From positions 496,001 through 560,000 of the forward strand of contig NZ_CANKXW010000002.1 in assembly GCF_947487805.1 (NCBI RefSeq): a DNA stretch of 64,000 nucleotides. The letters run 5' to 3'. The notes below the pieces were generated by a model. The model was given only the letters and a program-made list of their open reading frames with translations, was not told the DNA's origin and searched no databases. Each line of letters opens with the position of its first letter. The first letter of the stretch is position 1. Shown piece after piece: positions 1 through 64,000 of the stretch. Both the position numbers and the translations under genes were made by a program. The DNA is from an uncultured Tateyamaria sp. GTDB taxonomy: Bacteria; Pseudomonadota; Alphaproteobacteria; Rhodobacterales; Rhodobacteraceae.

Positions 1-377
1 ACGAGGCCGCGGATCAGGTCTATCCTCAGCTTGGCTTTGGTCCGGACTACCACGCGGCCACCGGAAACACGACCTATACGGCTGAATTCCACCTGACTTA
101 CGTGCGCGAGTTGCACGTCAACGATCCGGTCACCGTCACGTTCCAACTCATCGATTTCGACCGGAAACGCTTTCATTCCTATCAGGAGATCCGGCATCAG
201 GACGGATGGCTCGCCGCCTGCGGCGAGGCGATGACGCTGCATGTCGATCAATCCGGCCCCCGCGTGGCGCCTATGCCGGATGACGTGTTTGCGCGCGTCG
301 AAGCCATGGGACGCGCACACGCGGACCTGCCGCGCCCGGACCGTGTTGGCGCCAGCATCGGGATCCGGAGAAGGTGA
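1..377 (+). CDS. Thioesterase family protein (hotdog fold), 5' end outside window
   Basis: The reading frame is open from position 3 and ends at 377, giving about 124 residues of the C-terminal part. The sequence has the look of 4HBT-type acyl-CoA thioesterases, with TYTAEFHLTYVRELHVNDPV followed by the strand-rich FQLIDFDRKRFHSYQEI and a central GEAMTLHVD strand. Similar small thioesterases follow L-carnitine dehydrogenase genes in Rhizobiales and Rhodobacterales, where they act on betainyl-CoA or similar thioesters. The upstream neighbour is not in the window, so this substrate is only a suggestion. The start codon lies before position 1. Confidence 0.7.
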   Translation, partial: EAADQVYPQLGFGPDYHAATGNTTYTAEFHLTYVRELHVNDPVTVTFQLIDFDRKRFHSYQEIRHQDGWLAACGEAMTLHVDQSGPRVAPMPDDVFARVEAMGRAHADLPRPDRVGASIGIRRR

Positions 378-485
378 AGATGGCGCAAGGGAAGGCGCAG
401 CTTGCTCAGCTCTGCGCATTCTACGCCCTTTTCACTCTGCACCCCGCGGGATATACGCCAGCGCAATTCAACGAACAGGTGACGC

Positions 486-1001
486 ATGCCAGGCTGGGAA
501 TACAAAGTCGTACCCGCACCCACCAAAGGGGTCAAAGCACCCGGCGTAAAAGGCCCCGAGGCCCGTTTCGCAAACGCGCTCGAAACGCTGATGAACGAGA
601 TGGGCAGCGTCGGATGGGAATATCAGCGCGCGGAAACACTGCCGTCAGTCGAACGGTCCGGCCTGACCGGCAGCACCACGGAATGGCGCAATATTCTGGT
701 GTTCCGCCGTGCAACGTCAGACCCGATCGACGATTTCGAACCGGAATTGCTGCCCGCACCCGCCCCGGACGCCGCGCCGGAACCGCCAGAGACCACCGCA
801 CCGGATGCACCGGAAACCACCGACGAAAGCCCGCGTGAAACTGAGGCAGAGGACACTGAATTTGTACCCGGCAAAGGCGCTACCGAGATGCAGCCCGACA
901 ATGGCGTTGAGGAAACAAGCGAGGTGGCAGGCATGACCACATCGCTCAAAAGCCTCGCATCCCAGCGCAGCGGCAAGCCGGACGCAAAAAACAGCGACTA
1001 G
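486..1001 (+). CDS. DUF4177 domain-containing protein
   Basis: A 171-residue protein of unknown function. The first 70 or so residues (GWEYKVVPAP, then LNEMGSVGWEYQRAETLP and a strand ending RNILVFRR) match the short DUF4177 pattern, in which aromatic residues flank a GWE motif. The remaining 100 residues are rich in Pro, Glu, Asp and Thr and are probably disordered. No signal peptide or membrane segment is visible. The gene converges with bolA, and the two stop codons share the palindrome ctag at 998-1001. The frame and codon use support a real gene; the role is unknown. Confidence 0.75.
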   Translation: MPGWEYKVVPAPTKGVKAPGVKGPEARFANALETLMNEMGSVGWEYQRAETLPSVERSGLTGSTTEWRNILVFRRATSDPIDDFEPELLPAPAPDAAPEPPETTAPDAPETTDESPRETEAEDTEFVPGKGATEMQPDNGVEETSEVAGMTTSLKSLASQRSGKPDAKNSD

Positions 1002-1255
1002 ACGTCGAGATCAAGTGCCAGCGCATGGATGCGCCCGATCAGCTCCGGCCCCAAGGCCGCATGCACGGCCCTGTGTCGCGCGACCCGGGATTTCCCTGAC
1101 AAATCAGAGCTGCGCAACAGGACGTTAAAGTGGCTCTCTCCTCCAGCCGGCGCCCCGGAATGGCCTGCATGGCTGGCGCTATCGTCCTCGACGACCAATT
1201 CGCGCGGTGCAAACGCAGCACGCAGCTTTTCTTCTATTTCTTGCCGAACGGACAT
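998..1255 (-). CDS. bolA: BolA family protein
   Basis: An 85-residue BolA-like protein (MSVRQEIEEKLRAAF start). It has the typical H-containing segment SHFNVLLRSSDLSGKSRVAR and the helix HRAVHAAL ending in IHALALDL. BolA proteins partner with monothiol glutaredoxins in iron-sulfur cluster trafficking and can bind DNA; BolA-J domain-cobST neighbourhoods are common in Rhodobacterales. The ATG at 1255 gives the family-typical N-terminus. A GTG at 1264, preceded closely by an AAGGGG Shine-Dalgarno, would add MKK and cannot be excluded. The gene is divergent from the J-domain gene. Confidence 0.85.
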   Translation of the reverse strand: MSVRQEIEEKLRAAFAPRELVVEDDSASHAGHSGAPAGGESHFNVLLRSSDLSGKSRVARHRAVHAALGPELIGRIHALALDLDV

Positions 1256-1330
1256 TTTTTTCACGAGACCCCTTCAATCCTGATCCTACAAGTTTAAACT
1301 CTGTGCCTCGAGTCGGAAAGGACCCCCGTG

Positions 1331-1957
1331 ATGCGCAAATCTGATCCCTTTGGTTTCGACATGTCCGTCTCTTCGGCGAAAAAGAAGAATCCGCGCGGCC
1401 GCAGGGGCATGTCCGGCGCGTCCGAGACGTCAACCCGCGTCTGTGATCACGAGGGATGCGAAGAAGCGGGAAAATTCCGCGCACCCAAAGCGCCCGACGT
1501 GCTTGATGATTTCTTCTGGTTCTGCCAGCAGCACGTGCGCGAATACAATCTCAAGTGGAATTTCTTCGACGGCACAACCGAAGCGGAGATCAACGCACAG
1601 CAATCCAAGGACAAGGTGTGGGAGCGCGCAACCAAACCCATGACCGACCCCGAGGCACGCGCCTGGGCGCGGCTGGGCATCGAAGACCCGCACCAAGTTC
1701 TGGGTAAGAACGCGACGCAGAATCCGGGCCGTGGCGGCAATGCGTCCTCGCGCCGTCTGCCGCCCACCGAAAAACGTGCCATCGAAATCCTTGACGCCAA
1801 GGCGGATGCGACAAAGGCAGAGGTGCGCAAGGCCTACAAGGCGTTGATCAAGGTGCTGCACCCCGACATGAACGGCGGCGATCGCAGCCAGGAAGAACAG
1901 CTGCAAGAGGTCGTCTGGGCCTGGGACCAGATCAAGGACAGTCGCAACTTCAAATAG
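1331..1957 (+). CDS. J domain-containing (DnaJ-like) protein
   Basis: A 208-residue protein whose C-terminal 60 residues form a J domain with the HPD signature (KVLHPDMNGGD), which stimulates the ATPase of DnaK. The N-terminal two thirds has a conserved Cys/His-containing stretch (VCDHEGCEEAGKFRAP, then FFWFCQQHVREYN) that could bind a metal, and no Gly/Phe region, so it is a specialised co-chaperone and not DnaJ itself. Start: ATG at 1331, preceded by GGAAAGGA; a GTG directly before it at 1328 is an alternative. It lies upstream of cobS, a position conserved in Rhodobacterales, but no direct role in cobalt insertion is known. Confidence 0.88.
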   Translation: MRKSDPFGFDMSVSSAKKKNPRGRRGMSGASETSTRVCDHEGCEEAGKFRAPKAPDVLDDFFWFCQQHVREYNLKWNFFDGTTEAEINAQQSKDKVWERATKPMTDPEARAWARLGIEDPHQVLGKNATQNPGRGGNASSRRLPPTEKRAIEILDAKADATKAEVRKAYKALIKVLHPDMNGGDRSQEEQLQEVVWAWDQIKDSRNFK

Positions 1958-2150
1958 TTAGCGCATAGGAACCGCGGAAACGGCACGGCCTTCGGGGCGC
2001 CTGCGAAAACTGGACTGGAGAATTTCTGATTTGGCATCATGCGCCCAAGCTGCGCATTTTGCTGAATTTTCCGCGCGCTATTTTGCATTTCCGACGCGTT
2101 GCGTCGCCCCTTCCCCTTGTCCTTGATCGTGTTATGTTGCACCACGATCC

Positions 2151-2169
2151 GCGCGCCAATTCGGCGCGC
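2151..2169 (+). promoter_or_regulatory. Hairpin in the cobS leader
   Basis: GCGCGCC, a five-base loop, then GGCGCGC form a perfect 7-bp stem about 27 bases before the cobS ATG. The 238-bp region before cobS (1958-2195) otherwise shows no B12-box-type riboswitch signature and no clear sigma-70 promoter. A role in controlling cobST translation is possible but unproven. Confidence 0.3.
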
Positions 2170-2195
2170 TTACTGCTTTTGAAGGGACGGGCGAC

Positions 2196-3182
2196 ATGGC
2201 CGACGGCGCGATGGATATCAACGCAAAACCCAGCGAAGAGATTTCGGTGCGCGAAGTCTTTGGCATCGATACGGATATGGTTGTCAAAGGGTTTGCCGAG
2301 ACCGCCGACCGCGTGCCGGACATCGACAGCACCTACAAGTTCGATCCTGACACTACCCTCGCCATTCTGGCGGGCTTCAACCACAACCGCCGCGTGATGA
2401 TCCAGGGCTATCACGGGACGGGCAAGTCGACCCACATCGAACAGGTCGCCGCCCGCCTGAACTGGCCTGCAGTCCGCGTCAACCTCGACAGCCACATCAG
2501 CCGGATCGACCTGATCGGCAAGGACGCGATCAAGCTGAAGGATGGCAAGCAAGTCACTGATTTCCAAGAGGGTATCCTGCCCTGGGCCTTGCGCAACCCC
2601 ACGGCCATCGTGTTCGACGAATACGATGCAGGACGCGCCGACGTGATGTTTGTGATCCAGCGTGTGCTGGAAGTTGACGGCAAGCTGACGCTGCTGGACC
2701 AGAACCAGGTGATCGAACCGCACCCTTATTTCCGCATCTTCGCGACCGCGAACACGGTCGGTTTGGGCGACACCACGGGCCTCTATCACGGCACCCAACA
2801 GATCAACCAAGGCCAGATGGACCGCTGGAGCCTCGTGGCGACGCTGAACTATCTGTCGATCGATGCCGAGACAGCCATCGTGCTGTCCAAGAACCCGCAT
2901 TACAACACCGCCGAGGGCCGCAAGACCGTCAAACAGATGGTGACCGTAGCCGACCTGACGCGTACGGCCTTTATGAATGGCGACCTCAGCACCGTGATGT
3001 CGCCCCGGACGGTCATCGCTTGGGCCCAAAACGCCGAGATTTTCCGCAATGTGGGCTATGCGTTCCGGTTGTCGTTCCTGAACAAATGCGACGAGCTTGA
3101 GCGGCAGACAGTTGCCGAGTTCTACCAGCGTCTGTTCGACGAGGAACTGCCGGAGAGTGCGGCGAGTGTGAGCTTGGGGTGA
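2196..3182 (+). CDS. cobS: Aerobic cobaltochelatase subunit CobS
   Basis: A 328-residue AAA+ ATPase, the family-typical length. CobS and CobT form the chelatase motor that, with CobN, inserts cobalt into hydrogenobyrinic acid a,c-diamide in the oxygen-dependent B12 pathway. Walker A is [10 protein letters not shown] near residue 70, Walker B is IVFDEYDAG near residue 143, and sensor-like [12 protein letters not shown] follows. The start ([18 protein letters not shown]) matches known CobS proteins and is preceded by GAAGGGACG. The stop overlaps the GTG of the next gene. CobN is not in the window. Confidence 0.96.
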
Positions 3183-3628
3183 GACCATCTCTCTGCGATA
3201 TGATCTACTCTGCGCTAATCGGCGGTTCACTGACGGCTATGACGGTAGTGTCAGCTTCGGCGGAGCAAAGATTTGGTTACCCGCACGACGGCACTTTACA
3301 GCAACAATCGGCATTTTGCGTGACTGTGCGTCAAGCCAATGCGCTGGCCATGGATGATGCGGCCCGCAAAATCGACCATTTGGGTGCCAGCCGGCCTGCG
3401 CCCGTTCCAGACGATGTCGTGGAACTTGTGGGAGGCGCAATTGAGTATGAACGTGCTCAAAGAAGCGCTGACAAGTGGGTTCAGCAAATTGAATCCTTGT
3501 CTGGCACATACTACTACCCACTAATGTCCGGTGCTGGAACGCCATACACGACAGCTGACGGCCAAAAATTGTTAACAGCGTTTATGCAATGCGCGGATTT
3601 AATAACACGAGCGGCAAGAGATCAGTGA
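3179..3628 (+). CDS. Small putative secreted protein between cobS and cobT
   Basis: A 149-residue protein I do not recognise. The N-terminus ([20 protein letters not shown] followed by AEQR) looks like a Sec signal peptide with an AxA-type cleavage site; the mature part has three Cys and no membrane segment. The GTG at 3179 overlaps the cobS stop (GTGA), and its own stop overlaps the GTG start of cobT (GTGA at 3625-3628), so translation is probably coupled along the operon. An ATG at 3200 is another start. Base composition is AT-richer than in cobS or cobT, suggesting later insertion between two genes that are normally adjacent. Confidence 0.65.
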
Positions 3629-5502
3629 GCACCCAAAACGACAACCCCGCCGATCCGTTCAAAAAGGCGCTGGCCGAGGCCACCAAGGTCATGGCCAATG
3701 ATCCCGAGCTGAACGTCTCGTACTCCGTCGATCCGGCGGGGGTGTCGGGCGACTCGATGCGGTTGCCACAGGTCAGCCGCCGAATGACGCGTGACGAGGT
3801 GCTTCTCGCACGCGGCACCGCCGATGCGCTGGCCCTGCACCGCCGCTACCATAACGGCCAGACCCACGCGCGTTACTCTCCGCAAGGCGAGATGGCCCGC
3901 GACCTCTATGAGGCGATGGAAACCGCACGCTGCGAGGCAATGGGCGCGCGCGACATGCCCGGCACGGCGGGAAACATCGACGCAAAGATCGCCAACGAAG
4001 CGATGCGCAAGGGCTATGACCAGTGCAAGCAGGCCAGCGATGTGCCCTTGGCCACCGCCGCTGGATACCTTGTGCGCCACCTTGCAACCGGGCGCGACCT
4101 GCCCGGCGGTGCGCAGAACGCAATGGACCTGTGGCGCGGTTTTATCGAGGATCAGGCAGGCGGCACGCTCGAAGATCTGGGCGATATCCTTGATGATCAA
4201 GCGGCCTTTGCTCGTTTCGCGCGGCAAGTGATCACCGATCTTGGCTATGGTGACCAACTGGGCGACGATCCTGATCAACTGGACGACGATCAGGAAGACC
4301 AGGCCGAAGAAGGTCAGGAAGAAGAGCAGGAACCAGACAGCACCGGTCAGGACGATCAGGATCAGGACAACGAGGACGCCAGCCCCGAATCGTCGCAGGA
4401 CGAACAGCAGGACGCCAGCCAGGCGCAGGTCTCCATGGATGACATGGCGGATCAGGAACTGGGCGAGGAAGCGGAGATGCCCGAAGGCGAGGCGCCGCTC
4501 GAACCCCCTGCCCCGCAGCCCGTGTCCGAGGCCGATCCCGATTATCAGGTTTATCTGTCCGAACATGACGAGGAGATCGCCGCCGAAGACCTCGCCGAGC
4601 CTGTCGAGTTGGAACGCCTGCGCGCCTATCTCGACCAGCAGCTCGAGCCTCTCAAAGGCGCGGTGAGCCGTCTGGCCAACAAATTGCAGCGCCGCCTTCA
4701 GGCACAACAGAACCGGTCCTGGGAATTCGACCTCGAAGAGGGCACGCTTGATGCGGGTCGCTTGGCGCGGATCGTGGCCAACCCCACAACGCCCCTGTCC
4801 TTCAAGGTCGAGAAAGACACGGAATTCCGCGATACATGCGTGACCCTGCTTCTCGACAACTCCGGCTCCATGCGCGGGCGCCCGATTTCGATTGCGGCGA
4901 TCTGTGCGGACGTGCTGGCGCGCACGCTGGAACGCTGCAACGTCAAGGTCGAGATCCTCGGTTTTACCACACGCGCGTGGAAAGGTGGCCTCGCCCGCGA
5001 GGCATGGCTTAACGAAGGCCGCCCAACACAGCCGGGCCGATTGAACGATCTGCGCCACATCATCTACAAGTCCGCCGACGCCCCGTGGCGTCGGGCGCGG
5101 CCCAACCTCGGCCTGATGATGAAAGAAGGCTTGCTCAAGGAGAACATCGACGGTGAAGCGCTCGAATGGGCGCACCGTCGCATGGTCTCCCGCCCAGAGG
5201 CGCGCAAGATCCTGATGGTCATCTCCGACGGTGCGCCGGTAGATGACAGTACATTGTCGGTGAACCCCGCCAACTACCTGGAAAAGCACCTGCGCGACGT
5301 CATCGACATGGTCGAGCGCAAGCGCATGGTCGAGTTGCTGGCAATCGGCATCGGCCATGACGTGACCCGCTACTATGACCGGGCGGTGACGATTACGGAT
5401 GTCGAACAACTGGCGGGCGCCATGACAGAGCAACTGGCCGCGCTGTTCGACTCGGACCCGCGGGCGCGCGCGCGCGTCATGGGGATGAAGCGCGCAGGTT
5501 GA
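3625..5502 (+). CDS. cobT: Aerobic cobaltochelatase subunit CobT
   Basis: A 625-residue partner of CobS. It has an N-terminal helical part, a very acidic central stretch rich in Asp, Glu and Gln (about residues 210-310), and a C-terminal von Willebrand A domain with the MIDAS motif DNSGSMRG and later SDGAPVDD. The start used is GTG at 3625, which overlaps the stop of the preceding gene and gives the family-like N-terminus after STQND ([14 protein letters not shown]); an in-frame ATG at 3589 would add 12 residues inside the upstream gene. Its length agrees with CobT proteins of Rhodobacterales. Confidence 0.95.
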
Positions 5503-5545
5503 TTGCAGCCACGGAACAGTCCGCACACATAGACAGGGGACGCCC

Positions 5546-7336
5546 ATGTTTCAGAGTTTCGATGTCACCGCCCGCCCGGAACAGGGTCCGCCCCGCCTTG
5601 CCGCCTTGCGCACTTGTCTCGAGGCTGAAGGGCTCGACGGGTTTCTGATCCCGCGGGCGGATGCGCATCAGGGGGAATATGTCTCGGCGCGCGATGAACG
5701 GCTGGCATGGCTGACAGGCTTTACCGGGTCCGCCGGGTTCTGTGCCGCGCTGCGCGATACGGCGGGCGTCTTTATCGACGGCCGCTACCGCACGCAGGTC
5801 AAGGCGCAGGTCGCTGACGACTTCACCCCCGTCCCCTGGCCCGAAACATCGCTGGCCGCGTGGCTGATCACCCAATTGCCCGATGGCGGAAAGGTCGGGT
5901 TCGATCCGTGGCTGCACACCCCCGGGCAGATCGCGCAGGCGCGCGCCGAATTGGACGGAACGGCTATCGAGCTTGTGCAATCGGGCAACCTGGTCGATCG
6001 CATTTGGGACGATCAACCGCCCCCCGCAGCAGAGCCCGCCAAAGTGCACGAGTTGACCTTTGCCGGAGAATCCCACGCGGAAAAACGCGCCCGTCTGGGC
6101 AAGGCCCTGGCAGACAAAGGCATTGCCAGCGCGGTCATCACGCTGCCGGATTCGCTTTGCTGGCTGCTCAACCTGCGCGGCGCCGACATCCCGCGCAATC
6201 CGATTGCGCAAGGGTTTGCCGTGCTCCACGCCTCCGGCACAGTCGATCTGTTCATGGATCACGCCAAGTTGGCGGACGTGCGCGACCACCTTGGCGCGGA
6301 TGTGACCTGCCACGACCCGGGCGAACTATTGGCCCATCTCGTCACACTCGAAGGCCCCGTCCGCCTGGAAAAGTCCTCTGTCCCCGTCATCGTCGCGGAC
6401 ACCGTGGGCGACCGCGTCAGCTGGGGCGCCGATCCCTGCGCCCTGCCCAAGGCCTGCAAGAATGCGGCCGAAATCGCCGGTACCGCCGAGGCGCATTTGC
6501 GGGACGGTGCTGCGGTCGTGGAACTGCTCGCCTGGCTCGATGCTCAGCCCGCCGGATCTCTGCGAGAAACCCAGGTCGTGACCCAACTCGAAGGCTACAG
6601 ACGCCGCGACAACGCGCTTCAGGACATCAGTTTCGAGACCATAGCAGGCACCGGCCCCAATGGCGCAATCATGCACTACCGCGTGACGACAGAAACCGAC
6701 AGCACCTTGCAGGACGGACATCTTCTGGTGCTCGACAGCGGGGGCCAATACCTCGATGGCACCACCGACATCACACGCACCATCCCCATCGGTTCCCCGC
6801 CGATGGAAGCCTGCCGCGCCTTCACCCGCGTGCTCATGGGCATGATCGCCATGTCCCGGCTGATCTGGCCCAAAGGCCTCGCCGGTCGCGATATCGAGGC
6901 AATTGGCCGCGCACCCCTCTGGTACGCGCATCAGGATTTCGACCACGGCCTTGGCCACGGGGTGGGCGCCTACCTCTCCGTCCACGAAGGCCCGCAGCGG
7001 CTCAGCCGCGTGAGCACGGTGCCGTTCGAGCCGGGCATGATCCTCTCCAATGAACCCGGGTACTACCGCGAAGGCGCCTTTGGCATCCGCATAGAAAACC
7101 TGCTGGTCGTGGAACAGGCCACGCCGCCGCCGCAAGGCGACAGCCACCGCGAGATGCTCTGCTGGCGCACATTGACCTTTGCGCCCATCGACCGCCACCT
7201 GATCGTGACCGATTTGCTGGACGACCCGTCGCGCGACTGGCTCAATGACTATCATGCCGAGGTTTTGACCAAAATCGCGCCGCGCGTATCAGCAGAGGCA
7301 GCACGCTGGCTCGCCATGGCTTGTGCACCGCTCTAG
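5546..7336 (+). CDS. pepP: M24 family Xaa-Pro aminopeptidase (aminopeptidase P)
   Basis: A 596-residue cytosolic metallopeptidase that removes N-terminal residues before proline. It has the long three-domain form: two creatinase-like N-terminal domains (to about residue 310) and a pita-bread catalytic domain. Metal ligands are visible in LDSGGQYLDGTTDITRT (two Asp), HGLGHGVGAYLSVHEGP (His), LSNEPGYY (Glu) and FGIRIENLLVV (Glu). It lies 43 bp after cobT on the same strand, so it may be co-transcribed, but no functional link is known. Confidence 0.93.
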   Translation: MFQSFDVTARPEQGPPRLAALRTCLEAEGLDGFLIPRADAHQGEYVSARDERLAWLTGFTGSAGFCAALRDTAGVFIDGRYRTQVKAQVADDFTPVPWPETSLAAWLITQLPDGGKVGFDPWLHTPGQIAQARAELDGTAIELVQSGNLVDRIWDDQPPPAAEPAKVHELTFAGESHAEKRARLGKALADKGIASAVITLPDSLCWLLNLRGADIPRNPIAQGFAVLHASGTVDLFMDHAKLADVRDHLGADVTCHDPGELLAHLVTLEGPVRLEKSSVPVIVADTVGDRVSWGADPCALPKACKNAAEIAGTAEAHLRDGAAVVELLAWLDAQPAGSLRETQVVTQLEGYRRRDNALQDISFETIAGTGPNGAIMHYRVTTETDSTLQDGHLLVLDSGGQYLDGTTDITRTIPIGSPPMEACRAFTRVLMGMIAMSRLIWPKGLAGRDIEAIGRAPLWYAHQDFDHGLGHGVGAYLSVHEGPQRLSRVSTVPFEPGMILSNEPGYYREGAFGIRIENLLVVEQATPPPQGDSHREMLCWRTLTFAPIDRHLIVTDLLDDPSRDWLNDYHAEVLTKIAPRVSAEAARWLAMACAPL

Positions 7337-7413
7337 TACTGGTGGTGCTGTCAAGGATCTGTTACACCCGCGCTTCATCACTGCAGCAGTCGATACATGC
7401 AAGGAGACGTCCC

Positions 7414-7758
7414 ATGGCCGATCACATCACGATCCGAAAAGCCCCCGGCACCTGGACGGTGCGCGCAGGCGGGGCTGTCCTGGGTGAAAGCGCCGAGGCG
7501 CTGGAACTGACCGAAGGCGACTATCCCCCGGTCATCTACTTCCCGCGCAAGGATATCGCGATGGCTTTTCTCGACCGGACCGAAAAGTCCTCCCATTGCC
7601 CGCACAAGGGCGACGCCAGCTATTTTTCCGTGGTGACCAAATCCCAAACTCTCGAAAACGCGGTCTGGAGCTACGAGGACCCGAAGGAGGGCGTCACACG
7701 GATCAAAGACCATCTGGCCTTCTATTCCGGTGACACCATCGCTGTCGAAGAAATCTGA
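7414..7758 (+). CDS. DUF427 domain-containing protein
   Basis: A 114-residue protein with the DUF427 pattern: ITIRKAPGTWTVRAGGAVLG, VIYFPRKD, then SSHCPHKGDASYFSV and VWSYEDP. DUF427 proteins are small beta-rich proteins found in bacteria and fungi with no firmly assigned reaction. The start ATG at 7414 follows the Shine-Dalgarno AAGGAG at 7401-7406; a longer open frame upstream lacks such a site. It is convergent with the ClC gene. Confidence 0.88.
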   Translation: MADHITIRKAPGTWTVRAGGAVLGESAEALELTEGDYPPVIYFPRKDIAMAFLDRTEKSSHCPHKGDASYFSVVTKSQTLENAVWSYEDPKEGVTRIKDHLAFYSGDTIAVEEI

Positions 7759-7784
7759 GACCCAAGGGTCGGTGGGCGGGCGCC

Positions 7785-7805
7785 TTTTGGGCCAATGGCC
7801 CAAAA
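7785..7805. terminator. Inverted repeat between convergent genes, possible bidirectional terminator
   Basis: TTTTGGGCC, AAT, GGCCCAAAA is a perfect 9-bp inverted repeat between the DUF427 gene and the ClC gene. The A/T ends of the stem would supply a short U-run in both directions, so a bidirectional terminator is likely. Confidence 0.55.
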
Positions 7806-7832
7806 CAGAGCCGCCCGGCGACCCGCCTCATA

Positions 7833-9521
7833 TCAACTGTGTTCTTCCGCCGCCGTGGCCGCCAGCGCCCGGTTGTAGGCCTTCAACGCATCCACATGGA
7901 ACAGCGCGCCTTGCAACTCAGGCGCTGCACTCTCGCCGGTCAGCGTAACTACGGGAATAAAGGGCACCATCGTGCGATCAAAGATCGGTAGTGCGGCCTC
8001 CAACGTTGCATTGGCATCCACATAGATCCCTTCGCCAATCATCTCCCAACACCGCGCCGCATCCGCAGACCGCGCGTCGTCCGGTCCCCGCATCACCGCC
8101 CCAACCCGGAACATCGCCAACAGATAGGCCTGCGGCCCAGCCGCCAGATGTACGCCGCGCCGCTCCAACTGGGTGAGAAAGAAACTCCGGTCCACAAGCC
8201 GCGACGACAGGGCCGTCGACATCGACACGGCCACCATCACCGCCAAACCCGTCTGCCAGTCCCCTGTCAGCTCAAACACGATCAACGTCGTCGATATGGG
8301 CGCGCCCAGCACAGCCGCGGCCACCGCCCCCATCCCCGCCAACGCATAAAGCGTGACAGAGCCAGACACGTCCGGAAAAATTCCTGTGGCCACCAAGCCA
8401 AATCCAAGCCCGGTCAGCGCACCAATCATCAGGGACGGCGAAAACACTCCGCCCCCCATGCGCCCCGCCATGGTGATCGCCACCGCTGCCGTCTTGAGCA
8501 CCACAAACACGACCACTTCGTTCAGCGCCAGCTGCCCGGTCAGGGCCAGCGACGTCGTCTCGTACCCCACCCCGATGATATGCGGATAAAAAATCGCCAT
8601 CGCGCCCAGCAAGGCCCCCGACACCGCCGGGCGCAGCCAGCGAGGCAAACCGGTGCGCGCCTGAAGCGCGGACCCCATGTCATCGGTCCAGAATATCGCC
8701 CGCATCAACACCACCGCTACAAGGCCACTGATCAACCCCAACAACAGAAAGGCGGGCAATTCCTGATAGAACACCAACTCGTTCTCCGACGGCAGCATGA
8801 ACTCCGTTACCCCGCCGAACTCCAGCCGGTTGATCACCGTGCCCGCCACGCTGGCGATCACGATGGGGGCAAAGGCATGGACCGCGAAATGGCGCAACAC
8901 CACCTCCAGTGCGAACAGCGCACCGGCAATCGGCGCGTTGAAACTGGCCGACACCGCTGCGGCCACGGCGCAGCCCAAAAGGTCCCGGCCCGTGATGCCA
9001 TCCGCCTTGATCCAACGACACACCTTGGTCGAGATCACGGCAGCAATATGCACCACCGGCCCCTCGCGCCCGGTTGACCCACCGGTCGACAGGGTGATGA
9101 AACTGGCAAAAGCCGACGCAACCCCGGCGCGCGTGCCCACCCGCCCATCCCGCAAGGCAGCACCCTCGATCACGTCCGCGACGGATCGTGCGGTCGCGTC
9201 CTTGGTAAAATTGTGCAGGATCAACCCGGTCAGCAAGCCGCCAATGATCGGAATGACAAGGATGAAATACCACGGCAGCGACGACGCAAAACTGTGCAGG
9301 TACTGCACATCTTCGGTGCCATAAATCCAGGCTTGAAACGCTTCGATCCCCTTGCGGAAAAACAACGCAGCAAAGCCGGCAGCGATCCCGATGGCCAAGG
9401 CAATGAACCAGAACTGCACCTGGCTTGGCCCGCGGTGGCGCAGTACCAACCACCCGTCGCGGCAGGCATTGACGGCAAGGTCAAGCTGGCGGGCAATGAT
9501 CGGGCGCTGTGGGGCTGGCAT
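7833..9521 (-). CDS. ClC family chloride channel or transporter
   Basis: A 562-residue membrane protein with about ten hydrophobic helices and a C-terminal cytosolic region of about 100 residues that resembles a degenerate CBS pair. The gating glutamate motif GREGP is at residues 151-155 and the conserved GGGVFSPSLMIGA lies further on. Two positions are unusual. The GSGIP anion-binding motif of ClC-ec1 is replaced by sequence around ARSVADV. The intracellular proton glutamate (E203 in ClC-ec1) aligns with Val207 in ALFALEVVL. The valine is the channel-like state, so passive chloride conduction is more likely than proton exchange. Confidence 0.88.
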   Translation of the reverse strand: MPAPQRPIIARQLDLAVNACRDGWLVLRHRGPSQVQFWFIALAIGIAAGFAALFFRKGIEAFQAWIYGTEDVQYLHSFASSLPWYFILVIPIIGGLLTGLILHNFTKDATARSVADVIEGAALRDGRVGTRAGVASAFASFITLSTGGSTGREGPVVHIAAVISTKVCRWIKADGITGRDLLGCAVAAAVSASFNAPIAGALFALEVVLRHFAVHAFAPIVIASVAGTVINRLEFGGVTEFMLPSENELVFYQELPAFLLLGLISGLVAVVLMRAIFWTDDMGSALQARTGLPRWLRPAVSGALLGAMAIFYPHIIGVGYETTSLALTGQLALNEVVVFVVLKTAAVAITMAGRMGGGVFSPSLMIGALTGLGFGLVATGIFPDVSGSVTLYALAGMGAVAAAVLGAPISTTLIVFELTGDWQTGLAVMVAVSMSTALSSRLVDRSFFLTQLERRGVHLAAGPQAYLLAMFRVGAVMRGPDDARSADAARCWEMIGEGIYVDANATLEAALPIFDRTMVPFIPVVTLTGESAAPELQGALFHVDALKAYNRALAATAAEEHS

Positions 9522-9618
9522 TAGACCGGGTCACGGTTGCTCTGGTTGATCCACGCTTAGACCACGTGCCGGGGGAACAAAAGCCCACACAACGTCACAG
9601 CGTCGTCACCGTGCAAAC

Positions 9619-11268
9619 TTACCCCCCCAAAAGCGCGCGCGCAGCACCGCGTGCCTCATCTGTCACCGTATCGCCGGCCAACATGCGGGCAATCTCGTCC
9701 ACGCGGTCCGGCGCTTGCAAGGGCACGACATGGGATGTGGTCACGCCTTTGGTCACGTTCTTCTCCACCCGCCAGTGATGCGCGCCAAGCGCCGCAACCT
9801 GCGGCGAGTGAGTGACAACCAGAACCTGACCGCCCGACGCCAACGCCGCCAAGCGCCGACCCACCGCATCCGCCGTTGCACCGCCGACGCCGCGGTCAAT
9901 CTCGTCAAAAATCATGGTCAGCCCGCTCTGCTCGCGGGTCAGACAGACCTTGAGCGCCAGAAGGAACCGGCTCAACTCGCCCCCGGATGCGATCTTGTTC
10001 AAAGCGCCGGCAGGCGCACCGGGATTGGTCGCAACCGTAAACGCCACCGCATCCCGACCCTCGGGGCCTGCGGGCTCTGCTGTAATCTGCGTGGCGAACA
10101 CCGCGCGTTCCATCTTGAGCGGGGCAAGCTCGGCCATGACGGCCTTGTCCAACCCCTTGGCCGCGCGCGTCCGGCCTGCCGTCAGTTTCTCCGCAGCCGC
10201 GTCATAGGCCTGCTCGGCGCGTGCCAGCTCGGTGCTCAGGCGCGACAGGTCGGCATCACTTGCATCCAGTGCCGCGAGCTTTGCCCGCAACGTGTCGGCA
10301 AAGGCGGACAAGTCATCCGCAACCACATCATGCTTGCGCGCCAGCGCCCGAATGGCAAAAAGCCGCTCTTCGGTGTCTTCCAGCTCCGTGGCATCAAAGG
10401 TGAACGCCTCCAGCGCGCGCACGATGCCATCCGTCGCCTCATCCAGCTCGGCCATGGCCCGACCCAGCGCCGACAAAGGCGCATCAAGCTGCCCGTCAAC
10501 CTTGTCGGACGCGCCTTCCAGCCAGCGCATCGCGTCACCCAAAGCTCCTTCGGCCCCATCGTGGCCCAGCACCTGGTGGGCCTTTTGTACATCCTCGCGT
10601 ACGCGTTCCGCGCCCTGCATCAACCGGCGCTTGGTATCCAACGCCGCCTCTTCGCCCGGACGGGGATCCAGCGCATCCAGCTCGGCCACGGCATGGCGTA
10701 GGAATTCCTCTTCGGCGCGGATCTCATTCATCGCCTGCTGTGCCGCATCCAGGGCCTTGCGTGCCGCACCAACTGCACGCCACGCCGCGCGCGTGTTGTC
10801 CCGCGCCCCGTCCAGACCGGCAAACGCATCCAGAATGGCCCGGTGCCCCCGCGGGTTCAGCAACCCCCGGTCATCGTGCTGCCCGTGCAACTCGATCAAT
10901 GTCTCGCTCAGCGCGCGCAGCACCTCGCCCGAACACCGCCGGTCATTGACCCACGCCGTTTTGCGCCCATCGGCAGTGTTGACACGGCGGATGATCAACT
11001 CGTCCTCCGACGGCAGCCCCGCCTCTTCGAGAACGGCAAAGGCCGGATGCCCGGGCGCAAGATCGAACCACGCCGTCACCTCGCCCTGCGCCGCCCCTTG
11101 CCGGACCAGCTCTGCCCGCCCGCGCCAGCCCATGACAAAGCCAAGCGAATCCAGAAGGATCGACTTGCCCGCGCCGGTCTCGCCCGTCAACACGTTCAAA
11201 CCCGGCTGAAACGCCAGTTCCAGCCGGTCAATGATCAGCATGTCCGATATATCAAGACCGCGCAGCAT
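9619..11268 (-). CDS. recN: DNA repair protein RecN
   Basis: A 549-residue SMC-like ATPase acting in double-strand break repair. The N-terminal Walker A is GETGAGKSILLDS (around residue 35), the middle is two coiled-coil arms, and the C-terminal part has the ABC signature GGELSRFLLALK and Walker B MIFDEIDRGVGG followed by LVVTHSPQVAA. It is complete at family length. It lies 40 bp after bamD and is probably the last gene of the lpxC-bamD-recN run. No LexA-type operator was recognised. Confidence 0.95.
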   Translation of the reverse strand: MLRGLDISDMLIIDRLELAFQPGLNVLTGETGAGKSILLDSLGFVMGWRGRAELVRQGAAQGEVTAWFDLAPGHPAFAVLEEAGLPSEDELIIRRVNTADGRKTAWVNDRRCSGEVLRALSETLIELHGQHDDRGLLNPRGHRAILDAFAGLDGARDNTRAAWRAVGAARKALDAAQQAMNEIRAEEEFLRHAVAELDALDPRPGEEAALDTKRRLMQGAERVREDVQKAHQVLGHDGAEGALGDAMRWLEGASDKVDGQLDAPLSALGRAMAELDEATDGIVRALEAFTFDATELEDTEERLFAIRALARKHDVVADDLSAFADTLRAKLAALDASDADLSRLSTELARAEQAYDAAAEKLTAGRTRAAKGLDKAVMAELAPLKMERAVFATQITAEPAGPEGRDAVAFTVATNPGAPAGALNKIASGGELSRFLLALKVCLTREQSGLTMIFDEIDRGVGGATADAVGRRLAALASGGQVLVVTHSPQVAALGAHHWRVEKNVTKGVTTSHVVPLQAPDRVDEIARMLAGDTVTDEARGAARALLGG

Positions 11269-11308
11269 CAGCCCGTTTCCACTACATCCGGGTCACCCCG
11301 GCGTCGCC

Positions 11309-12178
11309 TCAGAGCCAACGGCCCTGGATCATTTGACGATAGACCTGGCTCAGCCAGTTGTTGCCCAGCACGCGCAGCTCCAGCCCCTGGCCGGTCAGCA
11401 GCTTGAAGCTGGCCTCGTACCATTCGGTCGACTGGAAGTTGTGGCCCAGGATCGCACCTGCGGTTTGCGCCTCGTCCGTCAGGCCCAGCGACAGGTACGC
11501 CTCGACCAGGCGGTGCAGTGCCTCTGGCGTGTGCGACGTGGTCTGGAAATCCTCGACCACGACGCGGAACCGATTGATGGATGCCGAGAAATTGTCGCGC
11601 CGCAGGTAGTACCGCCCGATCTCCATCTCCTTGGCCGCAAGATGGTCAAAGGCCAGGTCGAATTTCAGGATCGCCGATTTGGCGTATTCACTGTCGGGAT
11701 AGCGTTCGATCACCTCGCGAAGCGATTGCAGCGCCTGGAATGTCAGGCCCTGATCTCGGCCCACTTCGTCGATCTGGTCATAGTAGCTGAGCGCAAGCAG
11801 ATACTGCGCATAGGCCGCATCATCATCATCGGGGTAGAAATCGATAAATCGCTGCGCGGCGGATCGGCTGTTGGGATAGTCCTTGTCGCGATGATGAGAA
11901 AACGCCTGCATGATCAATGCACGCCGCGCCCAATCCGAATAGGGGTAAAGCCGCTCAATCTCGGAAAAATAGAAAGCGGCATCCGTCAGATCGCCTGCTT
12001 CCAGCTCGAACTCACCGCGTTCGAAAATCTGTTCGGCGGTGAATTCCTCAAGCGGGATTTCGGTCGCGTTGAAGATGCTGCCGCGCGTCGGCCGGTCATT
12101 TACTGATCCACATGCCGTCAACGTCGCCGCTACAATTGTGCCAGCGACCAACCGCGAGATGGATTTCCCACTCATCAT
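11309..12178 (-). CDS. bamD: Outer membrane protein assembly factor BamD
   Basis: A 289-residue lipoprotein of the BAM complex that inserts beta-barrel proteins in the outer membrane. The signal peptide ends in the lipobox LTAC with the acylated Cys near residue 23. Tetratricopeptide repeats follow (for example FERGEFELEAGDLTDAAFYF and YLLALSYYDQIDEVGRDQ). Two ATGs in tandem (12178 and 12175) can serve as start. The C-terminal extension is usual for alphaproteobacterial BamD. It follows lpxC, an order conserved in Rhodobacterales. Confidence 0.94.
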   Translation of the reverse strand: MMSGKSISRLVAGTIVAATLTACGSVNDRPTRGSIFNATEIPLEEFTAEQIFERGEFELEAGDLTDAAFYFSEIERLYPYSDWARRALIMQAFSHHRDKDYPNSRSAAQRFIDFYPDDDDAAYAQYLLALSYYDQIDEVGRDQGLTFQALQSLREVIERYPDSEYAKSAILKFDLAFDHLAAKEMEIGRYYLRRDNFSASINRFRVVVEDFQTTSHTPEALHRLVEAYLSLGLTDEAQTAGAILGHNFQSTEWYEASFKLLTGQGLELRVLGNNWLSQVYRQMIQGRWL

Positions 12179-12281
12179 GATTTGCTACCCCCACACGCGC
12201 CCATCACCGCCCCGTTTCGGGCTGTTTGATGGTTCTCTAGCACAAACTGAAGTCAGGGTTAAATGACGATTTGCAGGATGC

Positions 12282-13214
12282 TCAGGCAACGGCCGGGATC
12301 TCGTCCCAAACCAGCCCTGCACCGGGCAAGCGCGCCGTCATTTCCGGGTCGCAGGTGACCATGCGATAGGCGTCCGGTGTGTCAAAGAGGGTGCGCAACA
12401 GCTGATTGGTTAGCGTGTGCCCAGCCCGCGTACCGGTATAATGTCCGATCAATGGCGCACCGGCCAGCGCCAGATCGCCCAAAGCGTCCAGCATCTTGTG
12501 GCGTACAGGCTCGTCCGCGTGGCGCAAGCCACCGGGGCTGGTGACGCGATCCCCGTCAAAGACAACGGCGTTCACGCCAGGCGTGCCACCCAATGCGAGG
12601 CCACTGGCCTGCATCTTCTCAACGTCACCCTGACGACAGAACGTGCGGCTGTCGCTCAGCTCGCGGGCAAAGCTGCCATTGGACATGTTCAGCGATTTGG
12701 ACTGACGGCCAATGGCTGCATCATCGAAATCAATGTGGAAATCGATCCGCATCACTTCGGACGGCGACAGGCTTGCAGTGGCGTCCCCCTGGATCACCGA
12801 TACGGTCTTGAGCACTTCGATCGCGCGCACCCGCGCAGGCAGACGGCGCAGGCCGCGCTGCATGATTGCGCGTACGAAAGGAACCGCAGACCCATCAAGA
12901 ATTGGCACTTCGGGTCCGTCGATTTCGACCAGGGCATTGTGAATGCCGCAGCCCGCAAGCGCCGCCATCACATGCTCCACTGTCCCAACGGAGGCACCCG
13001 CAGCATTGACCAGCGTAGTACATAGGGGCGATTGATGCACCGCGTCGTAGCGTGCGGGGATAAGCGCATCGCCCTCTTCAATATCGGTACGCAAGAACCA
13101 AATGCCGTGCTCGGCCATTGCCGGACGAATCGTCAACTGCGCAGGCTTGCCGGAATGCAGTCCGCATCCGGTAAATGTAACTGGCCCTTTGACGGTCGTT
13201 TGCACTGGTCCCAC
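12282..13214 (-). CDS. lpxC: UDP-3-O-acyl-N-acetylglucosamine deacetylase LpxC
   Basis: A 310-residue zinc amidase catalysing the first committed step of lipid A synthesis. Zinc ligands are seen at His81 (GTVEHVMAAL), His239 and Asp243 (RHKMLDALGD), and the catalytic His266 lies in RAGHTL. The gene follows ftsZ but is separated from it by a strong terminator, so it needs its own promoter in 13215-13352. Confidence 0.96.
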   Translation of the reverse strand: MGPVQTTVKGPVTFTGCGLHSGKPAQLTIRPAMAEHGIWFLRTDIEEGDALIPARYDAVHQSPLCTTLVNAAGASVGTVEHVMAALAGCGIHNALVEIDGPEVPILDGSAVPFVRAIMQRGLRRLPARVRAIEVLKTVSVIQGDATASLSPSEVMRIDFHIDFDDAAIGRQSKSLNMSNGSFARELSDSRTFCRQGDVEKMQASGLALGGTPGVNAVVFDGDRVTSPGGLRHADEPVRHKMLDALGDLALAGAPLIGHYTGTRAGHTLTNQLLRTLFDTPDAYRMVTCDPEMTARLPGAGLVWDEIPAVA

Positions 13215-13250
13215 CCATCACACGATTTCAACGCCTCAACAGCTATTGGC

Positions 13251-13267
13251 TGAGACGGGGAGTCTCA
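13251..13267. repeat. Short palindrome upstream of lpxC
   Basis: TGAGAC, five bases, GTCTCA form a perfect inverted repeat about 37 bases upstream of the lpxC start, within the only stretch that can hold the lpxC promoter. It could be an operator or a chance palindrome; no known regulator was matched. Confidence 0.25.
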
Positions 13268-13352
13268 ACTCAATCTTTGTAACGGACTGAAACATGGCTG
13301 TAACATATGGGCAATATTGCGCGCATGGCGCATCAAGTTATTGTATTAAAAC

Positions 13353-13380
13353 AAAAAAAGGGCCGCCATATGGCGACCCT
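13353..13380 (-). terminator. Rho-independent terminator of ftsZ
   Basis: On the minus strand AGGGTCGCCA and TGGCGGCCCT form a ten-pair stem with one G-U pair, followed directly by seven T. It sits 22 bases after the ftsZ stop and should end dcw transcription before lpxC. Confidence 0.85.
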
Positions 13381-13402
13381 GTTATTGGTTTGTGACTGAA
13401 AA

Positions 13403-15016
13403 TCAGTTGGCCTGGCGCCGCAAAAAGGCCGGAATTTCAATCCGCTCCTGATCGGGATCAGCCGCTTCCGACGGCTGAGGTGCTGGCGCAGGGGCCGGCG
13501 CGGCGGCGCGCGCCTGCACAGGCGGTTGCTGCCGTGTCGGACGCTCTGCGGGGGTGCCCTCGGCCGTGCCAGTCATCCGGTTGATCAGAGAATTGATCCC
13601 GAAACGTGGTTTTTCCTCGGCCTGAGGCGCTGGCGCAGGGGCAGCTTGATGCCGTGCAGGCGCCGCTTTCTGCGTGGCGGCACGCAGACGGGCCAAGGCT
13701 TCGGGCGAAGGCGTACCCGGCGCGGGCGCGCGCGGGGCGACAAAGCTCTCTGCCGCGGGGGCTTCGGGCTCTGGCGTCGGTTCAAACGCGGCGACCTGAG
13801 GCTGATAGGCAGGCGGCGGCAGATCATCCGCTGCTGCAGGCGCTTCATCGGCAAAGATGTCTTCGGCCATATCCTGTGCGGCCACTTGCGTCACATCCAT
13901 CTCCTGAAACAGCGACGGCTCTTCGGCCGCTGCGGCGACGGGGGCTGGCGCGGGTTCAGGCATCGACTGCGGCGCAGGTGTTTCTGCGACATGAGGTGTC
14001 AACGGTGCCGCCATGGACCGACGCGGCACCGGGATCTCCGTGTGCACGTCGCTTGCATCGATGCCCGTGGCAACAACACTGACGCGCATCATGCCTTCCA
14101 TCGCCGTGTCGAGGGTCGAGCCCACGATGATGTTCGCGTCCGGATCGACCTCTTCGCGGATGCGGTTGGCCGCTTCGTCCAGTTCGAACAGAGTCAGATC
14201 GTGTGCACCTGTGATGTTGATCAGGACACCTTTGGCACCGCGCAGCGAAATCTCGTCCAGCAGCGGGTTGGCAATCGCCTTTTCGGCGGCTTGGATCGCG
14301 CGATCTTCGCCATCGGCCTCGCCCGTCCCCATCATTGCCTTGCCCATCTCGTCCATCACGGCACGCACATCGGCAAAGTCGAGGTTGATCAGGCCCGGAC
14401 GAACCATCAGGTCGGTTACACCCTTCACACCTTGGTACAGCACATCGTCCGCCATCGAGAACGCCTCGGTAAAGGTCGTCTTTTCGTTGGCCAGACGGAA
14501 CAGGTTCTGGTTCGGAATGATGATCAGCGTGTCGACCATCTTTTGCAGCGCCTCGACACCGTCCTCGGCCTGACGCATGCGTTTTGCACCTTCAAACTGG
14601 AACGGTTTGGTCACCACACCAACGGTCAGCACACCCAGTTCACGCGCGGCCTGCGCGATGATCGGCGCGGCCCCTGTGCCCGTGCCACCGCCCATACCGG
14701 CGGTGATAAAGCACATATGCGCGCCGGCCAGGTGGTCGACAATCTGCTCAATCGATTCTTCAGCGGCTGCGGCACCCACACTGGCACGCGCACCGGCGCC
14801 AAGGCCTTCGGTGACCTTGATCCCCAGCTGAACCCGGTTGGTTGCGGCCGACTGTTGCAGCGCCTGCGCATCCGTATTGGCAACGACGAAATCGACGCCA
14901 TCCAGCTGTTTTTCAATCATATTATTGACGGCGTTGCCACCCGCGCCACCGACACCGAACACGGTGATACGGGGTTTCAGCTCATCATGGCCGGGCATGG
15001 AGAGGTTCAAGGTCAT
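13403..15016 (-). CDS. ftsZ: Cell division protein FtsZ
   Basis: A 537-residue tubulin-like GTPase that forms the Z ring. The N-terminal domain has [15 protein letters not shown] and the tubulin signature [10 protein letters not shown] near residue 110, with the T7 loop [11 protein letters not shown]. After about residue 320 comes a long linker rich in Pro and Ala, ending in the conserved C-terminal peptide ([11 protein letters not shown]) that binds FtsA and other partners. The linker of about 200 residues is long compared with E. coli FtsZ (383 residues in all) but usual for alphaproteobacteria. It is 175 bp downstream of ftsA, leaving room for a promoter. Confidence 0.97.
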
Positions 15017-15191
15017 GGGTCAGGTCCGCCTGTGTGGTTTGCCGCATTCGCGGGTGTTTTTGTGCCTAAATCGCCACAATCCTAGCGTTTCACCGCCCCA
15101 CCGTCACCTATAAAACGCAGATTTACCGCAAAATATGGGCGAATTCTTGCTACCGTTCACTCTATGTCGGCAATCGGACCAGATGTTGCGG

Positions 15192-16526
15192 CTACCAGTT
15201 GTCGCGGAACCACTTGACCGCGCGGCGCAAGCTGCGCGCAGGATACCGATTGTGGGGCACGTCAAAATCCCACCATTCGTCCTGCGGATGCGCCGCAAAC
15301 AGGGCGAGTCCCACCGCAGACGCAAATCCCGGGCCGGTTGCCGCCTGAGGCAAGCCATGTACGCGCAGCGGACGACCAAGGCGGACCTGCTGGCCCAGAA
15401 TTTTGGACGCCAGCCCGTCGAGGCCGGGGATCTGGCTGCCCCCACCGGTCAGAACAATCTGCTGGCTGGGCAGGTGGTCAAAGCCCGCCGCATCCAGACG
15501 GGCGCGTACTTCCTCAAGGATTTCCTCGACACGCGGGCGCATGATGCCGATCAGTTCGGCGCGCGACGCGGTACGCCGGTCATGTTCGTAATCGCCGGTA
15601 TCTCCGCCGATCTCGATCATCTCGCGATCATCCATGCCCGTGGCATGGACCCCGCCATAGAATGTCTTGATCCGCTCGGCATTGGCCGTGGGCACTTGCA
15701 GGCCCATGGAAATGTCCGACGTCACGTGGTCCCCACCCATGCGCACAGCATCGGCATAGATCATGTGTTTCTTGATAAAGATCGAGATGCCGGTGGACCC
15801 GCCGCCCAAATCGATACAGGCCGCCCCCAATTCCTGTTCGTCCTCGACCAGTGCCGCAATACCGGACGCATAGGCCGAGGATGCAATGCCCGCCAGTTCC
15901 AGATCACAGCGTTTCACACAATGCGCCAGATGCTGGACCGCAGCGGCATCGACTGTCAGCATATGCAGATCAACGGCCAGTTCATTGCCCAACTGCCCGC
16001 GCGGATCGGACAGGCCCGACCGATGGTCGAGCGCAAAATTCACCGGCTGCGCGTGCAGCACCTCGCGGTTTTCACCGTAATCCGGCACGTCACAGCGCGA
16101 CAGCACCTGTGCGACGTCCTGTTCTGTCACCACCTGCCCTTCCAGATCCACCTGCGCATCAAGGCCATAGCTGCGCGGCTCAGCGCCGGAGAAACAGGCA
16201 ATGACGTGATCGACCCGAATACCGGCCATCTTCTGCGCCGCCTGCAGGGCCGTGCGAATGGCGCGCTCCGTCTCCTGCATCGCGCAGATCTCGCCAAAGC
16301 GGACACCGCGCGACCGCGTGGTCGCGGCACCGATCACCCGAAAGCCTGACTGCCCGGCCAGCGATCCGATCTCGCCCTCATCGCCCAGCTTGTTCGTGCC
16401 ATCGAACCGCAGCACGAGGCAGGCGATCTTGGAACTGCCGACGTCCAGAATGGCCACAACGCCCCGCTGCATCGCGATCTTGCGCATGTTCCGCATGCTG
16501 CGTTGGTTGTCATAAAGATCGGTCAT
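15192..16526 (-). CDS. ftsA: Cell division protein FtsA
   Basis: A 444-residue actin-like ATPase that ties FtsZ to the inner membrane. Phosphate-binding motifs are AILDVGSSKIACL near residue 25 and CIDLGGGSTGISIF near residue 215. The C-terminal amphipathic helix (SLRRAVKWFRDNW) is the membrane-targeting sequence. The start ATG at 16526 lies 5 bp after the ftsQ stop; an in-frame start 45 bases earlier would lie inside ftsQ and gives an untypical N-terminus. Confidence 0.95.
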   Translation of the reverse strand: MTDLYDNQRSMRNMRKIAMQRGVVAILDVGSSKIACLVLRFDGTNKLGDEGEIGSLAGQSGFRVIGAATTRSRGVRFGEICAMQETERAIRTALQAAQKMAGIRVDHVIACFSGAEPRSYGLDAQVDLEGQVVTEQDVAQVLSRCDVPDYGENREVLHAQPVNFALDHRSGLSDPRGQLGNELAVDLHMLTVDAAAVQHLAHCVKRCDLELAGIASSAYASGIAALVEDEQELGAACIDLGGGSTGISIFIKKHMIYADAVRMGGDHVTSDISMGLQVPTANAERIKTFYGGVHATGMDDREMIEIGGDTGDYEHDRRTASRAELIGIMRPRVEEILEEVRARLDAAGFDHLPSQQIVLTGGGSQIPGLDGLASKILGQQVRLGRPLRVHGLPQAATGPGFASAVGLALFAAHPQDEWWDFDVPHNRYPARSLRRAVKWFRDNW

Positions 16527-16531
16527 CACTG

Positions 16532-17410
16532 TTACTCGGTCCTGGAATTCAACTGTCTGATCCGCCACCATTCTTCGGTGGCAGTGCTGTTCATGCGTAC
16601 CGTGGGACGCTGCGCGAGGCGCAAATCCACACGTGCGATGTCGCGGCGCAGGACCTCTTCGACCCCGTCCAGAGCGATCACGCGCTCAAGCGCGCTGACA
16701 GCATCCGTGGCCGGGAGCATGATGCGTTGGTCGCGGTCCAGAACAACGTCCCAGCGCCGATCCCCCAGCCGCACAAGGCCGCGCATCCGATCCCCCAGCG
16801 GCGCACCGGCGCGCACAAGTGCAAGGGCCTCATCCACGTGGCCAGACGCCCCCTCACCCGCGATCACCGGCAAGTCGGGCCGCAGGTCGCGGCGGTCAAT
16901 CGGGCCAACCTCGACACCGCCTGCGTCAATCAACATCAACCCTTCGGGCCGCCGCCAGATCGCAACGGGCAGGCGCGGCACGATGTCAATTTGCAGCACG
17001 CCGCCCGGACGGATACGTACGCTGGCCTCCCTGACCGGGGGCATCTCCATGATGCGCGCCCGTATGGCCGCAGGCTCCAGATCAAAGGATGAAATCGGGA
17101 AATCGATTGGAACAGCGGCGCGGATGTTGTCGGCGAGGGGCGCATCGCCACCGTCGATGGCCATCAGGTTGACCATGAACTCGGGCCGTTGCTCGATGCT
17201 CGCACGCGCTTCGGCGACAGTATCGCGGATGGCCTGCTGCGTGTTGGGATCCGACAGCCACCACGTGGCCACACCCAGCGACAGCGCAAAGGGCACCCCG
17301 GCCCGCACGGTCAGGCGAAAGAGCGGCGTCAGCATCAGGCGCTGCATGCGCCACGACCACCGCGAAGGTGCGGGATCGGCCTTGGGGGTGCGGCGGCCTA
17401 GCGGCTGCAT
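16532..17410 (-). CDS. ftsQ: Cell division protein FtsQ
   Basis: A 292-residue bitopic inner membrane protein of the divisome (FtsQLB). A basic N-terminal tail is followed by one membrane segment (about residues 33-52, [17 protein letters not shown]), a POTRA domain ([18 protein letters not shown]) and the FtsQ domain. The start at 17410 ([13 protein letters not shown]) overlaps the end of ddl by 13 bases, which fits translational coupling. A longer open frame to 17590 lies inside ddl and was not used. Confidence 0.93.
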
Positions 17411-18321
17411 GAGGCATCCTCCACCATCCACGCGCACAGCTCCCCAAAGGAGATACCCGCGCACTGCGCCTGTTCCGGCGTCAACGAGGTCGGCGTCATG
17501 CCGGGCTGCGTGTTTGTCTCCAACAGGACCAGCCCCGCGGCCCCCTTGCTCTCGTCCCAGCGGAAATCTGTCCGGCTGACACCGCGACACCCCAGCGCGT
17601 TATGCGCCCGGACGGCATAGTCGAGGCACATCTCGGCAATTTCAGTGGGCACGTCAGCCGGGATCACGTGGCGCGATCCACCGGGCTTGTACTTGGCATC
17701 ATAGTCGTACCAACCATCCGTCAGGATGTCAGTCACACCCAGCGCGCGGGTGCCCATGACGGTTGTCGTCAACTCGCGCCCCGGCGCAAAGGCCTCGACC
17801 ATCACGATCTCGGGCATGTCAGCGGCCAGCCTGGGGGGCGCATTGCTGCCTTCCGCGACAAGGTATACGCCAACGCTCGAACCTTCGTTGTTCGGTTTGA
17901 CCACGTAAGGCGGCGCCATCACATGGCTCTCCGACACCTCGGCCGCAGGGGCAAGCACACTCTCGACGACAGGCAGCCCCACGGATCTGAACACATCCTT
18001 GCTGCGCTGCTTGTCCATCGCAAGGGCCGAGGCCAGCACCCCGGAATGCGAATAGGGCAGCCCCAGCCACTCCAGCAGACCCTGCACACAGCCGTCTTCG
18101 CCCCAACGGCCATGCAGGCAATTGAGAACCGCGTCCGGTTGAATGGATGTCAGAACAGAAGCAAGGTCCGGGCCAGCATCGACCTCGACCACTTCAAATC
18201 CTCTGCCCCGTAGTGCGGTTGCGCAAGCTTGCCCTGTCGACAGCGACACTTCGCGTTCCGCCGAAGGGCCACCCAATAACACCGCCACTTTCGGGGACGT
18301 CCTGCTCGACTGACCCGCCAT
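17398..18321 (-). CDS. ddl: D-alanine--D-alanine ligase
   Basis: A 307-residue ATP-grasp enzyme joining two D-alanines for the peptidoglycan stem. Visible motifs are [16 protein letters not shown] at the N-terminus, the ATP-binding [13 protein letters not shown] near residue 140, FRWDES and the C-terminal [15 protein letters not shown]. It lies between murB and ftsQ in standard dcw order. Confidence 0.95.
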
Positions 18322-18410
18322 GTGCCTCTAAGTCCCGGAGCCCGTTTGCGGACCCTCATAATTGATGCCAGTTGTTGTTTGATTTTCTGGCCTGCCCTGC
18401 GTGTGGTGCC

Positions 18411-19334
18411 CTAGTCCGGTTCACCGACCCGCATGATTTCCCATTCTAGCGTGATGCCGCTGGAATCGTAAACCTTTTTTCGCACGTCTTCGCCCAATCC
18501 CTCAAGATCCGCCGCCGTGGCATCGCCCGTGTTGATCAGGAAGTTGGAGTGTTTCTCGCTCATCTGGGCGCCGCCGCGCCGCGCGCCGCGCAGTCCCGCA
18601 TCGTCAATCACCTTCCATGCCTTGAGATCATGCACGTCATCGGCCTGCCCGGTAGACGAAAATCCCGCTGGATTGCGAAAGGTGGACCCTGCGCTGCGGT
18701 CCTTGGTCGGTTGTGTCGCGTCCCGTTTCGCCAATTGGTCGACCATGCGCGCCTCCAGCGCCTCTGCGTCGCCCGCAGGCGCGCGCAACGTCACGTGGGT
18801 CAGTACCGCGCCCTCGGGCAGATCGCTTTGACGGTAGCGAAAGTTCAACGCCCCTGCTTCCAGCGTTGTGATGGTCCCGTCGCGCAGCACCACGCGCGCG
18901 CTCTCGAAAACGTCGGCGGTATAGCTTCCGTAACAGCCCGCGTTCATGCGCACGGCTCCTCCGATGGATCCCGGAATGGTGCGCAGGAATGTCAGATCCA
19001 GCCCCGCCTCTGCCGCCCGGCGCGCCACATGCGCGTCCAGCGCGGCGGCCCCTGCGGTGACGCGATCGCCCTTGATCTCGATCCCGTTGAACCCGCGACC
19101 CAGCCGGATCACCACGGCGCGCAGGCCGCCATCGCGCACGATCAGGTTGCTGCCCACACCCATGGGAAACACTGGCACCTGCGGGTCAACGGCCGACAGA
19201 AACGCGCTCAGGTCTTCGACGTCGGCAGGTTGGAACAGCCAGTCCGCAGGACCGCCCACACGCAACCACGTGAGCGTCGACAAATCGCGTTGCGGGGTCA
19301 GCGTGCCACGCACAGAAGGCAGATCATAACTCAT
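18411..19334 (-). CDS. murB: UDP-N-acetylenolpyruvoylglucosamine reductase MurB
   Basis: A 307-residue FAD enzyme that reduces UDP-GlcNAc-enolpyruvate to UDP-MurNAc. FAD-binding [12 protein letters not shown] and [17 protein letters not shown] are present, and the catalytic serine lies in [13 protein letters not shown]. It is of the shorter type II MurB. It follows the four small membrane proteins after a 31-bp gap. Confidence 0.95.
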
Positions 19335-19365
19335 GGCCGCGGCATCGCCTGATGCGCCGCCAAGG

Positions 19366-19635
19366 TCAAGTGGCCTTGGCGTGGCGCTGCATCAACCAGC
19401 CCAGGATCGCGCCTCCCAACAGGCCGCCAGCGAGGGGCGGCGCCATCAACAGGGCAACGATGCTCGTCACGAACCCGTCGCCGGGCAAGGCATCCGCGGG
19501 TACGTTCAAGACCAGCAGGAACACACCGACACAGGCACACAAGGCAAAGGCCAGCGCCCGGACCATGAACCGCTGCGCCATCACATAACCCGCGACAGAG
19601 CCCAGAAACAGCGTCGCAATCGCAATGGCCGTCAT
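19366..19635 (-). CDS. Small membrane protein upstream of murB
   Basis: An 89-residue protein with three hydrophobic segments (residues 1-20, 26-46 and 55-82; the last is Gly-rich, [13 protein letters not shown]) and a basic C-terminus. I do not recognise a named family. The start ATG at 19635 overlaps the stop of the preceding DUF2484 gene (ATGA), so the two are coupled. It belongs to a set of four tiny membrane proteins between murC and murB, implying an envelope role that is not known. Confidence 0.7.
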
Positions 19636-19880
19636 CGCAGCACCCTCCCCTTGATCCAGCGGCTGAGATAGATGACCGGCCAGCGCAGAACGCTCATCCC
19701 CGCCGCCAGAACCAGAAGGCCGATCCAAGGCCCGTGCTGCCAGGTGACGTATCCCACGATGGGAATGCCGATCGCAATCAGCCCATAGGCATTGGTCCAG
19801 TGATTGTCCTTGCTGGGAAACATCGCCATCACGTTGGCAATCAGGGCCCATGCACAGGCAAGAATAAGAGACAGGCTCAT
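19632..19880 (-). CDS. DUF2484 family membrane protein (copy 2)
   Basis: An 82-residue protein with three membrane segments (MSLSLILACAWALIANVMA at the start, AYGLIAIGIPIVGYVTW, then WIGLLVLAAGMSVLRWPVIYL) and a basic tail. DUF2484 proteins are found almost only in Rhodobacterales, commonly beside murC and murB; their function is unknown. The ATG at 19880 overlaps the stop of the preceding gene (ATGA). It shares with the next gene upstream the pattern MSxLRxPxxYL followed by a basic tail. Confidence 0.78.
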   Translation of the reverse strand: MSLSLILACAWALIANVMAMFPSKDNHWTNAYGLIAIGIPIVGYVTWQHGPWIGLLVLAAGMSVLRWPVIYLSRWIKGRVLR

Positions 19881-20137
19881 GAGCGCAACTCCGGTGGCAA
19901 TTGAGGGTTTTGACCGCGGGCCTTGGCCCAGAGGTATCGCAGCGGATTGCGGAACATCGACACGAACGCCGCCAGCGCAAGGACACCCGCCCACCAGGCA
20001 ACCGACAGGCCAATCCACAGGATCAGCAGTGGAGCTGCGATCAACAGGGCAACACCAGGGATGTACTGGTGCCGTATGGGCAGCATCGCAACAGCAGTGG
20101 CGGCAAAGACCCAAAGTATGCAAGCCCAGACGAGCAT
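19877..20137 (-). CDS. DUF2484 family membrane protein (copy 1)
   Basis: An 86-residue protein with the same plan as the following gene: [20 protein letters not shown], a second segment of Ile, Leu and Val, a third WWAGVLALAAFVSMF, then RNPLRYLWAKARG. It looks like a diverged tandem duplicate. The ATG at 20137 shares its A with the stop of the 75-residue protein upstream (TGATG), so translation is probably coupled. Confidence 0.75.
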   Translation of the reverse strand: MLVWACILWVFAATAVAMLPIRHQYIPGVALLIAAPLLILWIGLSVAWWAGVLALAAFVSMFRNPLRYLWAKARGQNPQLPPELRS

Positions 20138-20364
20138 CAAGGCAGCTTCCAGAAGCGCCAGCTTTGATGCCAACCTGCCAGCATGGTAAATGGCACCAAA
20201 ATAATCGGGGTGAAGCGCGGCGAAGCGGCCATTGCTGCCGAAGCGACTAAGCTGGCACAACTCATCCAGAAGAACAGTTGCATTATACGTCTCCAACCAA
20301 AAAGGCGCATGAAATAGCCTTGGAAAAACGCGATGACGCCAAAGATGAACACATCGCCAATCAT
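20137..20364 (-). CDS. Small membrane protein coupled to murC
   Basis: A 75-residue protein whose ATG at 20364 overlaps the murC stop (ATGA). It has two or three hydrophobic segments ([19 protein letters not shown], then [20 protein letters not shown] and [14 protein letters not shown]), with many aromatic residues. No family was recognised. Its position and coupling tie its production to MurC. Confidence 0.65.
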
Positions 20365-21767
20365 GCCGCTCCTTTCCGCAACCGTCCCGGCAAGCCATTG
20401 GCCCATGTGCTGATGGTCCCGGCCCCGAGACAGACGACCATGTCGCCGGGACGCGCCTGTTCGCGCACCAGCCGTTCCAAATCATCTTCTCCCATCACCG
20501 CGCGCGCGTGGCGGTGCCCGTGGCGGATCAGGCCCGCAACCAGATCATCGCGTGATGCGCCCTCGATGGGATCCTCACCGGCGGCAAAGATGTCGGTAAT
20601 GCCCACGACATCCGCGTCGTTGAAACAGGAACAGAAGTCTTCGAAATGGTGATGCAGGCGAGTAAAGCGATGCGGCTGATGCACCGCGATCACACGCCCT
20701 TCCGTCGCCTGTCGCGCAGCCTTGAGTACGGCGGCAATTTCGGTCGGGTGGTGGCCATAGTCATCGATGATCGTCACGCCGTTAATGTCGCCCACCCGCG
20801 TAAAGCGACGGTTAACGCCGCCGAACTCGGCCAGCGCCTTGCGGATCTCGTCCGCCTTCATCCCCAGATGCCGCGCCACGGCGACCGCAGACAGCGCGTT
20901 TGAAACATTGTGATCGCCCGGCATGGGCAGGCTGCATCCTTCGATCACCTGCTCTTCGGCCTGTAGGGCGATGTCGAAATGCGCCACCCCGTTTTCATAG
21001 GTCAGATTGATCGCCCGCACATCCGCCTGCGCATTGAACCCATAGGTCGTGATGCGCCGGTCCGTGATGCGCCCGACCAGCGCCTGCACATCCGGATCGT
21101 CCGTGCAGCACACCGCAAGCCCGTAAAAGGGGATGTTCGACACGAAGTCATAGAACCCTTGATGCAGCGCCTCTTCGGTGCCCCAGTGTTCCATGTGTTC
21201 GGGATCAATATTGGTCACAATGGCAATGGTCGCGGGCAGCCGGTTGAAAGTGCCGTCGCTTTCGTCCGCCTCCACCACCATCCACTCGCCGTCGCCCTTG
21301 CGCGCGTTCGACCCATAGGCGTGGATGATGCCGCCATTGACGACGGTGGGGTCAAACTTGCCCTCGTCCAGCAGTGCCGCAACCATGGTGGTCGTAGTCG
21401 TCTTGCCGTGGGTGCCCGCAATCGCGATGTTCGACCGCAGGCGCATCAGTTCGGCCAGCATCTCGGCACGCCGCACGATGGGCAGGCCCCGCGCCCGCGC
21501 CGCGTCCAGTTCGGCGTTGCCCGGCTTGATCGCGGACGAGATCACGACAACCTCCGCATCGGCAATGTTTTCGGCGCGTTGGCCCACAAAGATATGCGCG
21601 CCCAGCTCCGCCAACCTGTCGGTGATCTTGGACGCCTTCAGATCGGACCCCTGCACAACGTAGCCGTGATTAAGCAACACCTCGGCAATGCCCGACATGC
21701 CGATCCCGCCGATGCCGACGAAATGAATGGGGCCCACATCTCCGGGCAGTTTGGTGACGGCGTTCAT
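20361..21767 (-). CDS. murC: UDP-N-acetylmuramate--L-alanine ligase MurC
   Basis: A 468-residue Mur ligase adding L-Ala to UDP-MurNAc. The N-terminal domain has [17 protein letters not shown], the ATP loop is [18 protein letters not shown] near residue 115, and the C-terminal domain has [16 protein letters not shown] and HQPHRFTRL. It is complete at the usual length. It lies 3 bp after murG and overlaps the next small gene. Confidence 0.96.
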
Positions 21768-21770
21768 TGT

Positions 21771-22865
21771 TCAGGTCCCTTTCTGACTGAGGGTTTCGAC
21801 CATATGCACAAGGCTTTCGGTGGCTTCAGGCTTGCCTGCGCCCAGCGCGGCCTGCGCCATCTGGCTCGCCCCGCCCGGATTGTCCAGCACCATGGCGATC
21901 TGTTCGGACACGGCTTCGACCGACAATTGGCTCTCCGGGACAAGGATGGCCGCGCCCGCCTCGACCAACCCGCGCGCATTTGCGGTCTGATGGTCGCCGG
22001 TGGCGGCACCGTAAGGGATCAGGATCGACGGCCGCCCGATCACCGAGATATCGGCCACCGAGGACGCACCAGACCGGCTGATCACCAGCTGCGCCTCGGA
22101 CATCCGCCGCGGCACGTCATTGAAAAATGGCTGCACATCCGCGGCGATGCCATGTTCGTCATAAAAGGCACGCACGCGCGCTTCGTCCTCGCCGCGCGCC
22201 TGATGGCTGACGCGGATATTGGACAACCGTTCCATCGGCAGGCTGGCAATGGCGGGTGGGATGACGTCCGACAGGATGCGCGCGCCCTGACTGCCACCAA
22301 TCACCAGCAACTCCATCGGGTAATCGCCCGGCGCGATGTATCCGGCACCGGCCCGCTCAAGCACAGCGCCCCGCACGGGGTTGCCGACATGCACACCTTC
22401 GACCCCTTCGGGCAGATCCGTGGGCCAGGTGCCGCAGGCCACCGCGTCCACCCGCTTGGCCAGGATCCGGTTCACGCGCCCCAGAACCCCGTTCTGCTCG
22501 TGCACCATGCGCGGCAGGCGCAGCAACGTCGCCGCAGCCATCGCCGGAATGGTCGGATAGCCGCCAAAGCCTACAACAACCGACGGCTTGTCGCGCATCA
22601 TCCTGAGCGTCGCGCCCAGCACGCCCGCCCCGATCCGGAACGGCACCGCCGCCTTGGCGATTGGCCCACCCCGCGCAAATGTCGCGCTCGATATCTGTTC
22701 GATCTGCGTCGTGTGCGGGAAGCCGCCGGTATAGCGCGCGCCGCGTGCATCCGTGCTCAGCTTGACCCGCCAGCCGCGCGCCAGCATCGCCTCGGCCAGC
22801 GCCTGTGCCGGGAACATGTGTCCACCGGTGCCACCGGCTGCGATCAACAAAAGCGGTTGGGTCAT
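21771..22865 (-). CDS. murG: UDP-N-acetylglucosamine--undecaprenyl-PP-MurNAc-pentapeptide transferase MurG
   Basis: A 364-residue GT28 glycosyltransferase that converts lipid I to lipid II on the inner face of the membrane. The N-terminal glycine loop [18 protein letters not shown] and the second-domain [19 protein letters not shown] are present, as is the UDP-GlcNAc-binding [11 protein letters not shown]. The start overlaps the ftsW stop (ATGA at 22862-22865). Confidence 0.96.
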
Positions 22866-24028
22866 CGCCGTCCACGCCCCAAAAGATCCGAAATCTCACC
22901 CTGCGGCCGCGACCGCGTAAAGGCCAGCAACATGCCGACCGCAATGCCCGAAGCGATCACCGAACTGCCGCCGTAGCTGACAAATGGCAAGGTCATCCCC
23001 TTGGCCGGCAAAAGCCGCACCGCCACACCCATGTTGATCATCGCCTGCACGCCGAACATGCAGGCCAGGCCCGTACCCGCCAGCCGGATGAACGGATCAC
23101 GTTCGCGCACCAGCCGCAACAGCGACCGCACCACGATCCCGGTATAAAGCGCGATGATACACAGCACGAGCACCAGCCCGTATTCCTCGGCGGCAACGGC
23201 AATGATGAAATCCGTATGCGCATCCGGCAGGGACCATTTCACTTGTCCCTCGCCCACGCCGACACCGAACAGCCCGCCTTCCTGAATGGCATTGGTGGCA
23301 TAGCCCAGCTGCGTGCGCGGATCGACATCGGGGCTCAGAAACCCGTCGATGCGGCGCGCGAAATGCTCTGAGTTCGAATAAGCGACCGTACCCGCAACCA
23401 CGACCAGCCCGGCCATCCCGACCAGCAGCACCATGGGCGCACCGGCCACGAAATACATCACACCCCAGCCAAACAGTACCAGGCACGCCTGCCCGAAATC
23501 CGGTTGCAGGGCGAGCATCAGGACAATCGAAATGCACAGCGCAAAGGACCACGCCCGCCCCGGCGGGCCGTTCAGGTCCTGACTGGCCGCCAGCATCCAT
23601 GCCGCAACCACCACGAAACCCGGCTTGAGAAACTCCGACGGCTGCACACTGGCAAACCCAAGGCTGTACCAACGCACCGCCCCCTTGCCGAAATCCGTAC
23701 CGAAAAACGGCAGCATCGCCAGCGCCACAAAGGCCACCAGAAAACCCAGCACCGCAAGGCGTCGCACCACGACCGGGGACATCATCGACGTGATGATCAT
23801 CACCACCAGCGCAAGTCCGCCGAAAAACGCCTGCCGCGTCACATAGTGAAAGGGCGGGAACCCGTTCTGCTCTGCCAGCGGCACAGAGGCCGCAAGCCCC
23901 AGCAACAGGCCAATCGCAAACAGGATCAGCACACAGCTGAGCGACCATTTGTCGATGGTGCGCCACCATTTGGGAAGAATCGGTTCGCCGTCCCGTACGG
24001 GAACGGCACCATAGACCATCTCTGTCAT
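22862..24028 (-). CDS. ftsW: Septal SEDS protein FtsW (peptidoglycan glycosyltransferase)
   Basis: A 388-residue SEDS-family membrane protein with about ten membrane helices, the polymerase partner of FtsI at the septum. Family motifs include [23 protein letters not shown] split by the usual [14 protein letters not shown], the large periplasmic loop with [20 protein letters not shown] followed by DFI, and [10 protein letters not shown] near the C-terminus. The N-terminus is cytosolic. Confidence 0.95.
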
Positions 24029-24110
24029 GATCAGCCGCCTTGCTGCCTAACACTGCCTCGGGTTCCCGGTTGCTCCGGGATACTCTGCGGCCACCATAGC
24101 GGCAAAATCA

Positions 24111-24145
24111 CGCGCGGGCTAGCCCTTGTGGGCATGGCCCGCGCG
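24111..24145 (-). terminator. Hairpin after the peroxiredoxin-like gene
   Basis: CGCGCGGGC and GCCCGCGCG form a 9-bp stem with an inner GCCC/GGGC pair, giving a long hairpin six bases after the stop of the peroxiredoxin-like gene. On the minus strand a TTTT tract follows a few bases later, so a terminator separating this gene from ftsW is likely, though the U-run is short. Confidence 0.5.
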
Positions 24146-24150
24146 GCGTT

Positions 24151-24678
24151 TTAGGCGGCTTTGTGCGTACCACGAATGGGGTAGTCATTGGCGCGGATGT
24201 AGGTGATCCCGCCCAGCACCTTCTCAAGGTCAGGCCGCAGGAAGGGCGCGTTCGACACATCCACCATCTGGATGTCGCCATCCGCATTCACAACGAACAG
24301 CCCCGGCTCGGCAAAGGGACGGTCAGTTTCCTGCGGACTGCGCGGGTCCGAGACATAGAGCCCCAGCGTCTGCATCTGTTCAACGCTCAACCCGTATCCC
24401 ATCGCCAGCGTCGGCGCGAACTCCTCCGCCATGGCGCGTGCCTTGTCTTCGGGATCGCCGGAGGCCACGACAATATCCACCCCCTGGGCGTGGAACTTCT
24501 CCTGCATTCCCTCCAACTCGGCCAGGTATTTCTTGCACAAGGGGCAGTGCAAACCGCGATAGATGATCACCAACTGCCAGTCATGCGGCCCCTGCGGCGC
24601 GCCAAGGGTGACCGTGCCCCCGCCCAGCTTGTCGATGTCCAGTTTCGGGAACGGGTGTCCGGCGGGCAATGCAGTCAT
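24151..24678 (-). CDS. Peroxiredoxin-like (AhpC/TSA, thioredoxin-fold) protein
   Basis: A 175-residue thioredoxin-fold protein of the PRX-like branch. The active-site region is IIYRGLHCPLCKKYLAELEG with a CPLC motif in place of the usual peroxidatic PxxxTxxC, so either a resolving-type CxxC chemistry or an altered peroxidase is possible. The start ATG at 24678 follows AGGAGAT. It sits between ftsW and the divergent baiN-like gene inside the dcw cluster and is probably transcribed from the 24679-24781 gap. Confidence 0.8.
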   Translation of the reverse strand: MTALPAGHPFPKLDIDKLGGGTVTLGAPQGPHDWQLVIIYRGLHCPLCKKYLAELEGMQEKFHAQGVDIVVASGDPEDKARAMAEEFAPTLAMGYGLSVEQMQTLGLYVSDPRSPQETDRPFAEPGLFVVNADGDIQMVDVSNAPFLRPDLEKVLGGITYIRANDYPIRGTHKAA

Positions 24679-24781
24679 GACATATCTCCTGTGATGTCGT
24701 TCCCCAGACACCTATGCCTGCCGCGCCCCGGCACAACCCCAACGGCTTGACCCTTTCTGTGCAATCCTGCACGGGGACGTC

Positions 24782-25948
24782 ATGGAATACGATACAGCAG
24801 TTATTGGCGCCGGTGCCGCCGGAATGATGTGCGCCGCCCATTCGGGTGGACGCGTCTTGCTGGTGGACCACGCCAAGGCACCGGGGGAAAAGATCCGCAT
24901 CTCCGGCGGCGGGCGCTGCAATTTCACGAACATGTACTGCGACGCGGATGCGTTTATCTCCGAAAATCCACATTTCGCGAAATCCGCCCTCGCCCGCTAC
25001 ACCCAATGGGATTTCATCGCCCTGGTCGATCAGCATGGCATCCCCTGGCATGAAAAGACGCTGGGCCAGCTTTTCTGCGACACCTCGGCCAAGGATATCA
25101 TCGCCATGCTGCGCCGCATGCTGCAAGACGCGGGCGTCGATCTGCATTTGCAAACCGAAGTGTTCGACTTTGCAAAGAGTAGTAAAGGATTCACCTTTGC
25201 CCTGAACGGCACCCGCACAGTCACCGCTCGCAATGTGGTCATCGCCACGGGTGGCAAATCGATCCCCAAGATGGGCGCAACCGGCTTCGCCTACGACATC
25301 GCGCGCCAGTTCGGCCACGCCATCACGCCGACCGAGCCCGCGCTGGTCCCCTTCACCTTTCCCGACCGGCGCTTTGCCGACATCTCGGGCGTGGCCTGCC
25401 CGGCGCGCGTCACCGCCGACGGCCCCGCCTTTGACGAGGCGATGCTCTTCACCCACCGTGGTCTCTCCGGCCCCGCGATCCTACAGGCCTCCAGCTACTG
25501 GGATGCGGGCCAGCCGATCACCATCCACCTCGCCCCGGACACGGATCTGGGCGCGGCATTGCGCGACAAACGCCAAAGCGACGGGAAAAAGGCGCTGACC
25601 ACCGAACTGGCCCGCCACCTGCCCGCGCGACTCGTGGATCACCTGAGCACCCAGATGGATCTGTCCGGGCGGCTCGGCGATCTGTCCGATGCACGCATCG
25701 ATACCGTCATCCAGGCGCTGACGCGGTGGCACCTGACCCCCGGCGGGACCGAAGGCTACCGCACCGCCGAGGTCACGCGTGGCGGGGTCGCCACCGACCA
25801 CATCAGCTCCCAAACAATGCAATCGACGATGGCACCCGGCCTCTTTTTCATCGGCGAGGCACTGGATGTGACCGGATGGCTCGGTGGCTACAATTTCCAA
25901 TGGGCCTGGTCGTCGGCTATGGCCGCCGCGCGCCACATCGCAACGTAA
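24782..25948 (+). CDS. HI0933/BaiN family FAD-dependent oxidoreductase
   Basis: A 388-residue flavoprotein of the HI0933 (YhiN) family. The N-terminal Rossmann motif is AVIGAGAAGMMCA, followed by GEKIRISGGGRCNFTN typical of the family, a second dinucleotide-type segment VIATGGKSIPKMGATGFAYD and a C-terminal LDVTGWLGGYNFQWAWSSA. Members are annotated as aminoacetone oxidases or 3-dehydro-bile-acid reductases; the substrate here is not known. It is the only plus-strand gene inside the dcw cluster and lies convergent to murD. Confidence 0.88.
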   Translation: MEYDTAVIGAGAAGMMCAAHSGGRVLLVDHAKAPGEKIRISGGGRCNFTNMYCDADAFISENPHFAKSALARYTQWDFIALVDQHGIPWHEKTLGQLFCDTSAKDIIAMLRRMLQDAGVDLHLQTEVFDFAKSSKGFTFALNGTRTVTARNVVIATGGKSIPKMGATGFAYDIARQFGHAITPTEPALVPFTFPDRRFADISGVACPARVTADGPAFDEAMLFTHRGLSGPAILQASSYWDAGQPITIHLAPDTDLGAALRDKRQSDGKKALTTELARHLPARLVDHLSTQMDLSGRLGDLSDARIDTVIQALTRWHLTPGGTEGYRTAEVTRGGVATDHISSQTMQSTMAPGLFFIGEALDVTGWLGGYNFQWAWSSAMAAARHIAT

Positions 25949-26022
25949 CACCCTGACGCGATCCGCCCGCAGATATTCCCAAAATTAAGAATGGCGTGCG
26001 CGCGCCAGCGCGCTCCGTTGGA

Positions 26023-27417
26023 TCACAGCCGCTTGGTTACCTCGGCCACGAAATCCTCGCCGCGCCGCTCAAAGCTGTCATATTGATCAAAACTTGCCGC
26101 CGCCGGGGCCAGAAGGACAACGTCACCCGGCTCCGCCGCGGCCATCGCGGCCTCCACCGCGGCCGCCATTGTCGTGCAGACATGCGCGGGCCCGTCCAGT
26201 TGCATCGCGAACTGCGCGGCCTCCCGGCCAATCACATAGGCTGCCTTGACCGACCCCGCCGCCGCCTTGACCACGTCCAGTCCGCCGTCCTTTTGCAACC
26301 CGCCACAGATCCAGTGGATGTTCTCGAACGCCGCCAGCGCCTTGGCCGCGCTGTCTACATTGGTGGCCTTGCTGTCATTCACATAACGCACACCACCCGC
26401 CTCGGCGATAAGCTGACTGCGGTGCGGCAGCCCGCCAAAGCTGTGGAATGCCTGCTCGATCACCTTGGGCGCAATCCCCACCGACCGGGCCGCGGCATAG
26501 GCGGCGCAGGCGTTCTGATGGTTGTGACTGCCCGGCAGGCCCGCCACCTCCCGCAGATCGATCGACGCCACCTGCCGTCCCTTGCGCGTCTCGGCCAGGT
26601 ACCCCTTGCGGGCAAAGACATTCCAGCCGGGGCCTGTCAGCTTGGCCTCGACCGACACGCGGATCACGCGGTCATCCCCCGGCGCTTCTACCAGCTGGCC
26701 CGCCAGAAACCGGCCTTCCTTCTCGTCCACTCCGATCACCGCCCGGTCCGGTCCACCTTCGGCAAAGAGGCGCCGCTTGGCTGCAAAATACCCTCCCATC
26801 CCGTCATGCCGGTCCAGATGATCCGGCGTCAGGTTGGTAAATACCGCCACATCCGGCGTCAGGCTGCGCGCGAGGTCCGTCTGGTAGCTCGACAGTTCCA
26901 GCACCACGACCTCGCCGTCATGTGGAGGGTCGATGTCCAGAACGCCACGACCGATATTGCCCGCCAACTGACTGGGGCGCCCCGCCACGTCCATGATGTG
27001 ATGGATCAGGGCGGAGGTTGTCGATTTCCCATTGGACCCGGTCACCGCGATCACGCGGGGTGCGGTGTCAAAATCGTTCCACGCCGCCGTGGCAAAGGAC
27101 TGAAAAAAGAGACCGATGTCATTGTCCACCGGCACGCCCGCGGACAGGGCGGCGGCGACCACCGGGTTCGGTGTGGGATAGAGATGCGGGATGCCGGGGC
27201 TGACGATCAGCCGGGCAATATCGTCAAAAGCCCCGCCCCGTTTCAGATCGGCGCAGGCGAAACCTTCGGCCTCGGCCCGCGCGCGCGCATCAGGGTTGTC
27301 GTCCCAGCACACCGGGATGGCACCGCCTGCATCCAGGGCACGGGCGGCCACCAGACCCGACCGCCCCAGACCCAGAACGGCGACGCGCGCGCCCTCGAGC
27401 CCCCGCACCGGGATCAT
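26023..27417 (-). CDS. murD: UDP-N-acetylmuramoylalanine--D-glutamate ligase MurD
   Basis: A 464-residue Mur ligase adding D-Glu. The N-terminal [17 protein letters not shown], the ATP loop [17 protein letters not shown] near residue 120, and ELSSYQTDL and [10 protein letters not shown] motifs are present, as is the C-terminal YVNDSKATN. The start ATG at 27417 gives the family-like [16 protein letters not shown]; an open frame reaching 27639 overlaps the SDR gene and was not used. Confidence 0.95.
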
Positions 27418-27442
27418 GCCTGCACCTCGGAAACGGCCCGGT

Positions 27443-28099
27443 TCACCATGCTTTCTCCTGCCTGTCGCGATAGAATTTTCCGGTTGTCCCCGCGGGGACA
27501 TCCAGTGCCAGCCAGATCGCGGTGTCGGCCCCTTCTGCGGGCGTGCGGGGGGCGGCCCGGCCGCCCATGCGCGTGTGAACCCAGCCGGGACACATGGCAT
27601 TGATAGTGACACCGTGGGGCAAATCGCGGGGCAGCGCATGGCTGAGCGCGTTCAGCGCGGCCTTGGCCACACCATATCCGCCGGGCCCTTCGAGGCCTTC
27701 GTCAAAGGCGCCCCAGCCCGAACTGACATTGATGATCCGCCCCGCACCGGCGCGCGTCATATGCGGCAGGCACAGCACGATCAGCTCGAACGGCGCGTGA
27801 AACATCACCTGCATCGACCGGCGCAGGCCGTCCGGATGGGTGATCATGCTGTCCTCGATCAGAATGCCCGCATTGTTGATCAGGATGTCGATCTCACCAG
27901 CCGCCGTGATGGCAGGGACAAAAGTCTCGGGCTGTTCGAGGTCGAGATGCACCCAGTCGCAGCCCAGCGCCGCGGCCACCGCCGCACCCGCCTGCGCGTC
28001 ACGGACACCGATCACGACCTCAACACCGCGCGCAATCAATCCTTCGGCTGTGGCATAGCCGATGCCACGATTGCCGCCGGTGATCAGCGCACGGGTCAT
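27443..28099 (-). CDS. SDR family NAD(P)-dependent oxidoreductase
   Basis: A 218-residue classical short-chain dehydrogenase. The N-terminal cofactor motif is [22 protein letters not shown] appears near residue 80, the catalytic serine region is [10 protein letters not shown] and the YxxxK motif is [11 protein letters not shown]. The substrate is not known. Its ATG at 28099 shares a base with the mraY stop (TGATG), so it is a coupled member of the dcw operon, a place where no SDR normally occurs. Confidence 0.88.
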
Positions 28100-29181
28100 C
28101 AGCGCACCTTGAGCGTTGCAAGGCCGATCATCGCGAGGATCAGCGAGATGATCCAGAACCGGATCACGATTTGCGGTTCGGCCCATCCCTTTTTCTCATA
28201 GTGGTGATGGATCGGCGCCATCAGGAACACGCGCTTGCCCGTCCGTTTGAAATAGAGGACCTGAATGATCACACTGAGCGCCTCGACCACAAAGAGACCG
28301 CCAACGATGGCCAGCACCAATTCGTGTTTCGTCGCAACCGCGATGGCCCCCAACGCGCCGCCCAGCGCGAGCGATCCAGTGTCGCCCATGAACACGGCCG
28401 CCGGTGGTGCGTTGTACCACAGGAACCCAAGCCCGCCGCCAAAAAGAGCGGAGGTAAAGATCAGCAACTCACCTGTGCCCGGCACGTAGTGCACGTCGAG
28501 GTATTCCGTAAAATCCACGCGCCCCACCGCATAGGCGATGATACCAAGCGTCCCGCCCGCGATCATCACGGGCATGATCGCCAAACCGTCCAGACCATCC
28601 GTGAGGTTCACCGCATTGGCCGAGCCCACGATCACGATGATCGAAAACGGAATGAACAGGACGCCAAGGTTCAGAAGCACATCCTTGAGCACCGGCACCG
28701 CCAACTGGTTCTGCAACATCTCGGGATGGTTTATGGTCGCGAAATAGGCGGCGATGCCCGCAATCAGAAAGCCTAGGAGCAACCGCACCTTGCCCGGCAC
28801 GCCTGCGGTCGTCTGTTTGGACACCTTGGCATAGTCGTCGGCAAATCCGATGGCCGCAAAGGCGAGCGTCACGCCCAGAACGATCCACATGAACGGGTTG
28901 TCCCAGCGCGCCCAGAGCAGGGTCGACGTGGCCAGCGCGCCCACGATCAGGAGGCCGCCCATGGTGGGTGTCCCTGCTTTGGCGAAGTGCCCCTCGGGGC
29001 CATCGTCGCGAATGGGCTGGCCCTTGCCCTGCTTGCGGCGCAGCACGGCAATGAGCGGACGACCAAAGAGAAAGCCAAAGATCAGTGCCGTCAGAAACGC
29101 CCCGCCCGCCCGAAAGGTGATGTAGCGAAAGAGGTTGAAAAAATCCCCGCCGTCCGAAAGTTCTGTCAACCAATAGAGCAT
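28099..29181 (-). CDS. mraY: Phospho-N-acetylmuramoyl-pentapeptide-transferase MraY
   Basis: A 360-residue integral membrane enzyme with about ten helices that makes lipid I. Motifs are [12 protein letters not shown], the Mg-binding [18 protein letters not shown] and [12 protein letters not shown], then HHHYEKKGW near the C-terminus. A 56-bp gap separates it from murF. Confidence 0.96.
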
Positions 29182-29237
29182 TGCTGCCTGTCCCTACTCA
29201 TTATCTTGTGGGCCTGTCTTTTTGTAGATGTTGGCCG

Positions 29238-30659
29238 TTATCCCACCGGATGGCCCATTTTACGGATGGCGTCAACGATTTGGGCAAGGCGCATGCTGAG
29301 CGATCCCTTGGCCAGAACCACGTCGCCGCTGTCCAGACTGCGCCGTACGGTGGCGGCCATCTCTTCTGCGGTTTCGGTCCATGCGCCACGTTTTTCGGCC
29401 GGCAGGGCCTCGTGCAGATGCTGCATCAGGGGGCCGACACAGTGGATTCTGTCGATCGCTGCGACCGCGCCCAGGGCGGCGATGTCGGCGTGCATCTGCG
29501 GGCCTTCGGGGCCCAGTTCCTTCATGTCGCCGACAAAGGCGATGCGGCGACCCTTGCTGACGCGCCCGATGTCGTTGGTGACCTGTGCCGCGGCCAGAAC
29601 CTCGAGCGCGGCGGCCATGGAAGTCGGATTGGCGTTGTAGCTGTCGTCGATCAATTCGAGCGTCAGATGCGTTTCGACCGGATCGAGCACGATGGCCTCG
29701 CGGGCGCCGCGGCCCTCGTAGGGGGACCAGCGGCCAAGCGATTGCGCCGCCAGCGCCAGATCCGCGCCCAGCGCCTCTGCGGCGGCAAGCGCGCCCAGCC
29801 CGTTCATGGCATAGTGTTTGCCCACTGCGCCGATCTTGAACAGCAGTGGTGCCTCGTGGGCAGTGGCCTGCACCACGGTGGTGTCGCGTTGCAGATCGAC
29901 CGCGTTCAGGACGAAATCGAACCCGTGTTCGCCAAAGCCGATGTCGCGCCGCTTGGCGTCATGCGCCTTGGCCTGAAGGATCGCCGCGGTGGAGCAGTCA
30001 TTGTTGAGAATGGCCGTACCACCATATTCCAGACCGTCGATGATCGACGCCTTTTCCAGCGCGATGCCTTCGATGTTCTCGAATGCCTCGAGATGCGCAG
30101 GTGCGACGGTGGTGATCATCGCCACGTGAGGGCGCGCCATGCGGGCGAGTGGCGCAATCTCTCCGGGGTGGTTCATGCCGATCTCGATCACCGCGAATTC
30201 GGTGTCCTTTGGCATCCGCGCCAGAGTCAGCGGCACGCCCCAGTGATTGTTGTAGCTGGCCACGCTGGCATGGGTCCGACCCTGATCGCCCAATATCGCG
30301 CGCAGCATTTCCTTGGTCGAGGTCTTGCCGACGCTGCCGGTGATGGCAACGACGCGGGCCTCTGTGCGGGCGCGCGCAGCGGTGCCCAGCGCCTCGAGCG
30401 CGGTCAAAACGTCCTCGACAATCAGTAGCGGTGCATCCTTGGCCACGCCGTCGGGCACATGTGTCACCAACGCGGCGGCGGCCCCCTTTTCCAGCGCTTG
30501 GGCCACGAATTCGTGGCCGTCGCGCGCGGCCTTGAGGGCGACAAACAGATCGCCGGGTTGCAGCGTGCGCGTATCAATCGACACGCCCGTGGCGGTCCAG
30601 TCCGTGGTTGCGGTGCCTGCCGTAGCCGATGCGGCGTCGGTCGAAGTCCAAAGCGTCAT
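29238..30659 (-). CDS. murF: UDP-N-acetylmuramoyl-tripeptide--D-alanyl-D-alanine ligase MurF
   Basis: A 473-residue Mur ligase adding D-Ala-D-Ala. The N-terminal SIDTRTLQPGDLFVALK, the ATP loop ITGSVGKTSTKEML near residue 105, the YNNHWGVPLTL substrate segment and IDDSYNANPTSM are present. The start overlaps the murE stop (ATGA at 30656-30659). Confidence 0.95.
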   Translation of the reverse strand: MTLWTSTDAASATAGTATTDWTATGVSIDTRTLQPGDLFVALKAARDGHEFVAQALEKGAAAALVTHVPDGVAKDAPLLIVEDVLTALEALGTAARARTEARVVAITGSVGKTSTKEMLRAILGDQGRTHASVASYNNHWGVPLTLARMPKDTEFAVIEIGMNHPGEIAPLARMARPHVAMITTVAPAHLEAFENIEGIALEKASIIDGLEYGGTAILNNDCSTAAILQAKAHDAKRRDIGFGEHGFDFVLNAVDLQRDTTVVQATAHEAPLLFKIGAVGKHYAMNGLGALAAAEALGADLALAAQSLGRWSPYEGRGAREAIVLDPVETHLTLELIDDSYNANPTSMAAALEVLAAAQVTNDIGRVSKGRRIAFVGDMKELGPEGPQMHADIAALGAVAAIDRIHCVGPLMQHLHEALPAEKRGAWTETAEEMAATVRRSLDSGDVVLAKGSLSMRLAQIVDAIRKMGHPVG

Positions 30660-32131
30660 GTCAGTCGTCCCTCCAATGCGGCCACCGCCACGCTGGCCTG
30701 TTCCACATCGTCAAAAGGCAGAACGTCATCGCCCACGGTCTGGCCGCTTTCGTGCCCCTTGCCTGCGATCAACAGCGCATCGCCGGGTTCCAGCGTGTCG
30801 ACGGCGCGCAGGATCGCCTCGGCCCTGTCGCCGACCTCGGTTGCGTCGGGGCATCCGGCCATCACGGCGGCGCGGATGGCCGCAGGGTCCTCGGACCGGG
30901 GGTTGTCGTCGGTGACAAAGACCACATCGGCATGTTGCGCCGCCGCCGCTCCCATCAGCGGGCGTTTGCCTGCATCCCGGTCGCCACCTGCCCCGACAAT
31001 CGCCACCAGCTTGCCCATCACATGCGGGCGCATGGCGCGCAGGGCGGTCGCCACCGCGTCGGGCGTATGGGCATAATCCACGAACACGGTGGCCCCATTG
31101 GCACGGGTCGCCGCCAGTTGCATCCGCCCACGCACGGTGCCCAGATGCGGCAACGTCTCAAACACGCGTGCGGGCTCTGCCCCGCTGGCGATGACCAGCC
31201 CACAGGCCAGCATGACGTTGTCGGCCTGAAACCCGCCAATCAGCGGCAGGCGCGCGGCATAGGCCTTGCCCCCAAATTCGAAGCGCACGTCCTGGCCGGT
31301 CGCATCAAAGCGTTGCGCCGAAAGGACAAGGTCGCCGCCATCCCGCCCGACGCAAAGCACATCATTGCCCCGCGCACGCGCAATGGCGGCCATGTCCACG
31401 CCGCGCGCATCGTCCATGTTGATCACCGCCACCCCGTCCTCGGGCAGGACGCGGGCAAATAGGCCGGCCTTGGCGTCGAAATAGGCCTCGAACGTTTCGT
31501 GGTAGTCGAGGTGGTCCTGCGTGAAATTGGTGAACCCGGCTGCGGTCAGGGTGACCCCGTCAAGACGTCGCTGGTCGAGCCCGTGGGACGATGCCTCCAT
31601 CGCGGCGTGGGTGATGCCTGCCCCGGCCGCGGCGGCCAGCGTGCGATGCAGGGTGATCGGCTCGGGCGTGGTGTGGGCCAGCGGCGCGGTCCAGGCGCCT
31701 TCGACCCCGGTGGTACCGAGGTTGACAGCGGCAAGGCCCATCTCGATCCAGATCTGCCGGACAAAGGTGCTGACGGAGGTTTTGCCATTGGTGCCGGTGA
31801 CGGCCACGACCGTGTCGGGCTGCGCGCCGAACCACAGCGCCGCGGTCCGGCTGAGCGCCTCGCGGGGGGCGTCGGTGATGACGACGGCCACATCGGCCAG
31901 ATGATCCGCCGCCAGTGCCGCCCCTGCGGCATCGGTCAGGACCGCGACAGCGCCCATGCGGACGGCGTATTGGATGAACTCGGCCCCGTGCACGCGGTTG
32001 CCGGGCATGGCGGCAAAGAGAAACCCGTCGCGCACCTCGCGACTGTCGACGGCGATGCCTGTGATCTCGGGGTTGCGCCCGCCCTGGGCGGTCAGCCCCA
32101 GCGAAGAAAGGTAACGTGCCTGCTCACCCAT
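30656..32131 (-). CDS. murE: UDP-N-acetylmuramoyl-tripeptide synthetase MurE (meso-DAP adding)
   Basis: A 491-residue Mur ligase. The ATP loop is VTGTNGKTSVSTFVRQI, followed by EASSHGLDQRRLDGV and the DNPR motif in VTDDNPRSEDP that selects meso-diaminopimelate, as in Gram-negative bacteria. The start ATG at 32131 has AAAAGG upstream at good spacing; an in-frame start at 32164 would add eleven residues and nearly touch ftsI. Confidence 0.95.
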   Translation of the reverse strand: MGEQARYLSSLGLTAQGGRNPEITGIAVDSREVRDGFLFAAMPGNRVHGAEFIQYAVRMGAVAVLTDAAGAALAADHLADVAVVITDAPREALSRTAALWFGAQPDTVVAVTGTNGKTSVSTFVRQIWIEMGLAAVNLGTTGVEGAWTAPLAHTTPEPITLHRTLAAAAGAGITHAAMEASSHGLDQRRLDGVTLTAAGFTNFTQDHLDYHETFEAYFDAKAGLFARVLPEDGVAVINMDDARGVDMAAIARARGNDVLCVGRDGGDLVLSAQRFDATGQDVRFEFGGKAYAARLPLIGGFQADNVMLACGLVIASGAEPARVFETLPHLGTVRGRMQLAATRANGATVFVDYAHTPDAVATALRAMRPHVMGKLVAIVGAGGDRDAGKRPLMGAAAAQHADVVFVTDDNPRSEDPAAIRAAVMAGCPDATEVGDRAEAILRAVDTLEPGDALLIAGKGHESGQTVGDDVLPFDDVEQASVAVAALEGRLT

Positions 32132-32165
32132 TGTCTGGCCTTTTGGCTCGGGTGCGCGCCGCACC

Positions 32166-33953
32166 TCAGTTGCTGCTGGTGAGCGTTATATCAGCCAATG
32201 TGGCGGGTTCAACGGTCGGACGCAGACCCAAAAGCGGTGCGATCCGTCCGATCATTTCGGCGGCCACAGGCACGGCTGTCCAGCCCGCGGTGCGGCGGGG
32301 TTTGTCGCCGGACGTCTCGACCGGTTCGTCCAGCGTCACGACCAGCACGTATTTCGGGTCATGGGCGGGGAACATCGTGGCGAACGTGGCGATGACCTTG
32401 TCATCGTAATACCCGCCGCGCGGCTTGGGTTTGTCTGCCGTGCCGGTCTTGCCACCCACGGCGTATCCCGGCACTTCGCCCATGCTGGCGGTGCCGGACG
32501 TCACGACCTTGCGCAGCATGGCGCGGGCGGCACGGGCGGCACCTTCGCTCATCACGCGGTCGCCCGTTTGGGTGCCGGTCTGTTTCAGGATCGTCGGCCG
32601 CACGGCCAGCCCGCCATTGGCAATGGCCGCATAGCCCGCCGCAAGGTGCATGGGCGACGATGACAGCCCGTGCCCATAGCTGACCGTGACCGCGCTCAGG
32701 TCGGTCCAGCGTTTGGGCAGGAGCGGCTTGCCGGTGCGGGCCTCGACGATCTCGAACGGGGTTGCCTCGAAAAAGCCCAGCCGTTTGAGAAAGTCCTGCT
32801 GCCGCTCCACCCCGATTTGCAGGGCCATGCGCCCGGTGCCCCGGTTCGAGGATTTGACGATGATATCGGCCACGCTCAGCTTGCCGTAGTTCTTGTTCTG
32901 GAACTCGCCGATCTTGAACCCGCCGACCTTCATGGGCCCGGACGTGTCGATAATGGTCGAGGGCGACACCAGCCCCAGATCCACCGCCTGTGCCGCTGTA
33001 AAGATCTTGAAGGCCGAGCCAAGCTCGTACACGCCCTGCACGGACCGGTTAAAGAGCGGGCTGTCGCTTTGATCGCCTTCGGTGGCGGGACGCGGGCGGT
33101 TGTTGGGGTCAAAGCTGGGCAGGGACACGACCGAGATCACCTCGCCCGTGTGCACATCCATCAGGACAGAGGTGGCCCCCTTGGCATTGAGCAGCCGCAT
33201 GCCGCCGTAAAGCACCCGCTCGGCGGCGGCCTGCACGGTCAGGTCCAGCGACAGTTGCAGCGGTTTCTGGCCGTTGGCCGGATCGCGCAGATAGTCGTCA
33301 AACTGTTTCTCGACGCCCGCGACGCCGATCACTTCGGCGGCACTGACGCCTTCCTTGCCGAAACTGGCCCCGCCCATCACATGGGCCGCGAGCGCACCAT
33401 TGGGATAGAGCCGCATGTCGCGCGGGCCGAACAACAGGCCCGGATCGCCGATCTCGTGCACGGCCTGCATCTGTTCGGGGCTGATCGTCTTTTTGATCCA
33501 GATGAATTTGCGCTTGCCGGTGAAATCCTCGAGCAGCTCGTCTTCCTTGAGATCCGGGAAGACGGCGGCGAGACCCTTGGCCGCGGCGGCCGGATCCACC
33601 ATGTGCGGCGGCTGGGCATAAAGCGCGTGGGTTTCGAAATTGGTGGCCAGAAGGTGCCCGTTGCGGTCCACGATGTCCGCGCGTGCGGCAGAGATCGCGG
33701 CGCCCTTGGCGCTGGCGCGCGGCTCCACCGGATCGGAGGTCGCCAACGCCCCCATGCGCAAGGCCACGGTCACAAAGGCGCACAGAAAGAACAACCCCAG
33801 CACCAGCAACCGCCCCTCGGCGCGCTGGCGCATCCGGTCCCGCATTTCGTCGTGACGGGCGCGCAGGTTCTCACGCTCGATCGCATCGGGGTTTTCGCCC
33901 GCGGCACGGGCGGGCAGGATGCGGGCCAGAGGGCGCAGCGGGGTCCGGGTCAT
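32166..33953 (-). CDS. ftsI: Septal transpeptidase FtsI (PBP3)
   Basis: A 595-residue class B penicillin-binding protein. A basic N-terminus and one membrane anchor (LLVLGLFFLCAFVTVALRM, about residues 48-66) lead to the PBP dimer domain and the transpeptidase domain with the motifs SxxK (ELGSAFKIFTAAQ), SxN (KSSNRGTGR) and KTG (VGGKTGTADKPK). It cross-links septal peptidoglycan with FtsW. Its start overlaps the end of ftsL. Confidence 0.95.
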   Translation of the reverse strand: MTRTPLRPLARILPARAAGENPDAIERENLRARHDEMRDRMRQRAEGRLLVLGLFFLCAFVTVALRMGALATSDPVEPRASAKGAAISAARADIVDRNGHLLATNFETHALYAQPPHMVDPAAAAKGLAAVFPDLKEDELLEDFTGKRKFIWIKKTISPEQMQAVHEIGDPGLLFGPRDMRLYPNGALAAHVMGGASFGKEGVSAAEVIGVAGVEKQFDDYLRDPANGQKPLQLSLDLTVQAAAERVLYGGMRLLNAKGATSVLMDVHTGEVISVVSLPSFDPNNRPRPATEGDQSDSPLFNRSVQGVYELGSAFKIFTAAQAVDLGLVSPSTIIDTSGPMKVGGFKIGEFQNKNYGKLSVADIIVKSSNRGTGRMALQIGVERQQDFLKRLGFFEATPFEIVEARTGKPLLPKRWTDLSAVTVSYGHGLSSSPMHLAAGYAAIANGGLAVRPTILKQTGTQTGDRVMSEGAARAARAMLRKVVTSGTASMGEVPGYAVGGKTGTADKPKPRGGYYDDKVIATFATMFPAHDPKYVLVVTLDEPVETSGDKPRRTAGWTAVPVAAEMIGRIAPLLGLRPTVEPATLADITLTSSN

Positions 33954-34303
33954 TCGCCTGCCTCCAGCGTGCCGCGCACCTCGATGGCATCGTCAAAGAT
34001 CACGATACCGGGTGGTGCGGGATAGGCCACCTCGTCCACATGGCCGAACTGGTCGGGACGGAAGGGCAAGAGGCCCAGCCGGTCAAAGTTGATATCCGCA
34101 AGATCGCGCAGCCTGTCTGGACGGTTGAGATAGGCCCATTCCGCCTTGAGCACGGCCAGGCGGGCGTGGGCGGTGCGGATGTCGCGGTGCAGTTGATCGG
34201 TGCGCGCCAGCGACTCTTGCGTCGCGTAATTCTCGCGGTAGGCCCAGAAAGCGAGGCCGATCACGGCCAGGGTGGTCAGAATGTACAAAACGGTACGCAT
34301 CAT
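33950..34303 (-). CDS. ftsL: Cell division protein FtsL
   Basis: A 117-residue bitopic protein with an N-terminal membrane segment ([20 protein letters not shown]) and a periplasmic coiled coil (about residues 27-70, including [20 protein letters not shown]). It forms the FtsQLB complex. Assignment rests on topology and its place between rsmH and ftsI. Both ends overlap the neighbouring genes by ATGA. Confidence 0.9.
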
Positions 34304-35265
34304 GCGGCCCCCTTGATCTGTGGCATCCCAATGCTCTTGGCGTCGATCTCGCCGCTGGGCGCATCCGTGCGAATGGCCACGCGCAGCTTGGCGGACCGGC
34401 TGCGCGGGTTGGTGGCCAGCTCGTTCGCATCCGGGCCGATGGCCTTGCGGCTTTTGACGGTGAACTGCGCCGGGGCCTGCGTTGTTTCCGGCGCATAACG
34501 GTTGGCGTTGGCCTGTTTGCCCGCACGCGCGGTGAGGAACCGTTTGACCATCCGGTCCTCGACCGAATGAAAGGTCACAACAGCCAGATGCCCGCCGGGT
34601 TTCAACGCGCGCTCGGCGGCCATAAGTCCCTGATAGAGCTCGCCATATTCGTCATTGACCGCGATGCGCAGCGCTTGAAAACTGCGCGTCGCCGGGTGCG
34701 ATTGGCCCGGCTTGGCGCGCGGCAGGCACTTTTCGACAATCGTGGCCAGTTCCAGTGTGGTCGTGATGGGGCGCGCGGCGATGATGGCGCGGGCAATGCG
34801 CCGGCTCGCCCGTTCTTCACCATAGTGATAAAGAATGTCTGCCAACACGGCCTCGTCCGCAGTGTTGACCAGATCGGCCGCCGAGGGGCCGTCCTGGCTC
34901 ATCCGCATGTCGAGGGGGCCGTCCTTCATAAAGGAAAACCCGCGTTCCGCCTGATCCAGCTGCATCGAACTGACGCCAAGGTCGAGGACAACGCCGTCGA
35001 GGTCCTGCGCATAACTGTCCATCTTCGAAAACACGCCTGCCTGCATCACCAACCGGTCGCCGTAGTCGCCCGCCCAAGGCGCGGCCATGTCAAAGGCCAG
35101 CGGATCACGGTCCACCGCAACCACACGCGCGGCCCCTGCCTTGAGCAGCGCGCGGGTATAGCCGCCCGCCCCGAATGTGCCATCCAGCCACGTGCCGCCA
35201 ATTGGTGCGCACTGCGTCAGGATCGCGTCGATCAGTACCGGAATATGTGGCCCCCCAGCCCCCAT
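34300..35265 (-). CDS. rsmH: 16S rRNA (cytosine1402-N4)-methyltransferase RsmH
   Basis: A 321-residue SAM-dependent methyltransferase (old name MraW). The substrate and cofactor motifs are [10 protein letters not shown] at the N-terminus, [32 protein letters not shown] and [16 protein letters not shown]. It is the second gene of the dcw cluster, 2 bp after mraZ. Confidence 0.96.
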
Positions 35266-35267
35266 GA

Positions 35268-35759
35268 TCAGCCCATATCCCCGTCGAGGTAGACTGATGG
35301 ATCGACGTCCGGGTCAAACCCGTCATCGTCGAGGGCGGCAATGCTGGCGTCATAAGTCTCGGGCTGCCAGATCTCGAACGTGTCGCCGGACGAGACGAAA
35401 CGCGCCATGCCATCAAGGCCGATCTTTTCGCGCAGTTTCGCAGGCAAAACGATACGGCCCGTATCGTCCACAACCGTCTCGATGGACTGCGCGCTATAGA
35501 GCCGCTCCATCGCCTTCCGCTTGGCCGAACCGCGCGGGTGTTTGGAGATCTTTTCGTCCACCTCGTCCATGGCTTCGATCGTGAAACCTTCGAGGTAGTC
35601 GCGCGTGGCACCGCCGTAGACGATGATGATGCGGGGCGGCAGGCCGTCCGTCCAGTCGGGATCACAGGCCTCGATCACACGACGAAACGAGGCCGGGATA
35701 GACACCCGCCCCTTTGCGTCCACCTTGTGGTCGCTTTCGCCTCTGAACCTGCGTGCCAC
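35268..35759 (-). CDS. mraZ: Transcriptional regulator MraZ
   Basis: A 163-residue AbrB-like double SpoVT regulator that represses the dcw operon. Two tandem copies of the domain are visible: [19 protein letters not shown] and [18 protein letters not shown]. The start chosen is GTG at 35759 (then [12 protein letters not shown]), which gives the usual family length and has purine-rich AAGGACAAAGGGACGGG upstream. An in-frame GTG at 35873 would add a 38-residue Arg/Lys-rich extension, but it lies in the loop of a 13-bp hairpin and is less likely. Confidence 0.9.
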
Positions 35760-35851
35760 TGTCTTGGCCCGTCCCTTTGTCCTTGCGCCTGCCTGCGCCT
35801 TGCGTCCGCGTGCGCCCCCGCGCTTGAATTCACTGCCCCCGGAAATGGAAA

Positions 35852-35887
35852 CGGCGGGTTGATCTGCTGCCACTGATCAACCCGCCG
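35852..35887. promoter_or_regulatory. 13-bp perfect hairpin in the mraZ leader
   Basis: CGGCGGGTTGATC, a ten-base loop, then GATCAACCCGCCG form a perfect stem 93 bases upstream of the preferred mraZ GTG. The alternative GTG at 35873 lies in the loop. No U-run follows on the minus strand, so it is not a plain terminator; a leader regulatory structure or an mRNA-stabilising hairpin is more likely. Confidence 0.5.
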
Positions 35888-36074
35888 CCCTCGTCCCGCC
35901 TTGCGGGATGTCCAGCTGCGCGCGCCACCTGGGGGGATGTCTGCTCGCTCGCGCGCCGGATCTCTGGTCTGATGAAAGCGAGGTGCCTGTATGAAACCTG
36001 CTAGAGTTTTGTTGTTTGCTTGGGGTCGTTTGCTGCCCCGTGCTCGTTCTCATCCGATGTCATTAGGTATGACG

Positions 36075-36089
36075 TGGGAAAACATGGGA
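36075..36089 (+). promoter_or_regulatory. Pair of TGGGA boxes, opposite orientation
   Basis: TGGGA, five bases, TGGGA: two boxes at 10-bp spacing on the plus strand, inside the mraZ leader. The spacing equals that of MraZ operators, but the orientation is opposite to the main cluster and there are only two boxes, so this is a weak candidate for a second MraZ site. Confidence 0.35.
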
Positions 36090-36371
36090 CGCAATGGTTT
36101 TTTGAGGGTTAATGCGAATGCAGAGCAGTCAGAGTTACGCCGAAATAAGTTAATCCGCGCGAATTTTCAGAAGTTTTGAGCGCATCATGTCCCAAGATTT
36201 CGCCAAGACACAATATGTAGTGGCCACCAAGTCAAAGCGTAGAGCGCCCATAAAATCCCAAAAAACTCGCCACCATCGACGATTTGGCTATAATGTTTTT
36301 GCTTTGTTCTCAAGCCGAATTTTAAAACTCTGCCAATTTGATTCGAATCAATGCGCTTTTCGGGCCTCTGC

Positions 36372-36408
36372 CCCATGGTTTCCCATGCCCGTTCCCATTT
36401 TTTCCCAT
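36372..36408 (-). promoter_or_regulatory. Four tandem TGGGN boxes, putative MraZ operator
   Basis: Read on the minus strand: TGGGA, 5 bases, TGGGA, 7 bases, TGGGA, 5 bases, TGGGG. MraZ of E. coli binds direct TGGGN repeats separated by 5 bases in front of its own gene, so number, sequence, spacing and orientation toward mraZ all fit. The cluster is about 610 bases from the mraZ start and about 35 bases from the inferred prophage end. Confidence 0.65.
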
Positions 36409-36442
36409 GCCCCCTTGCATCACGCGCTCCGGCAGGCCACGT

Positions 36443-36507
36443 TGTAGCGGGACGCTAAAAACTGCAGTAAGAAACATCATAAGTTGCAGCAGGAAGCTTT
36501 GAAAGTT
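36443..36507. repeat. Three tandem repeats at the inferred prophage right end
   Basis: Related 19-22 base units begin at 36443 (TGTAGCGGGACGCTAAAAA), 36463 (TGCAGTAAGAAAC) and 36485 (TGCAGCAGGAAGCTTTGAAA); the first and third match at 13 of 19 positions. Tandem transposase sites of about 22 bp starting with TG at the terminus are the hallmark of Mu ends. The host bases next to it are CACGT (36438-36442), the predicted 5-bp target duplication. The remaining bases up to 36578 hold no gene and no clear terminator. Confidence 0.5.
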
Positions 36508-36578
36508 TGCGGCTCTGCGATCCCACCCGACGTGTCCGGGCAGAACGTGGCGCGTTGTCGATAGAACTTCGAAGCAGT

Positions 36579-37538
36579 TCAGTCGCCGACAGACCAATCA
36601 ACGTCGAAACAGGCGCCAGCAACTTCCAAACCCCAATCCGTAACTGGGTAGGTCATCGTAGACCAAAGATAGCCCACAGGGTTGGGGCCGATGTGGTTCT
36701 GCACAACCGCATATTTTAGTGCTGTGTGATCGAGATCGTAAACACCGGCAGCGGAGGCCTTGGAGCGCTTGAGGTGTTTGCTCAGGTCGAACGTCGAAGG
36801 ACGGAACTCGCCAGAAACTTCATCTACCCGCTCGGTGCGATCGACTTCAGTTCCATTCGCTAGATCTTCAGAAATCAGCCCAAGTCTAAGCGATTTCTCA
36901 ACTGGACCGGATAGGGCCAGGGACTCTGGATACTCGGCGCGCAGCTCTTGGAGCCGCCGTAAAGCACGAAACAGCTCGATCTCGTCCACCACATTAATTC
37001 CTGGCTTATTTGGAGCTATCCAATCGAGCAAACCAACGTCGTTCTGACTTATCAAACGGCGCGTACGACGAAGGATCGCCGCAGACTTCAGCGTCATTTC
37101 AAAAACCATCGCATCGTCTCCGGTCATTATTTTTAGGAGTGAGACGATCTCCGGATTCAGTTGTTCAGATTGGCTTGGATCCATGCGGCTAGCCAATAGT
37201 TGAGACCACATCTGTCGAAGAGTAGTGTCTTCCGCCTCAGCCATCCCAGAAAAAAGCAGGTAAATTTCACCATCTGGCAGCGCGCGAGCACTCTTCAGGT
37301 CGATGCCTTTTTCCTGGAGAAATTTGGCCGTTTTCTCGCATGTTGAAATCAAGTTCCGGGTACGCCATTGGCGCATCCGATCCCCAACCAGCCCGCCAAA
37401 AAATGACGAACCTAAGTCTGCGAGCCCAGTTCCACTCCGCCCCAAAATCGTGCGGATGACATCTGCGACGGCCTGATCGACAGCTTCACCTGGAACGGAC
37501 ATGCGGCCTTCGCTGCCATTGCTCTTTCTGTCTGCCAT
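36579..37538 (-). CDS. Abi-alpha (DUF4393)-like protein, prophage cargo
   Basis: A 319-residue protein. The central part (about residues 45-160: SSFFGGLVGDRMRQWRTRN, LQEKGIDLKSARALP, then LRQMWSQLLASRMDPSQS and LNPEIVSLLKIMTGDDAM) resembles the Abi-alpha domain seen in abortive-infection proteins. The C-terminal 150 residues end in DLDHTALKYAVVQNHIGPNP and an aromatic tail that may be a sensor part. It is AT-richer than the phage structural genes and lies between tail fibre and prophage end, the usual cargo site. A role against competing phages is inferred. It is transcribed toward mraZ. Confidence 0.5.
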   Translation of the reverse strand: MADRKSNGSEGRMSVPGEAVDQAVADVIRTILGRSGTGLADLGSSFFGGLVGDRMRQWRTRNLISTCEKTAKFLQEKGIDLKSARALPDGEIYLLFSGMAEAEDTTLRQMWSQLLASRMDPSQSEQLNPEIVSLLKIMTGDDAMVFEMTLKSAAILRRTRRLISQNDVGLLDWIAPNKPGINVVDEIELFRALRRLQELRAEYPESLALSGPVEKSLRLGLISEDLANGTEVDRTERVDEVSGEFRPSTFDLSKHLKRSKASAAGVYDLDHTALKYAVVQNHIGPNPVGYLWSTMTYPVTDWGLEVAGACFDVDWSVGD

Positions 37539-37897
37539 CGCAAGATAACCTGAGCCTAAGTTGAGTTCCCTTCCCTACTAAGCGGAAAGTTAGGCCTGTC
37601 CAACTGCTATTCCGCCGCTCACGCAGTATGCGCTCTTTGCATCTAAGTTTAAGCCCCTGCTCTTTGCTGAAGCGCGCTGCAACTGTTGGTCATAGAGCTC
37701 TCGCACGATCCAACCTTTCCGCACTCCGACACCAATCTTAACCTCACCTTCGACTGCCTCCTGCATTTTGGGCGCAGTCGTGCAATGTGGACAAACCCTA
37801 GCAGCATCTCGAGGTGTAGGCGCATGTCCGTCTCTTTCGGCGCTTCAAAAAATAGCTACAGTGCGGCTGTCCACGACAGCTACCGGATCGAGTACAA
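37539..37897. other. Divergent intergenic region between the cargo genes
   Basis: These 359 AT-rich bases separate the divergent Abi-alpha-like and 289-residue genes and must hold their promoters. A 71-codon frame (37686-37901) ends in an ATGA overlap with the next gene, but its sequence has no protein-like pattern. No clear operator repeat was found. Confidence 0.4.
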
Positions 37898-38767
37898 ATG
37901 ACACCTGAAGCACAGCGCCAAAATCAAATCTTAGCAGCTTTCGAAAGCCCGCGTGTGTGCCTAATGGAAGCCAAGGACGCTCTCAAGGAATTTGACACCC
38001 TTTTGTCTGATTGGAACCCGGACAGCACTTTCGAAATCCTTGAACAGGAGCACAACACGCCCAATCAAAAGAGAGTCCTGCTCAGACCATTGAAATTCCC
38101 GGAGCGGCTGAACGGCAAGGCATCCTCGGTCATTAAATGGTTGCGAGATGCTTTGGATCAGGCGGTTTGGACTGCTACATCTATCATTGAACATCACCCG
38201 AGCGATTGGGATGCTCGAAGAACAAATTTCCCCTCGGCGAAATCGGAGGATCATTTTGACGGGCTCTTCGAGAAACGTGGACCTTGTGGTGATCTTTCCA
38301 AGTCTTTGATGCCGCTGTTGCGTTCCTTTGAACCTTGGCCCGGAAAGCTCAGCCATCCAGGCGAGAAGGTGTGGCCAGCAGGTCCCAACCGGGTCGTCGG
38401 CAACGATATGCTGAAGAACCTCTTGGACTCCTCAAATGTTGCAAAGCATCGACACTTACTCGCCGCAAGCCCGATAATCACCGAAATGACGATTGAGGAA
38501 TTCACGTTCAGCGAGGTGGTTTATGCTTCTGTTCCGCCCCGACGCATTGTCGGAACAGATGATCACTTGATTGCAATCGTACCGAATGACGCCACGTATG
38601 TTTTCGCTTCAAAGATCGAGTTCGAAACCGTACTGCATAACAGCGTTAGTTCACGCCCAAATGCTACAGCCACACAGGAACTGAGCCAAATGCTGTCAAT
38701 ATGTAGCGAAATCGTTCGGGACATCTCGCAGCAGACCATCATTGAAGAATACAAAGCACATCGTTGA
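37898..38767 (+). CDS. Hypothetical protein, prophage cargo
   Basis: A 289-residue soluble protein of no family I can name with confidence. Features are a helical N-terminus, KWLRDALDQAVW followed by a FP-containing loop (NFPSAKSEDHFDGLF), MPLLRSFEPWPG, and LLDSSNVAKHRHLLA. The combined pattern of a D-x-A-type helix, an FP loop and a (D/A)KHR segment recalls a widespread group of uncharacterised helical proteins. The gene is on the opposite strand to the late operon and is AT-richer than it, so it is probably an independently expressed moron. It converges on the tail fibre gene with a 26-base gap. Confidence 0.55.
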   Translation: MTPEAQRQNQILAAFESPRVCLMEAKDALKEFDTLLSDWNPDSTFEILEQEHNTPNQKRVLLRPLKFPERLNGKASSVIKWLRDALDQAVWTATSIIEHHPSDWDARRTNFPSAKSEDHFDGLFEKRGPCGDLSKSLMPLLRSFEPWPGKLSHPGEKVWPAGPNRVVGNDMLKNLLDSSNVAKHRHLLAASPIITEMTIEEFTFSEVVYASVPPRRIVGTDDHLIAIVPNDATYVFASKIEFETVLHNSVSSRPNATATQELSQMLSICSEIVRDISQQTIIEEYKAHR

Positions 38768-38793
38768 AGCTGACAAAAGACGAAAACCGACCT

Positions 38794-41700
38794 TCAAACC
38801 ACCGGGTTCGGATCGGTGATCCTGAACAACGGGATCGCGTAGAGCACGCCGTTCCAGCGCAGCTCGGCCAGCAGGTCCGCACTTGGCAGGATGATTGACC
38901 CGGTCCCCGTCAGGTTGGTCCCGTCGCTTTGGTCACGTAGCCCGTTGATGCCATCCCGTGGACCCATCGCCAGCTCCCCCTCCTGGCGGGCTTGGGCATT
39001 GTAGCCCATGGACAACACACCATCCAAAGTGCCGTCGGAAACATCAGACATCGCGCCCAGGAAAGTGCTGTACCGGCTGGTCGTGACAGTGCGCCCTGCC
39101 CCCCAGCCGACGCCGGTCGTGCGGATCGCCGCGTCCAAGGCGTCCGCCAGTGCGAAACCGCCGATGCCTGTGATCCGGCTGTCCGCGGCGAAACCGTGCG
39201 CGCGGCCCGCATTGAACCCCATGAACACGTGCGACAGCGGCGCGCTGTCGTTCACCTTGCCGTTCACGCCGTCCAGCATCTGGGTGCCGTCGAACGACAC
39301 GAACGTGTTCACGCCTTCGAGGTACAGCCCCCATTCCTGCCCGCTGTCGGTCTTGGGACGTGTGAGGATGGTCGCCTCGTTGTTGTCCCAGATCGTCTCG
39401 ACGCAGTCGCGCAGGTGGTAGGCCGCCGCCGGGGTATTGTCGCCAGCATCGAACACCCGGTTCAAACCCAGCATCAACCGTTCGCAATTGTCGGCCCACA
39501 GCGCCCGCTGACCGGGCCGGTTGAACAGATTGGCATGCAGGCTGACATAGGCCGCCTGGGACAGGATCACTGCATCCGCCAAGGGCGCATCGAACACGTT
39601 CCGCGCGATCTCGATCAGCTGAGGCCGCAACAGGTCGTTGACCGTGCTGCCCAGCCGCGTCGGCTGCACAACGATGCTCGATGCCGGATAGTCACCGGCC
39701 ACGGCCTTGCCCTCGCCACCACTGAACGTATTGCCTGTCGCGATCACGCGCGACTTGAAGGCGACGTCGCCGTCATCGAGGTCCGGATCCCCGGCTTGAA
39801 GTCGCAGCCCCCGTTCGGTGTTCGGCCCGGCGATGGACACGTTCGAGCTCCAGGAGGCGTTCGCCGAGATGTTGCGGTGCCAATAGTTGATCGTGCAGTT
39901 CTCGGCGGTGTTCAGATAGAACAGTGCGTCGCGGCTTTCGCCCGTGAACATGATGCCCGATTTATAGCCCGCGCACTGGTTGCTGAAAGCGATGATCTTC
40001 TCGCACTGCTCGAACTGGATGAAGTTCCGCTGCAAGGAGCCTTGCATCCCCCAGTTGCCCGAAAACGTCACGAAATCCGCATGGGCCGCACCAAAGCAGT
40101 TGCCCGGCTCTGTGGAATAGTCGAGGCAACCGGTGACCGCAAAGTTCACATTGGGATTGTCCTCCGGTGCGATGCCGAAAGTCGGGGAATAGATGCACGC
40201 GTTGGCCTGGGCAAAGTGGAGCTGGCAATCCGCGCCGATCAGATCCTCGACACCGCAGTCCGTGGTGCCAAGCGCGAGGATGGATGTCGCGATGTTGTTC
40301 TCATGGTCCTGGAACGAGGTGACCAGCTGGCCGAGCACTTTGTCGCTCTTGAGGCCCTCGGTGAGCTCAATCTCGACCTCCCAGACACCGTTGACCTGCT
40401 GCGCCACGGCGTCTTCGGCCAGCGTGTAGATCTCGGAATAGTCGACGGCCTTCACGTAGTTGCTGTCGGTGTGGAAGGCGAACTGATAGCCCTTGAGCAG
40501 CGTGTTGGCGCTGGAGGTGAGCTGGGCCGCGCGCAGCACGAGGCGGTTTTCACCTTCGTTATAGGCCTGCTTCAGCACCATCCGGTTGCGCGGCTGCTTG
40601 ACAAAGAACGTCTGCTCAGCCTCCACCGCAACGCCCAAAGGCGCGTCCAGATCAAAGGCACCAGCCCCTGCGGCCAGGGTCACATCCTGCTGGATGATAC
40701 GGCGGTAGAGGACGCCCGCCACGCGCCATTCCAGCGCGTCACCGGCCAGAACAAAGCCCTCGCCCAACCCCTCGAGCGGCACGGTTTGGGCGGTCGCGGG
40801 CAATGCCGCGGTGATGTCGCCCGCAGTGCTGCCGGAGCTGATACCGCCAGAGGTGAAGAAGCTGTTATAGGCACCCGCCTCGGGCCGGTTGCCATGATAG
40901 GTCATGTTGCGCAGCCACGCATTGTGAACGCCAGGCTGGAAATACACACCGGGCCGCGCATTCGGTCCCTGCTTCAGGACCGCGGACTTGTCCGCACCAA
41001 TCAGTTCAAACCCTGACACGGGCATCAGGGTCTCATCAAAGGTGTAGCTTTCCCGGCTGCGCAACATCACCTGCGCCATACCGGACGCCAGCGCAGCCTT
41101 CACCGCTGCTGTTCCGTGTTGAAGGTCGGTGAGGTCTTTGCCCTGGCCAAAGTGGTCGACATAGACCGGCGTCATCGGAGCCGCACCCGGCAGTCCCGGC
41201 ACGGTCGTGTTCTGACGCTGGACCGTGAACTTCAGGCCCATGACCTCGAAGGGACGGCCGTCATCCGGATTGCTGTTGGTGATCCATTCAAGGGCCTTTT
41301 CAAAGCTCGTAAAACCACCTGCATCAGGCCCGACAGCTTTCAACGCGCCACGCGCGATTGGCAGCGCTTCGCACCGCCGGACACACAAGCCGGGGTTCGC
41401 TCCAAAGCTGCGCACAGCGGGGGCGTAATACCGCGCAGCGCCCGGCAGGATCACGTTGACGGAGGGAAAGGCCGCACGTGATACCTGTGCATACCAGCTG
41501 CCCGTCCGACCCACATCGTCCAGGTCATCGAAGCTATGCACCTCGATAAACCCGTCCGCTCCGGCCAGCTGGGTGCCGTCGGATCCAAAGCAGACCACAC
41601 CGAACGTGACGCCGTCGCCAGCGGGATCGCTGATCTCGACGGTGCGCTGCACTTCGAACGCCACCTGGTCCACCGCGTCGATCCCGATCGGGATCAGGCT

Positions 41701-42801
41701 GTCCAGCGCCACGACGGCCTCTCCCACGATCCCGATGCCCTTGCCTGCCGCAGACGCAACCACGTCTGCCGCACTGTATTGTGTGCCCCCTGGTGCCAGC
41801 TGATCGCGGAACCGCGTGGGCTGCTGCCCGGGATCGGGCCGCGCGCCAAGCGCATTCTCATCGGCAATCGCGTGCACCTGTTCGTCAAACCCGGCAATCT
41901 CAGATGCAGATCCCGGACCTGTAGAAAGGCGCTGCCAGTTACCTGCAAACGTGTCGGTGGCCGGGGTCGCGATGATGGCGACCAGCATATCGCCCGCAGC
42001 AAAGGCCTGTCCGTCCACCGACCCCGACGCCGCCACATAGAACACGGCACCTTGCGCCGCATTGGCCGGGAACGCCCCTGATGCCGGATCCCACTGGCCC
42101 GCCTGCATCAGTGTGCTGGCCAGCTTGGCCTGATCGTCCGGCGTCATCCATTTGCGCGCCGCTGTCTCGGACACATCATCCGCGTTCGGCGATGCAATCA
42201 AGCGCGCCCAGTTGGCCTCAAACGTGTCTGTGGCGGGTGTTGCGACAAGCGCCAGCACAATGTCACCCGCACGGAACCCGACGCCGTCCACTGAACCGGC
42301 ATCCGTGGCGGTGTACATCGCGCCCGAGCGCGCATTTGCCGGAAAGGCACCGGACGCAGGGCTCCAGGTCCCGGCCTGAGTGGCGGCGGCACCAAGGATC
42401 GCCTCGTCGTCCGGCGTCATCCATTTGCGGTTTGCCGTCTCGGCGACGTCGTCGGCAGAAGGTGCGCTGACCAGCTGCGACCAGTTGCCTGCAAACGTGT
42501 CGGTGGCGGGCGTGGCCACCAGGGCGATGAGGAGGTCACCGGCGGCAAACTGGACGCCGTCCACCGTGCCGCCTGTTGTCGTCACATACGCATCCCCGAC
42601 CTCCGCGCCGGACGGAAACGCACCTGCGGAGGCGTCGAACGCACCCGCACCCGCCACATAGCCCTGCAGCGCGGATTGGGAGACCACCTGTGCGATGAGA
42701 TCTGACGCGGATTGCCGTACGAGACTGCCGTCCCGATGGCCCATCACATCGTCAAGAAGAGCGGCTTGCGGCAAGCCGTCGGTGGTCATGTTTCCTGCCA
42801 T
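38794..42801 (-). CDS. Phage tail fibre/spike protein with N-terminal repeats and beta-helix
   Basis: A 1335-residue protein, the last gene of the tail module. Residues 58-292 hold three related units of about 90 residues (SGAFPxxA, VDGxxFxAGD, ATPATDTFxxNW, then RKWMTPDD). A middle region leads to a right-handed beta-helix or pectate-lyase-like part (about 540-1200) with many Asn-rich turns (YHGNRPEAGAYNSFF, FSNQCAGYKSGIMF). It probably mediates host attachment and perhaps surface glycan cleavage. The C-terminus (GILVDx-like RWNGVLYAIPLF) resembles small fibre tips. No chaperone gene is next to it. Confidence 0.8.
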   Translation of the reverse strand: MAGNMTTDGLPQAALLDDVMGHRDGSLVRQSASDLIAQVVSQSALQGYVAGAGAFDASAGAFPSGAEVGDAYVTTTGGTVDGVQFAAGDLLIALVATPATDTFAGNWSQLVSAPSADDVAETANRKWMTPDDEAILGAAATQAGTWSPASGAFPANARSGAMYTATDAGSVDGVGFRAGDIVLALVATPATDTFEANWARLIASPNADDVSETAARKWMTPDDQAKLASTLMQAGQWDPASGAFPANAAQGAVFYVAASGSVDGQAFAAGDMLVAIIATPATDTFAGNWQRLSTGPGSASEIAGFDEQVHAIADENALGARPDPGQQPTRFRDQLAPGGTQYSAADVVASAAGKGIGIVGEAVVALDSLIPIGIDAVDQVAFEVQRTVEISDPAGDGVTFGVVCFGSDGTQLAGADGFIEVHSFDDLDDVGRTGSWYAQVSRAAFPSVNVILPGAARYYAPAVRSFGANPGLCVRRCEALPIARGALKAVGPDAGGFTSFEKALEWITNSNPDDGRPFEVMGLKFTVQRQNTTVPGLPGAAPMTPVYVDHFGQGKDLTDLQHGTAAVKAALASGMAQVMLRSRESYTFDETLMPVSGFELIGADKSAVLKQGPNARPGVYFQPGVHNAWLRNMTYHGNRPEAGAYNSFFTSGGISSGSTAGDITAALPATAQTVPLEGLGEGFVLAGDALEWRVAGVLYRRIIQQDVTLAAGAGAFDLDAPLGVAVEAEQTFFVKQPRNRMVLKQAYNEGENRLVLRAAQLTSSANTLLKGYQFAFHTDSNYVKAVDYSEIYTLAEDAVAQQVNGVWEVEIELTEGLKSDKVLGQLVTSFQDHENNIATSILALGTTDCGVEDLIGADCQLHFAQANACIYSPTFGIAPEDNPNVNFAVTGCLDYSTEPGNCFGAAHADFVTFSGNWGMQGSLQRNFIQFEQCEKIIAFSNQCAGYKSGIMFTGESRDALFYLNTAENCTINYWHRNISANASWSSNVSIAGPNTERGLRLQAGDPDLDDGDVAFKSRVIATGNTFSGGEGKAVAGDYPASSIVVQPTRLGSTVNDLLRPQLIEIARNVFDAPLADAVILSQAAYVSLHANLFNRPGQRALWADNCERLMLGLNRVFDAGDNTPAAAYHLRDCVETIWDNNEATILTRPKTDSGQEWGLYLEGVNTFVSFDGTQMLDGVNGKVNDSAPLSHVFMGFNAGRAHGFAADSRITGIGGFALADALDAAIRTTGVGWGAGRTVTTSRYSTFLGAMSDVSDGTLDGVLSMGYNAQARQEGELAMGPRDGINGLRDQSDGTNLTGTGSIILPSADLLAELRWNGVLYAIPLFRITDPNPVV
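41926..42630 (-). repeat. Three in-frame coding repeats of about 270 bp in the fibre gene
   Basis: Codons 58-292 of the fibre gene encode three tandem copies of one domain; the shared core is PATDTF and VDG plus AGD. Units one and two are complete (about 90 codons each) and the third is shorter. Copy number could change by recombination and lengthen or shorten the fibre stalk. Confidence 0.6.
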
Positions 42802-42810
42802 GTCGATCCC

Positions 42811-45800
42811 TCAGTAAATCAGGGTCGAAAATGGTCCTTCCAGCGTGCCCAAAACGCCCGAAACGTTGCGCGGCGCGACGTAGTAATCCTGCATCCCCAA
42901 CGGGGCACTCAGCGTGGTCTGCTCAACGACAAATATGTCGTCGACACTGCCGTCGAAATCCGCCGTCTTCGTGATCCGGAAATCGGTGTTTCCGGTCTGG
43001 GCGATGATGGTCAGACTGTGCGTGCCGTTGGCATCCACATCCTGACCGGCGATGGTGGTGCCCCCGAACAGTTTGGGGATCAGGCGTCCTGCCGTCAGGC
43101 CGGACACGGTCAGGGTGATGCGATAGGTCTTGCCAGCGGTCAGGGGTGCGGCATGGTCGAGGTTGCTGGCGGTGCCTGCCGTAGCACTCGCCGCGCCGCT
43201 TGCGATCGACCAACCAGCGCCCGTGCTCCAGCCACCGGCCCCGTCCGCAAAATTACCGTTGTCGAGGATATTGGTGCGGGTCAGATCGCCGTCGGTGATG
43301 ACCACCGATTGCCCCGGTGTGACCGTTGTGTCCCTACCCGTCTGATCCGTGTCGGGATCAGGCGTGTCGCCTGCCGCGACCCGGAACAGTGCCACGCTGT
43401 CGATGCTGTCGTCAGCGGGCACGGCGACGGTGACCACCGCGGCACCGGGCTGGTTGGTGACAAGGATGGTCGACGGGTCGAGGTCACCGGCCAGCGCGGT
43501 GTCGCCCAGACCCACGATGTGCGACACGCGTGCGCCGGTCGTCTCGATCCCGCCTTCGGAGATGGCATAAACCTCGATCTCGATCTCGTCGCCGAGGCTG
43601 TAGCCGCTCAGCTCGCCGCCGCCCGACGCCGGTTCGATCGGCGAGTTCACGAAGCTGGTTGTACTGGCGAGACGGTGGCGCACGCCGAGCATGGTCTCAC
43701 CCAGGGTGGGCCCGCCTTCGGCCACCTCCACCAGCACCGTGTCGACGGTTCCAGGCGTGCCGCTGTCGGGGAAGTCCAGCCAGTTCGAAAAGACGCTCAC
43801 AATGCGCGGAACTGGCGGTGCCTGATCGGCCATGGTGATCGGAACGCCCACATCGTAAATCCACTCGGGCGGCACGTCCGCGTCTGTTTGCGTGTCGATC
43901 TCCGGCGCATCGGCAACCAGCGTGTATCGCGCGCCAAAGTCCTCCAGCGCCTCGATGCCGAAGACGCGCATCATGCGGGTCTCGGACCCGAGCACGCCGA
44001 TGATCACGTGATCACCTGGGCGTGGCCGGGCGGATGGATTGCTCAGCCCGACCAAAAGGGCTCCGGCGCTCGGCGGTACCAGTTCCTCGACCACGGACAG
44101 ACCCACCGTGTCGCTTTCATTCTCGAACACCCGGAACCGCATTCCATAGGTCACGCCCTCTTCAAAAATGGGCTGGCTCTGCAGCGCAACGAGGTCACCG
44201 ACCACGTCCTCCACACGCGTGACGTGGGTGGCCGTGCTCAGGCTCCGGATCGGCACAGCGGCCTTGTCGCCCCGTTCGGCGAGGCGGACCGGGCCGGTTT
44301 GGTTGACGAAATACCGGGACGCGCGCGCGTCCTCTTCGTACTGGGCGCGCCGCCCTTCGGTCCAGATCTCGTCGGGGTGCGTCTTGCCGGGCAGGAGCAA
44401 CTCCTCGGTGATCCGGATGTCACCGGTGTGACCCGGCCATGGGATGATACGTTCGGCGGGCCGGTATTCGTTGGTCTCATCGAGAAACGGCACACGAAAC
44501 GCGTCTGGCCTGCGCACAAAGCTGCGCGACCAGGCAATACCGCCCCCGTTGACCGCGCTCAGCTCGAAGTCGACGGCGCGTGGGCGATCAATGAACACGG
44601 TCCACTTGCGACCGTCATGGCGCGGCATGGCCCGCCCGGCGCGCGCGCATGCCCTGAGGAGGTTCCCGAACTTCTCCAGTTCGGTATGCGCCCTGTTGTA
44701 TTCAAAACCACGCGCGACACAGAAGTCGTGCCAGTCCTGCATCGCCTCCCAGTCGATCTCGCTGTCGCTCACCGGGTACGGGTTCAATTCACCCTTCAAC
44801 AGGTCGACAAAGGCCGCCGCTGGATTGCGTGTGAGGCCCACCGCCCAATCCGTTCCGTTCCAGTCCTCGGCATAGCGTTCGACCAGCGCGTTCACGCCGT
44901 CCAGAGGGCCGTTGAGCTGTGCCGTGGCCTTCACGCGGATCGACAGCAGGGTCAGGGGCTTGCCGAGGTTGATCGGGTATTCGGGACGCAGCGACTGGAT
45001 CGCCGCGATATAGCTGCGATCAGCGACGCGCAACGTTAGGCTTTCCGGCGTGAGCCGTGTCACGCGCACCTCGTATCGGTCGCGCGTCGGCAGTTCCCAC
45101 AGATAGGCCCGATATTGCGGATCCCGGCTGCGCCCAAGGATGTTGCGCTCAAAGACCACGGTCCAGTCGGTATCGCCCACAAGGCGGTGCTCGATGCGGA
45201 TGCCTGTTTCCTGCCCCGACAGGCTTTCGTCATCGAGAACGCGGTAAAGCCCTTGGGGCCAGCTCCAGATGATCCGGACCCATTTGGTCCGTGGCGCGGT
45301 GATGAAGACCGACGGTGTCTCTTCAGCGGCGGCCCCGGCGATCACGGCTCCCAGATCATCGCGGGGAAAAGGCCGGATCATCTCCACGCCTTGCGCGCTG
45401 GTCAACACCTGGCTGGAATAGAGTGTCACGGGATCGTCGGTGGGCCAGCCTTCGCGCACCTCAAAATCCACCTCATCGAAATCCGTCAACGGACGGTCAC
45501 CGATCCGGATATCCGACACCTTCAACGGGCCGTGGCCAAAGGTGAAGAGCGACCGGTAATACTGCTGATTGCTGACGGTTTCGACATAGCTTTGCGCCGC
45601 CAGGTACGGGGCCATGCGGATCCGCCCGCAAACATAAGGCACCGCTTCGCCGGGGCGCGCCTCGTTCTGCCATCCCGAGATCGCATAGCCGGGCAGCGCC
45701 GCGGTCTGGGTGCGCACAGGCGGGCGTTCGGGCGGGATCAGCGCATTGACGAGGGATGTGCCGAGCAACTGCAGCCCGAAGCCAACGAGGGACGTTCCCA

Positions 45801-46152
45801 ATGGGCCAGCAATACCAAGCGCACCAGCGATAGGCCCCGCCCATGCCACCGCCGCAACTGCCACCAACGCCAGCAAGACACCCCGTACAAGGTCGCGGCC
45901 CGGCACCATAAGGATCAGCACCTGCGCCCCTGGTCGCGGGCGCACAAACCGCCATTGCGCCGCTGGAATGGACGTCTCGCCGCCTGCGCCGCGCACGATC
46001 ACGCGGACCTGATCGTACTCCTCTGCCGCCATGCCGGGGAGCGCCTGACGGACAATCTCCAGAAGTGTCAGACCGGCCTCAACCTCGAGGGTCGCAGGCC
46101 CATCGGGCGCGGCCAAAGCATGGCCTGTCGCCACGGGGATCAGTTGGGTCAT
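42811..46152 (-). CDS. Phage tail tip protein (host specificity protein J-like)
   Basis: A 1113-residue tail tip protein. The N-terminal part (to about residue 90) is ubiquitin-like with IPVATGHALAAPDGPATLEV. A hydrophobic stretch follows (VLLALVAVAAVAWAGPIAGA, about 95-150), as in many J-like proteins, then the conserved tail region with GEAVPYVCGRIRMAP and SLFTFGHGPLKVSDIRIGD. The C-terminal third holds fibronectin-like and carbohydrate-binding-like strands. The ATG at 46152 overlaps the NlpC gene stop (ATGA); an upstream open frame to 46482 covers the NlpC gene and is not real. Confidence 0.85.
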   Translation of the reverse strand: MTQLIPVATGHALAAPDGPATLEVEAGLTLLEIVRQALPGMAAEEYDQVRVIVRGAGGETSIPAAQWRFVRPRPGAQVLILMVPGRDLVRGVLLALVAVAAVAWAGPIAGALGIAGPLGTSLVGFGLQLLGTSLVNALIPPERPPVRTQTAALPGYAISGWQNEARPGEAVPYVCGRIRMAPYLAAQSYVETVSNQQYYRSLFTFGHGPLKVSDIRIGDRPLTDFDEVDFEVREGWPTDDPVTLYSSQVLTSAQGVEMIRPFPRDDLGAVIAGAAAEETPSVFITAPRTKWVRIIWSWPQGLYRVLDDESLSGQETGIRIEHRLVGDTDWTVVFERNILGRSRDPQYRAYLWELPTRDRYEVRVTRLTPESLTLRVADRSYIAAIQSLRPEYPINLGKPLTLLSIRVKATAQLNGPLDGVNALVERYAEDWNGTDWAVGLTRNPAAAFVDLLKGELNPYPVSDSEIDWEAMQDWHDFCVARGFEYNRAHTELEKFGNLLRACARAGRAMPRHDGRKWTVFIDRPRAVDFELSAVNGGGIAWSRSFVRRPDAFRVPFLDETNEYRPAERIIPWPGHTGDIRITEELLLPGKTHPDEIWTEGRRAQYEEDARASRYFVNQTGPVRLAERGDKAAVPIRSLSTATHVTRVEDVVGDLVALQSQPIFEEGVTYGMRFRVFENESDTVGLSVVEELVPPSAGALLVGLSNPSARPRPGDHVIIGVLGSETRMMRVFGIEALEDFGARYTLVADAPEIDTQTDADVPPEWIYDVGVPITMADQAPPVPRIVSVFSNWLDFPDSGTPGTVDTVLVEVAEGGPTLGETMLGVRHRLASTTSFVNSPIEPASGGGELSGYSLGDEIEIEVYAISEGGIETTGARVSHIVGLGDTALAGDLDPSTILVTNQPGAAVVTVAVPADDSIDSVALFRVAAGDTPDPDTDQTGRDTTVTPGQSVVITDGDLTRTNILDNGNFADGAGGWSTGAGWSIASGAASATAGTASNLDHAAPLTAGKTYRITLTVSGLTAGRLIPKLFGGTTIAGQDVDANGTHSLTIIAQTGNTDFRITKTADFDGSVDDIFVVEQTTLSAPLGMQDYYVAPRNVSGVLGTLEGPFSTLIY

Positions 46153-46550
46153 GGGGCCTCCACATGGCGGTAGTGGCCCAGCAACCGGCACCGCCATACC
46201 GGATCCGAATACAGGGTCAGACGCACAGACCCGCCGGTGACATGGAGAAAGTGCTGCGCGTCGACCGTCACGCCCACATGGCTGGCATAGCGCCCGGTCC
46301 GAAACAGCGGCACCGTGAACCACCCTGGCCCCGGCACTTCGATCCAGTCGTGACGACGCACGTCCGAAGACAGCAGCGCGTCCAACTCCCCCAGCGCATT
46401 GGTCGATCGGTAATCGTCGGAATGGCAGGGCAGATCGATCCCAAGCTCGTTGGCGTGCACCAGCCACACGAGGCCCCAGCAATCGAGCCCGCGCCGGTCT
46501 CGCCCGTGGGCCTTTTCGGGGATGCCGATATAGTCGTCTGACCAGCTCAC
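46149..46550 (-). CDS. NlpC/P60 family tail peptidase
   Basis: A 133-residue cysteine peptidase. The catalytic triad is visible as Cys24 (LDCWGLVW), His91 (ASHVGV) and His103 (HFLHV). Such enzymes sit at the tail tip of long-tailed phages and GTAs and open peptidoglycan during DNA entry. It is coupled to both neighbours by ATGA overlaps. Confidence 0.9.
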   Translation of the reverse strand: MSWSDDYIGIPEKAHGRDRRGLDCWGLVWLVHANELGIDLPCHSDDYRSTNALGELDALLSSDVRRHDWIEVPGPGWFTVPLFRTGRYASHVGVTVDAQHFLHVTGGSVRLTLYSDPVWRCRLLGHYRHVEAP

Positions 46551-47071
46551 GATATCAGCCCCGGAAAGCGCTCTCGCGTGAACCGCTCATAGGGTGCCAG
46601 TTCGTCTTCGATCGCGTGGCGCGAAAAGGAGATGGAGATCTCGCCCTCATCCGCTTCGACACTGGTGCAGTCCAGCCCGAAATACTCGATCTCAGGCACG
46701 TCCGGTGAGCTTGCCATGACCACCGCCATGTTGAGCTGCGCCGGTGTGGTGATCGCCTCCAGCGCCTCGGCAAGGCGGCTGTCCGTGTTGTAGATGATCA
46801 GGCGGGTCTGCGCCGGTGTATTGTCCTCTTCGCCCGGCAGTTCCGCATTCACGATGACGAACAGAAACGGCTCCGCCACGGTGTCCGCACCATTCCATTC
46901 CGACCGGGTGCCATAGGCCAACGGGTCTGCCGAGATCCGTTCGGTGGGATCCGTCGAGATGCGCACCGGCGCATCGAGGTCCGGGTGCGAAATCTCGAAC
47001 AGAACGATCTCCACATCCTCCGAGTGTTCTGCATCCACATGGGTCCGAGCATTGAGCGACAGCACCTTCAT
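46547..47071 (-). CDS. DUF1833 family phage tail protein
   Basis: A 174-residue protein with the DUF1833 layout: EIVLFEISHPDLDAPVRIS, a central FVIVNAELPGEEDNTP, and the C-terminal SISFSRHAIEDELAPYERF with RFPGL. Members lie between tape measure and tail tip genes and probably form part of the distal tail. It overlaps both neighbours by four bases. Confidence 0.75.
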   Translation of the reverse strand: MKVLSLNARTHVDAEHSEDVEIVLFEISHPDLDAPVRISTDPTERISADPLAYGTRSEWNGADTVAEPFLFVIVNAELPGEEDNTPAQTRLIIYNTDSRLAEALEAITTPAQLNMAVVMASSPDVPEIEYFGLDCTSVEADEGEISISFSRHAIEDELAPYERFTRERFPGLIS

Positions 47072-47490
47072 GGCAGCTTCCAGACCGAAAAGGTGACCGT
47101 GATGGTCTGGCCGCGCAACGTCTCGCGGGGCATGTCATCTCCGATCAGGCACAGCATCTGCGCCGCGGCACACAAGGGTTTGCCGTCGGGCCGCAGGATC
47201 GACACGCCCTGGGGTGTATCCAGTGGCCAGCCATCCGACAGCGTGTCCGGCATCCAGAACGGCAAAGTGCCATCCGCCAGCAAGCCTTCGAAAAACGCAT
47301 CGAATATCTGCTTGCCGTGCCGATCGAGGACAACGGTCAAATTCTCCTGCGTTGCACCCTGGCTTGTGCGCCGTCTGTACGCGGGCAAGCCGGTATCATT
47401 GCTCAGGCGACGCCGGTTGTCCTGGCGCTGCGCCTGGAACTGTGCCCTCGCCGGGGGCGGCAAGCTGTCCGGCCACACAGGCAGTGTCAT
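47068..47490 (-). CDS. Phage minor tail protein, unnamed
   Basis: A 140-residue protein I cannot place in a named family. A basic Gln/Arg-rich N-terminus (LPPPARAQFQAQRQDNRRR) is followed by a beta-rich part with FFEGLLADGTLPFWMPD and ITVTFSVWKLP. Its place between the tape measure gene and the DUF1833 gene marks it as a distal tail or hub component. Confidence 0.65.
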   Translation of the reverse strand: MTLPVWPDSLPPPARAQFQAQRQDNRRRLSNDTGLPAYRRRTSQGATQENLTVVLDRHGKQIFDAFFEGLLADGTLPFWMPDTLSDGWPLDTPQGVSILRPDGKPLCAAAQMLCLIGDDMPRETLRGQTITVTFSVWKLP

Positions 47491-49706
47491 CGCAGTGCTC
47501 CTCTCCGGGTCAGCCCATACCCGTCAGACAGAAAACGTTGCGCCTGGCCATCGCGAGCCGCCATCCCGTTGGCCACGGCTTCGGACAGGACAAGGCGTTG
47601 CAGACGCTGTCCGTCCGGTTGGCGTTCCTCCTGCATGCGCGCCCCCAGCGGCACGCCAGCGGGCGGCTCGACGATCAGCGTCGTCGACCCCCACCCCATT
47701 GTCGATGATCCGCCCAGGCTCCCGCCATTGGCAAGGCCCGGCAGCGGTGCGCCCGCGTTGATCGCCTCGAGCAAACCGCGATGACGCGCGGTTGCCGCCG
47801 CGTTGATCGCCATTTCGCCCGGTGACATCAGGACCAGCTGTCGATCATCGCGCGACCCGCCGTCGCCAAAGATCATGCCCCCGTCCTTGCGGCCCGGCAG
47901 GCGCGCTGCGGCACCCGGAAAGATCGCACCAAAAAGCGCACCGGCCAAACCACCAATCCCGGAGCTGCCGCCGCCGGAGTTGCCCCACATCAGCGAGGCC
48001 AGCGGGCCTTCGCCCAGCAGGATCGCCTCCCAGGCGACACGCTGCAGCGTGTCGCCAAGGCGTTCCCAGGCCTGTGCCGCCGCATCGCCGCCCTTGGTCA
48101 GGTCCGGGACTACATCCAGAAGCGTGTCGGACAGCAGATCGTACTTGTCCTTGGCATCCTCGACAGCCCGCGTTTCGGACTGCCGCAACAGGATCAGCTC
48201 CTCGATCTCCGCGCGTTCGGCAGCACTGGCGTTTTTGAGCGCATCGCGGTTGCGCAGCATCTCTTTCTGGACCGGATCGGTTTCGCGCAGGATGGACAGC
48301 TCGTCCTTGTACCGCGCGATCAGCTCGGCCACCTCGTCGCGCTCGGCACGGGCCGCACGCGCACCACTGCCGCTGCGGCCAGCGCGGCGCGTCCTTGCCG
48401 TGGTCAGACGCCGGAAATTGTCAACCGCGGCCCGCTGGCCAGCCCGGCCAGCCGCGTTTTGCAAGACGGCCTGCCCCATGACCGCATCTTCGTCCTGCAT
48501 CTGCGGCGTCGCATTGGCGAGCTCAAGCGCGGTGGACAGGGCGATACCAAGGGCGTTGGCCAGACGTTCCGCTTCGGTTGCGCCTGCCCGAATGGAGGAC
48601 GCAACGTCGACCTGCGACAGGGCCAGACCTTCCTCGAAGGCAAGTCGCAATTCATCCTTGAGCTGCTCCGACACATCCAGTGTCTCCAGCATCTCCTCGA
48701 AGGCGCGCCGCTCCGCATCGGCGCGGGCATTGGCATACTCGATACTGTTTTCGCCATGGCTCAGCGCGACCTCGCGCAGGGCGTTTTCCTCGCGCAGTGT
48801 GTCCAGCAACCCAAGGGCCTCGTCCTGCGCGGCCTGGCGCGCGACGGAGGTTTCGATCAGGGCGGACAAACCATCCCGGAGGCTGTCTGTCACGCGGTCC
48901 TGGACGGCCTCAAGGTCGGAATTCAGGGCTACCGCTTCGTCAAGCGCAACCAGCATCTCCTTCAGGGAGGCCAGCTCAGCTTCAGCATCACGCAGATTGT
49001 TTTGAACACCACGTTGTACCAGATCTCGCGCGCCTTGGACGCGCCTCATGGCATCCTGCGCGCTCGCTACAACCTTTTCCTGCGCCTCGATCGCCCTGAG
49101 AAGATCAAACCGTTCCTCGGATCCCGCGCCGGACAACATTACGGCGTTGCTGCGTTGGAGGTTCGCCAGCTTTTCTTCGACGGCACCAATCGCTTCGACC
49201 AGGCCGCCAGCTTCCTCCGAGGATCTGGTCAGCCATTGGACCAGCGCCGCACCTGCGGCAATGCCACCGATCGTCACCAGGTTGATAGGCGACAACAGGC
49301 TCATGAACGCCGTGCCCAACGCGCGCACCGCCTGGCCTGCCCCCATCGGCCCCAGAACCTGCGTGATCTGCGTACCTTGCTGCAGGGCCAACTGCAGCGG
49401 GTTCTGGCCTGCGGCCATCATCACACCGACATCGTTGAACTGGGCGGTCAGGTTGCCAACCGACCCCGCGGCCAGCACATGGGTTTGATTGACACCCCGC
49501 GCCGCCGCAGCGGTGGCATTCAGCGCCGCGCGGGCCTGCGTGGCGTCCGTCGCCAGCGCATCAAGGGATGCCCCAGCCGCGCGACCCTCGCTTTGGACAC
49601 GGTCAAGACCGCCCGAGAGCCCGTCCACGGCCCCCTTTGTTTCCCGGATCGCCGCCTGTGCCTGTCTGCCGTCCGCCGTGATCCGCGCATGGTATTGAAG
49701 TGTCAT
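47487..49706 (-). CDS. Phage tail tape measure protein
   Basis: A 739-residue tape measure protein that sets tail length and is ejected with the DNA. The N-terminal coiled coil (ATDATQARAALNATAAAARG) leads to the conserved NDVGVMMAAGQNPLQLALQQ and a hydrophobic segment (INLVTIGGIAAGAALVQWL, about residues 140-160). A long coiled-coil middle follows, and then the C-terminal GGMIFGDGGSRDD with SPGEMAINAAATARHRG. At this size a tail of roughly 100 nm is expected, using the usual 1.5 angstrom per residue rule. Confidence 0.9.
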   Translation of the reverse strand: MTLQYHARITADGRQAQAAIRETKGAVDGLSGGLDRVQSEGRAAGASLDALATDATQARAALNATAAAARGVNQTHVLAAGSVGNLTAQFNDVGVMMAAGQNPLQLALQQGTQITQVLGPMGAGQAVRALGTAFMSLLSPINLVTIGGIAAGAALVQWLTRSSEEAGGLVEAIGAVEEKLANLQRSNAVMLSGAGSEERFDLLRAIEAQEKVVASAQDAMRRVQGARDLVQRGVQNNLRDAEAELASLKEMLVALDEAVALNSDLEAVQDRVTDSLRDGLSALIETSVARQAAQDEALGLLDTLREENALREVALSHGENSIEYANARADAERRAFEEMLETLDVSEQLKDELRLAFEEGLALSQVDVASSIRAGATEAERLANALGIALSTALELANATPQMQDEDAVMGQAVLQNAAGRAGQRAAVDNFRRLTTARTRRAGRSGSGARAARAERDEVAELIARYKDELSILRETDPVQKEMLRNRDALKNASAAERAEIEELILLRQSETRAVEDAKDKYDLLSDTLLDVVPDLTKGGDAAAQAWERLGDTLQRVAWEAILLGEGPLASLMWGNSGGGSSGIGGLAGALFGAIFPGAAARLPGRKDGGMIFGDGGSRDDRQLVLMSPGEMAINAAATARHRGLLEAINAGAPLPGLANGGSLGGSSTMGWGSTTLIVEPPAGVPLGARMQEERQPDGQRLQRLVLSEAVANGMAARDGQAQRFLSDGYGLTRRGALR

Positions 49707-49707
49707 T

Positions 49708-50070
49708 TCAATCCTCGTTCAAACCACGCTTTGCGCCCTGTTCGATGATGCGGATCTGATCCCAAAGATGCGGCGTGACCGCGATGCCGGCCATGCGCAA
49801 TTCCGCCTCGGCCTGGACCACGTCGAGCCCCAGAAACACGGTCTGCGCATTGGGGCGCGGATTGATCCGCCACAGATCGCTGATCCGCAGAAAGGCCTCG
49901 ACCGCCGCGACGTGTTCCGGCCACAGACCATCCTCGGGCATCGCGGTGTCCGGCGTGAGGAGATCTGGCGGAATGCCCCAAAACTCCGCGTCTGCCTGCA
50001 ATTCGGACCGGACCGATCGCGCATCGGCAAAGAGTGTGCCATTGGCCCACGCGCGCCCGGCCCATTTCAG
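49708..50070 (-). CDS. Tail assembly chaperone, GT-type part (DUF1799), made by -1 frameshift
   Basis: A 120-residue frame with DUF1799 features (LWPEHVAAVEAFLRISDLW, then IAVTPHLWDQIRIIEQGA). It has no ATG or GTG at a credible place; the first usable start, a TTG at 50001, would cut off conserved-looking sequence (WAGRAWANGTLFADARS). The frame is open back across the end of the preceding gene and joins it exactly at GGGAAAC, so it is most simply read as the second half of a 223-residue fusion, like lambda gpG-T. A CTG at 50070 overlapping the stop of the upstream frame is the alternative start. Confidence 0.75.
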   Translation of the reverse strand: MKWAGRAWANGTLFADARSVRSELQADAEFWGIPPDLLTPDTAMPEDGLWPEHVAAVEAFLRISDLWRINPRPNAQTVFLGLDVVQAEAELRMAGIAVTPHLWDQIRIIEQGAKRGLNED

Positions 50071-50378
50071 TTTCCCGAAGCGCCCTGGATCCGGCCCACA
50101 CGGAACCCGACCAGCATGGCCGCGCGCAGATCAGCTGTCTTGAGGAACGGCTCCTTCAGCACCTCAAAGGCGATCGGCTCCTGCATCTCGTTCACCACGT
50201 CGCCGAGATCGACCAGGACCGCGCCCAAAAGCGCCTTGACACCGTCCTCGGGATTTGGGGTGTCCATCAAGTCATCGATCTCGTCATCCGGCAGCAGCTT
50301 GAATGTCGCGTCAAACGTCTGACCGTCGGCGGCGGTGCAGGTGGTGGTGAATTGGCGGTTGTTGCTCATGACAAACAC
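50067..50378 (-). CDS. Tail assembly chaperone, G-type
   Basis: A 103-residue protein lying between tail tube and tape measure, the position of lambda gpG. It is acidic and mostly helical (DDEIDDLMDTPNPEDGVKAL, VLVDLGDVVNEMQEPIAFEV). The start is GTG at 50378, preceded at good distance by AAGGAG; the ATG at 50369 is too far from it. The last codons before the stop form the slippery site, so most ribosomes make this short form and some make the fusion. Confidence 0.8.
   Translation of the reverse strand: MFVMSNNRQFTTTCTAADGQTFDATFKLLPDDEIDDLMDTPNPEDGVKALLGAVLVDLGDVVNEMQEPIAFEVLKEPFLKTADLRAAMLVGFRVGRIQGASGN
50070..50076 (-). other. Programmed -1 frameshift slippery site GGGAAAC
   Basis: The zero frame reads TCG GGA AAC TGA, so the heptamer G GGA AAC is in the X XXY YYZ phase. 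A slip of one base back gives CTG AAA TGG and enters the open DUF1799 frame. The stop follows the site directly, which favours slippage. A 5-bp hairpin (50013-50027) lies about 43 bases downstream, too far to be a classical stimulator. Confidence 0.8.
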
Positions 50379-50396
50379 GTGGGGGGTCTCCTTGGA

Positions 50397-51326
50397 TCAG
50401 GTGAAGGTGAGGGTCCATTGGTCGTTGCCGGTAACCGGCAATGGCCGCAGGTTGAGAGGCCATTCCATGATGCCTTGCGCCTCGGTCGGTGCACCGGGGC
50501 GCATGACCTGGGCGGCGGGCACGGCAAATGCGACGCGCCGCCCGTCTGCGGTTCCGTGGTTCAACGCCAGCGCAACAGTTTCCTGATCGCGTGCCAGGGC
50601 GAATGGGTCCAAGGTGGACAGTGCATCCGCTTCGATCTGCGTGGTGACGCTGTCAGACCGGTCGACAATCACGATCTCGTCCTTGCCAACGAGGAACCGG
50701 CCCTCGACTTCATTGCCCATGGCCAACGTGAACGAACGCATTTCATGCGGCGTGCCATTGATCGTGAAGGTTGGCGTGTTCGCTTTGGACGCGACCTGCG
50801 GTTTCTGCAGCCCCGACAGGTTTGGCGTGACCGCGACCTGATCGGTCGGCTTGGTCCAGAGGCCCGTAACCGTGCATTCCAGCATCGGAATGCCGGACGC
50901 GTTCACCACCACATTTGCGTCACCGCGTGCACCGACCAGGGCAAACAGGATGCCATCGATGTTGAGGTGGTAGGTCGCGCTGTCGAACCCACCCGAGATC
51001 GGATTGTATTGCACCGAGGTGTTCGCGGTGATGGTTTCGGCCAGCCCCAGCGACCGCAACACCGGCGCAAATTGCGGTGCGGTACCGGCAACACCCGACC
51101 CGACCAGTTCGACTGTGAAGGTCATGACCATGTGCAGATCTGCCGGGATCGTGCCAGACGCGCCCAGCCAGGGCGTGTCGTGGCCCCGATCGACGTCCTG
51201 CCCCTCCATGGGCCGGATGCCCACGTTGATGCAGTGCAGCGCGTTGCCAGCACCCGGCCCGGCATCGACACCATAGGTGTCCTCCAGGGCCGCAACCAAA
51301 ACCTTCTTTCGCCAGTATAGCTGCAT
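50397..51326 (-). CDS. Phage tail tube protein
   Basis: A 309-residue beta-rich major tail protein of the B3/RcapMu type. It opens with QLYWRKKVLVAALEDTYGVD, a pattern usual in this family, followed by FTVELVGSGVAGTAPQFAPV and a C-terminal domain (PLPVTGNDQWTLTF). It assembles into the non-contractile tube and is followed by the chaperone pair, as expected. There is no sheath gene nearby. Confidence 0.85.
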   Translation of the reverse strand: MQLYWRKKVLVAALEDTYGVDAGPGAGNALHCINVGIRPMEGQDVDRGHDTPWLGASGTIPADLHMVMTFTVELVGSGVAGTAPQFAPVLRSLGLAETITANTSVQYNPISGGFDSATYHLNIDGILFALVGARGDANVVVNASGIPMLECTVTGLWTKPTDQVAVTPNLSGLQKPQVASKANTPTFTINGTPHEMRSFTLAMGNEVEGRFLVGKDEIVIVDRSDSVTTQIEADALSTLDPFALARDQETVALALNHGTADGRRVAFAVPAAQVMRPGAPTEAQGIMEWPLNLRPLPVTGNDQWTLTFT

Positions 51327-51329
51327 GGC

Positions 51330-51461
51330 TTAACTTTCCTTCTTCTTGGCGGGAGGCTTGGCCCCTGCCTTGGGCGGTTTCGTGGGCGCTTTGGTTTGTT
51401 TCAGAGCGCCACTGCTGGTGGCGGTGTAGGAGCCGCCCGTCTGCGGCAGTGCTTTGGTCAT
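51330..51461 (-). CDS. 43-residue Lys/Pro-rich phage protein
   Basis: A small gene whose ATG at 51461 overlaps the stop of the tail terminator gene (ATGA) and whose TAA is 3 bases before the tail tube start. The product begins MTKALPQTGGSYTATSSGAL and ends in a Lys/Pro/Ala-rich tail (KPPAKKKES). Perfect coupling and tight packing support it as real; a disordered accessory of tail assembly is a guess. Confidence 0.6.
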   Translation of the reverse strand: MTKALPQTGGSYTATSSGALKQTKAPTKPPKAGAKPPAKKKES

Positions 51462-51889
51462 GATGCGAACCTCAGTTGGTCGTTGATGCGGAATGTCGTC
51501 ATGAACGCGACAAATCCGGTGCCGTTGTCGAAAGGGCGTTCCTGCGCCAACTCAAAGACACCCAGCTCGTCATCGGGTGCCCAGCCGCAAAACGCCGCGT
51601 GAATGGCATCGAGCGTCTCTTCGATCCCTTCCAGGGCCTTTTCGCCCGTTCCGTCATTGGCACGGACAAGCGTGACAACGGCGATCTGACGGGTCACGGG
51701 TTGGCGGAAAAAGCCGGTGGCGAGGTTGGCAGGCTGGCCCGACACGCCTTGCGGCAGGACGAAGAATTCAACGCCTCCGGACATCGTGGAGACGCCCGAG
51801 CGCAGGCGCTGGAAATCGGCAAGCAGGCCCGTGCGCCCGTCCGCTTGCGGCAGTTGATCCTCCAGACGGTCGCGGCAGGCCTGAAGCAT
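51458..51889 (-). CDS. Mu gp37-like protein, probable tail terminator
   Basis: A 143-residue protein in the place of Mu-like gp37, between DUF1320 and the tail tube. It has the alpha-beta pattern of tail terminators: an N-terminal helix (ACRDRLEDQL), FFVLPQGVSGQPANLATGFF, QIAVVTLVRANDGTGEKALE and helix IEETLDAIHAAF. It should cap the tail and join it to the head. The ATG at 51889 shares its base with the previous stop (TGATG); a GTG at 51892 is an alternative. Confidence 0.75.
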   Translation of the reverse strand: MLQACRDRLEDQLPQADGRTGLLADFQRLRSGVSTMSGGVEFFVLPQGVSGQPANLATGFFRQPVTRQIAVVTLVRANDGTGEKALEGIEETLDAIHAAFCGWAPDDELGVFELAQERPFDNGTGFVAFMTTFRINDQLRFAS

Positions 51890-52317
51890 CACACGAACCC
51901 CTTCATGTTCTGCGCGGTAAACGGGCGTTCACGGTCCGTAACCTGCGCGCCCCCGCTGTCGGTTTGCGCAGGCGTTGCCCCTTCTGCGTCCAGGGCGATA
52001 ACGCCAGAGGCGATCTCGCGCAGTTGGCGCAGGGCAGCCTCATATTCCGCCGTGATCTTGGGGTTCGGCTCGTAGACGTGAAGGGTGTAGATGGTGATCT
52101 GCCGCGCCAGCGTGGCGATGAGTGCCGGCACGGGTGTCAGCGGCAGAACATACCGGCGCTTGACGTAGCCATCGATGGTCGCCTGTGCCTCAAGGATCGC
52201 CCGATCAACCACGTCTGCGTCAATCTGGCCCGTGGCCACCTCCCCCCGGTCGGTCAGACCAACCAGAAAGTCGGCGCCGTAGCGCTCACTGAGTTCTGAG
52301 AGGGTGGTATAGCTCAT
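51889..52317 (-). CDS. DUF1320 (Mu gp36-like) head-tail connector protein
   Basis: A 142-residue protein with the DUF1320 signature: YTTLSELSERYGADFLVGLT, an A-x-x-x-ID-Y segment (AILEAQATIDGYVKRRYVLP) and LIATLARQITIYTLHV. It is helical and forms the connector below the portal. The position after the capsid genes matches Mu-like phages. Confidence 0.9.
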   Translation of the reverse strand: MSYTTLSELSERYGADFLVGLTDRGEVATGQIDADVVDRAILEAQATIDGYVKRRYVLPLTPVPALIATLARQITIYTLHVYEPNPKITAEYEAALRQLREIASGVIALDAEGATPAQTDSGGAQVTDRERPFTAQNMKGFV

Positions 52318-52372
52318 GGAAGGCTCCTGGGGATTGCGCCCCCGATGCTCTGACCGGAGACGCCATTATTGT

Positions 52373-52699
52373 TCAGCCCGCCAGCCGGACCGCCTTGATC
52401 CGCTCGAGCTCGCGGAATTCATCGCGCGTCAAACGCATTGGCATGTCCGCCTTGTAGCGTTTGCCATTGTGGCGGATGGTCTCCAGCGCAATGGCCTCGA
52501 TGACGGGTTGGGAGGTGACGGCACCGCCACCTCCCGCCGCCGCGCCAGCCGCGCCATCGCCCCCCACCGTCGATGCCTCGGCCTCGGCCACTTTGCGCTC
52601 GAGCGTGTCGTCGCGCATATTGCCCGGCTTGATGCCCACAGCCTCCGCGCGCTTCTCCAGCGCGATCCGCGCATCCGATTTTTTGGTCGTTTCGCCCAT
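52373..52699 (-). CDS. Mu gp35-like small phage protein
   Basis: A 108-residue protein. The N-terminus (DARIALEKRAEAVGIKPGNM followed by RDDTLERKVAEAE) looks like a small HeH/LEM-type helix pair, a Gly/Ala-rich linker follows, and the C-terminus (RHNGKRYKADMPMRLTRDEF) is a short beta-helix module common in gp35-like proteins. Function in the head is not known. A 55-base gap separates it from DUF1320. Confidence 0.65.
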   Translation of the reverse strand: MGETTKKSDARIALEKRAEAVGIKPGNMRDDTLERKVAEAEASTVGGDGAAGAAAGGGGAVTSQPVIEAIALETIRHNGKRYKADMPMRLTRDEFRELERIKAVRLAG

Positions 52700-52711
52700 G
52701 ACGCCCTCCGC

Positions 52712-53692
52712 TTATTGTGCCGCGAAGGCGTTCTGGATGAAGTATCCGGCGTCCTTTGCGACAACCAGTTCACGCACCCGCTCACCGGTCCGGATCCGGA
52801 CACCACCCTCGAGGCCCACATCTTCGTCGATGATGCGCCCGGCAATTTTCGCGCCCAGCTCGGCGGTATAGCCAAACGTCACCATACCGGGCTGTGTTGT
52901 GGCCTGACGGTTCTGGTGGATCAGCGCGATGTGGTTGCCCCAGGCACGCTGCAGGGACGGATCCTGACCCGGTTTGGCCGAGTTGTAATAGGCCTCCCCG
53001 ATCTGGATGTTTTGCAGACCTTCACCCGCGAACAGATCCAGAAACTGCTCCGGCGTGATGATGCCGTCAGTCGTGCCACCGCCGCGAACGGCGTTGACCA
53101 GCTTGGGATGCTTGGACAGCTTGGACCAGCCGTAGCGGCTGATGACCATCATGTTCGGGCGGTAGATCAGCGTGCCGTTCATGGCGTCGCCGATCACATT
53201 GATCGGATCGGAGTTGACGTAATCGGTCAGCTGATCCCCACCGGCCAGCACCTCGCGCCGGGTGGCGTCGTAGGTGTCGGGGTTGTGGATGATATTGGCC
53301 ACGCGCACTTCGCGGATGTTGCCAATCGTCTCCTGCAGCATTTCCACCGCATGGGTTTCGGGGTTGTGCATCGACAGCTTGGCGGCACGCTGGCGTTCGG
53401 CTTCGGAAATATCCGAATGCGGGATCGGGCTTTCGAGGCCCCAATCCTTGACCGAGCTTTCCTTCTCCTCGCTGGAGAATTCCATCTGCCGCACGCGGCC
53501 ACGACGGCCAACCTCGGCCTCGGGCACCTGAAAGGCCTCGGCCAGGGGATACTCGTGCCACTTGAAGGTCTCGGACCCGACAGGCACGCGCGGCATGACC
53601 TCGTCCGCGATGCGGTTGGCCGCGCCGTTCTTGTAGGCGATGGCCACAGCGCTCAACGTTGCATCCACGTTGAAGGGGCGTTTGTAAGACAT
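52712..53692 (-). CDS. Major capsid protein (B3/Mu-like)
   Basis: A 326-residue capsid protein. The start ATG at 53692 gives SYKRPFNVDATLSAVAIAYK; conserved parts include VPVGSETFKWHEYPLAEAF, WGLESPIPHSDI, RYGWSKLSKHPKLVNAVRG and the C-terminal RVRELVVAKDAGYFIQNAF. It follows the protease and decoration genes. It lacks a separate cleaved N-terminal scaffold domain. Confidence 0.88.
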   Translation of the reverse strand: MSYKRPFNVDATLSAVAIAYKNGAANRIADEVMPRVPVGSETFKWHEYPLAEAFQVPEAEVGRRGRVRQMEFSSEEKESSVKDWGLESPIPHSDISEAERQRAAKLSMHNPETHAVEMLQETIGNIREVRVANIIHNPDTYDATRREVLAGGDQLTDYVNSDPINVIGDAMNGTLIYRPNMMVISRYGWSKLSKHPKLVNAVRGGGTTDGIITPEQFLDLFAGEGLQNIQIGEAYYNSAKPGQDPSLQRAWGNHIALIHQNRQATTQPGMVTFGYTAELGAKIAGRIIDEDVGLEGGVRIRTGERVRELVVAKDAGYFIQNAFAAQ

Positions 53693-53712
53693 GTTCAATG
53701 GTCCTTTTCAGA

Positions 53713-54093
53713 TCAGGCCTGGTGCAGGATGCCCGGCGCAAAGAAGAAATCGACGACGTCATCCGCTATACCGGGCTCGTCCGCGTAGCCGACGATGCGC
53801 ACCGTGGTGCCAGCCGCCGCGACGGCAGCAATCGCCTTGCCGTCTGCATCCGATGTCAGCGGGTCGCCCGCGTTCACCGCACCGCCAAGCTGGACAGACA
53901 GCAGACCGCCGCGATGCACATCGAGCATTTGCCCGGCATCTGCCCCAAGGCGGTCGGACACCCCCAGCACCGGATCGGTGTTTGCCGCTGCCGTCTGCAC
54001 GGTCGTGTCGTTTGCGGCATCCGCAAAAGCCACGATGCGATACCCGGCAACAGCTGCCAGCGCGGTGTAGGATTTGATGAATGTCGGGATCAT
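53713..54093 (-). CDS. Head decoration protein (DUF2190-like)
   Basis: A 126-residue beta-rich protein located between protease and capsid. The pattern LAAVAGYRIVAFADAANDTT, DPVLGVSDRLGADAG, a Gly-rich core (VQLGGAVNAGDPLTSDADGK) and RIVGYADEPG fits capsid cement proteins that stabilise the shell after expansion. Its start overlaps the protease stop (ATGA). Confidence 0.78.
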   Translation of the reverse strand: MIPTFIKSYTALAAVAGYRIVAFADAANDTTVQTAAANTDPVLGVSDRLGADAGQMLDVHRGGLLSVQLGGAVNAGDPLTSDADGKAIAAVAAAGTTVRIVGYADEPGIADDVVDFFFAPGILHQA

Positions 54094-55148
54094 GTCTTGC
54101 CCTCCATGACAGCCTGGACAGCCATCGCGGTGGTGATCACCACGCCATCTGCCGCCTGTTTGGTTTGGTGTGCGACCGCCAGATTGGCGATCTCGGTTGC
54201 CGTCAGCGCGCTGACGCCTTCACCTGCTTGAGGCGGGGCGGCGGTCAGGCCGGTTTCGCCAAGCTGGGGCAGTTTCGCCACCAAGCTTTCCGCGCGCTCC
54301 GGGTTTTCCATGTGCAGCGCGACCCACGTCTCGCGATCCGCAGCGACGGGACGCTTGTCCGCGATGGCACCGTCGACAAAGGCCTCGGCATCACGCTTCT
54401 TGTTGCCCTCCTCCAGTGCTTTGACCTGGGCGGTCAACGCGACCACGGTTTCCGTGGTGCCGTCGGCACCGGCCTTCAGCGCCTTGGCCGTGGCGACCAG
54501 TTCGGTGGCACTGGCGTCGTCGCCGAGATCCAGTGCACCGCGCAGATCGGTCAACGCCGTCATCGCGGCCTCACCGTCCGAGGGCGCATCCTTCATCTTC
54601 ATGATTGCCGCCATGACGTCCTCTTCGGACGCCGTGTCGGACAGGCCGAGTGCTACGGCCAGCTTTTGCAGGAATTCCATCCCGTACTCCGCTTGTGTGG
54701 TGAGCGCCGAAAGCTGGCGCAGGGCTGGATTGTTGGTCAGAGCGACCGATGCAATCCGGGTGACTTTGCCCGCCTTCGTGTGGCGAAGGATGGGCGACAC
54801 GCCCCAAAAGGCGCGATCCGCCATGAGGGCGCGACCTGCGGTGGTCCAATCGACCTTGCCCCAGATCCCGTCCTCGCGTTCGGTCAATTCGATGATGTAG
54901 CCATAGGCGCGCCGGTCCGCGACGTCCGGCTTGATGGACGAATGATCCACATCGATGAAGATCGGCTCACCGGAAGTCAGGCTCGTCGAGATCACCGCAT
55001 CAGCGTCGTCGTAGAAGAACGGGCCGCGCCCATCGGTGGCCATGGACTGACCAACTGGCAAAAGGCGCAACCATTCCGGCGCGTCACCGTCGGTGGCTTT
55101 GGGCGCTTCGAGAACGGCAAGCGCAGTGGTCAGAGTGGGCGATGTCAT
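54090..55148 (-). CDS. Prohead protease with scaffold domain (Mu I-like)
   Basis: A 352-residue protein. The N-terminal half is the phage Mu I-type protease (PIFIDVDHSSIKPD with a candidate catalytic His and Ser, AYGYIIELTEREDGIWGKVD, and VALTNNPAL). The C-terminal half is an Ala/Glu/Lys-rich coiled coil that acts as internal scaffold, like the nested Mu Z product. A nested start for a separate scaffold was not obvious. The ATG at 55148 was chosen; an earlier start gives seven untypical residues. Confidence 0.85.
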   Translation of the reverse strand: MTSPTLTTALAVLEAPKATDGDAPEWLRLLPVGQSMATDGRGPFFYDDADAVISTSLTSGEPIFIDVDHSSIKPDVADRRAYGYIIELTEREDGIWGKVDWTTAGRALMADRAFWGVSPILRHTKAGKVTRIASVALTNNPALRQLSALTTQAEYGMEFLQKLAVALGLSDTASEEDVMAAIMKMKDAPSDGEAAMTALTDLRGALDLGDDASATELVATAKALKAGADGTTETVVALTAQVKALEEGNKKRDAEAFVDGAIADKRPVAADRETWVALHMENPERAESLVAKLPQLGETGLTAAPPQAGEGVSALTATEIANLAVAHQTKQAADGVVITTAMAVQAVMEGKT

Positions 55149-55199
55149 GATGAGGTTGTGCCAGCACACAGCCCCGCGATACGTCCGAAACGTTCCCCG

Positions 55200-55742
55200 C
55201 TAGGGCGCGTCCGTCGTGGCAGTCAGCCAAAGCTCAATGGCACGCAGGATCGCCATTTCGTCATCGGGACCTATGCCCAGATAGGGGCGTGCTGGAATAT
55301 GCCCCCATGGGATGGCCATCGCAAAGGCACGCCCGTTCTTGTCGATGCCGGACTTGGTGCCAAATGCGCCCTTGGCTGCACCCAACTGCATGACAGCGGC
55401 ATAGACCATGTTCGACCCCCAATCCATCGTATCAGAGGTCGCTTCGAAGGTGATTTGGGTGGACAGCATTTTGTTTGGTCCGATCAGGGGTCTATCCGAC
55501 ACCACGGCAACCGACCCCTTGGCCTGCCGCCTGCGATAGGCTTCCTTGGTGGTTTCGGACTTCGGAGCCCACGGCGTGCCATCCGGCGCGGTGCCTGCGT
55601 CAAAGTTCTTCTTGGTCTGCACCACCATCAGCTGTCCAAGCTGTTCCATCAGCGGTGTCAGATCGTCCAGCGCGTCGTCCGCGCGGGCCAGCGCGGTGCT
55701 GACTGTGTCGTTCTGAATATCCGTGCGAATGACACTGCTCAT
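55200..55742 (-). CDS. Phage virion morphogenesis protein (Mu gpG-like)
   Basis: A 180-residue protein with the family pattern LDDLTPLMEQLGQLMVVQTK, FDAGTAPDGTPWAPKSETT, a Tyr/Arg-rich turn and the C-terminal PARPYLGIGPDDEMAI. In Mu the G protein acts in tail completion and head joining. Its start overlaps the stop of the head morphogenesis gene. Confidence 0.88.
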   Translation of the reverse strand: MSSVIRTDIQNDTVSTALARADDALDDLTPLMEQLGQLMVVQTKKNFDAGTAPDGTPWAPKSETTKEAYRRRQAKGSVAVVSDRPLIGPNKMLSTQITFEATSDTMDWGSNMVYAAVMQLGAAKGAFGTKSGIDKNGRAFAMAIPWGHIPARPYLGIGPDDEMAILRAIELWLTATTDAP

Positions 55743-56551
55743 GGTGCTTTTGGTACCTCCGGGCCACGTCCCTCAACCAGGTCTGCGGCCCAGCGGGCGA
55801 CCGCCTGCGCCAGACCGTCGGGCAAGGTTGCCTGTTTCAGCCCGGAGATCCGCTGGATATCGTCGACCGCGGTCGCACCAGGCGCGTATCCCCAGCCACG
55901 TCCGATCCCGTGCGGTTCGCCAGTGGCCGGATCGATCTTGTCCCAGTCGGGTGGCAAGCGGACACTTGGATTGCCTCCCAGCAACTCGGCCAACTCTGGC
56001 GACGCCGCGCCGACGACATCGCAATAGCAGCCCCACCCATTGGGCGGGAAAAAGGTGCGCCAGAACGCGTGCTCGCGCGGCAGCATCAGCCCGTCCATCT
56101 CCAGATGGTGCAAACGCGGCTCAGCAGCACCACTGTGTTTGTAAATCCAGATCGGAAACGGACCGGCCATCAGCTGCGCATAGCGCCCGGCCATATAGCT
56201 CGTGCGCATGTTCGTGCGGTAGATCACCCGCGTGCGCCAGGCGCGCCCCGCTTCCGTTTCCTCGCCCGTCCAGCCATGCCAGCCGCGCTTTTCGACGATC
56301 TCGCGGAAATCGCGCCGGAACTCCTCGAGCGTCGTGCCCTCTGCAATCGCCTTTTCAACCGCTTTTGCCAGATCGGCGAGCACATCCGCCTTCGTGGCCC
56401 CCGCAACCATGAAGGCCCGGTCATGTTGCGCCTTCCAGACGTCCCGCCAACTGGAGGTCGGCACCTGAGTGCCCATCCGCAGCCGGAACGCGGCGATCTG
56501 GGCATTAAAGGGCCGTTTGAAGATCCCGTCGATCTCAGCCATCGGCGTCAA
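55739..56551 (-). CDS. Phage head morphogenesis protein (Mu F / SPP1 gp7-like)
   Basis: A 270-residue minor head protein. Conserved parts are AFRLRMGTQVPTSSWRDVWK, RTRVIYRTNMRTSYMAGRYA, HHLEMDGLMLPREHAFWRTF and PPNGWGCYCDV, the last two typical of the SPP1 gp7 C-terminal domain with its Cys residues. The start is ATG at 56542 or the earlier in-frame one at 56551; both overlap the portal gene end. Confidence 0.9.
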   Translation of the reverse strand: MTPMAEIDGIFKRPFNAQIAAFRLRMGTQVPTSSWRDVWKAQHDRAFMVAGATKADVLADLAKAVEKAIAEGTTLEEFRRDFREIVEKRGWHGWTGEETEAGRAWRTRVIYRTNMRTSYMAGRYAQLMAGPFPIWIYKHSGAAEPRLHHLEMDGLMLPREHAFWRTFFPPNGWGCYCDVVGAASPELAELLGGNPSVRLPPDWDKIDPATGEPHGIGRGWGYAPGATAVDDIQRISGLKQATLPDGLAQAVARWAADLVEGRGPEVPKAP

Positions 56552-58202
56552 CCGCGGCCATCCCGCCCAGATACACCGCCGCCGTGCCCGCGCCGATCGC
56601 CTCGGCCAGCTCGGTCACATCAACGTCCGGAAAGCCCTCCAGAAGGGCCGCCAGAAAGGCATCCAGACTGTCGGACTGCTCCAGCATCGCCTCGATGGTT
56701 TCCAGCATGCGCTCCATCGCAGGGGCCGCCGCACGCGCCAGCCGATCCGTCGGATCGTCGAGCACATCCCGCTCCTGTTCAGATCGCAGCGCATTGAACT
56801 TTTCAGACAGGGCCGAAAAACGCCCCTCTGGTGGCCGTTGGGTTGGTTCGGGGCCATCGGTACCTGATTTGCGCTGATGGGCATTCAAACGGGTTTCAAT
56901 TTGGCTCGTTGGCGCGTCTCCGTCGCCCCCCGGCCCTGCGTTTTTCGGTTTGCGCGCGAATTCGAGGATTTTCGCCCCGTCAGCGGGGCGTTTCAGCGCC
57001 AGCTTGTCGTAGACATCGTCCTCTGCAATAGCCAAGCCCGCCTCGGCCCAGGGCAGCACCGTTTCCGTCCAGGCTTTCAGATCCTCGGCCTCGGGGCGCG
57101 CGATGATCAGGCGCGGGTACCGCTTGCGCGGCCCATAGTTGAGCTGCACAAATGGAATGACCAGGTCACGGGTCAGGATCGCCGCCAGATCCGTGGCATC
57201 GGCCCGCTCGATGTCCTCCTGGACTTGCCGGTGTTCCTTGCCCGATCCCAGGCCGCCCACTTCGGCGTCCGTCGTCGAGGTCTGGCCCAGCACCGCCTTA
57301 CTGACCTGTTTGTCGTACCAGTCGCCGCGCTTTTCGTAGAGATCGGACGAGGCCGACACCTGCCCTGTCTGGATGAACTCGATCATCATGCTTTCGGGGA
57401 TGATCGCCGCGCAGTCGCCTGCGATGTCGCTGACGGCGCGCATCAACGTGCGCCGGTCCTGCTCGGACGCACCCGGCCCGAACTTGCCCAGGCGCAGCGG
57501 TTGACCGTAGGTCTGGCTGAAGACGGCCCAGTCACGCTCGGTGAACTTCTTGAAGAGATAGGCCCACGAGATGATCCGCGCGAGACCGGCGCGGGCCGGA
57601 ATGCCAGACTTCGCCTGGAAGTCCGCCCAGATGAACTTGCCGCCCGGCAACGGTTGTTCACCTCCGCTGTCATCGACCATGAGCGGCGTGGTCAGATTGA
57701 TCCGGTCGAACCGGAACCAGCGCTGGTCGACCCGTTTGAGAGTTTTGGGCCAGAACTGCCCCATGGACGTGTCCCAGACGATCTCGGTCGTGCTGTAGCC
57801 TTTGCCGATGGCATCCAGCACATGGAACAGTTCTGTCTGCAGCTCACCGCGCTTGAGCCAGCCGCGCAGATCCTCGGCGATCTGCTTATCCGTTGGGTCG
57901 TCGCTGGCATCCTCGACCGAGATATCTAGCTGACTGACCGAACGCCGACGCGTGCCCAGCACGCCCACGTAATGCAGATCCCGCTCTTCCATGAACTCGG
58001 CCAGCTCGAGATACCGCAGCGGATCGCCTGCGTCCGCCTCGCGCAGGATCATCGCCAGCTTGCGTGGATCAAGACCGTCAGCAGGATGGCCCGTCAGCGG
58101 CGAACGTACACCAGAGGTGGTCGCGCCCATGATTTCTTGGGTGAGAGCCGCCCGCTTGATCGGACGGCCCCATTGGTCAACCAGTTGAGGTGTGCGTGCC
58201 AT
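56535..58202 (-). CDS. DUF935 family portal protein (Mu gp29-like)
   Basis: A 555-residue portal subunit through which DNA enters and leaves the head. Family features are GLDPRKLAMILREADAGDPL, a FMEERDLHYVGVLGTRRRSV helix-turn, WDTSMGQFWPKTLKRVDQRW, and the core KFTERDWAVFSQTYGQPLRL with the clip region GNM-like FGPGASEQDRR. The C-terminal 150 residues are acidic and helical. It marks the module as Mu-like and not GTA-like, since GTA portals belong to another family. Confidence 0.92.
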   Translation of the reverse strand: MARTPQLVDQWGRPIKRAALTQEIMGATTSGVRSPLTGHPADGLDPRKLAMILREADAGDPLRYLELAEFMEERDLHYVGVLGTRRRSVSQLDISVEDASDDPTDKQIAEDLRGWLKRGELQTELFHVLDAIGKGYSTTEIVWDTSMGQFWPKTLKRVDQRWFRFDRINLTTPLMVDDSGGEQPLPGGKFIWADFQAKSGIPARAGLARIISWAYLFKKFTERDWAVFSQTYGQPLRLGKFGPGASEQDRRTLMRAVSDIAGDCAAIIPESMMIEFIQTGQVSASSDLYEKRGDWYDKQVSKAVLGQTSTTDAEVGGLGSGKEHRQVQEDIERADATDLAAILTRDLVIPFVQLNYGPRKRYPRLIIARPEAEDLKAWTETVLPWAEAGLAIAEDDVYDKLALKRPADGAKILEFARKPKNAGPGGDGDAPTSQIETRLNAHQRKSGTDGPEPTQRPPEGRFSALSEKFNALRSEQERDVLDDPTDRLARAAAPAMERMLETIEAMLEQSDSLDAFLAALLEGFPDVDVTELAEAIGAGTAAVYLGGMAAVDADG

Positions 58203-58224
58203 GCCCGTCTCCTGTCTGCGCCGC

Positions 58225-59037
58225 TCAGCGCGGCACGTTGAACTCGAAATTGCCGATTAACAGTTCGGCGCGTTTGCCACGTGACTGGTCGGTCAGACCC
58301 GCGGTGTAGGTTGTTTGAACTTCGTGAACCTCGGCCCATGCAAAAAGCGCACGGATCTCCGGCACATCATTGATCGAGAGCAGGAACCGTCCGTTCATGC
58401 CGGACAACAGCTGGGCAAGTTGCTCAAAACGATCACGGTCAAACACGTCCGGGCCATAGTCGCTCTCGTGGCCCCAATAGGGCGGGTCCAGATAAAACAG
58501 GGCGGTCTTGCGATCGACACGGGATATGAATTCGGCGCAATCGATGTTCATCACGGTGACGCCTGCAAGGCGCGTGTGCAAAGCCTCCAGATCACGTTCC
58601 AGCGTCGTGAGATTGAACCGCGCCGAGCGATCAGGAGACAGGCCAAAGGTCTGTCCGGTCACTTTGCCGCCAAAACTACATCGCTGCAGATAGAGGAAGC
58701 GCGCCGCCCTTTGCATATCCGTCAACGTGTTCGGATCGGTCGCCACCAGCCGTGCAAAATTGGCTTGTGTCGTTATCTGAAACCGCAACAGATCAAGGAA
58801 AGCGACGTAGTGCTCCTGAAGAACGCGGAACAGCGTGTAGATCTCGCGATGCTTGTCATTGATCAGTTCGGACTTGGCTGCTGATTTGCGCCGCAGGAAG
58901 ATACCACCCATCCCGACGAACGGCTCCGCATAGGTGTCATGTTTGTCCTGATCGATGATCGCGCAGATGCGCTTCGCCAGGTTGCGCTTGCCACCGAGCC
59001 ACGGGGCAATGGGATTGACAGAAACGTCTGTTGGCAT
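58225..59037 (-). CDS. Phage D12-class DNA adenine methyltransferase
   Basis: A 270-residue N6-adenine methylase of the Dam (alpha/D12) class. The N-terminal PWLGGKRNLAKRI, the SAM motif EPFVGMGGIFLR (residues 38-49) and the catalytic DPPYWG (184-189) are in family order. It may protect phage DNA from host restriction. The ATG at 59037 has AAAAGG upstream and gives a typical N-terminus. The frame stays open back to an ATG at 59193 that overlaps the terminase stop (TGATG), which would add 52 residues with no known domain. Confidence 0.88.
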   Translation of the reverse strand: MPTDVSVNPIAPWLGGKRNLAKRICAIIDQDKHDTYAEPFVGMGGIFLRRKSAAKSELINDKHREIYTLFRVLQEHYVAFLDLLRFQITTQANFARLVATDPNTLTDMQRAARFLYLQRCSFGGKVTGQTFGLSPDRSARFNLTTLERDLEALHTRLAGVTVMNIDCAEFISRVDRKTALFYLDPPYWGHESDYGPDVFDRDRFEQLAQLLSGMNGRFLLSINDVPEIRALFAWAEVHEVQTTYTAGLTDQSRGKRAELLIGNFEFNVPR

Positions 59038-59192
59038 GGAAGAGAACCTTTTCTTAATGCCCTGCAGCACATGATGCGCGCGGGGCAGCCGTTCTCGTTG
59101 TGCGGTTGGCGGGGGCTCGTTGAAATTGCCCCGTGTTGAACGCACGCCAAATGCGTTCGACCCCCACCCGGCAATCACCAGATCAGAAGCCA

Positions 59193-60839
59193 TCACATCA
59201 CCCCTCCCCGGAGGCCAGCGCCCATCGGCGGTCGCCACCAGTCGCGGGTGTCTGTGTCATAAGGATCGTCGCCGTCCGCCAACGCGCTGCGCTGGTCTCT
59301 GGCGGTCTCGTAGCCGTATTCGGTCACTTCGGATCGGCTGGCGAAGAAGGCCAGTGCGCCCGCAATGGCGCTGTCGCCGTGCCGATCAAGGCCATCGCTG
59401 CCCTTGAACCGGAACTTGGCCGGAACGCGCACGATCCCGTCCACGTATTGCAGCGCCTGGTGATCGCGCAGCACGTCCTCATGCTTGGGCAACAGGATCG
59501 TGCGGTCGGTGAACGCCTCGATGTAATGTGGCATGTGCATCTCGTACCATTGCCGCGAGAAGCTCACCTCGACGATGCGGTTGCCGTAGCGCCTGACCGC
59601 CTCTTCGGCCAGGAACGCCCCGTTGCCGCCCTTGTCCATCGCGCCCTTCTGGAAGTTCGGAACGCGGTCGAGGAGCCATTTCAGGACGAACCACTGGGCC
59701 TTGAATGGCATGTTTCGCAGCTCGACCACCAATTTGGTCCGGCGAACCAGGTCAACGCCCTGCTCGAGGATCACGATATCGGTCGCATCGCCGGTGCGGG
59801 CAAAGTCTTCACCCATGAAGTGCTGGCGATCTTCATCAAGGCTTTTGACAACGGGTCCAAGGTGCTCTTTGCACCACGCGATCGCGGCCTTTTCCATTTC
59901 CGCATCGTCGAGATTGCGGAACGCATCCCCTTGGGTCCAGCGTTTGAACGGGATCCCCTGTTGCATGCAGGCCTCGATCTGGACGCGCGTCAGGGCGGCA
60001 CCGTCCATCTCGGACGGAACCGCGTCCAGCTCTTGTTCCATGGCGGCAATGCGCGGGCCATAGGAGCTGCGCAGTTGCGCCTCCCATGCCGCTTCGGCCT
60101 CGGGTGACCATGTCTTGCCAGACATCAGGCACACGCGCTTGTAGAGGCCGTTTTTGACGGCGTCGCCAAAGGTGTAGGAATGGACCTTGTAGCCGTTCTT
60201 GCCCGCGCGTGCCTCGCGGATCAGCTCGTTGAACGCATTGAGCGCCCCGTTGTGGGTCGAGATGATACGGACCTTGCCGCCCCAGATGAGCATCGCGTTT
60301 ACGGCGTCGATCACCTCGCGCACGTCCTTGTGGAAGGCCGCCTCGTCGATGACCACCGTGCCTTGCAGACCGCGGATGTTGGCCGGATTGGAACTCAGCG
60401 CCTCGACACGGTGGCCGGATGCGAACTTGATCCGATAGGCGGTGATGAACTTTGTGCTGCCGTCCTCCTGCGCGTCTTCGAACAGGAACTCCTCGATCGG
60501 GTGCGCCTCCTGGGCAAGCGCCTTCGCAAAATTGGCGACATAGCCGATGAACTCGCGGCCCTTGTCCTTGGTGTCGCCGATGTAGAAGACGTTTTGTCCG
60601 CCCGCGCTGCGCTTGGCCGCCGCGATCAGGGTATCGCCCAGGGCTTCGGCAAAGGTGATGCCCGTCCGCCGGCCTTTTTCGCAAACCTTGAGATCGCCGT
60701 CATCCGCCAGCCATTCCGACTGGTGTTCCATCAGGATGCCATCGGCCAGCGGGTCGAAATCATCCGGCAATGTGCCACCACGCGGCAGCGCGTCGGGCAG
60801 TTCGTCCGGGTTGCGGGACAGGACCGGCGCGTTTGTCAT
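59193..60839 (-). CDS. Terminase large subunit (Mu gp28-like)
   Basis: A 548-residue packaging ATPase and nuclease. Walker A-like CEKGRRTGITFAEA is at about residues 53-66, Walker B TVVIDEAAF at 161-169, and the RNase H-like nuclease begins near GEDFARTGDATDIVILEQG. The C-terminal GSDGLDRHGDSAIAGALAFF is typical of Mu-like gp28. The ATG at 60839 overlaps the previous stop (ATGA). Confidence 0.92.
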   Translation of the reverse strand: MTNAPVLSRNPDELPDALPRGGTLPDDFDPLADGILMEHQSEWLADDGDLKVCEKGRRTGITFAEALGDTLIAAAKRSAGGQNVFYIGDTKDKGREFIGYVANFAKALAQEAHPIEEFLFEDAQEDGSTKFITAYRIKFASGHRVEALSSNPANIRGLQGTVVIDEAAFHKDVREVIDAVNAMLIWGGKVRIISTHNGALNAFNELIREARAGKNGYKVHSYTFGDAVKNGLYKRVCLMSGKTWSPEAEAAWEAQLRSSYGPRIAAMEQELDAVPSEMDGAALTRVQIEACMQQGIPFKRWTQGDAFRNLDDAEMEKAAIAWCKEHLGPVVKSLDEDRQHFMGEDFARTGDATDIVILEQGVDLVRRTKLVVELRNMPFKAQWFVLKWLLDRVPNFQKGAMDKGGNGAFLAEEAVRRYGNRIVEVSFSRQWYEMHMPHYIEAFTDRTILLPKHEDVLRDHQALQYVDGIVRVPAKFRFKGSDGLDRHGDSAIAGALAFFASRSEVTEYGYETARDQRSALADGDDPYDTDTRDWWRPPMGAGLRGGVM

Positions 60840-61216
60840 GCGGGCACCGCTTCCTCGACCCGGCGCAAACGCCAGACCATGCCCCAGTGATCGCCGCACC
60901 ACCGCACCTTCCCTGAGTGGACCAGGTAGACCCCGTGCTCCGTCTCGATCACATCGTCGAGCATCACGGCGGTCTCGACCCGCCCGTATTCCGCCCAGTT
61001 GCCGTCCTCTTCAACGCGCAAGGGCTGCTCGTAGAAAATCACGGTCCGGCGGTAACAGCACAGGGGATCCGCGCTTTCGGGTGCGTCGATGTCCAGCCGG
61101 TGGGTCAGATGTCCACGCCACGGCGCGTCCACATCGATGAAGAGGCCATAGCCCACCAATTCCTGCGGCACGTCGCGCCGATATGGAAAGAGCTGATTGC
61201 GCACCACGCGGATCAT
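60836..61216 (-). CDS. Hypothetical phage protein between terminase subunits
   Basis: A 126-residue protein without a family I recognise. It is beta-rich with many Trp and Tyr (LVGYGLFIDVDAPWRGHLTH, HGVYLVHSGKVRWCGDHWGM) and two Cys in one strand pair (LCCYRR). Its place between the gp27-like and gp28-like genes and ATGA overlaps on both sides make it a true member of the packaging operon. Confidence 0.65.
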   Translation of the reverse strand: MIRVVRNQLFPYRRDVPQELVGYGLFIDVDAPWRGHLTHRLDIDAPESADPLCCYRRTVIFYEQPLRVEEDGNWAEYGRVETAVMLDDVIETEHGVYLVHSGKVRWCGDHWGMVWRLRRVEEAVPA

Positions 61217-61425
61217 CCCGTCTCACCATCCAGGGCGATCAGATAAGGCTCACCTCGGAACCACGCCAGTTCCGCAACATGACCGAGATGCGTCCGGAAC
61301 ACCTCGCGGGTTCCAAAGAGCCACGCCAAGGCCGCTTTCCAACGCGGCCCACGCCGCCAGCGGTAATCCCCCGCCAACAGGATCGCATCCTCAACGACCT
61401 TTGGCCGTTGTGCTGCGGGCATCAT
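61213..61425 (-). CDS. Small hypothetical phage protein
   Basis: A 70-residue basic protein with aromatic clusters (LLAGDYRWRRGPRWKAALAW, HVAELAWFRGEPYLI). Both ends overlap neighbouring genes by ATGA. No family was recognised. Two ATGs in tandem stand at the start. Confidence 0.6.
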   Translation of the reverse strand: MMPAAQRPKVVEDAILLAGDYRWRRGPRWKAALAWLFGTREVFRTHLGHVAELAWFRGEPYLIALDGETG

Positions 61426-61988
61426 TTCCGCACCCCCAGGATGTCATTCTTGACCCGCGCCACAGCCTCTGCGCTGAGGCCACTTTCTTCGCTGGCGGCC
61501 TCCAAGGCGTCTGTCATCTCGGTCAGCGCCTGTTCGCGCGCCTCGGCGGCAATGCGCACCCGCTCATCGTCGAGCAGCTTCTCCCGGATCCCGGCGGAGC
61601 TCATGAGATCCTTCAGCATCCGACCCAGTGACATCAGCTCCTTGGGCTCCAGGTGGCGATCGTTGTCGCGTGCGTCCTTCATGGCCATGGCCGCCGAGGT
61701 CGCGATCATGTGCAACAGCATCTTGTGCAATTCGCTTTCGGACTGGACATCCATGTCCGCCAGCAACGTCTCGGCCATTGCGAACGCATCACGCTGGTCC
61801 TTGAGCAGCTTGGAGAACTCGCCAACGGCAGTCTTGCCGATGCGGATCTCCTCGCCGCGCTCTTCAAGCCGGAAATTCAACGCCTCGGTGACGTCGATGA
61901 TCTCGGCAAACCCGCGCTTGGCCAGCTCCTCGGCCAACCAGGCGCGCAAGTCGCTACCGATGAGGTCCAGTTTCTTGGGCGGCGGCAT
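61422..61988 (-). CDS. DUF3486 family protein, small terminase (Mu gp27-like)
   Basis: A 188-residue helical protein with the DUF3486 layout: a DNA-binding N-terminus (KKLDLIGSDLRAWLAEELAK and FAEIIDVTEALNFRLEERG), a FSKLLKDQRDAFAMAETLLA helix and a C-terminal coiled coil. It recognises phage DNA for gp28. The place just before the packaging genes agrees. Confidence 0.9.
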   Translation of the reverse strand: MPPPKKLDLIGSDLRAWLAEELAKRGFAEIIDVTEALNFRLEERGEEIRIGKTAVGEFSKLLKDQRDAFAMAETLLADMDVQSESELHKMLLHMIATSAAMAMKDARDNDRHLEPKELMSLGRMLKDLMSSAGIREKLLDDERVRIAAEAREQALTEMTDALEAASEESGLSAEAVARVKNDILGVRK

Positions 61989-61991
61989 GGC

Positions 61992-62297
61992 TCAGCCTTT
62001 GGCCATCGGATCAAGGATACCCCTGATCGTGCGCAGCCCTTCGACCACCTCCCGGCCATCCGGCAAGAGGCGCGCGGTTTTCATGTGACCAAGTTTGTTC
62101 ATCTCGGCCAGACCCTGTTCCGACAGCCACACCACGGCGTTTTCCACCTGGTCGATATTGGACGGGATGCCCATTGCACCGCAGCCGATCTTGAGCATGT
62201 CGAGAGACAGCTGATCCCCGGTCGTTTCGGCGAGGTGCCGCAGGATCGCCCCACGGCGCTTTTCCTTTTCAATCTCTGCCACTGGCCAACTCCTCAT
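61992..62297 (-). CDS. Mu gp26-like winged-helix phage protein
   Basis: A 101-residue protein with a likely winged helix (RGAILRHLAETTGDQLSLDM, then IDQVENAVVWLSEQGLAEMN and TARLLPDGREVVEG). Homologues lie between gp25 and gp27 in Mu-like phages and may bind DNA or act in packaging control. The ATG at 62297 overlaps the previous stop. Confidence 0.78.
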   Translation of the reverse strand: MRSWPVAEIEKEKRRGAILRHLAETTGDQLSLDMLKIGCGAMGIPSNIDQVENAVVWLSEQGLAEMNKLGHMKTARLLPDGREVVEGLRTIRGILDPMAKG

Positions 62298-62710
62298 TTC
62301 TTGTCCTGGGTGCTTGCGGGGCTTGCCCGCAGCGCCGCTTTGTAAAGCGTGTCGACCATGCCGGTCAGTTGTGCGAGGTGGGTCGAAAACGCGCCGCGCA
62401 TCTCGGCCATCTCGGACCGGATCAGCGCTACATCGCTGCTTCGCGCCACCGTCTCGAGGGTCCGCTCGACATTGCTCACGCGCCTTTCGATCGTCGCAAA
62501 CCCGTCATCGAGACTGCGCAGATCCTCCTCGAGCTTTCCCATGCGATCCGACAGGGCGAGCCGACTGGCGTCCGCCTTGACATCGCCAGCGCTCGCAATC
62601 GCCTTGATCCGGCGCTGCAACCAGTAAACACCGCCCGCCCCCACCGAAAATACGGTCAGCATCAGGCCGATCACCAGATCGACGGTGCGCAAAGCCTCGA
62701 ACAGTTCCAT
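62294..62710 (-). CDS. DUF2730 family protein (Mu gp25-like)
   Basis: A 138-residue protein with one N-terminal membrane segment (VDLVIGLMLTVFSVGAGGVY, about residues 9-28) and a long coiled coil (MGKLEEDLRSLDDGFATIER through VARSSDVALIRSEM). In Mu-like phages it lies in the lysis region and may be a spanin-like or holin-linked protein. The ATG at 62710 overlaps the preceding stop (TGATG). Confidence 0.82.
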   Translation of the reverse strand: MELFEALRTVDLVIGLMLTVFSVGAGGVYWLQRRIKAIASAGDVKADASRLALSDRMGKLEEDLRSLDDGFATIERRVSNVERTLETVARSSDVALIRSEMAEMRGAFSTHLAQLTGMVDTLYKAALRASPASTQDKK

Positions 62711-63129
62711 CAGTAGAGCCACCACGCGACAAGGGACCAGATCATCACGGCACCAACCAGCTCGAGGCCGATACGCTGCCGGAAAAACTGCAAGCTCCGG
62801 CTGTCGTGATCGACATGCGCGCGTGTCAGCGACACATGCACCGCGTACATGCTGGCCGCCATGATGGCCGACAGGACTTCGGGGGCCGGGTGCAACTGCC
62901 ACAGGTTCAGCCCGGACGTCACCAACATGCGTGCGGCAACGTAATAGGCCCGCTCGATCGCCAGACCGATACAACAGAGCGCCAGTGCCGGGATCAGATC
63001 ATAGCGGTCAATAGCCAACTTGACGACGCGGCCATCGAGAAACCGCACGAGGCGGAAAATCAACGTGACCGCAATCAGCAGCAAAAGGACATGGCTGGCC
63101 GCTGCGTATGCGCTGTCGCTCAACCCCAT
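62710..63129 (-). CDS. Phage membrane protein in the lysis region
   Basis: A 139-residue protein with about four membrane helices (HVLLLLIAVTLIFRLVRFL, IPALALCCIGLAIERAYYVA, SAIMAASMYAVHVSL and LELVGAVMIWSLVAWWLY). It is coupled to both the three-TM holin and the DUF2730 gene by TGATG overlaps. A second holin or antiholin is possible. No named family was recognised. Confidence 0.6.
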   Translation of the reverse strand: MGLSDSAYAAASHVLLLLIAVTLIFRLVRFLDGRVVKLAIDRYDLIPALALCCIGLAIERAYYVAARMLVTSGLNLWQLHPAPEVLSAIMAASMYAVHVSLTRAHVDHDSRSLQFFRQRIGLELVGAVMIWSLVAWWLY

Positions 63130-63641
63130 CAGCGCGCACCCGTCCACTTGGAAATGGCATCCTTGACCGTGTGACCACCCATGTAGAGCGTTAGGAACAG
63201 ACCCGTCAGAGCCATCAGCGTCGCCGCGTCCGTGGGCAAGGCCCACTTCCAGACCGCATTCAGCAGATGCGCGACGATGAGCGTCCAGACCCACAACAGG
63301 CCCAGCAGCATCATCCACAAGGGACGCCATGCCCAGGCAATCCAGTGTTCCTTGTTCAGTTCCGCGTGCTGCAGCTTGAATTGCTCCTCGGCCAGGAGCG
63401 TATGCAGGGCAACCATGCCCGGCGCGATCTGCTCGACCTCGCGGATTGCGCCGACAACCAGATCGGGCGTTGCATCGGCCACGGCGTCCAGCTCGTCCGG
63501 CGCGACCCCGGCCCGCTGCGCGACGGCCTGCAATACTTCACCGGCCAAAGCGGCACCCGCTGGTCCGATCTTGTTGGCCAGAACACGCGACACGATCGGT
63601 GCGCCGATTTGCGTGGCGAGGGAAAGAAGGGCTGCGCTCAT
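63129..63641 (-). CDS. Three-TM holin of the gene transfer agent type
   Basis: A 170-residue protein. An N-terminal amphipathic Ala-rich region (IGAPIVSRVLANKIGPAGAA) is followed by a Glu/Gln-rich helix (LLAEEQFKLQHAELNKEHWI) and two or three membrane helices beginning AWAWRPLWMMLLGLLWVWTL. The WRPLW motif before the helices is typical of GTA-type holins (3TM). It would form lesions in the inner membrane for lysis. The start ATG at 63641 follows the previous stop closely. Confidence 0.8.
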   Translation of the reverse strand: MSAALLSLATQIGAPIVSRVLANKIGPAGAALAGEVLQAVAQRAGVAPDELDAVADATPDLVVGAIREVEQIAPGMVALHTLLAEEQFKLQHAELNKEHWIAWAWRPLWMMLLGLLWVWTLIVAHLLNAVWKWALPTDAATLMALTGLFLTLYMGGHTVKDAISKWTGAR

Positions 63642-63642
63642 C

Positions 63643-63954
63643 TCAATGCACCTCCCCTTCCTCGGGTAGCGTGAATGCCTCCCAGCCAGTCCCGGCGGAC
63701 ACAAGGCACGCCAACCCATTCGCATGGGTCACGACAATGGAAAAGCTGCCACCGTCGCGATGGGCAAACACTGTCACCATCTGAGTTTCAGACGCCATGC
63801 CGCGCCAGATGGGGTGCTCCTGATAGGTCGATGTCAGCCGATCCTTGAGCACTTCGGCGGGCGAACACGGGGCGCTTTGCTGGGCGATCGCAGAGCCGTG
63901 GAACGCAGCCATGGCCAGCGGGGCAAGACCTGCAAGAATGAAGAAACGTCGCAT
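63643..63954 (-). CDS. Small secreted protein in the phage lysis region
   Basis: A 103-residue protein with a clear signal peptide (MRRFFILAGLAPLAMAAFHG then SAIAQ, cleavage after residue 24 or so). The mature part is about 78 residues with two Cys that can form a disulfide. No family was recognised. In a lysis cassette it could be a periplasmic lysis accessory. Its ATG overlaps the stop of the next upstream gene (TGATG). Confidence 0.65.
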   Translation of the reverse strand: MRRFFILAGLAPLAMAAFHGSAIAQQSAPCSPAEVLKDRLTSTYQEHPIWRGMASETQMVTVFAHRDGGSFSIVVTHANGLACLVSAGTGWEAFTLPEEGEVH

Positions 63955-64000
63955 CAGAAACTCCTCAGGAATTTGGCAAGGCGGGGCGCAAGACCCTGCA
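63954..64000 (-). CDS. C-terminal end of an upstream phage gene
   Basis: Fourteen codons ending QGLAPRLAKFLRSF and a TGA that overlaps the start of the secreted protein gene. This is too short to identify. In this position an endolysin (GH108-type muramidase) is common. Confidence 0.5.
   Translation of the reverse strand, partial: QGLAPRLAKFLRSF

Follow-up and report, generated by a model that had tools for sequence, protein, structure and literature searches.

A probable programmed −1 ribosomal frameshift joins DUF1799 to a tail assembly chaperone in a Tateyamaria prophage and its relatives

The stretch of DNA analysed here (the window; 64,000 nucleotides from an uncultured Tateyamaria sp.) contains prophage tail genes in the order tube, G, T and tape measure, with two overlapping frames between the tube and the tape measure genes. 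The tail tube protein gene (50397..51326, minus strand; PF18906 Phage_tube_2, E 1.7e-7) lies upstream of the overlapping frames and the tail tape measure protein gene (47487..49706, minus strand; PF06791 TMP_2, E 1.2e-12) lies downstream. The first overlapping frame (50067..50378, minus strand; 103 aa, GTG start, TGA stop) is the candidate upstream tail assembly chaperone gene, analogous to lambda G, and the second (49708..50070, minus strand; 120 aa after the slip) is its −1 extension, analogous to lambda T. This extension matched PF08809 (DUF1799) with an E value of 1e-9 and 38.9 bits, above the Pfam cut-off of 26, and phrog_680 with an E value of 3e-15. The upstream protein of the window gave no Pfam match of its own, and its identity as the chaperone partner, as proposed in an earlier note made from the letters of this DNA, was supported through its relatives, since 14 of 19 aligned ones matched Phage_TAC_4 (PF08748; E up to 1, best 8.3e-7). 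The homologues of the upstream ORF, whose starts were chosen by script, align from the same start. A profile of the G family compared by sequence with solved structures returned nothing significant (best E 0.66), and Foldseek returned no PDB match for the DUF1799 part at E up to 0.001, which does not show that the DUF1799 fold is new. Both phrog_569 and phrog_680 are labelled as tail length tape measure protein, yet their members here are the chaperone halves. The head genes (Portal_Mu, Phage_Mu_F, Mu-like_Pro and Phage_Mu_Gp36) fit the label of Mu-like phage given earlier, and a D12-class adenine DNA methyltransferase gene (58225-59238, minus strand; PF02086, E 1.3e-24) is found among them. 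Two ORFs at 34300-35873 (minus strand) look by eye like RsmH and MraZ of a cell-division cluster, near which the prophage may therefore be placed.

The 3′ end of the gene at 50378-50067 reads ATC CAG GGC GCT TCG GGA AAC TGA, in which the slippery heptamer G GGA AAC (50070..50076, minus strand) sits in X XXY YYZ phase and is directly adjoined at its 3′ side by the 0-frame UGA stop (50067..50069, minus strand). A −1 slip at this heptamer leads into the DUF1799 frame (50070-49708, minus strand), as judged from the sequence and the Pfam match, and the reading continues as CTG AAA TGG GCC with CTG at 50070-50068 as the first codon. The short form would have 103 residues and the fusion 103 + 120 = 223 residues. 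These readings agree with the earlier note, as does the openness of the DUF1799 frame across the overlap (50130 to 49708) and the presence of a 97-residue DUF1799 ORF starting from TTG at 50001. The claim that this frame has no ATG or GTG of its own held for the stretch from 50130 to that TTG, which contains no ATG, GTG or TTG; it was not literally correct for ATG, as an internal in-frame ATG lies at 49941 (residue 44 counted after the slip) and another one later.

The comparison of homologues suggested in the earlier note was carried out on DUF1799 loci from 5 of 148 genomes of relatives, 26 of 394 at the family level, 18 of 385 at the class level (Alphaproteobacteria, inferred from the relatives) and 30 of 398 at the phylum level (Pseudomonadota, likewise inferred; 9 of 39 match rows without a locus were left out), together with 43 loci in viral contigs, 6 in genome contigs and 5 in phage records. 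The 132 loci (L001-L132) were reduced to 97 by merging 84 close ones into 49 on the basis of identical junctions, and the other 48 were kept unmerged (L091 and L105 look identical). A further reduced set contained 85 loci below 85% identity, 41 close and 44 distant. Two loci (L103 and L132) were retained though they fell under the Pfam cut-off, and the position in L087 was placed by hand. The heptamer filter asked for XXXAAAZ preceded by 60 or more open codons, and it gave exactly one site per locus.

The −1-phase heptamer and the overlap were kept in all 97 loci, as AAAAAAC in 50, GGGAAAC in 45, AAAAAAT in one (L090) and AAAAAAG in one (L125). As a control, 7395 same-phase positions in the upstream ORFs of the 85 loci contained only 3 XXXAAAZ and 16 XXXYYYZ of any kind. 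The GGG and AAA versions interchange among the loci, though the amino acid changes between Gly and Lys. The letter X, which is the wobble base of frame 0, matched in 85 of 85 loci, where the third-position composition of the individual loci predicts 20.55. Similarly, the codon before AAZ was GGA in all 41 Gly loci (background 109/1442, p 7e-44) and AAA in all 44 Lys loci (background 208/556, p 2e-18), p values which ignore shared ancestry. The filter itself demanded a matching X and A at Y, and the wobble and codon argument has force because no locus failed it. Taken from the letters, these patterns suggest that selection would act on the site rather than on the amino acids.

The second slippery codon was AAC in 95 of 97 loci, whatever the stop codon or its distance, and the explanations tried for this do not fit. 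A host Lys CUU tRNA as the explanation for the avoidance of AAG was not supported, as Lys UUU was the only Lys tRNA found. That check covered 39 matches, of which 30 loci were read and then 9 more, with 8 of these giving their own tRNA and a partial one at a contig end giving none; the CUU pattern had no match in the host tRNA list, which is incomplete (it has, for example, no Ile or Tyr tRNA).

Within the DUF1799 frame, the protein conservation begins with the first codon after the slip. This residue was Leu in all 41 close loci, and codons 3-8 were 88-93% identical. The sequence LKWAGRAWA was invariant in the 22 sequences of alignment A3, an invariance partly built in since KWAGRAWA was among the search patterns for viral and genome contigs; the wider loci vary there. 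Between −45 and +24 nt relative to the slip, no ATG, GTG or TTG was present in this frame in 73 of the 85 reduced loci, and the remaining 12 have a start codon in this stretch at varied places. The median position of the first downstream start is residue 30, with variation from locus to locus, and one locus has none. The contrary pattern named in the earlier note, a conserved independent start after the G stop combined with the lack of a heptamer, was not seen in the loci examined.

The junction was also examined in 17 named isolates, a non-random set picked by hand from lists of 841 and 1092 records, which includes the two cyanophages S-CBS1 and S-CBS3. The AAAAAAC or GGGAAAC heptamer was found in 14 of them, and two carry other X XXY YYZ sites, AAAGGGT in Jahat (L182) and GGGAAAA in MK21 (L183). 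Shelby (L184) has the non-canonical AAAAGTT, with its G stop by eye at the corresponding place, and the stop adjoins in the 16 isolates having a heptamer. Only Shelby is annotated with a joined frameshift CDS. The other 16 records give the second part its own CDS, in many cases a shortened one, or lack it altogether (HK639 and YP10S2). The ThpS-P1 record also shows a truncated DUF1799 CDS. That automatic annotation misses such frameshifts has already been pointed out (PMC7660901). In the records of Rhodobacter RC1 and Rhodovulum RS1 the slip-site CTG is taken as the first codon of the DUF1799 CDS (L085 and L086, 2992-3336 in each), which is probably an annotation artefact.

The 0-frame stop adjoins the heptamer in 86 of the 97 loci (76 TGA, 7 TAA and 3 TAG), in 75 of the 85 reduced loci and in 38 of the 41 close relatives. 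In the other 11 of 97 the stop comes 9-105 nt after the heptamer, which these loci also retain. For comparison, the mean distance from slippery site to in-frame stop is given as 26 nt for a training set that includes 2,476 frameshifted genes and as 36 nt for the 28 phages of Xu et al. (PMC10885494), and the distance in lambda is 15 nt. Where the second residue after the slip is Arg, it is encoded by AGA or AGG in 14 cases and by CGN in 6, whereas the remainder of the DUF1799 part has 67 AGA/AGG and 700 CGN (p 1.2e-10); this count takes in all 85 loci and not the abutting ones alone. The close loci by themselves gave 8 AGR and 3 CGN at this position and 30 versus 315 elsewhere (p 1.1e-6). An AGR codon at this place keeps the 0-frame TGA. 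Of the 11 loci that lack an adjoining stop, 9 retain the first post-slip Leu, so that the Leu itself matters and the abutment may in part be a consequence of it. A UGA-specific reading, dependent on RF2 only, was weakened, as UGA makes up 76 of the 86 abutting stops, but only 8 of 17 in the isolates, along with 8 TAA and 1 TAG. The abutting stop may make frameshifting less frequent, as would suit a phage that needs little GT. Frameshifting in a chaperone cluster has been measured at 6 and 7% (PMC3711429).

Candidate stimulators were searched for on both sides of the heptamer. A weak SD-like AGGG (50083..50086, minus strand), which is a possible stimulator, lies 6 nt upstream. Over the 85 loci, the predicted anti-SD pairing at −24..−7 had a mean of −3.96 kcal/mol against −2.11 kcal/mol for in-gene controls, and 78% of the loci had a value lower than the median of their own controls; pairing energies in windows past the heptamer are somewhat low as well, and thus composition plays a part in this signal. 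Downstream, a predicted stimulatory hairpin (50010..50063, minus strand) begins 6 nt after the heptamer. The fold of 50007-50063 has −32.8 kcal/mol and a z value of −2.95 with 1 of 200 shuffles as good, for boundaries picked after a 131-nt fold; that 131-nt fold is itself weak (z −1.14), and a 56-nt cut without the distal arm is unremarkable (z −0.34). Among the relatives, the folding z dips right after the heptamer, with means at offset 0 of −1.18 in the 41 close and −1.46 in the 44 distant loci, followed by −0.16 and −0.45 at +15 and by 0.22 and −0.20 at +30; the distant loci show −0.59 again at +60. A strong hairpin beginning 3-10 nt past the heptamer was predicted in 50 of 85 loci, while 40 codon-shuffled sets gave a mean of 18.6 and a maximum of 29, and the count at other offsets was 8-22. 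The search for stem covariation found no fixed-geometry helix above the control offsets, and the case for the hairpin is hence one of energy statistics.

Taken together, these results make it very probable that this prophage uses programmed −1 ribosomal frameshifting to obtain two tail assembly chaperones from a single start. Most ribosomes would decode GGA AAC and stop at UGA to give G (103 aa). A minority would slip one base back, with tRNA-Gly and tRNA-Asn re-pairing to GGG AAA, and would then read CUG AAA UGG onwards to give a 223-residue G-DUF1799 fusion (GT). The slippage, its rate and its products are predicted here from the sequence. By analogy with lambda, G would bind the tape measure protein and GT would recruit tube subunits through its T part, as the lambda proteins do (PMC5009743).

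The mechanism is a known one, and this case joins those of the lambda G/GT kind. The likeness to lambda gpG/gpGT noted earlier was supported by the shared gene order, in which the chaperone pair comes just before the tape measure gene, by the −1 direction and by the GGGAAAN type of heptamer (G GGA AAG in lambda). The head genes of this prophage are Mu-like, and phage Mu, which differs in having a contractile tail, frameshifts in its tail assembly genes too. The shift in Mu is −2, unlike the −1 shift here (PMC5009743). When the junction sequences were compared, Burkholderia phage KL1 gp18/gp19 showed GGGAAAC right before TGA as in the window, an arrangement already predicted in print (PMC3483164); KL1 differs in having an extra gene between gp19 and the tape measure gene. 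The Drexlerviridae phages with DUF1799 (Shfl1, JohannLBurckhardt, Jahat and Shelby) have the chaperone/DUF1799 pair and the same place of the G stop, and the Jahat record gives the two halves the names Phage TAC 4 and DUF1799; Jahat, with AAAGGGT, and Shelby, which has no canonical heptamer, differ at the slip site. A stop as the codon right after the heptamer is also known from the −1 site of Rous sarcoma virus, a natural case of this arrangement (PMC4373837), although in a eukaryotic virus and in unrelated genes. AAAAAAC and GGGAAAC have been described in Caulobacter phages (PMC3556154), T_TTT_TTC has been predicted in Mu-like phages of Pseudomonas, where the downstream ORF may have an AUG (PMC4378225), and a −1 tail frameshift is mentioned for Rhodobacter capsulatus phages (PMC4882933). 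A DUF1799 gene beside a chaperone is listed in PMC9658991, where the word frameshift is absent, and our search of literature listings and of the papers given here by PMC number found no paper calling DUF1799 frameshift-dependent as a family.

Other ways of expressing the DUF1799 part were weighed against this reading. Ribosomes that terminate at UGA could begin again at the overlapping CUG, or at some other weak start, and make a free DUF1799 protein; the stop and the CUG do overlap in CUGA, SD-like sequences are enriched upstream and in the RC1 and RS1 records the annotated downstream CDS begins with that very CUG. But such a restart leaves the matching wobble X, the fixed GGA and AAA codons and the exchange of GGG with AAA unexplained, three loci (L005, L059 and L062) keep the heptamer though their stop lies 36 nt further on, and CUG is a poor start codon, so we consider reinitiation very unlikely. 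Still less credit can be given to two separate genes with DUF1799 translated from the TTG inside the frame at 50001 (97 aa) or from a comparable start. Public records often present the pair in this manner, with a truncated CDS in ThpS-P1 and a separate second CDS in the majority of the 17 isolates; such a protein would, however, lack the conserved residues that directly follow the slip, and the first in-frame start (median position, residue 30) is not at a constant place among the loci.

Slippage of the RNA polymerase at a run of A, yielding a fusion mRNA, is conceivable for AAAAAAC, which is a run of six A and of seven in some loci. The window and 45 of the 97 loci carry GGGAAAC, where the longest run is four (GGGG in some loci, next to AAA), and the GGGAAAC and AAAAAAC versions replace each other, which makes transcriptional slippage as improbable as the two-gene arrangement. 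Within the preferred reading, a ribosomal −1 frameshift, the stop being mostly at distance 0 and the apparent family-wide dependence of DUF1799 on frameshifting look like the less expected parts. A bolder proposal, which we regard as doubtful, is that the stop is part of the mechanism and the DUF1799 family exists as a frameshift product only; shifting would then compete with termination, release-factor activity in the host would set the ratio of G to GT and, through this ratio, tail assembly, and non-shifted ribosomes would be kept out of the hairpin.

The comparison shows phage records in which the DUF1799 part is split off, truncated or missing. The loci also form a natural series, with the stop at distance 0 in 86 of 97 and at 9-105 nt in 11, on which it can be asked whether an adjacent stop tunes −1 frameshifting in bacteria. 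DUF1799, until now a domain of unknown function, gains a likely identity as the frameshift-only half of a tail assembly chaperone.
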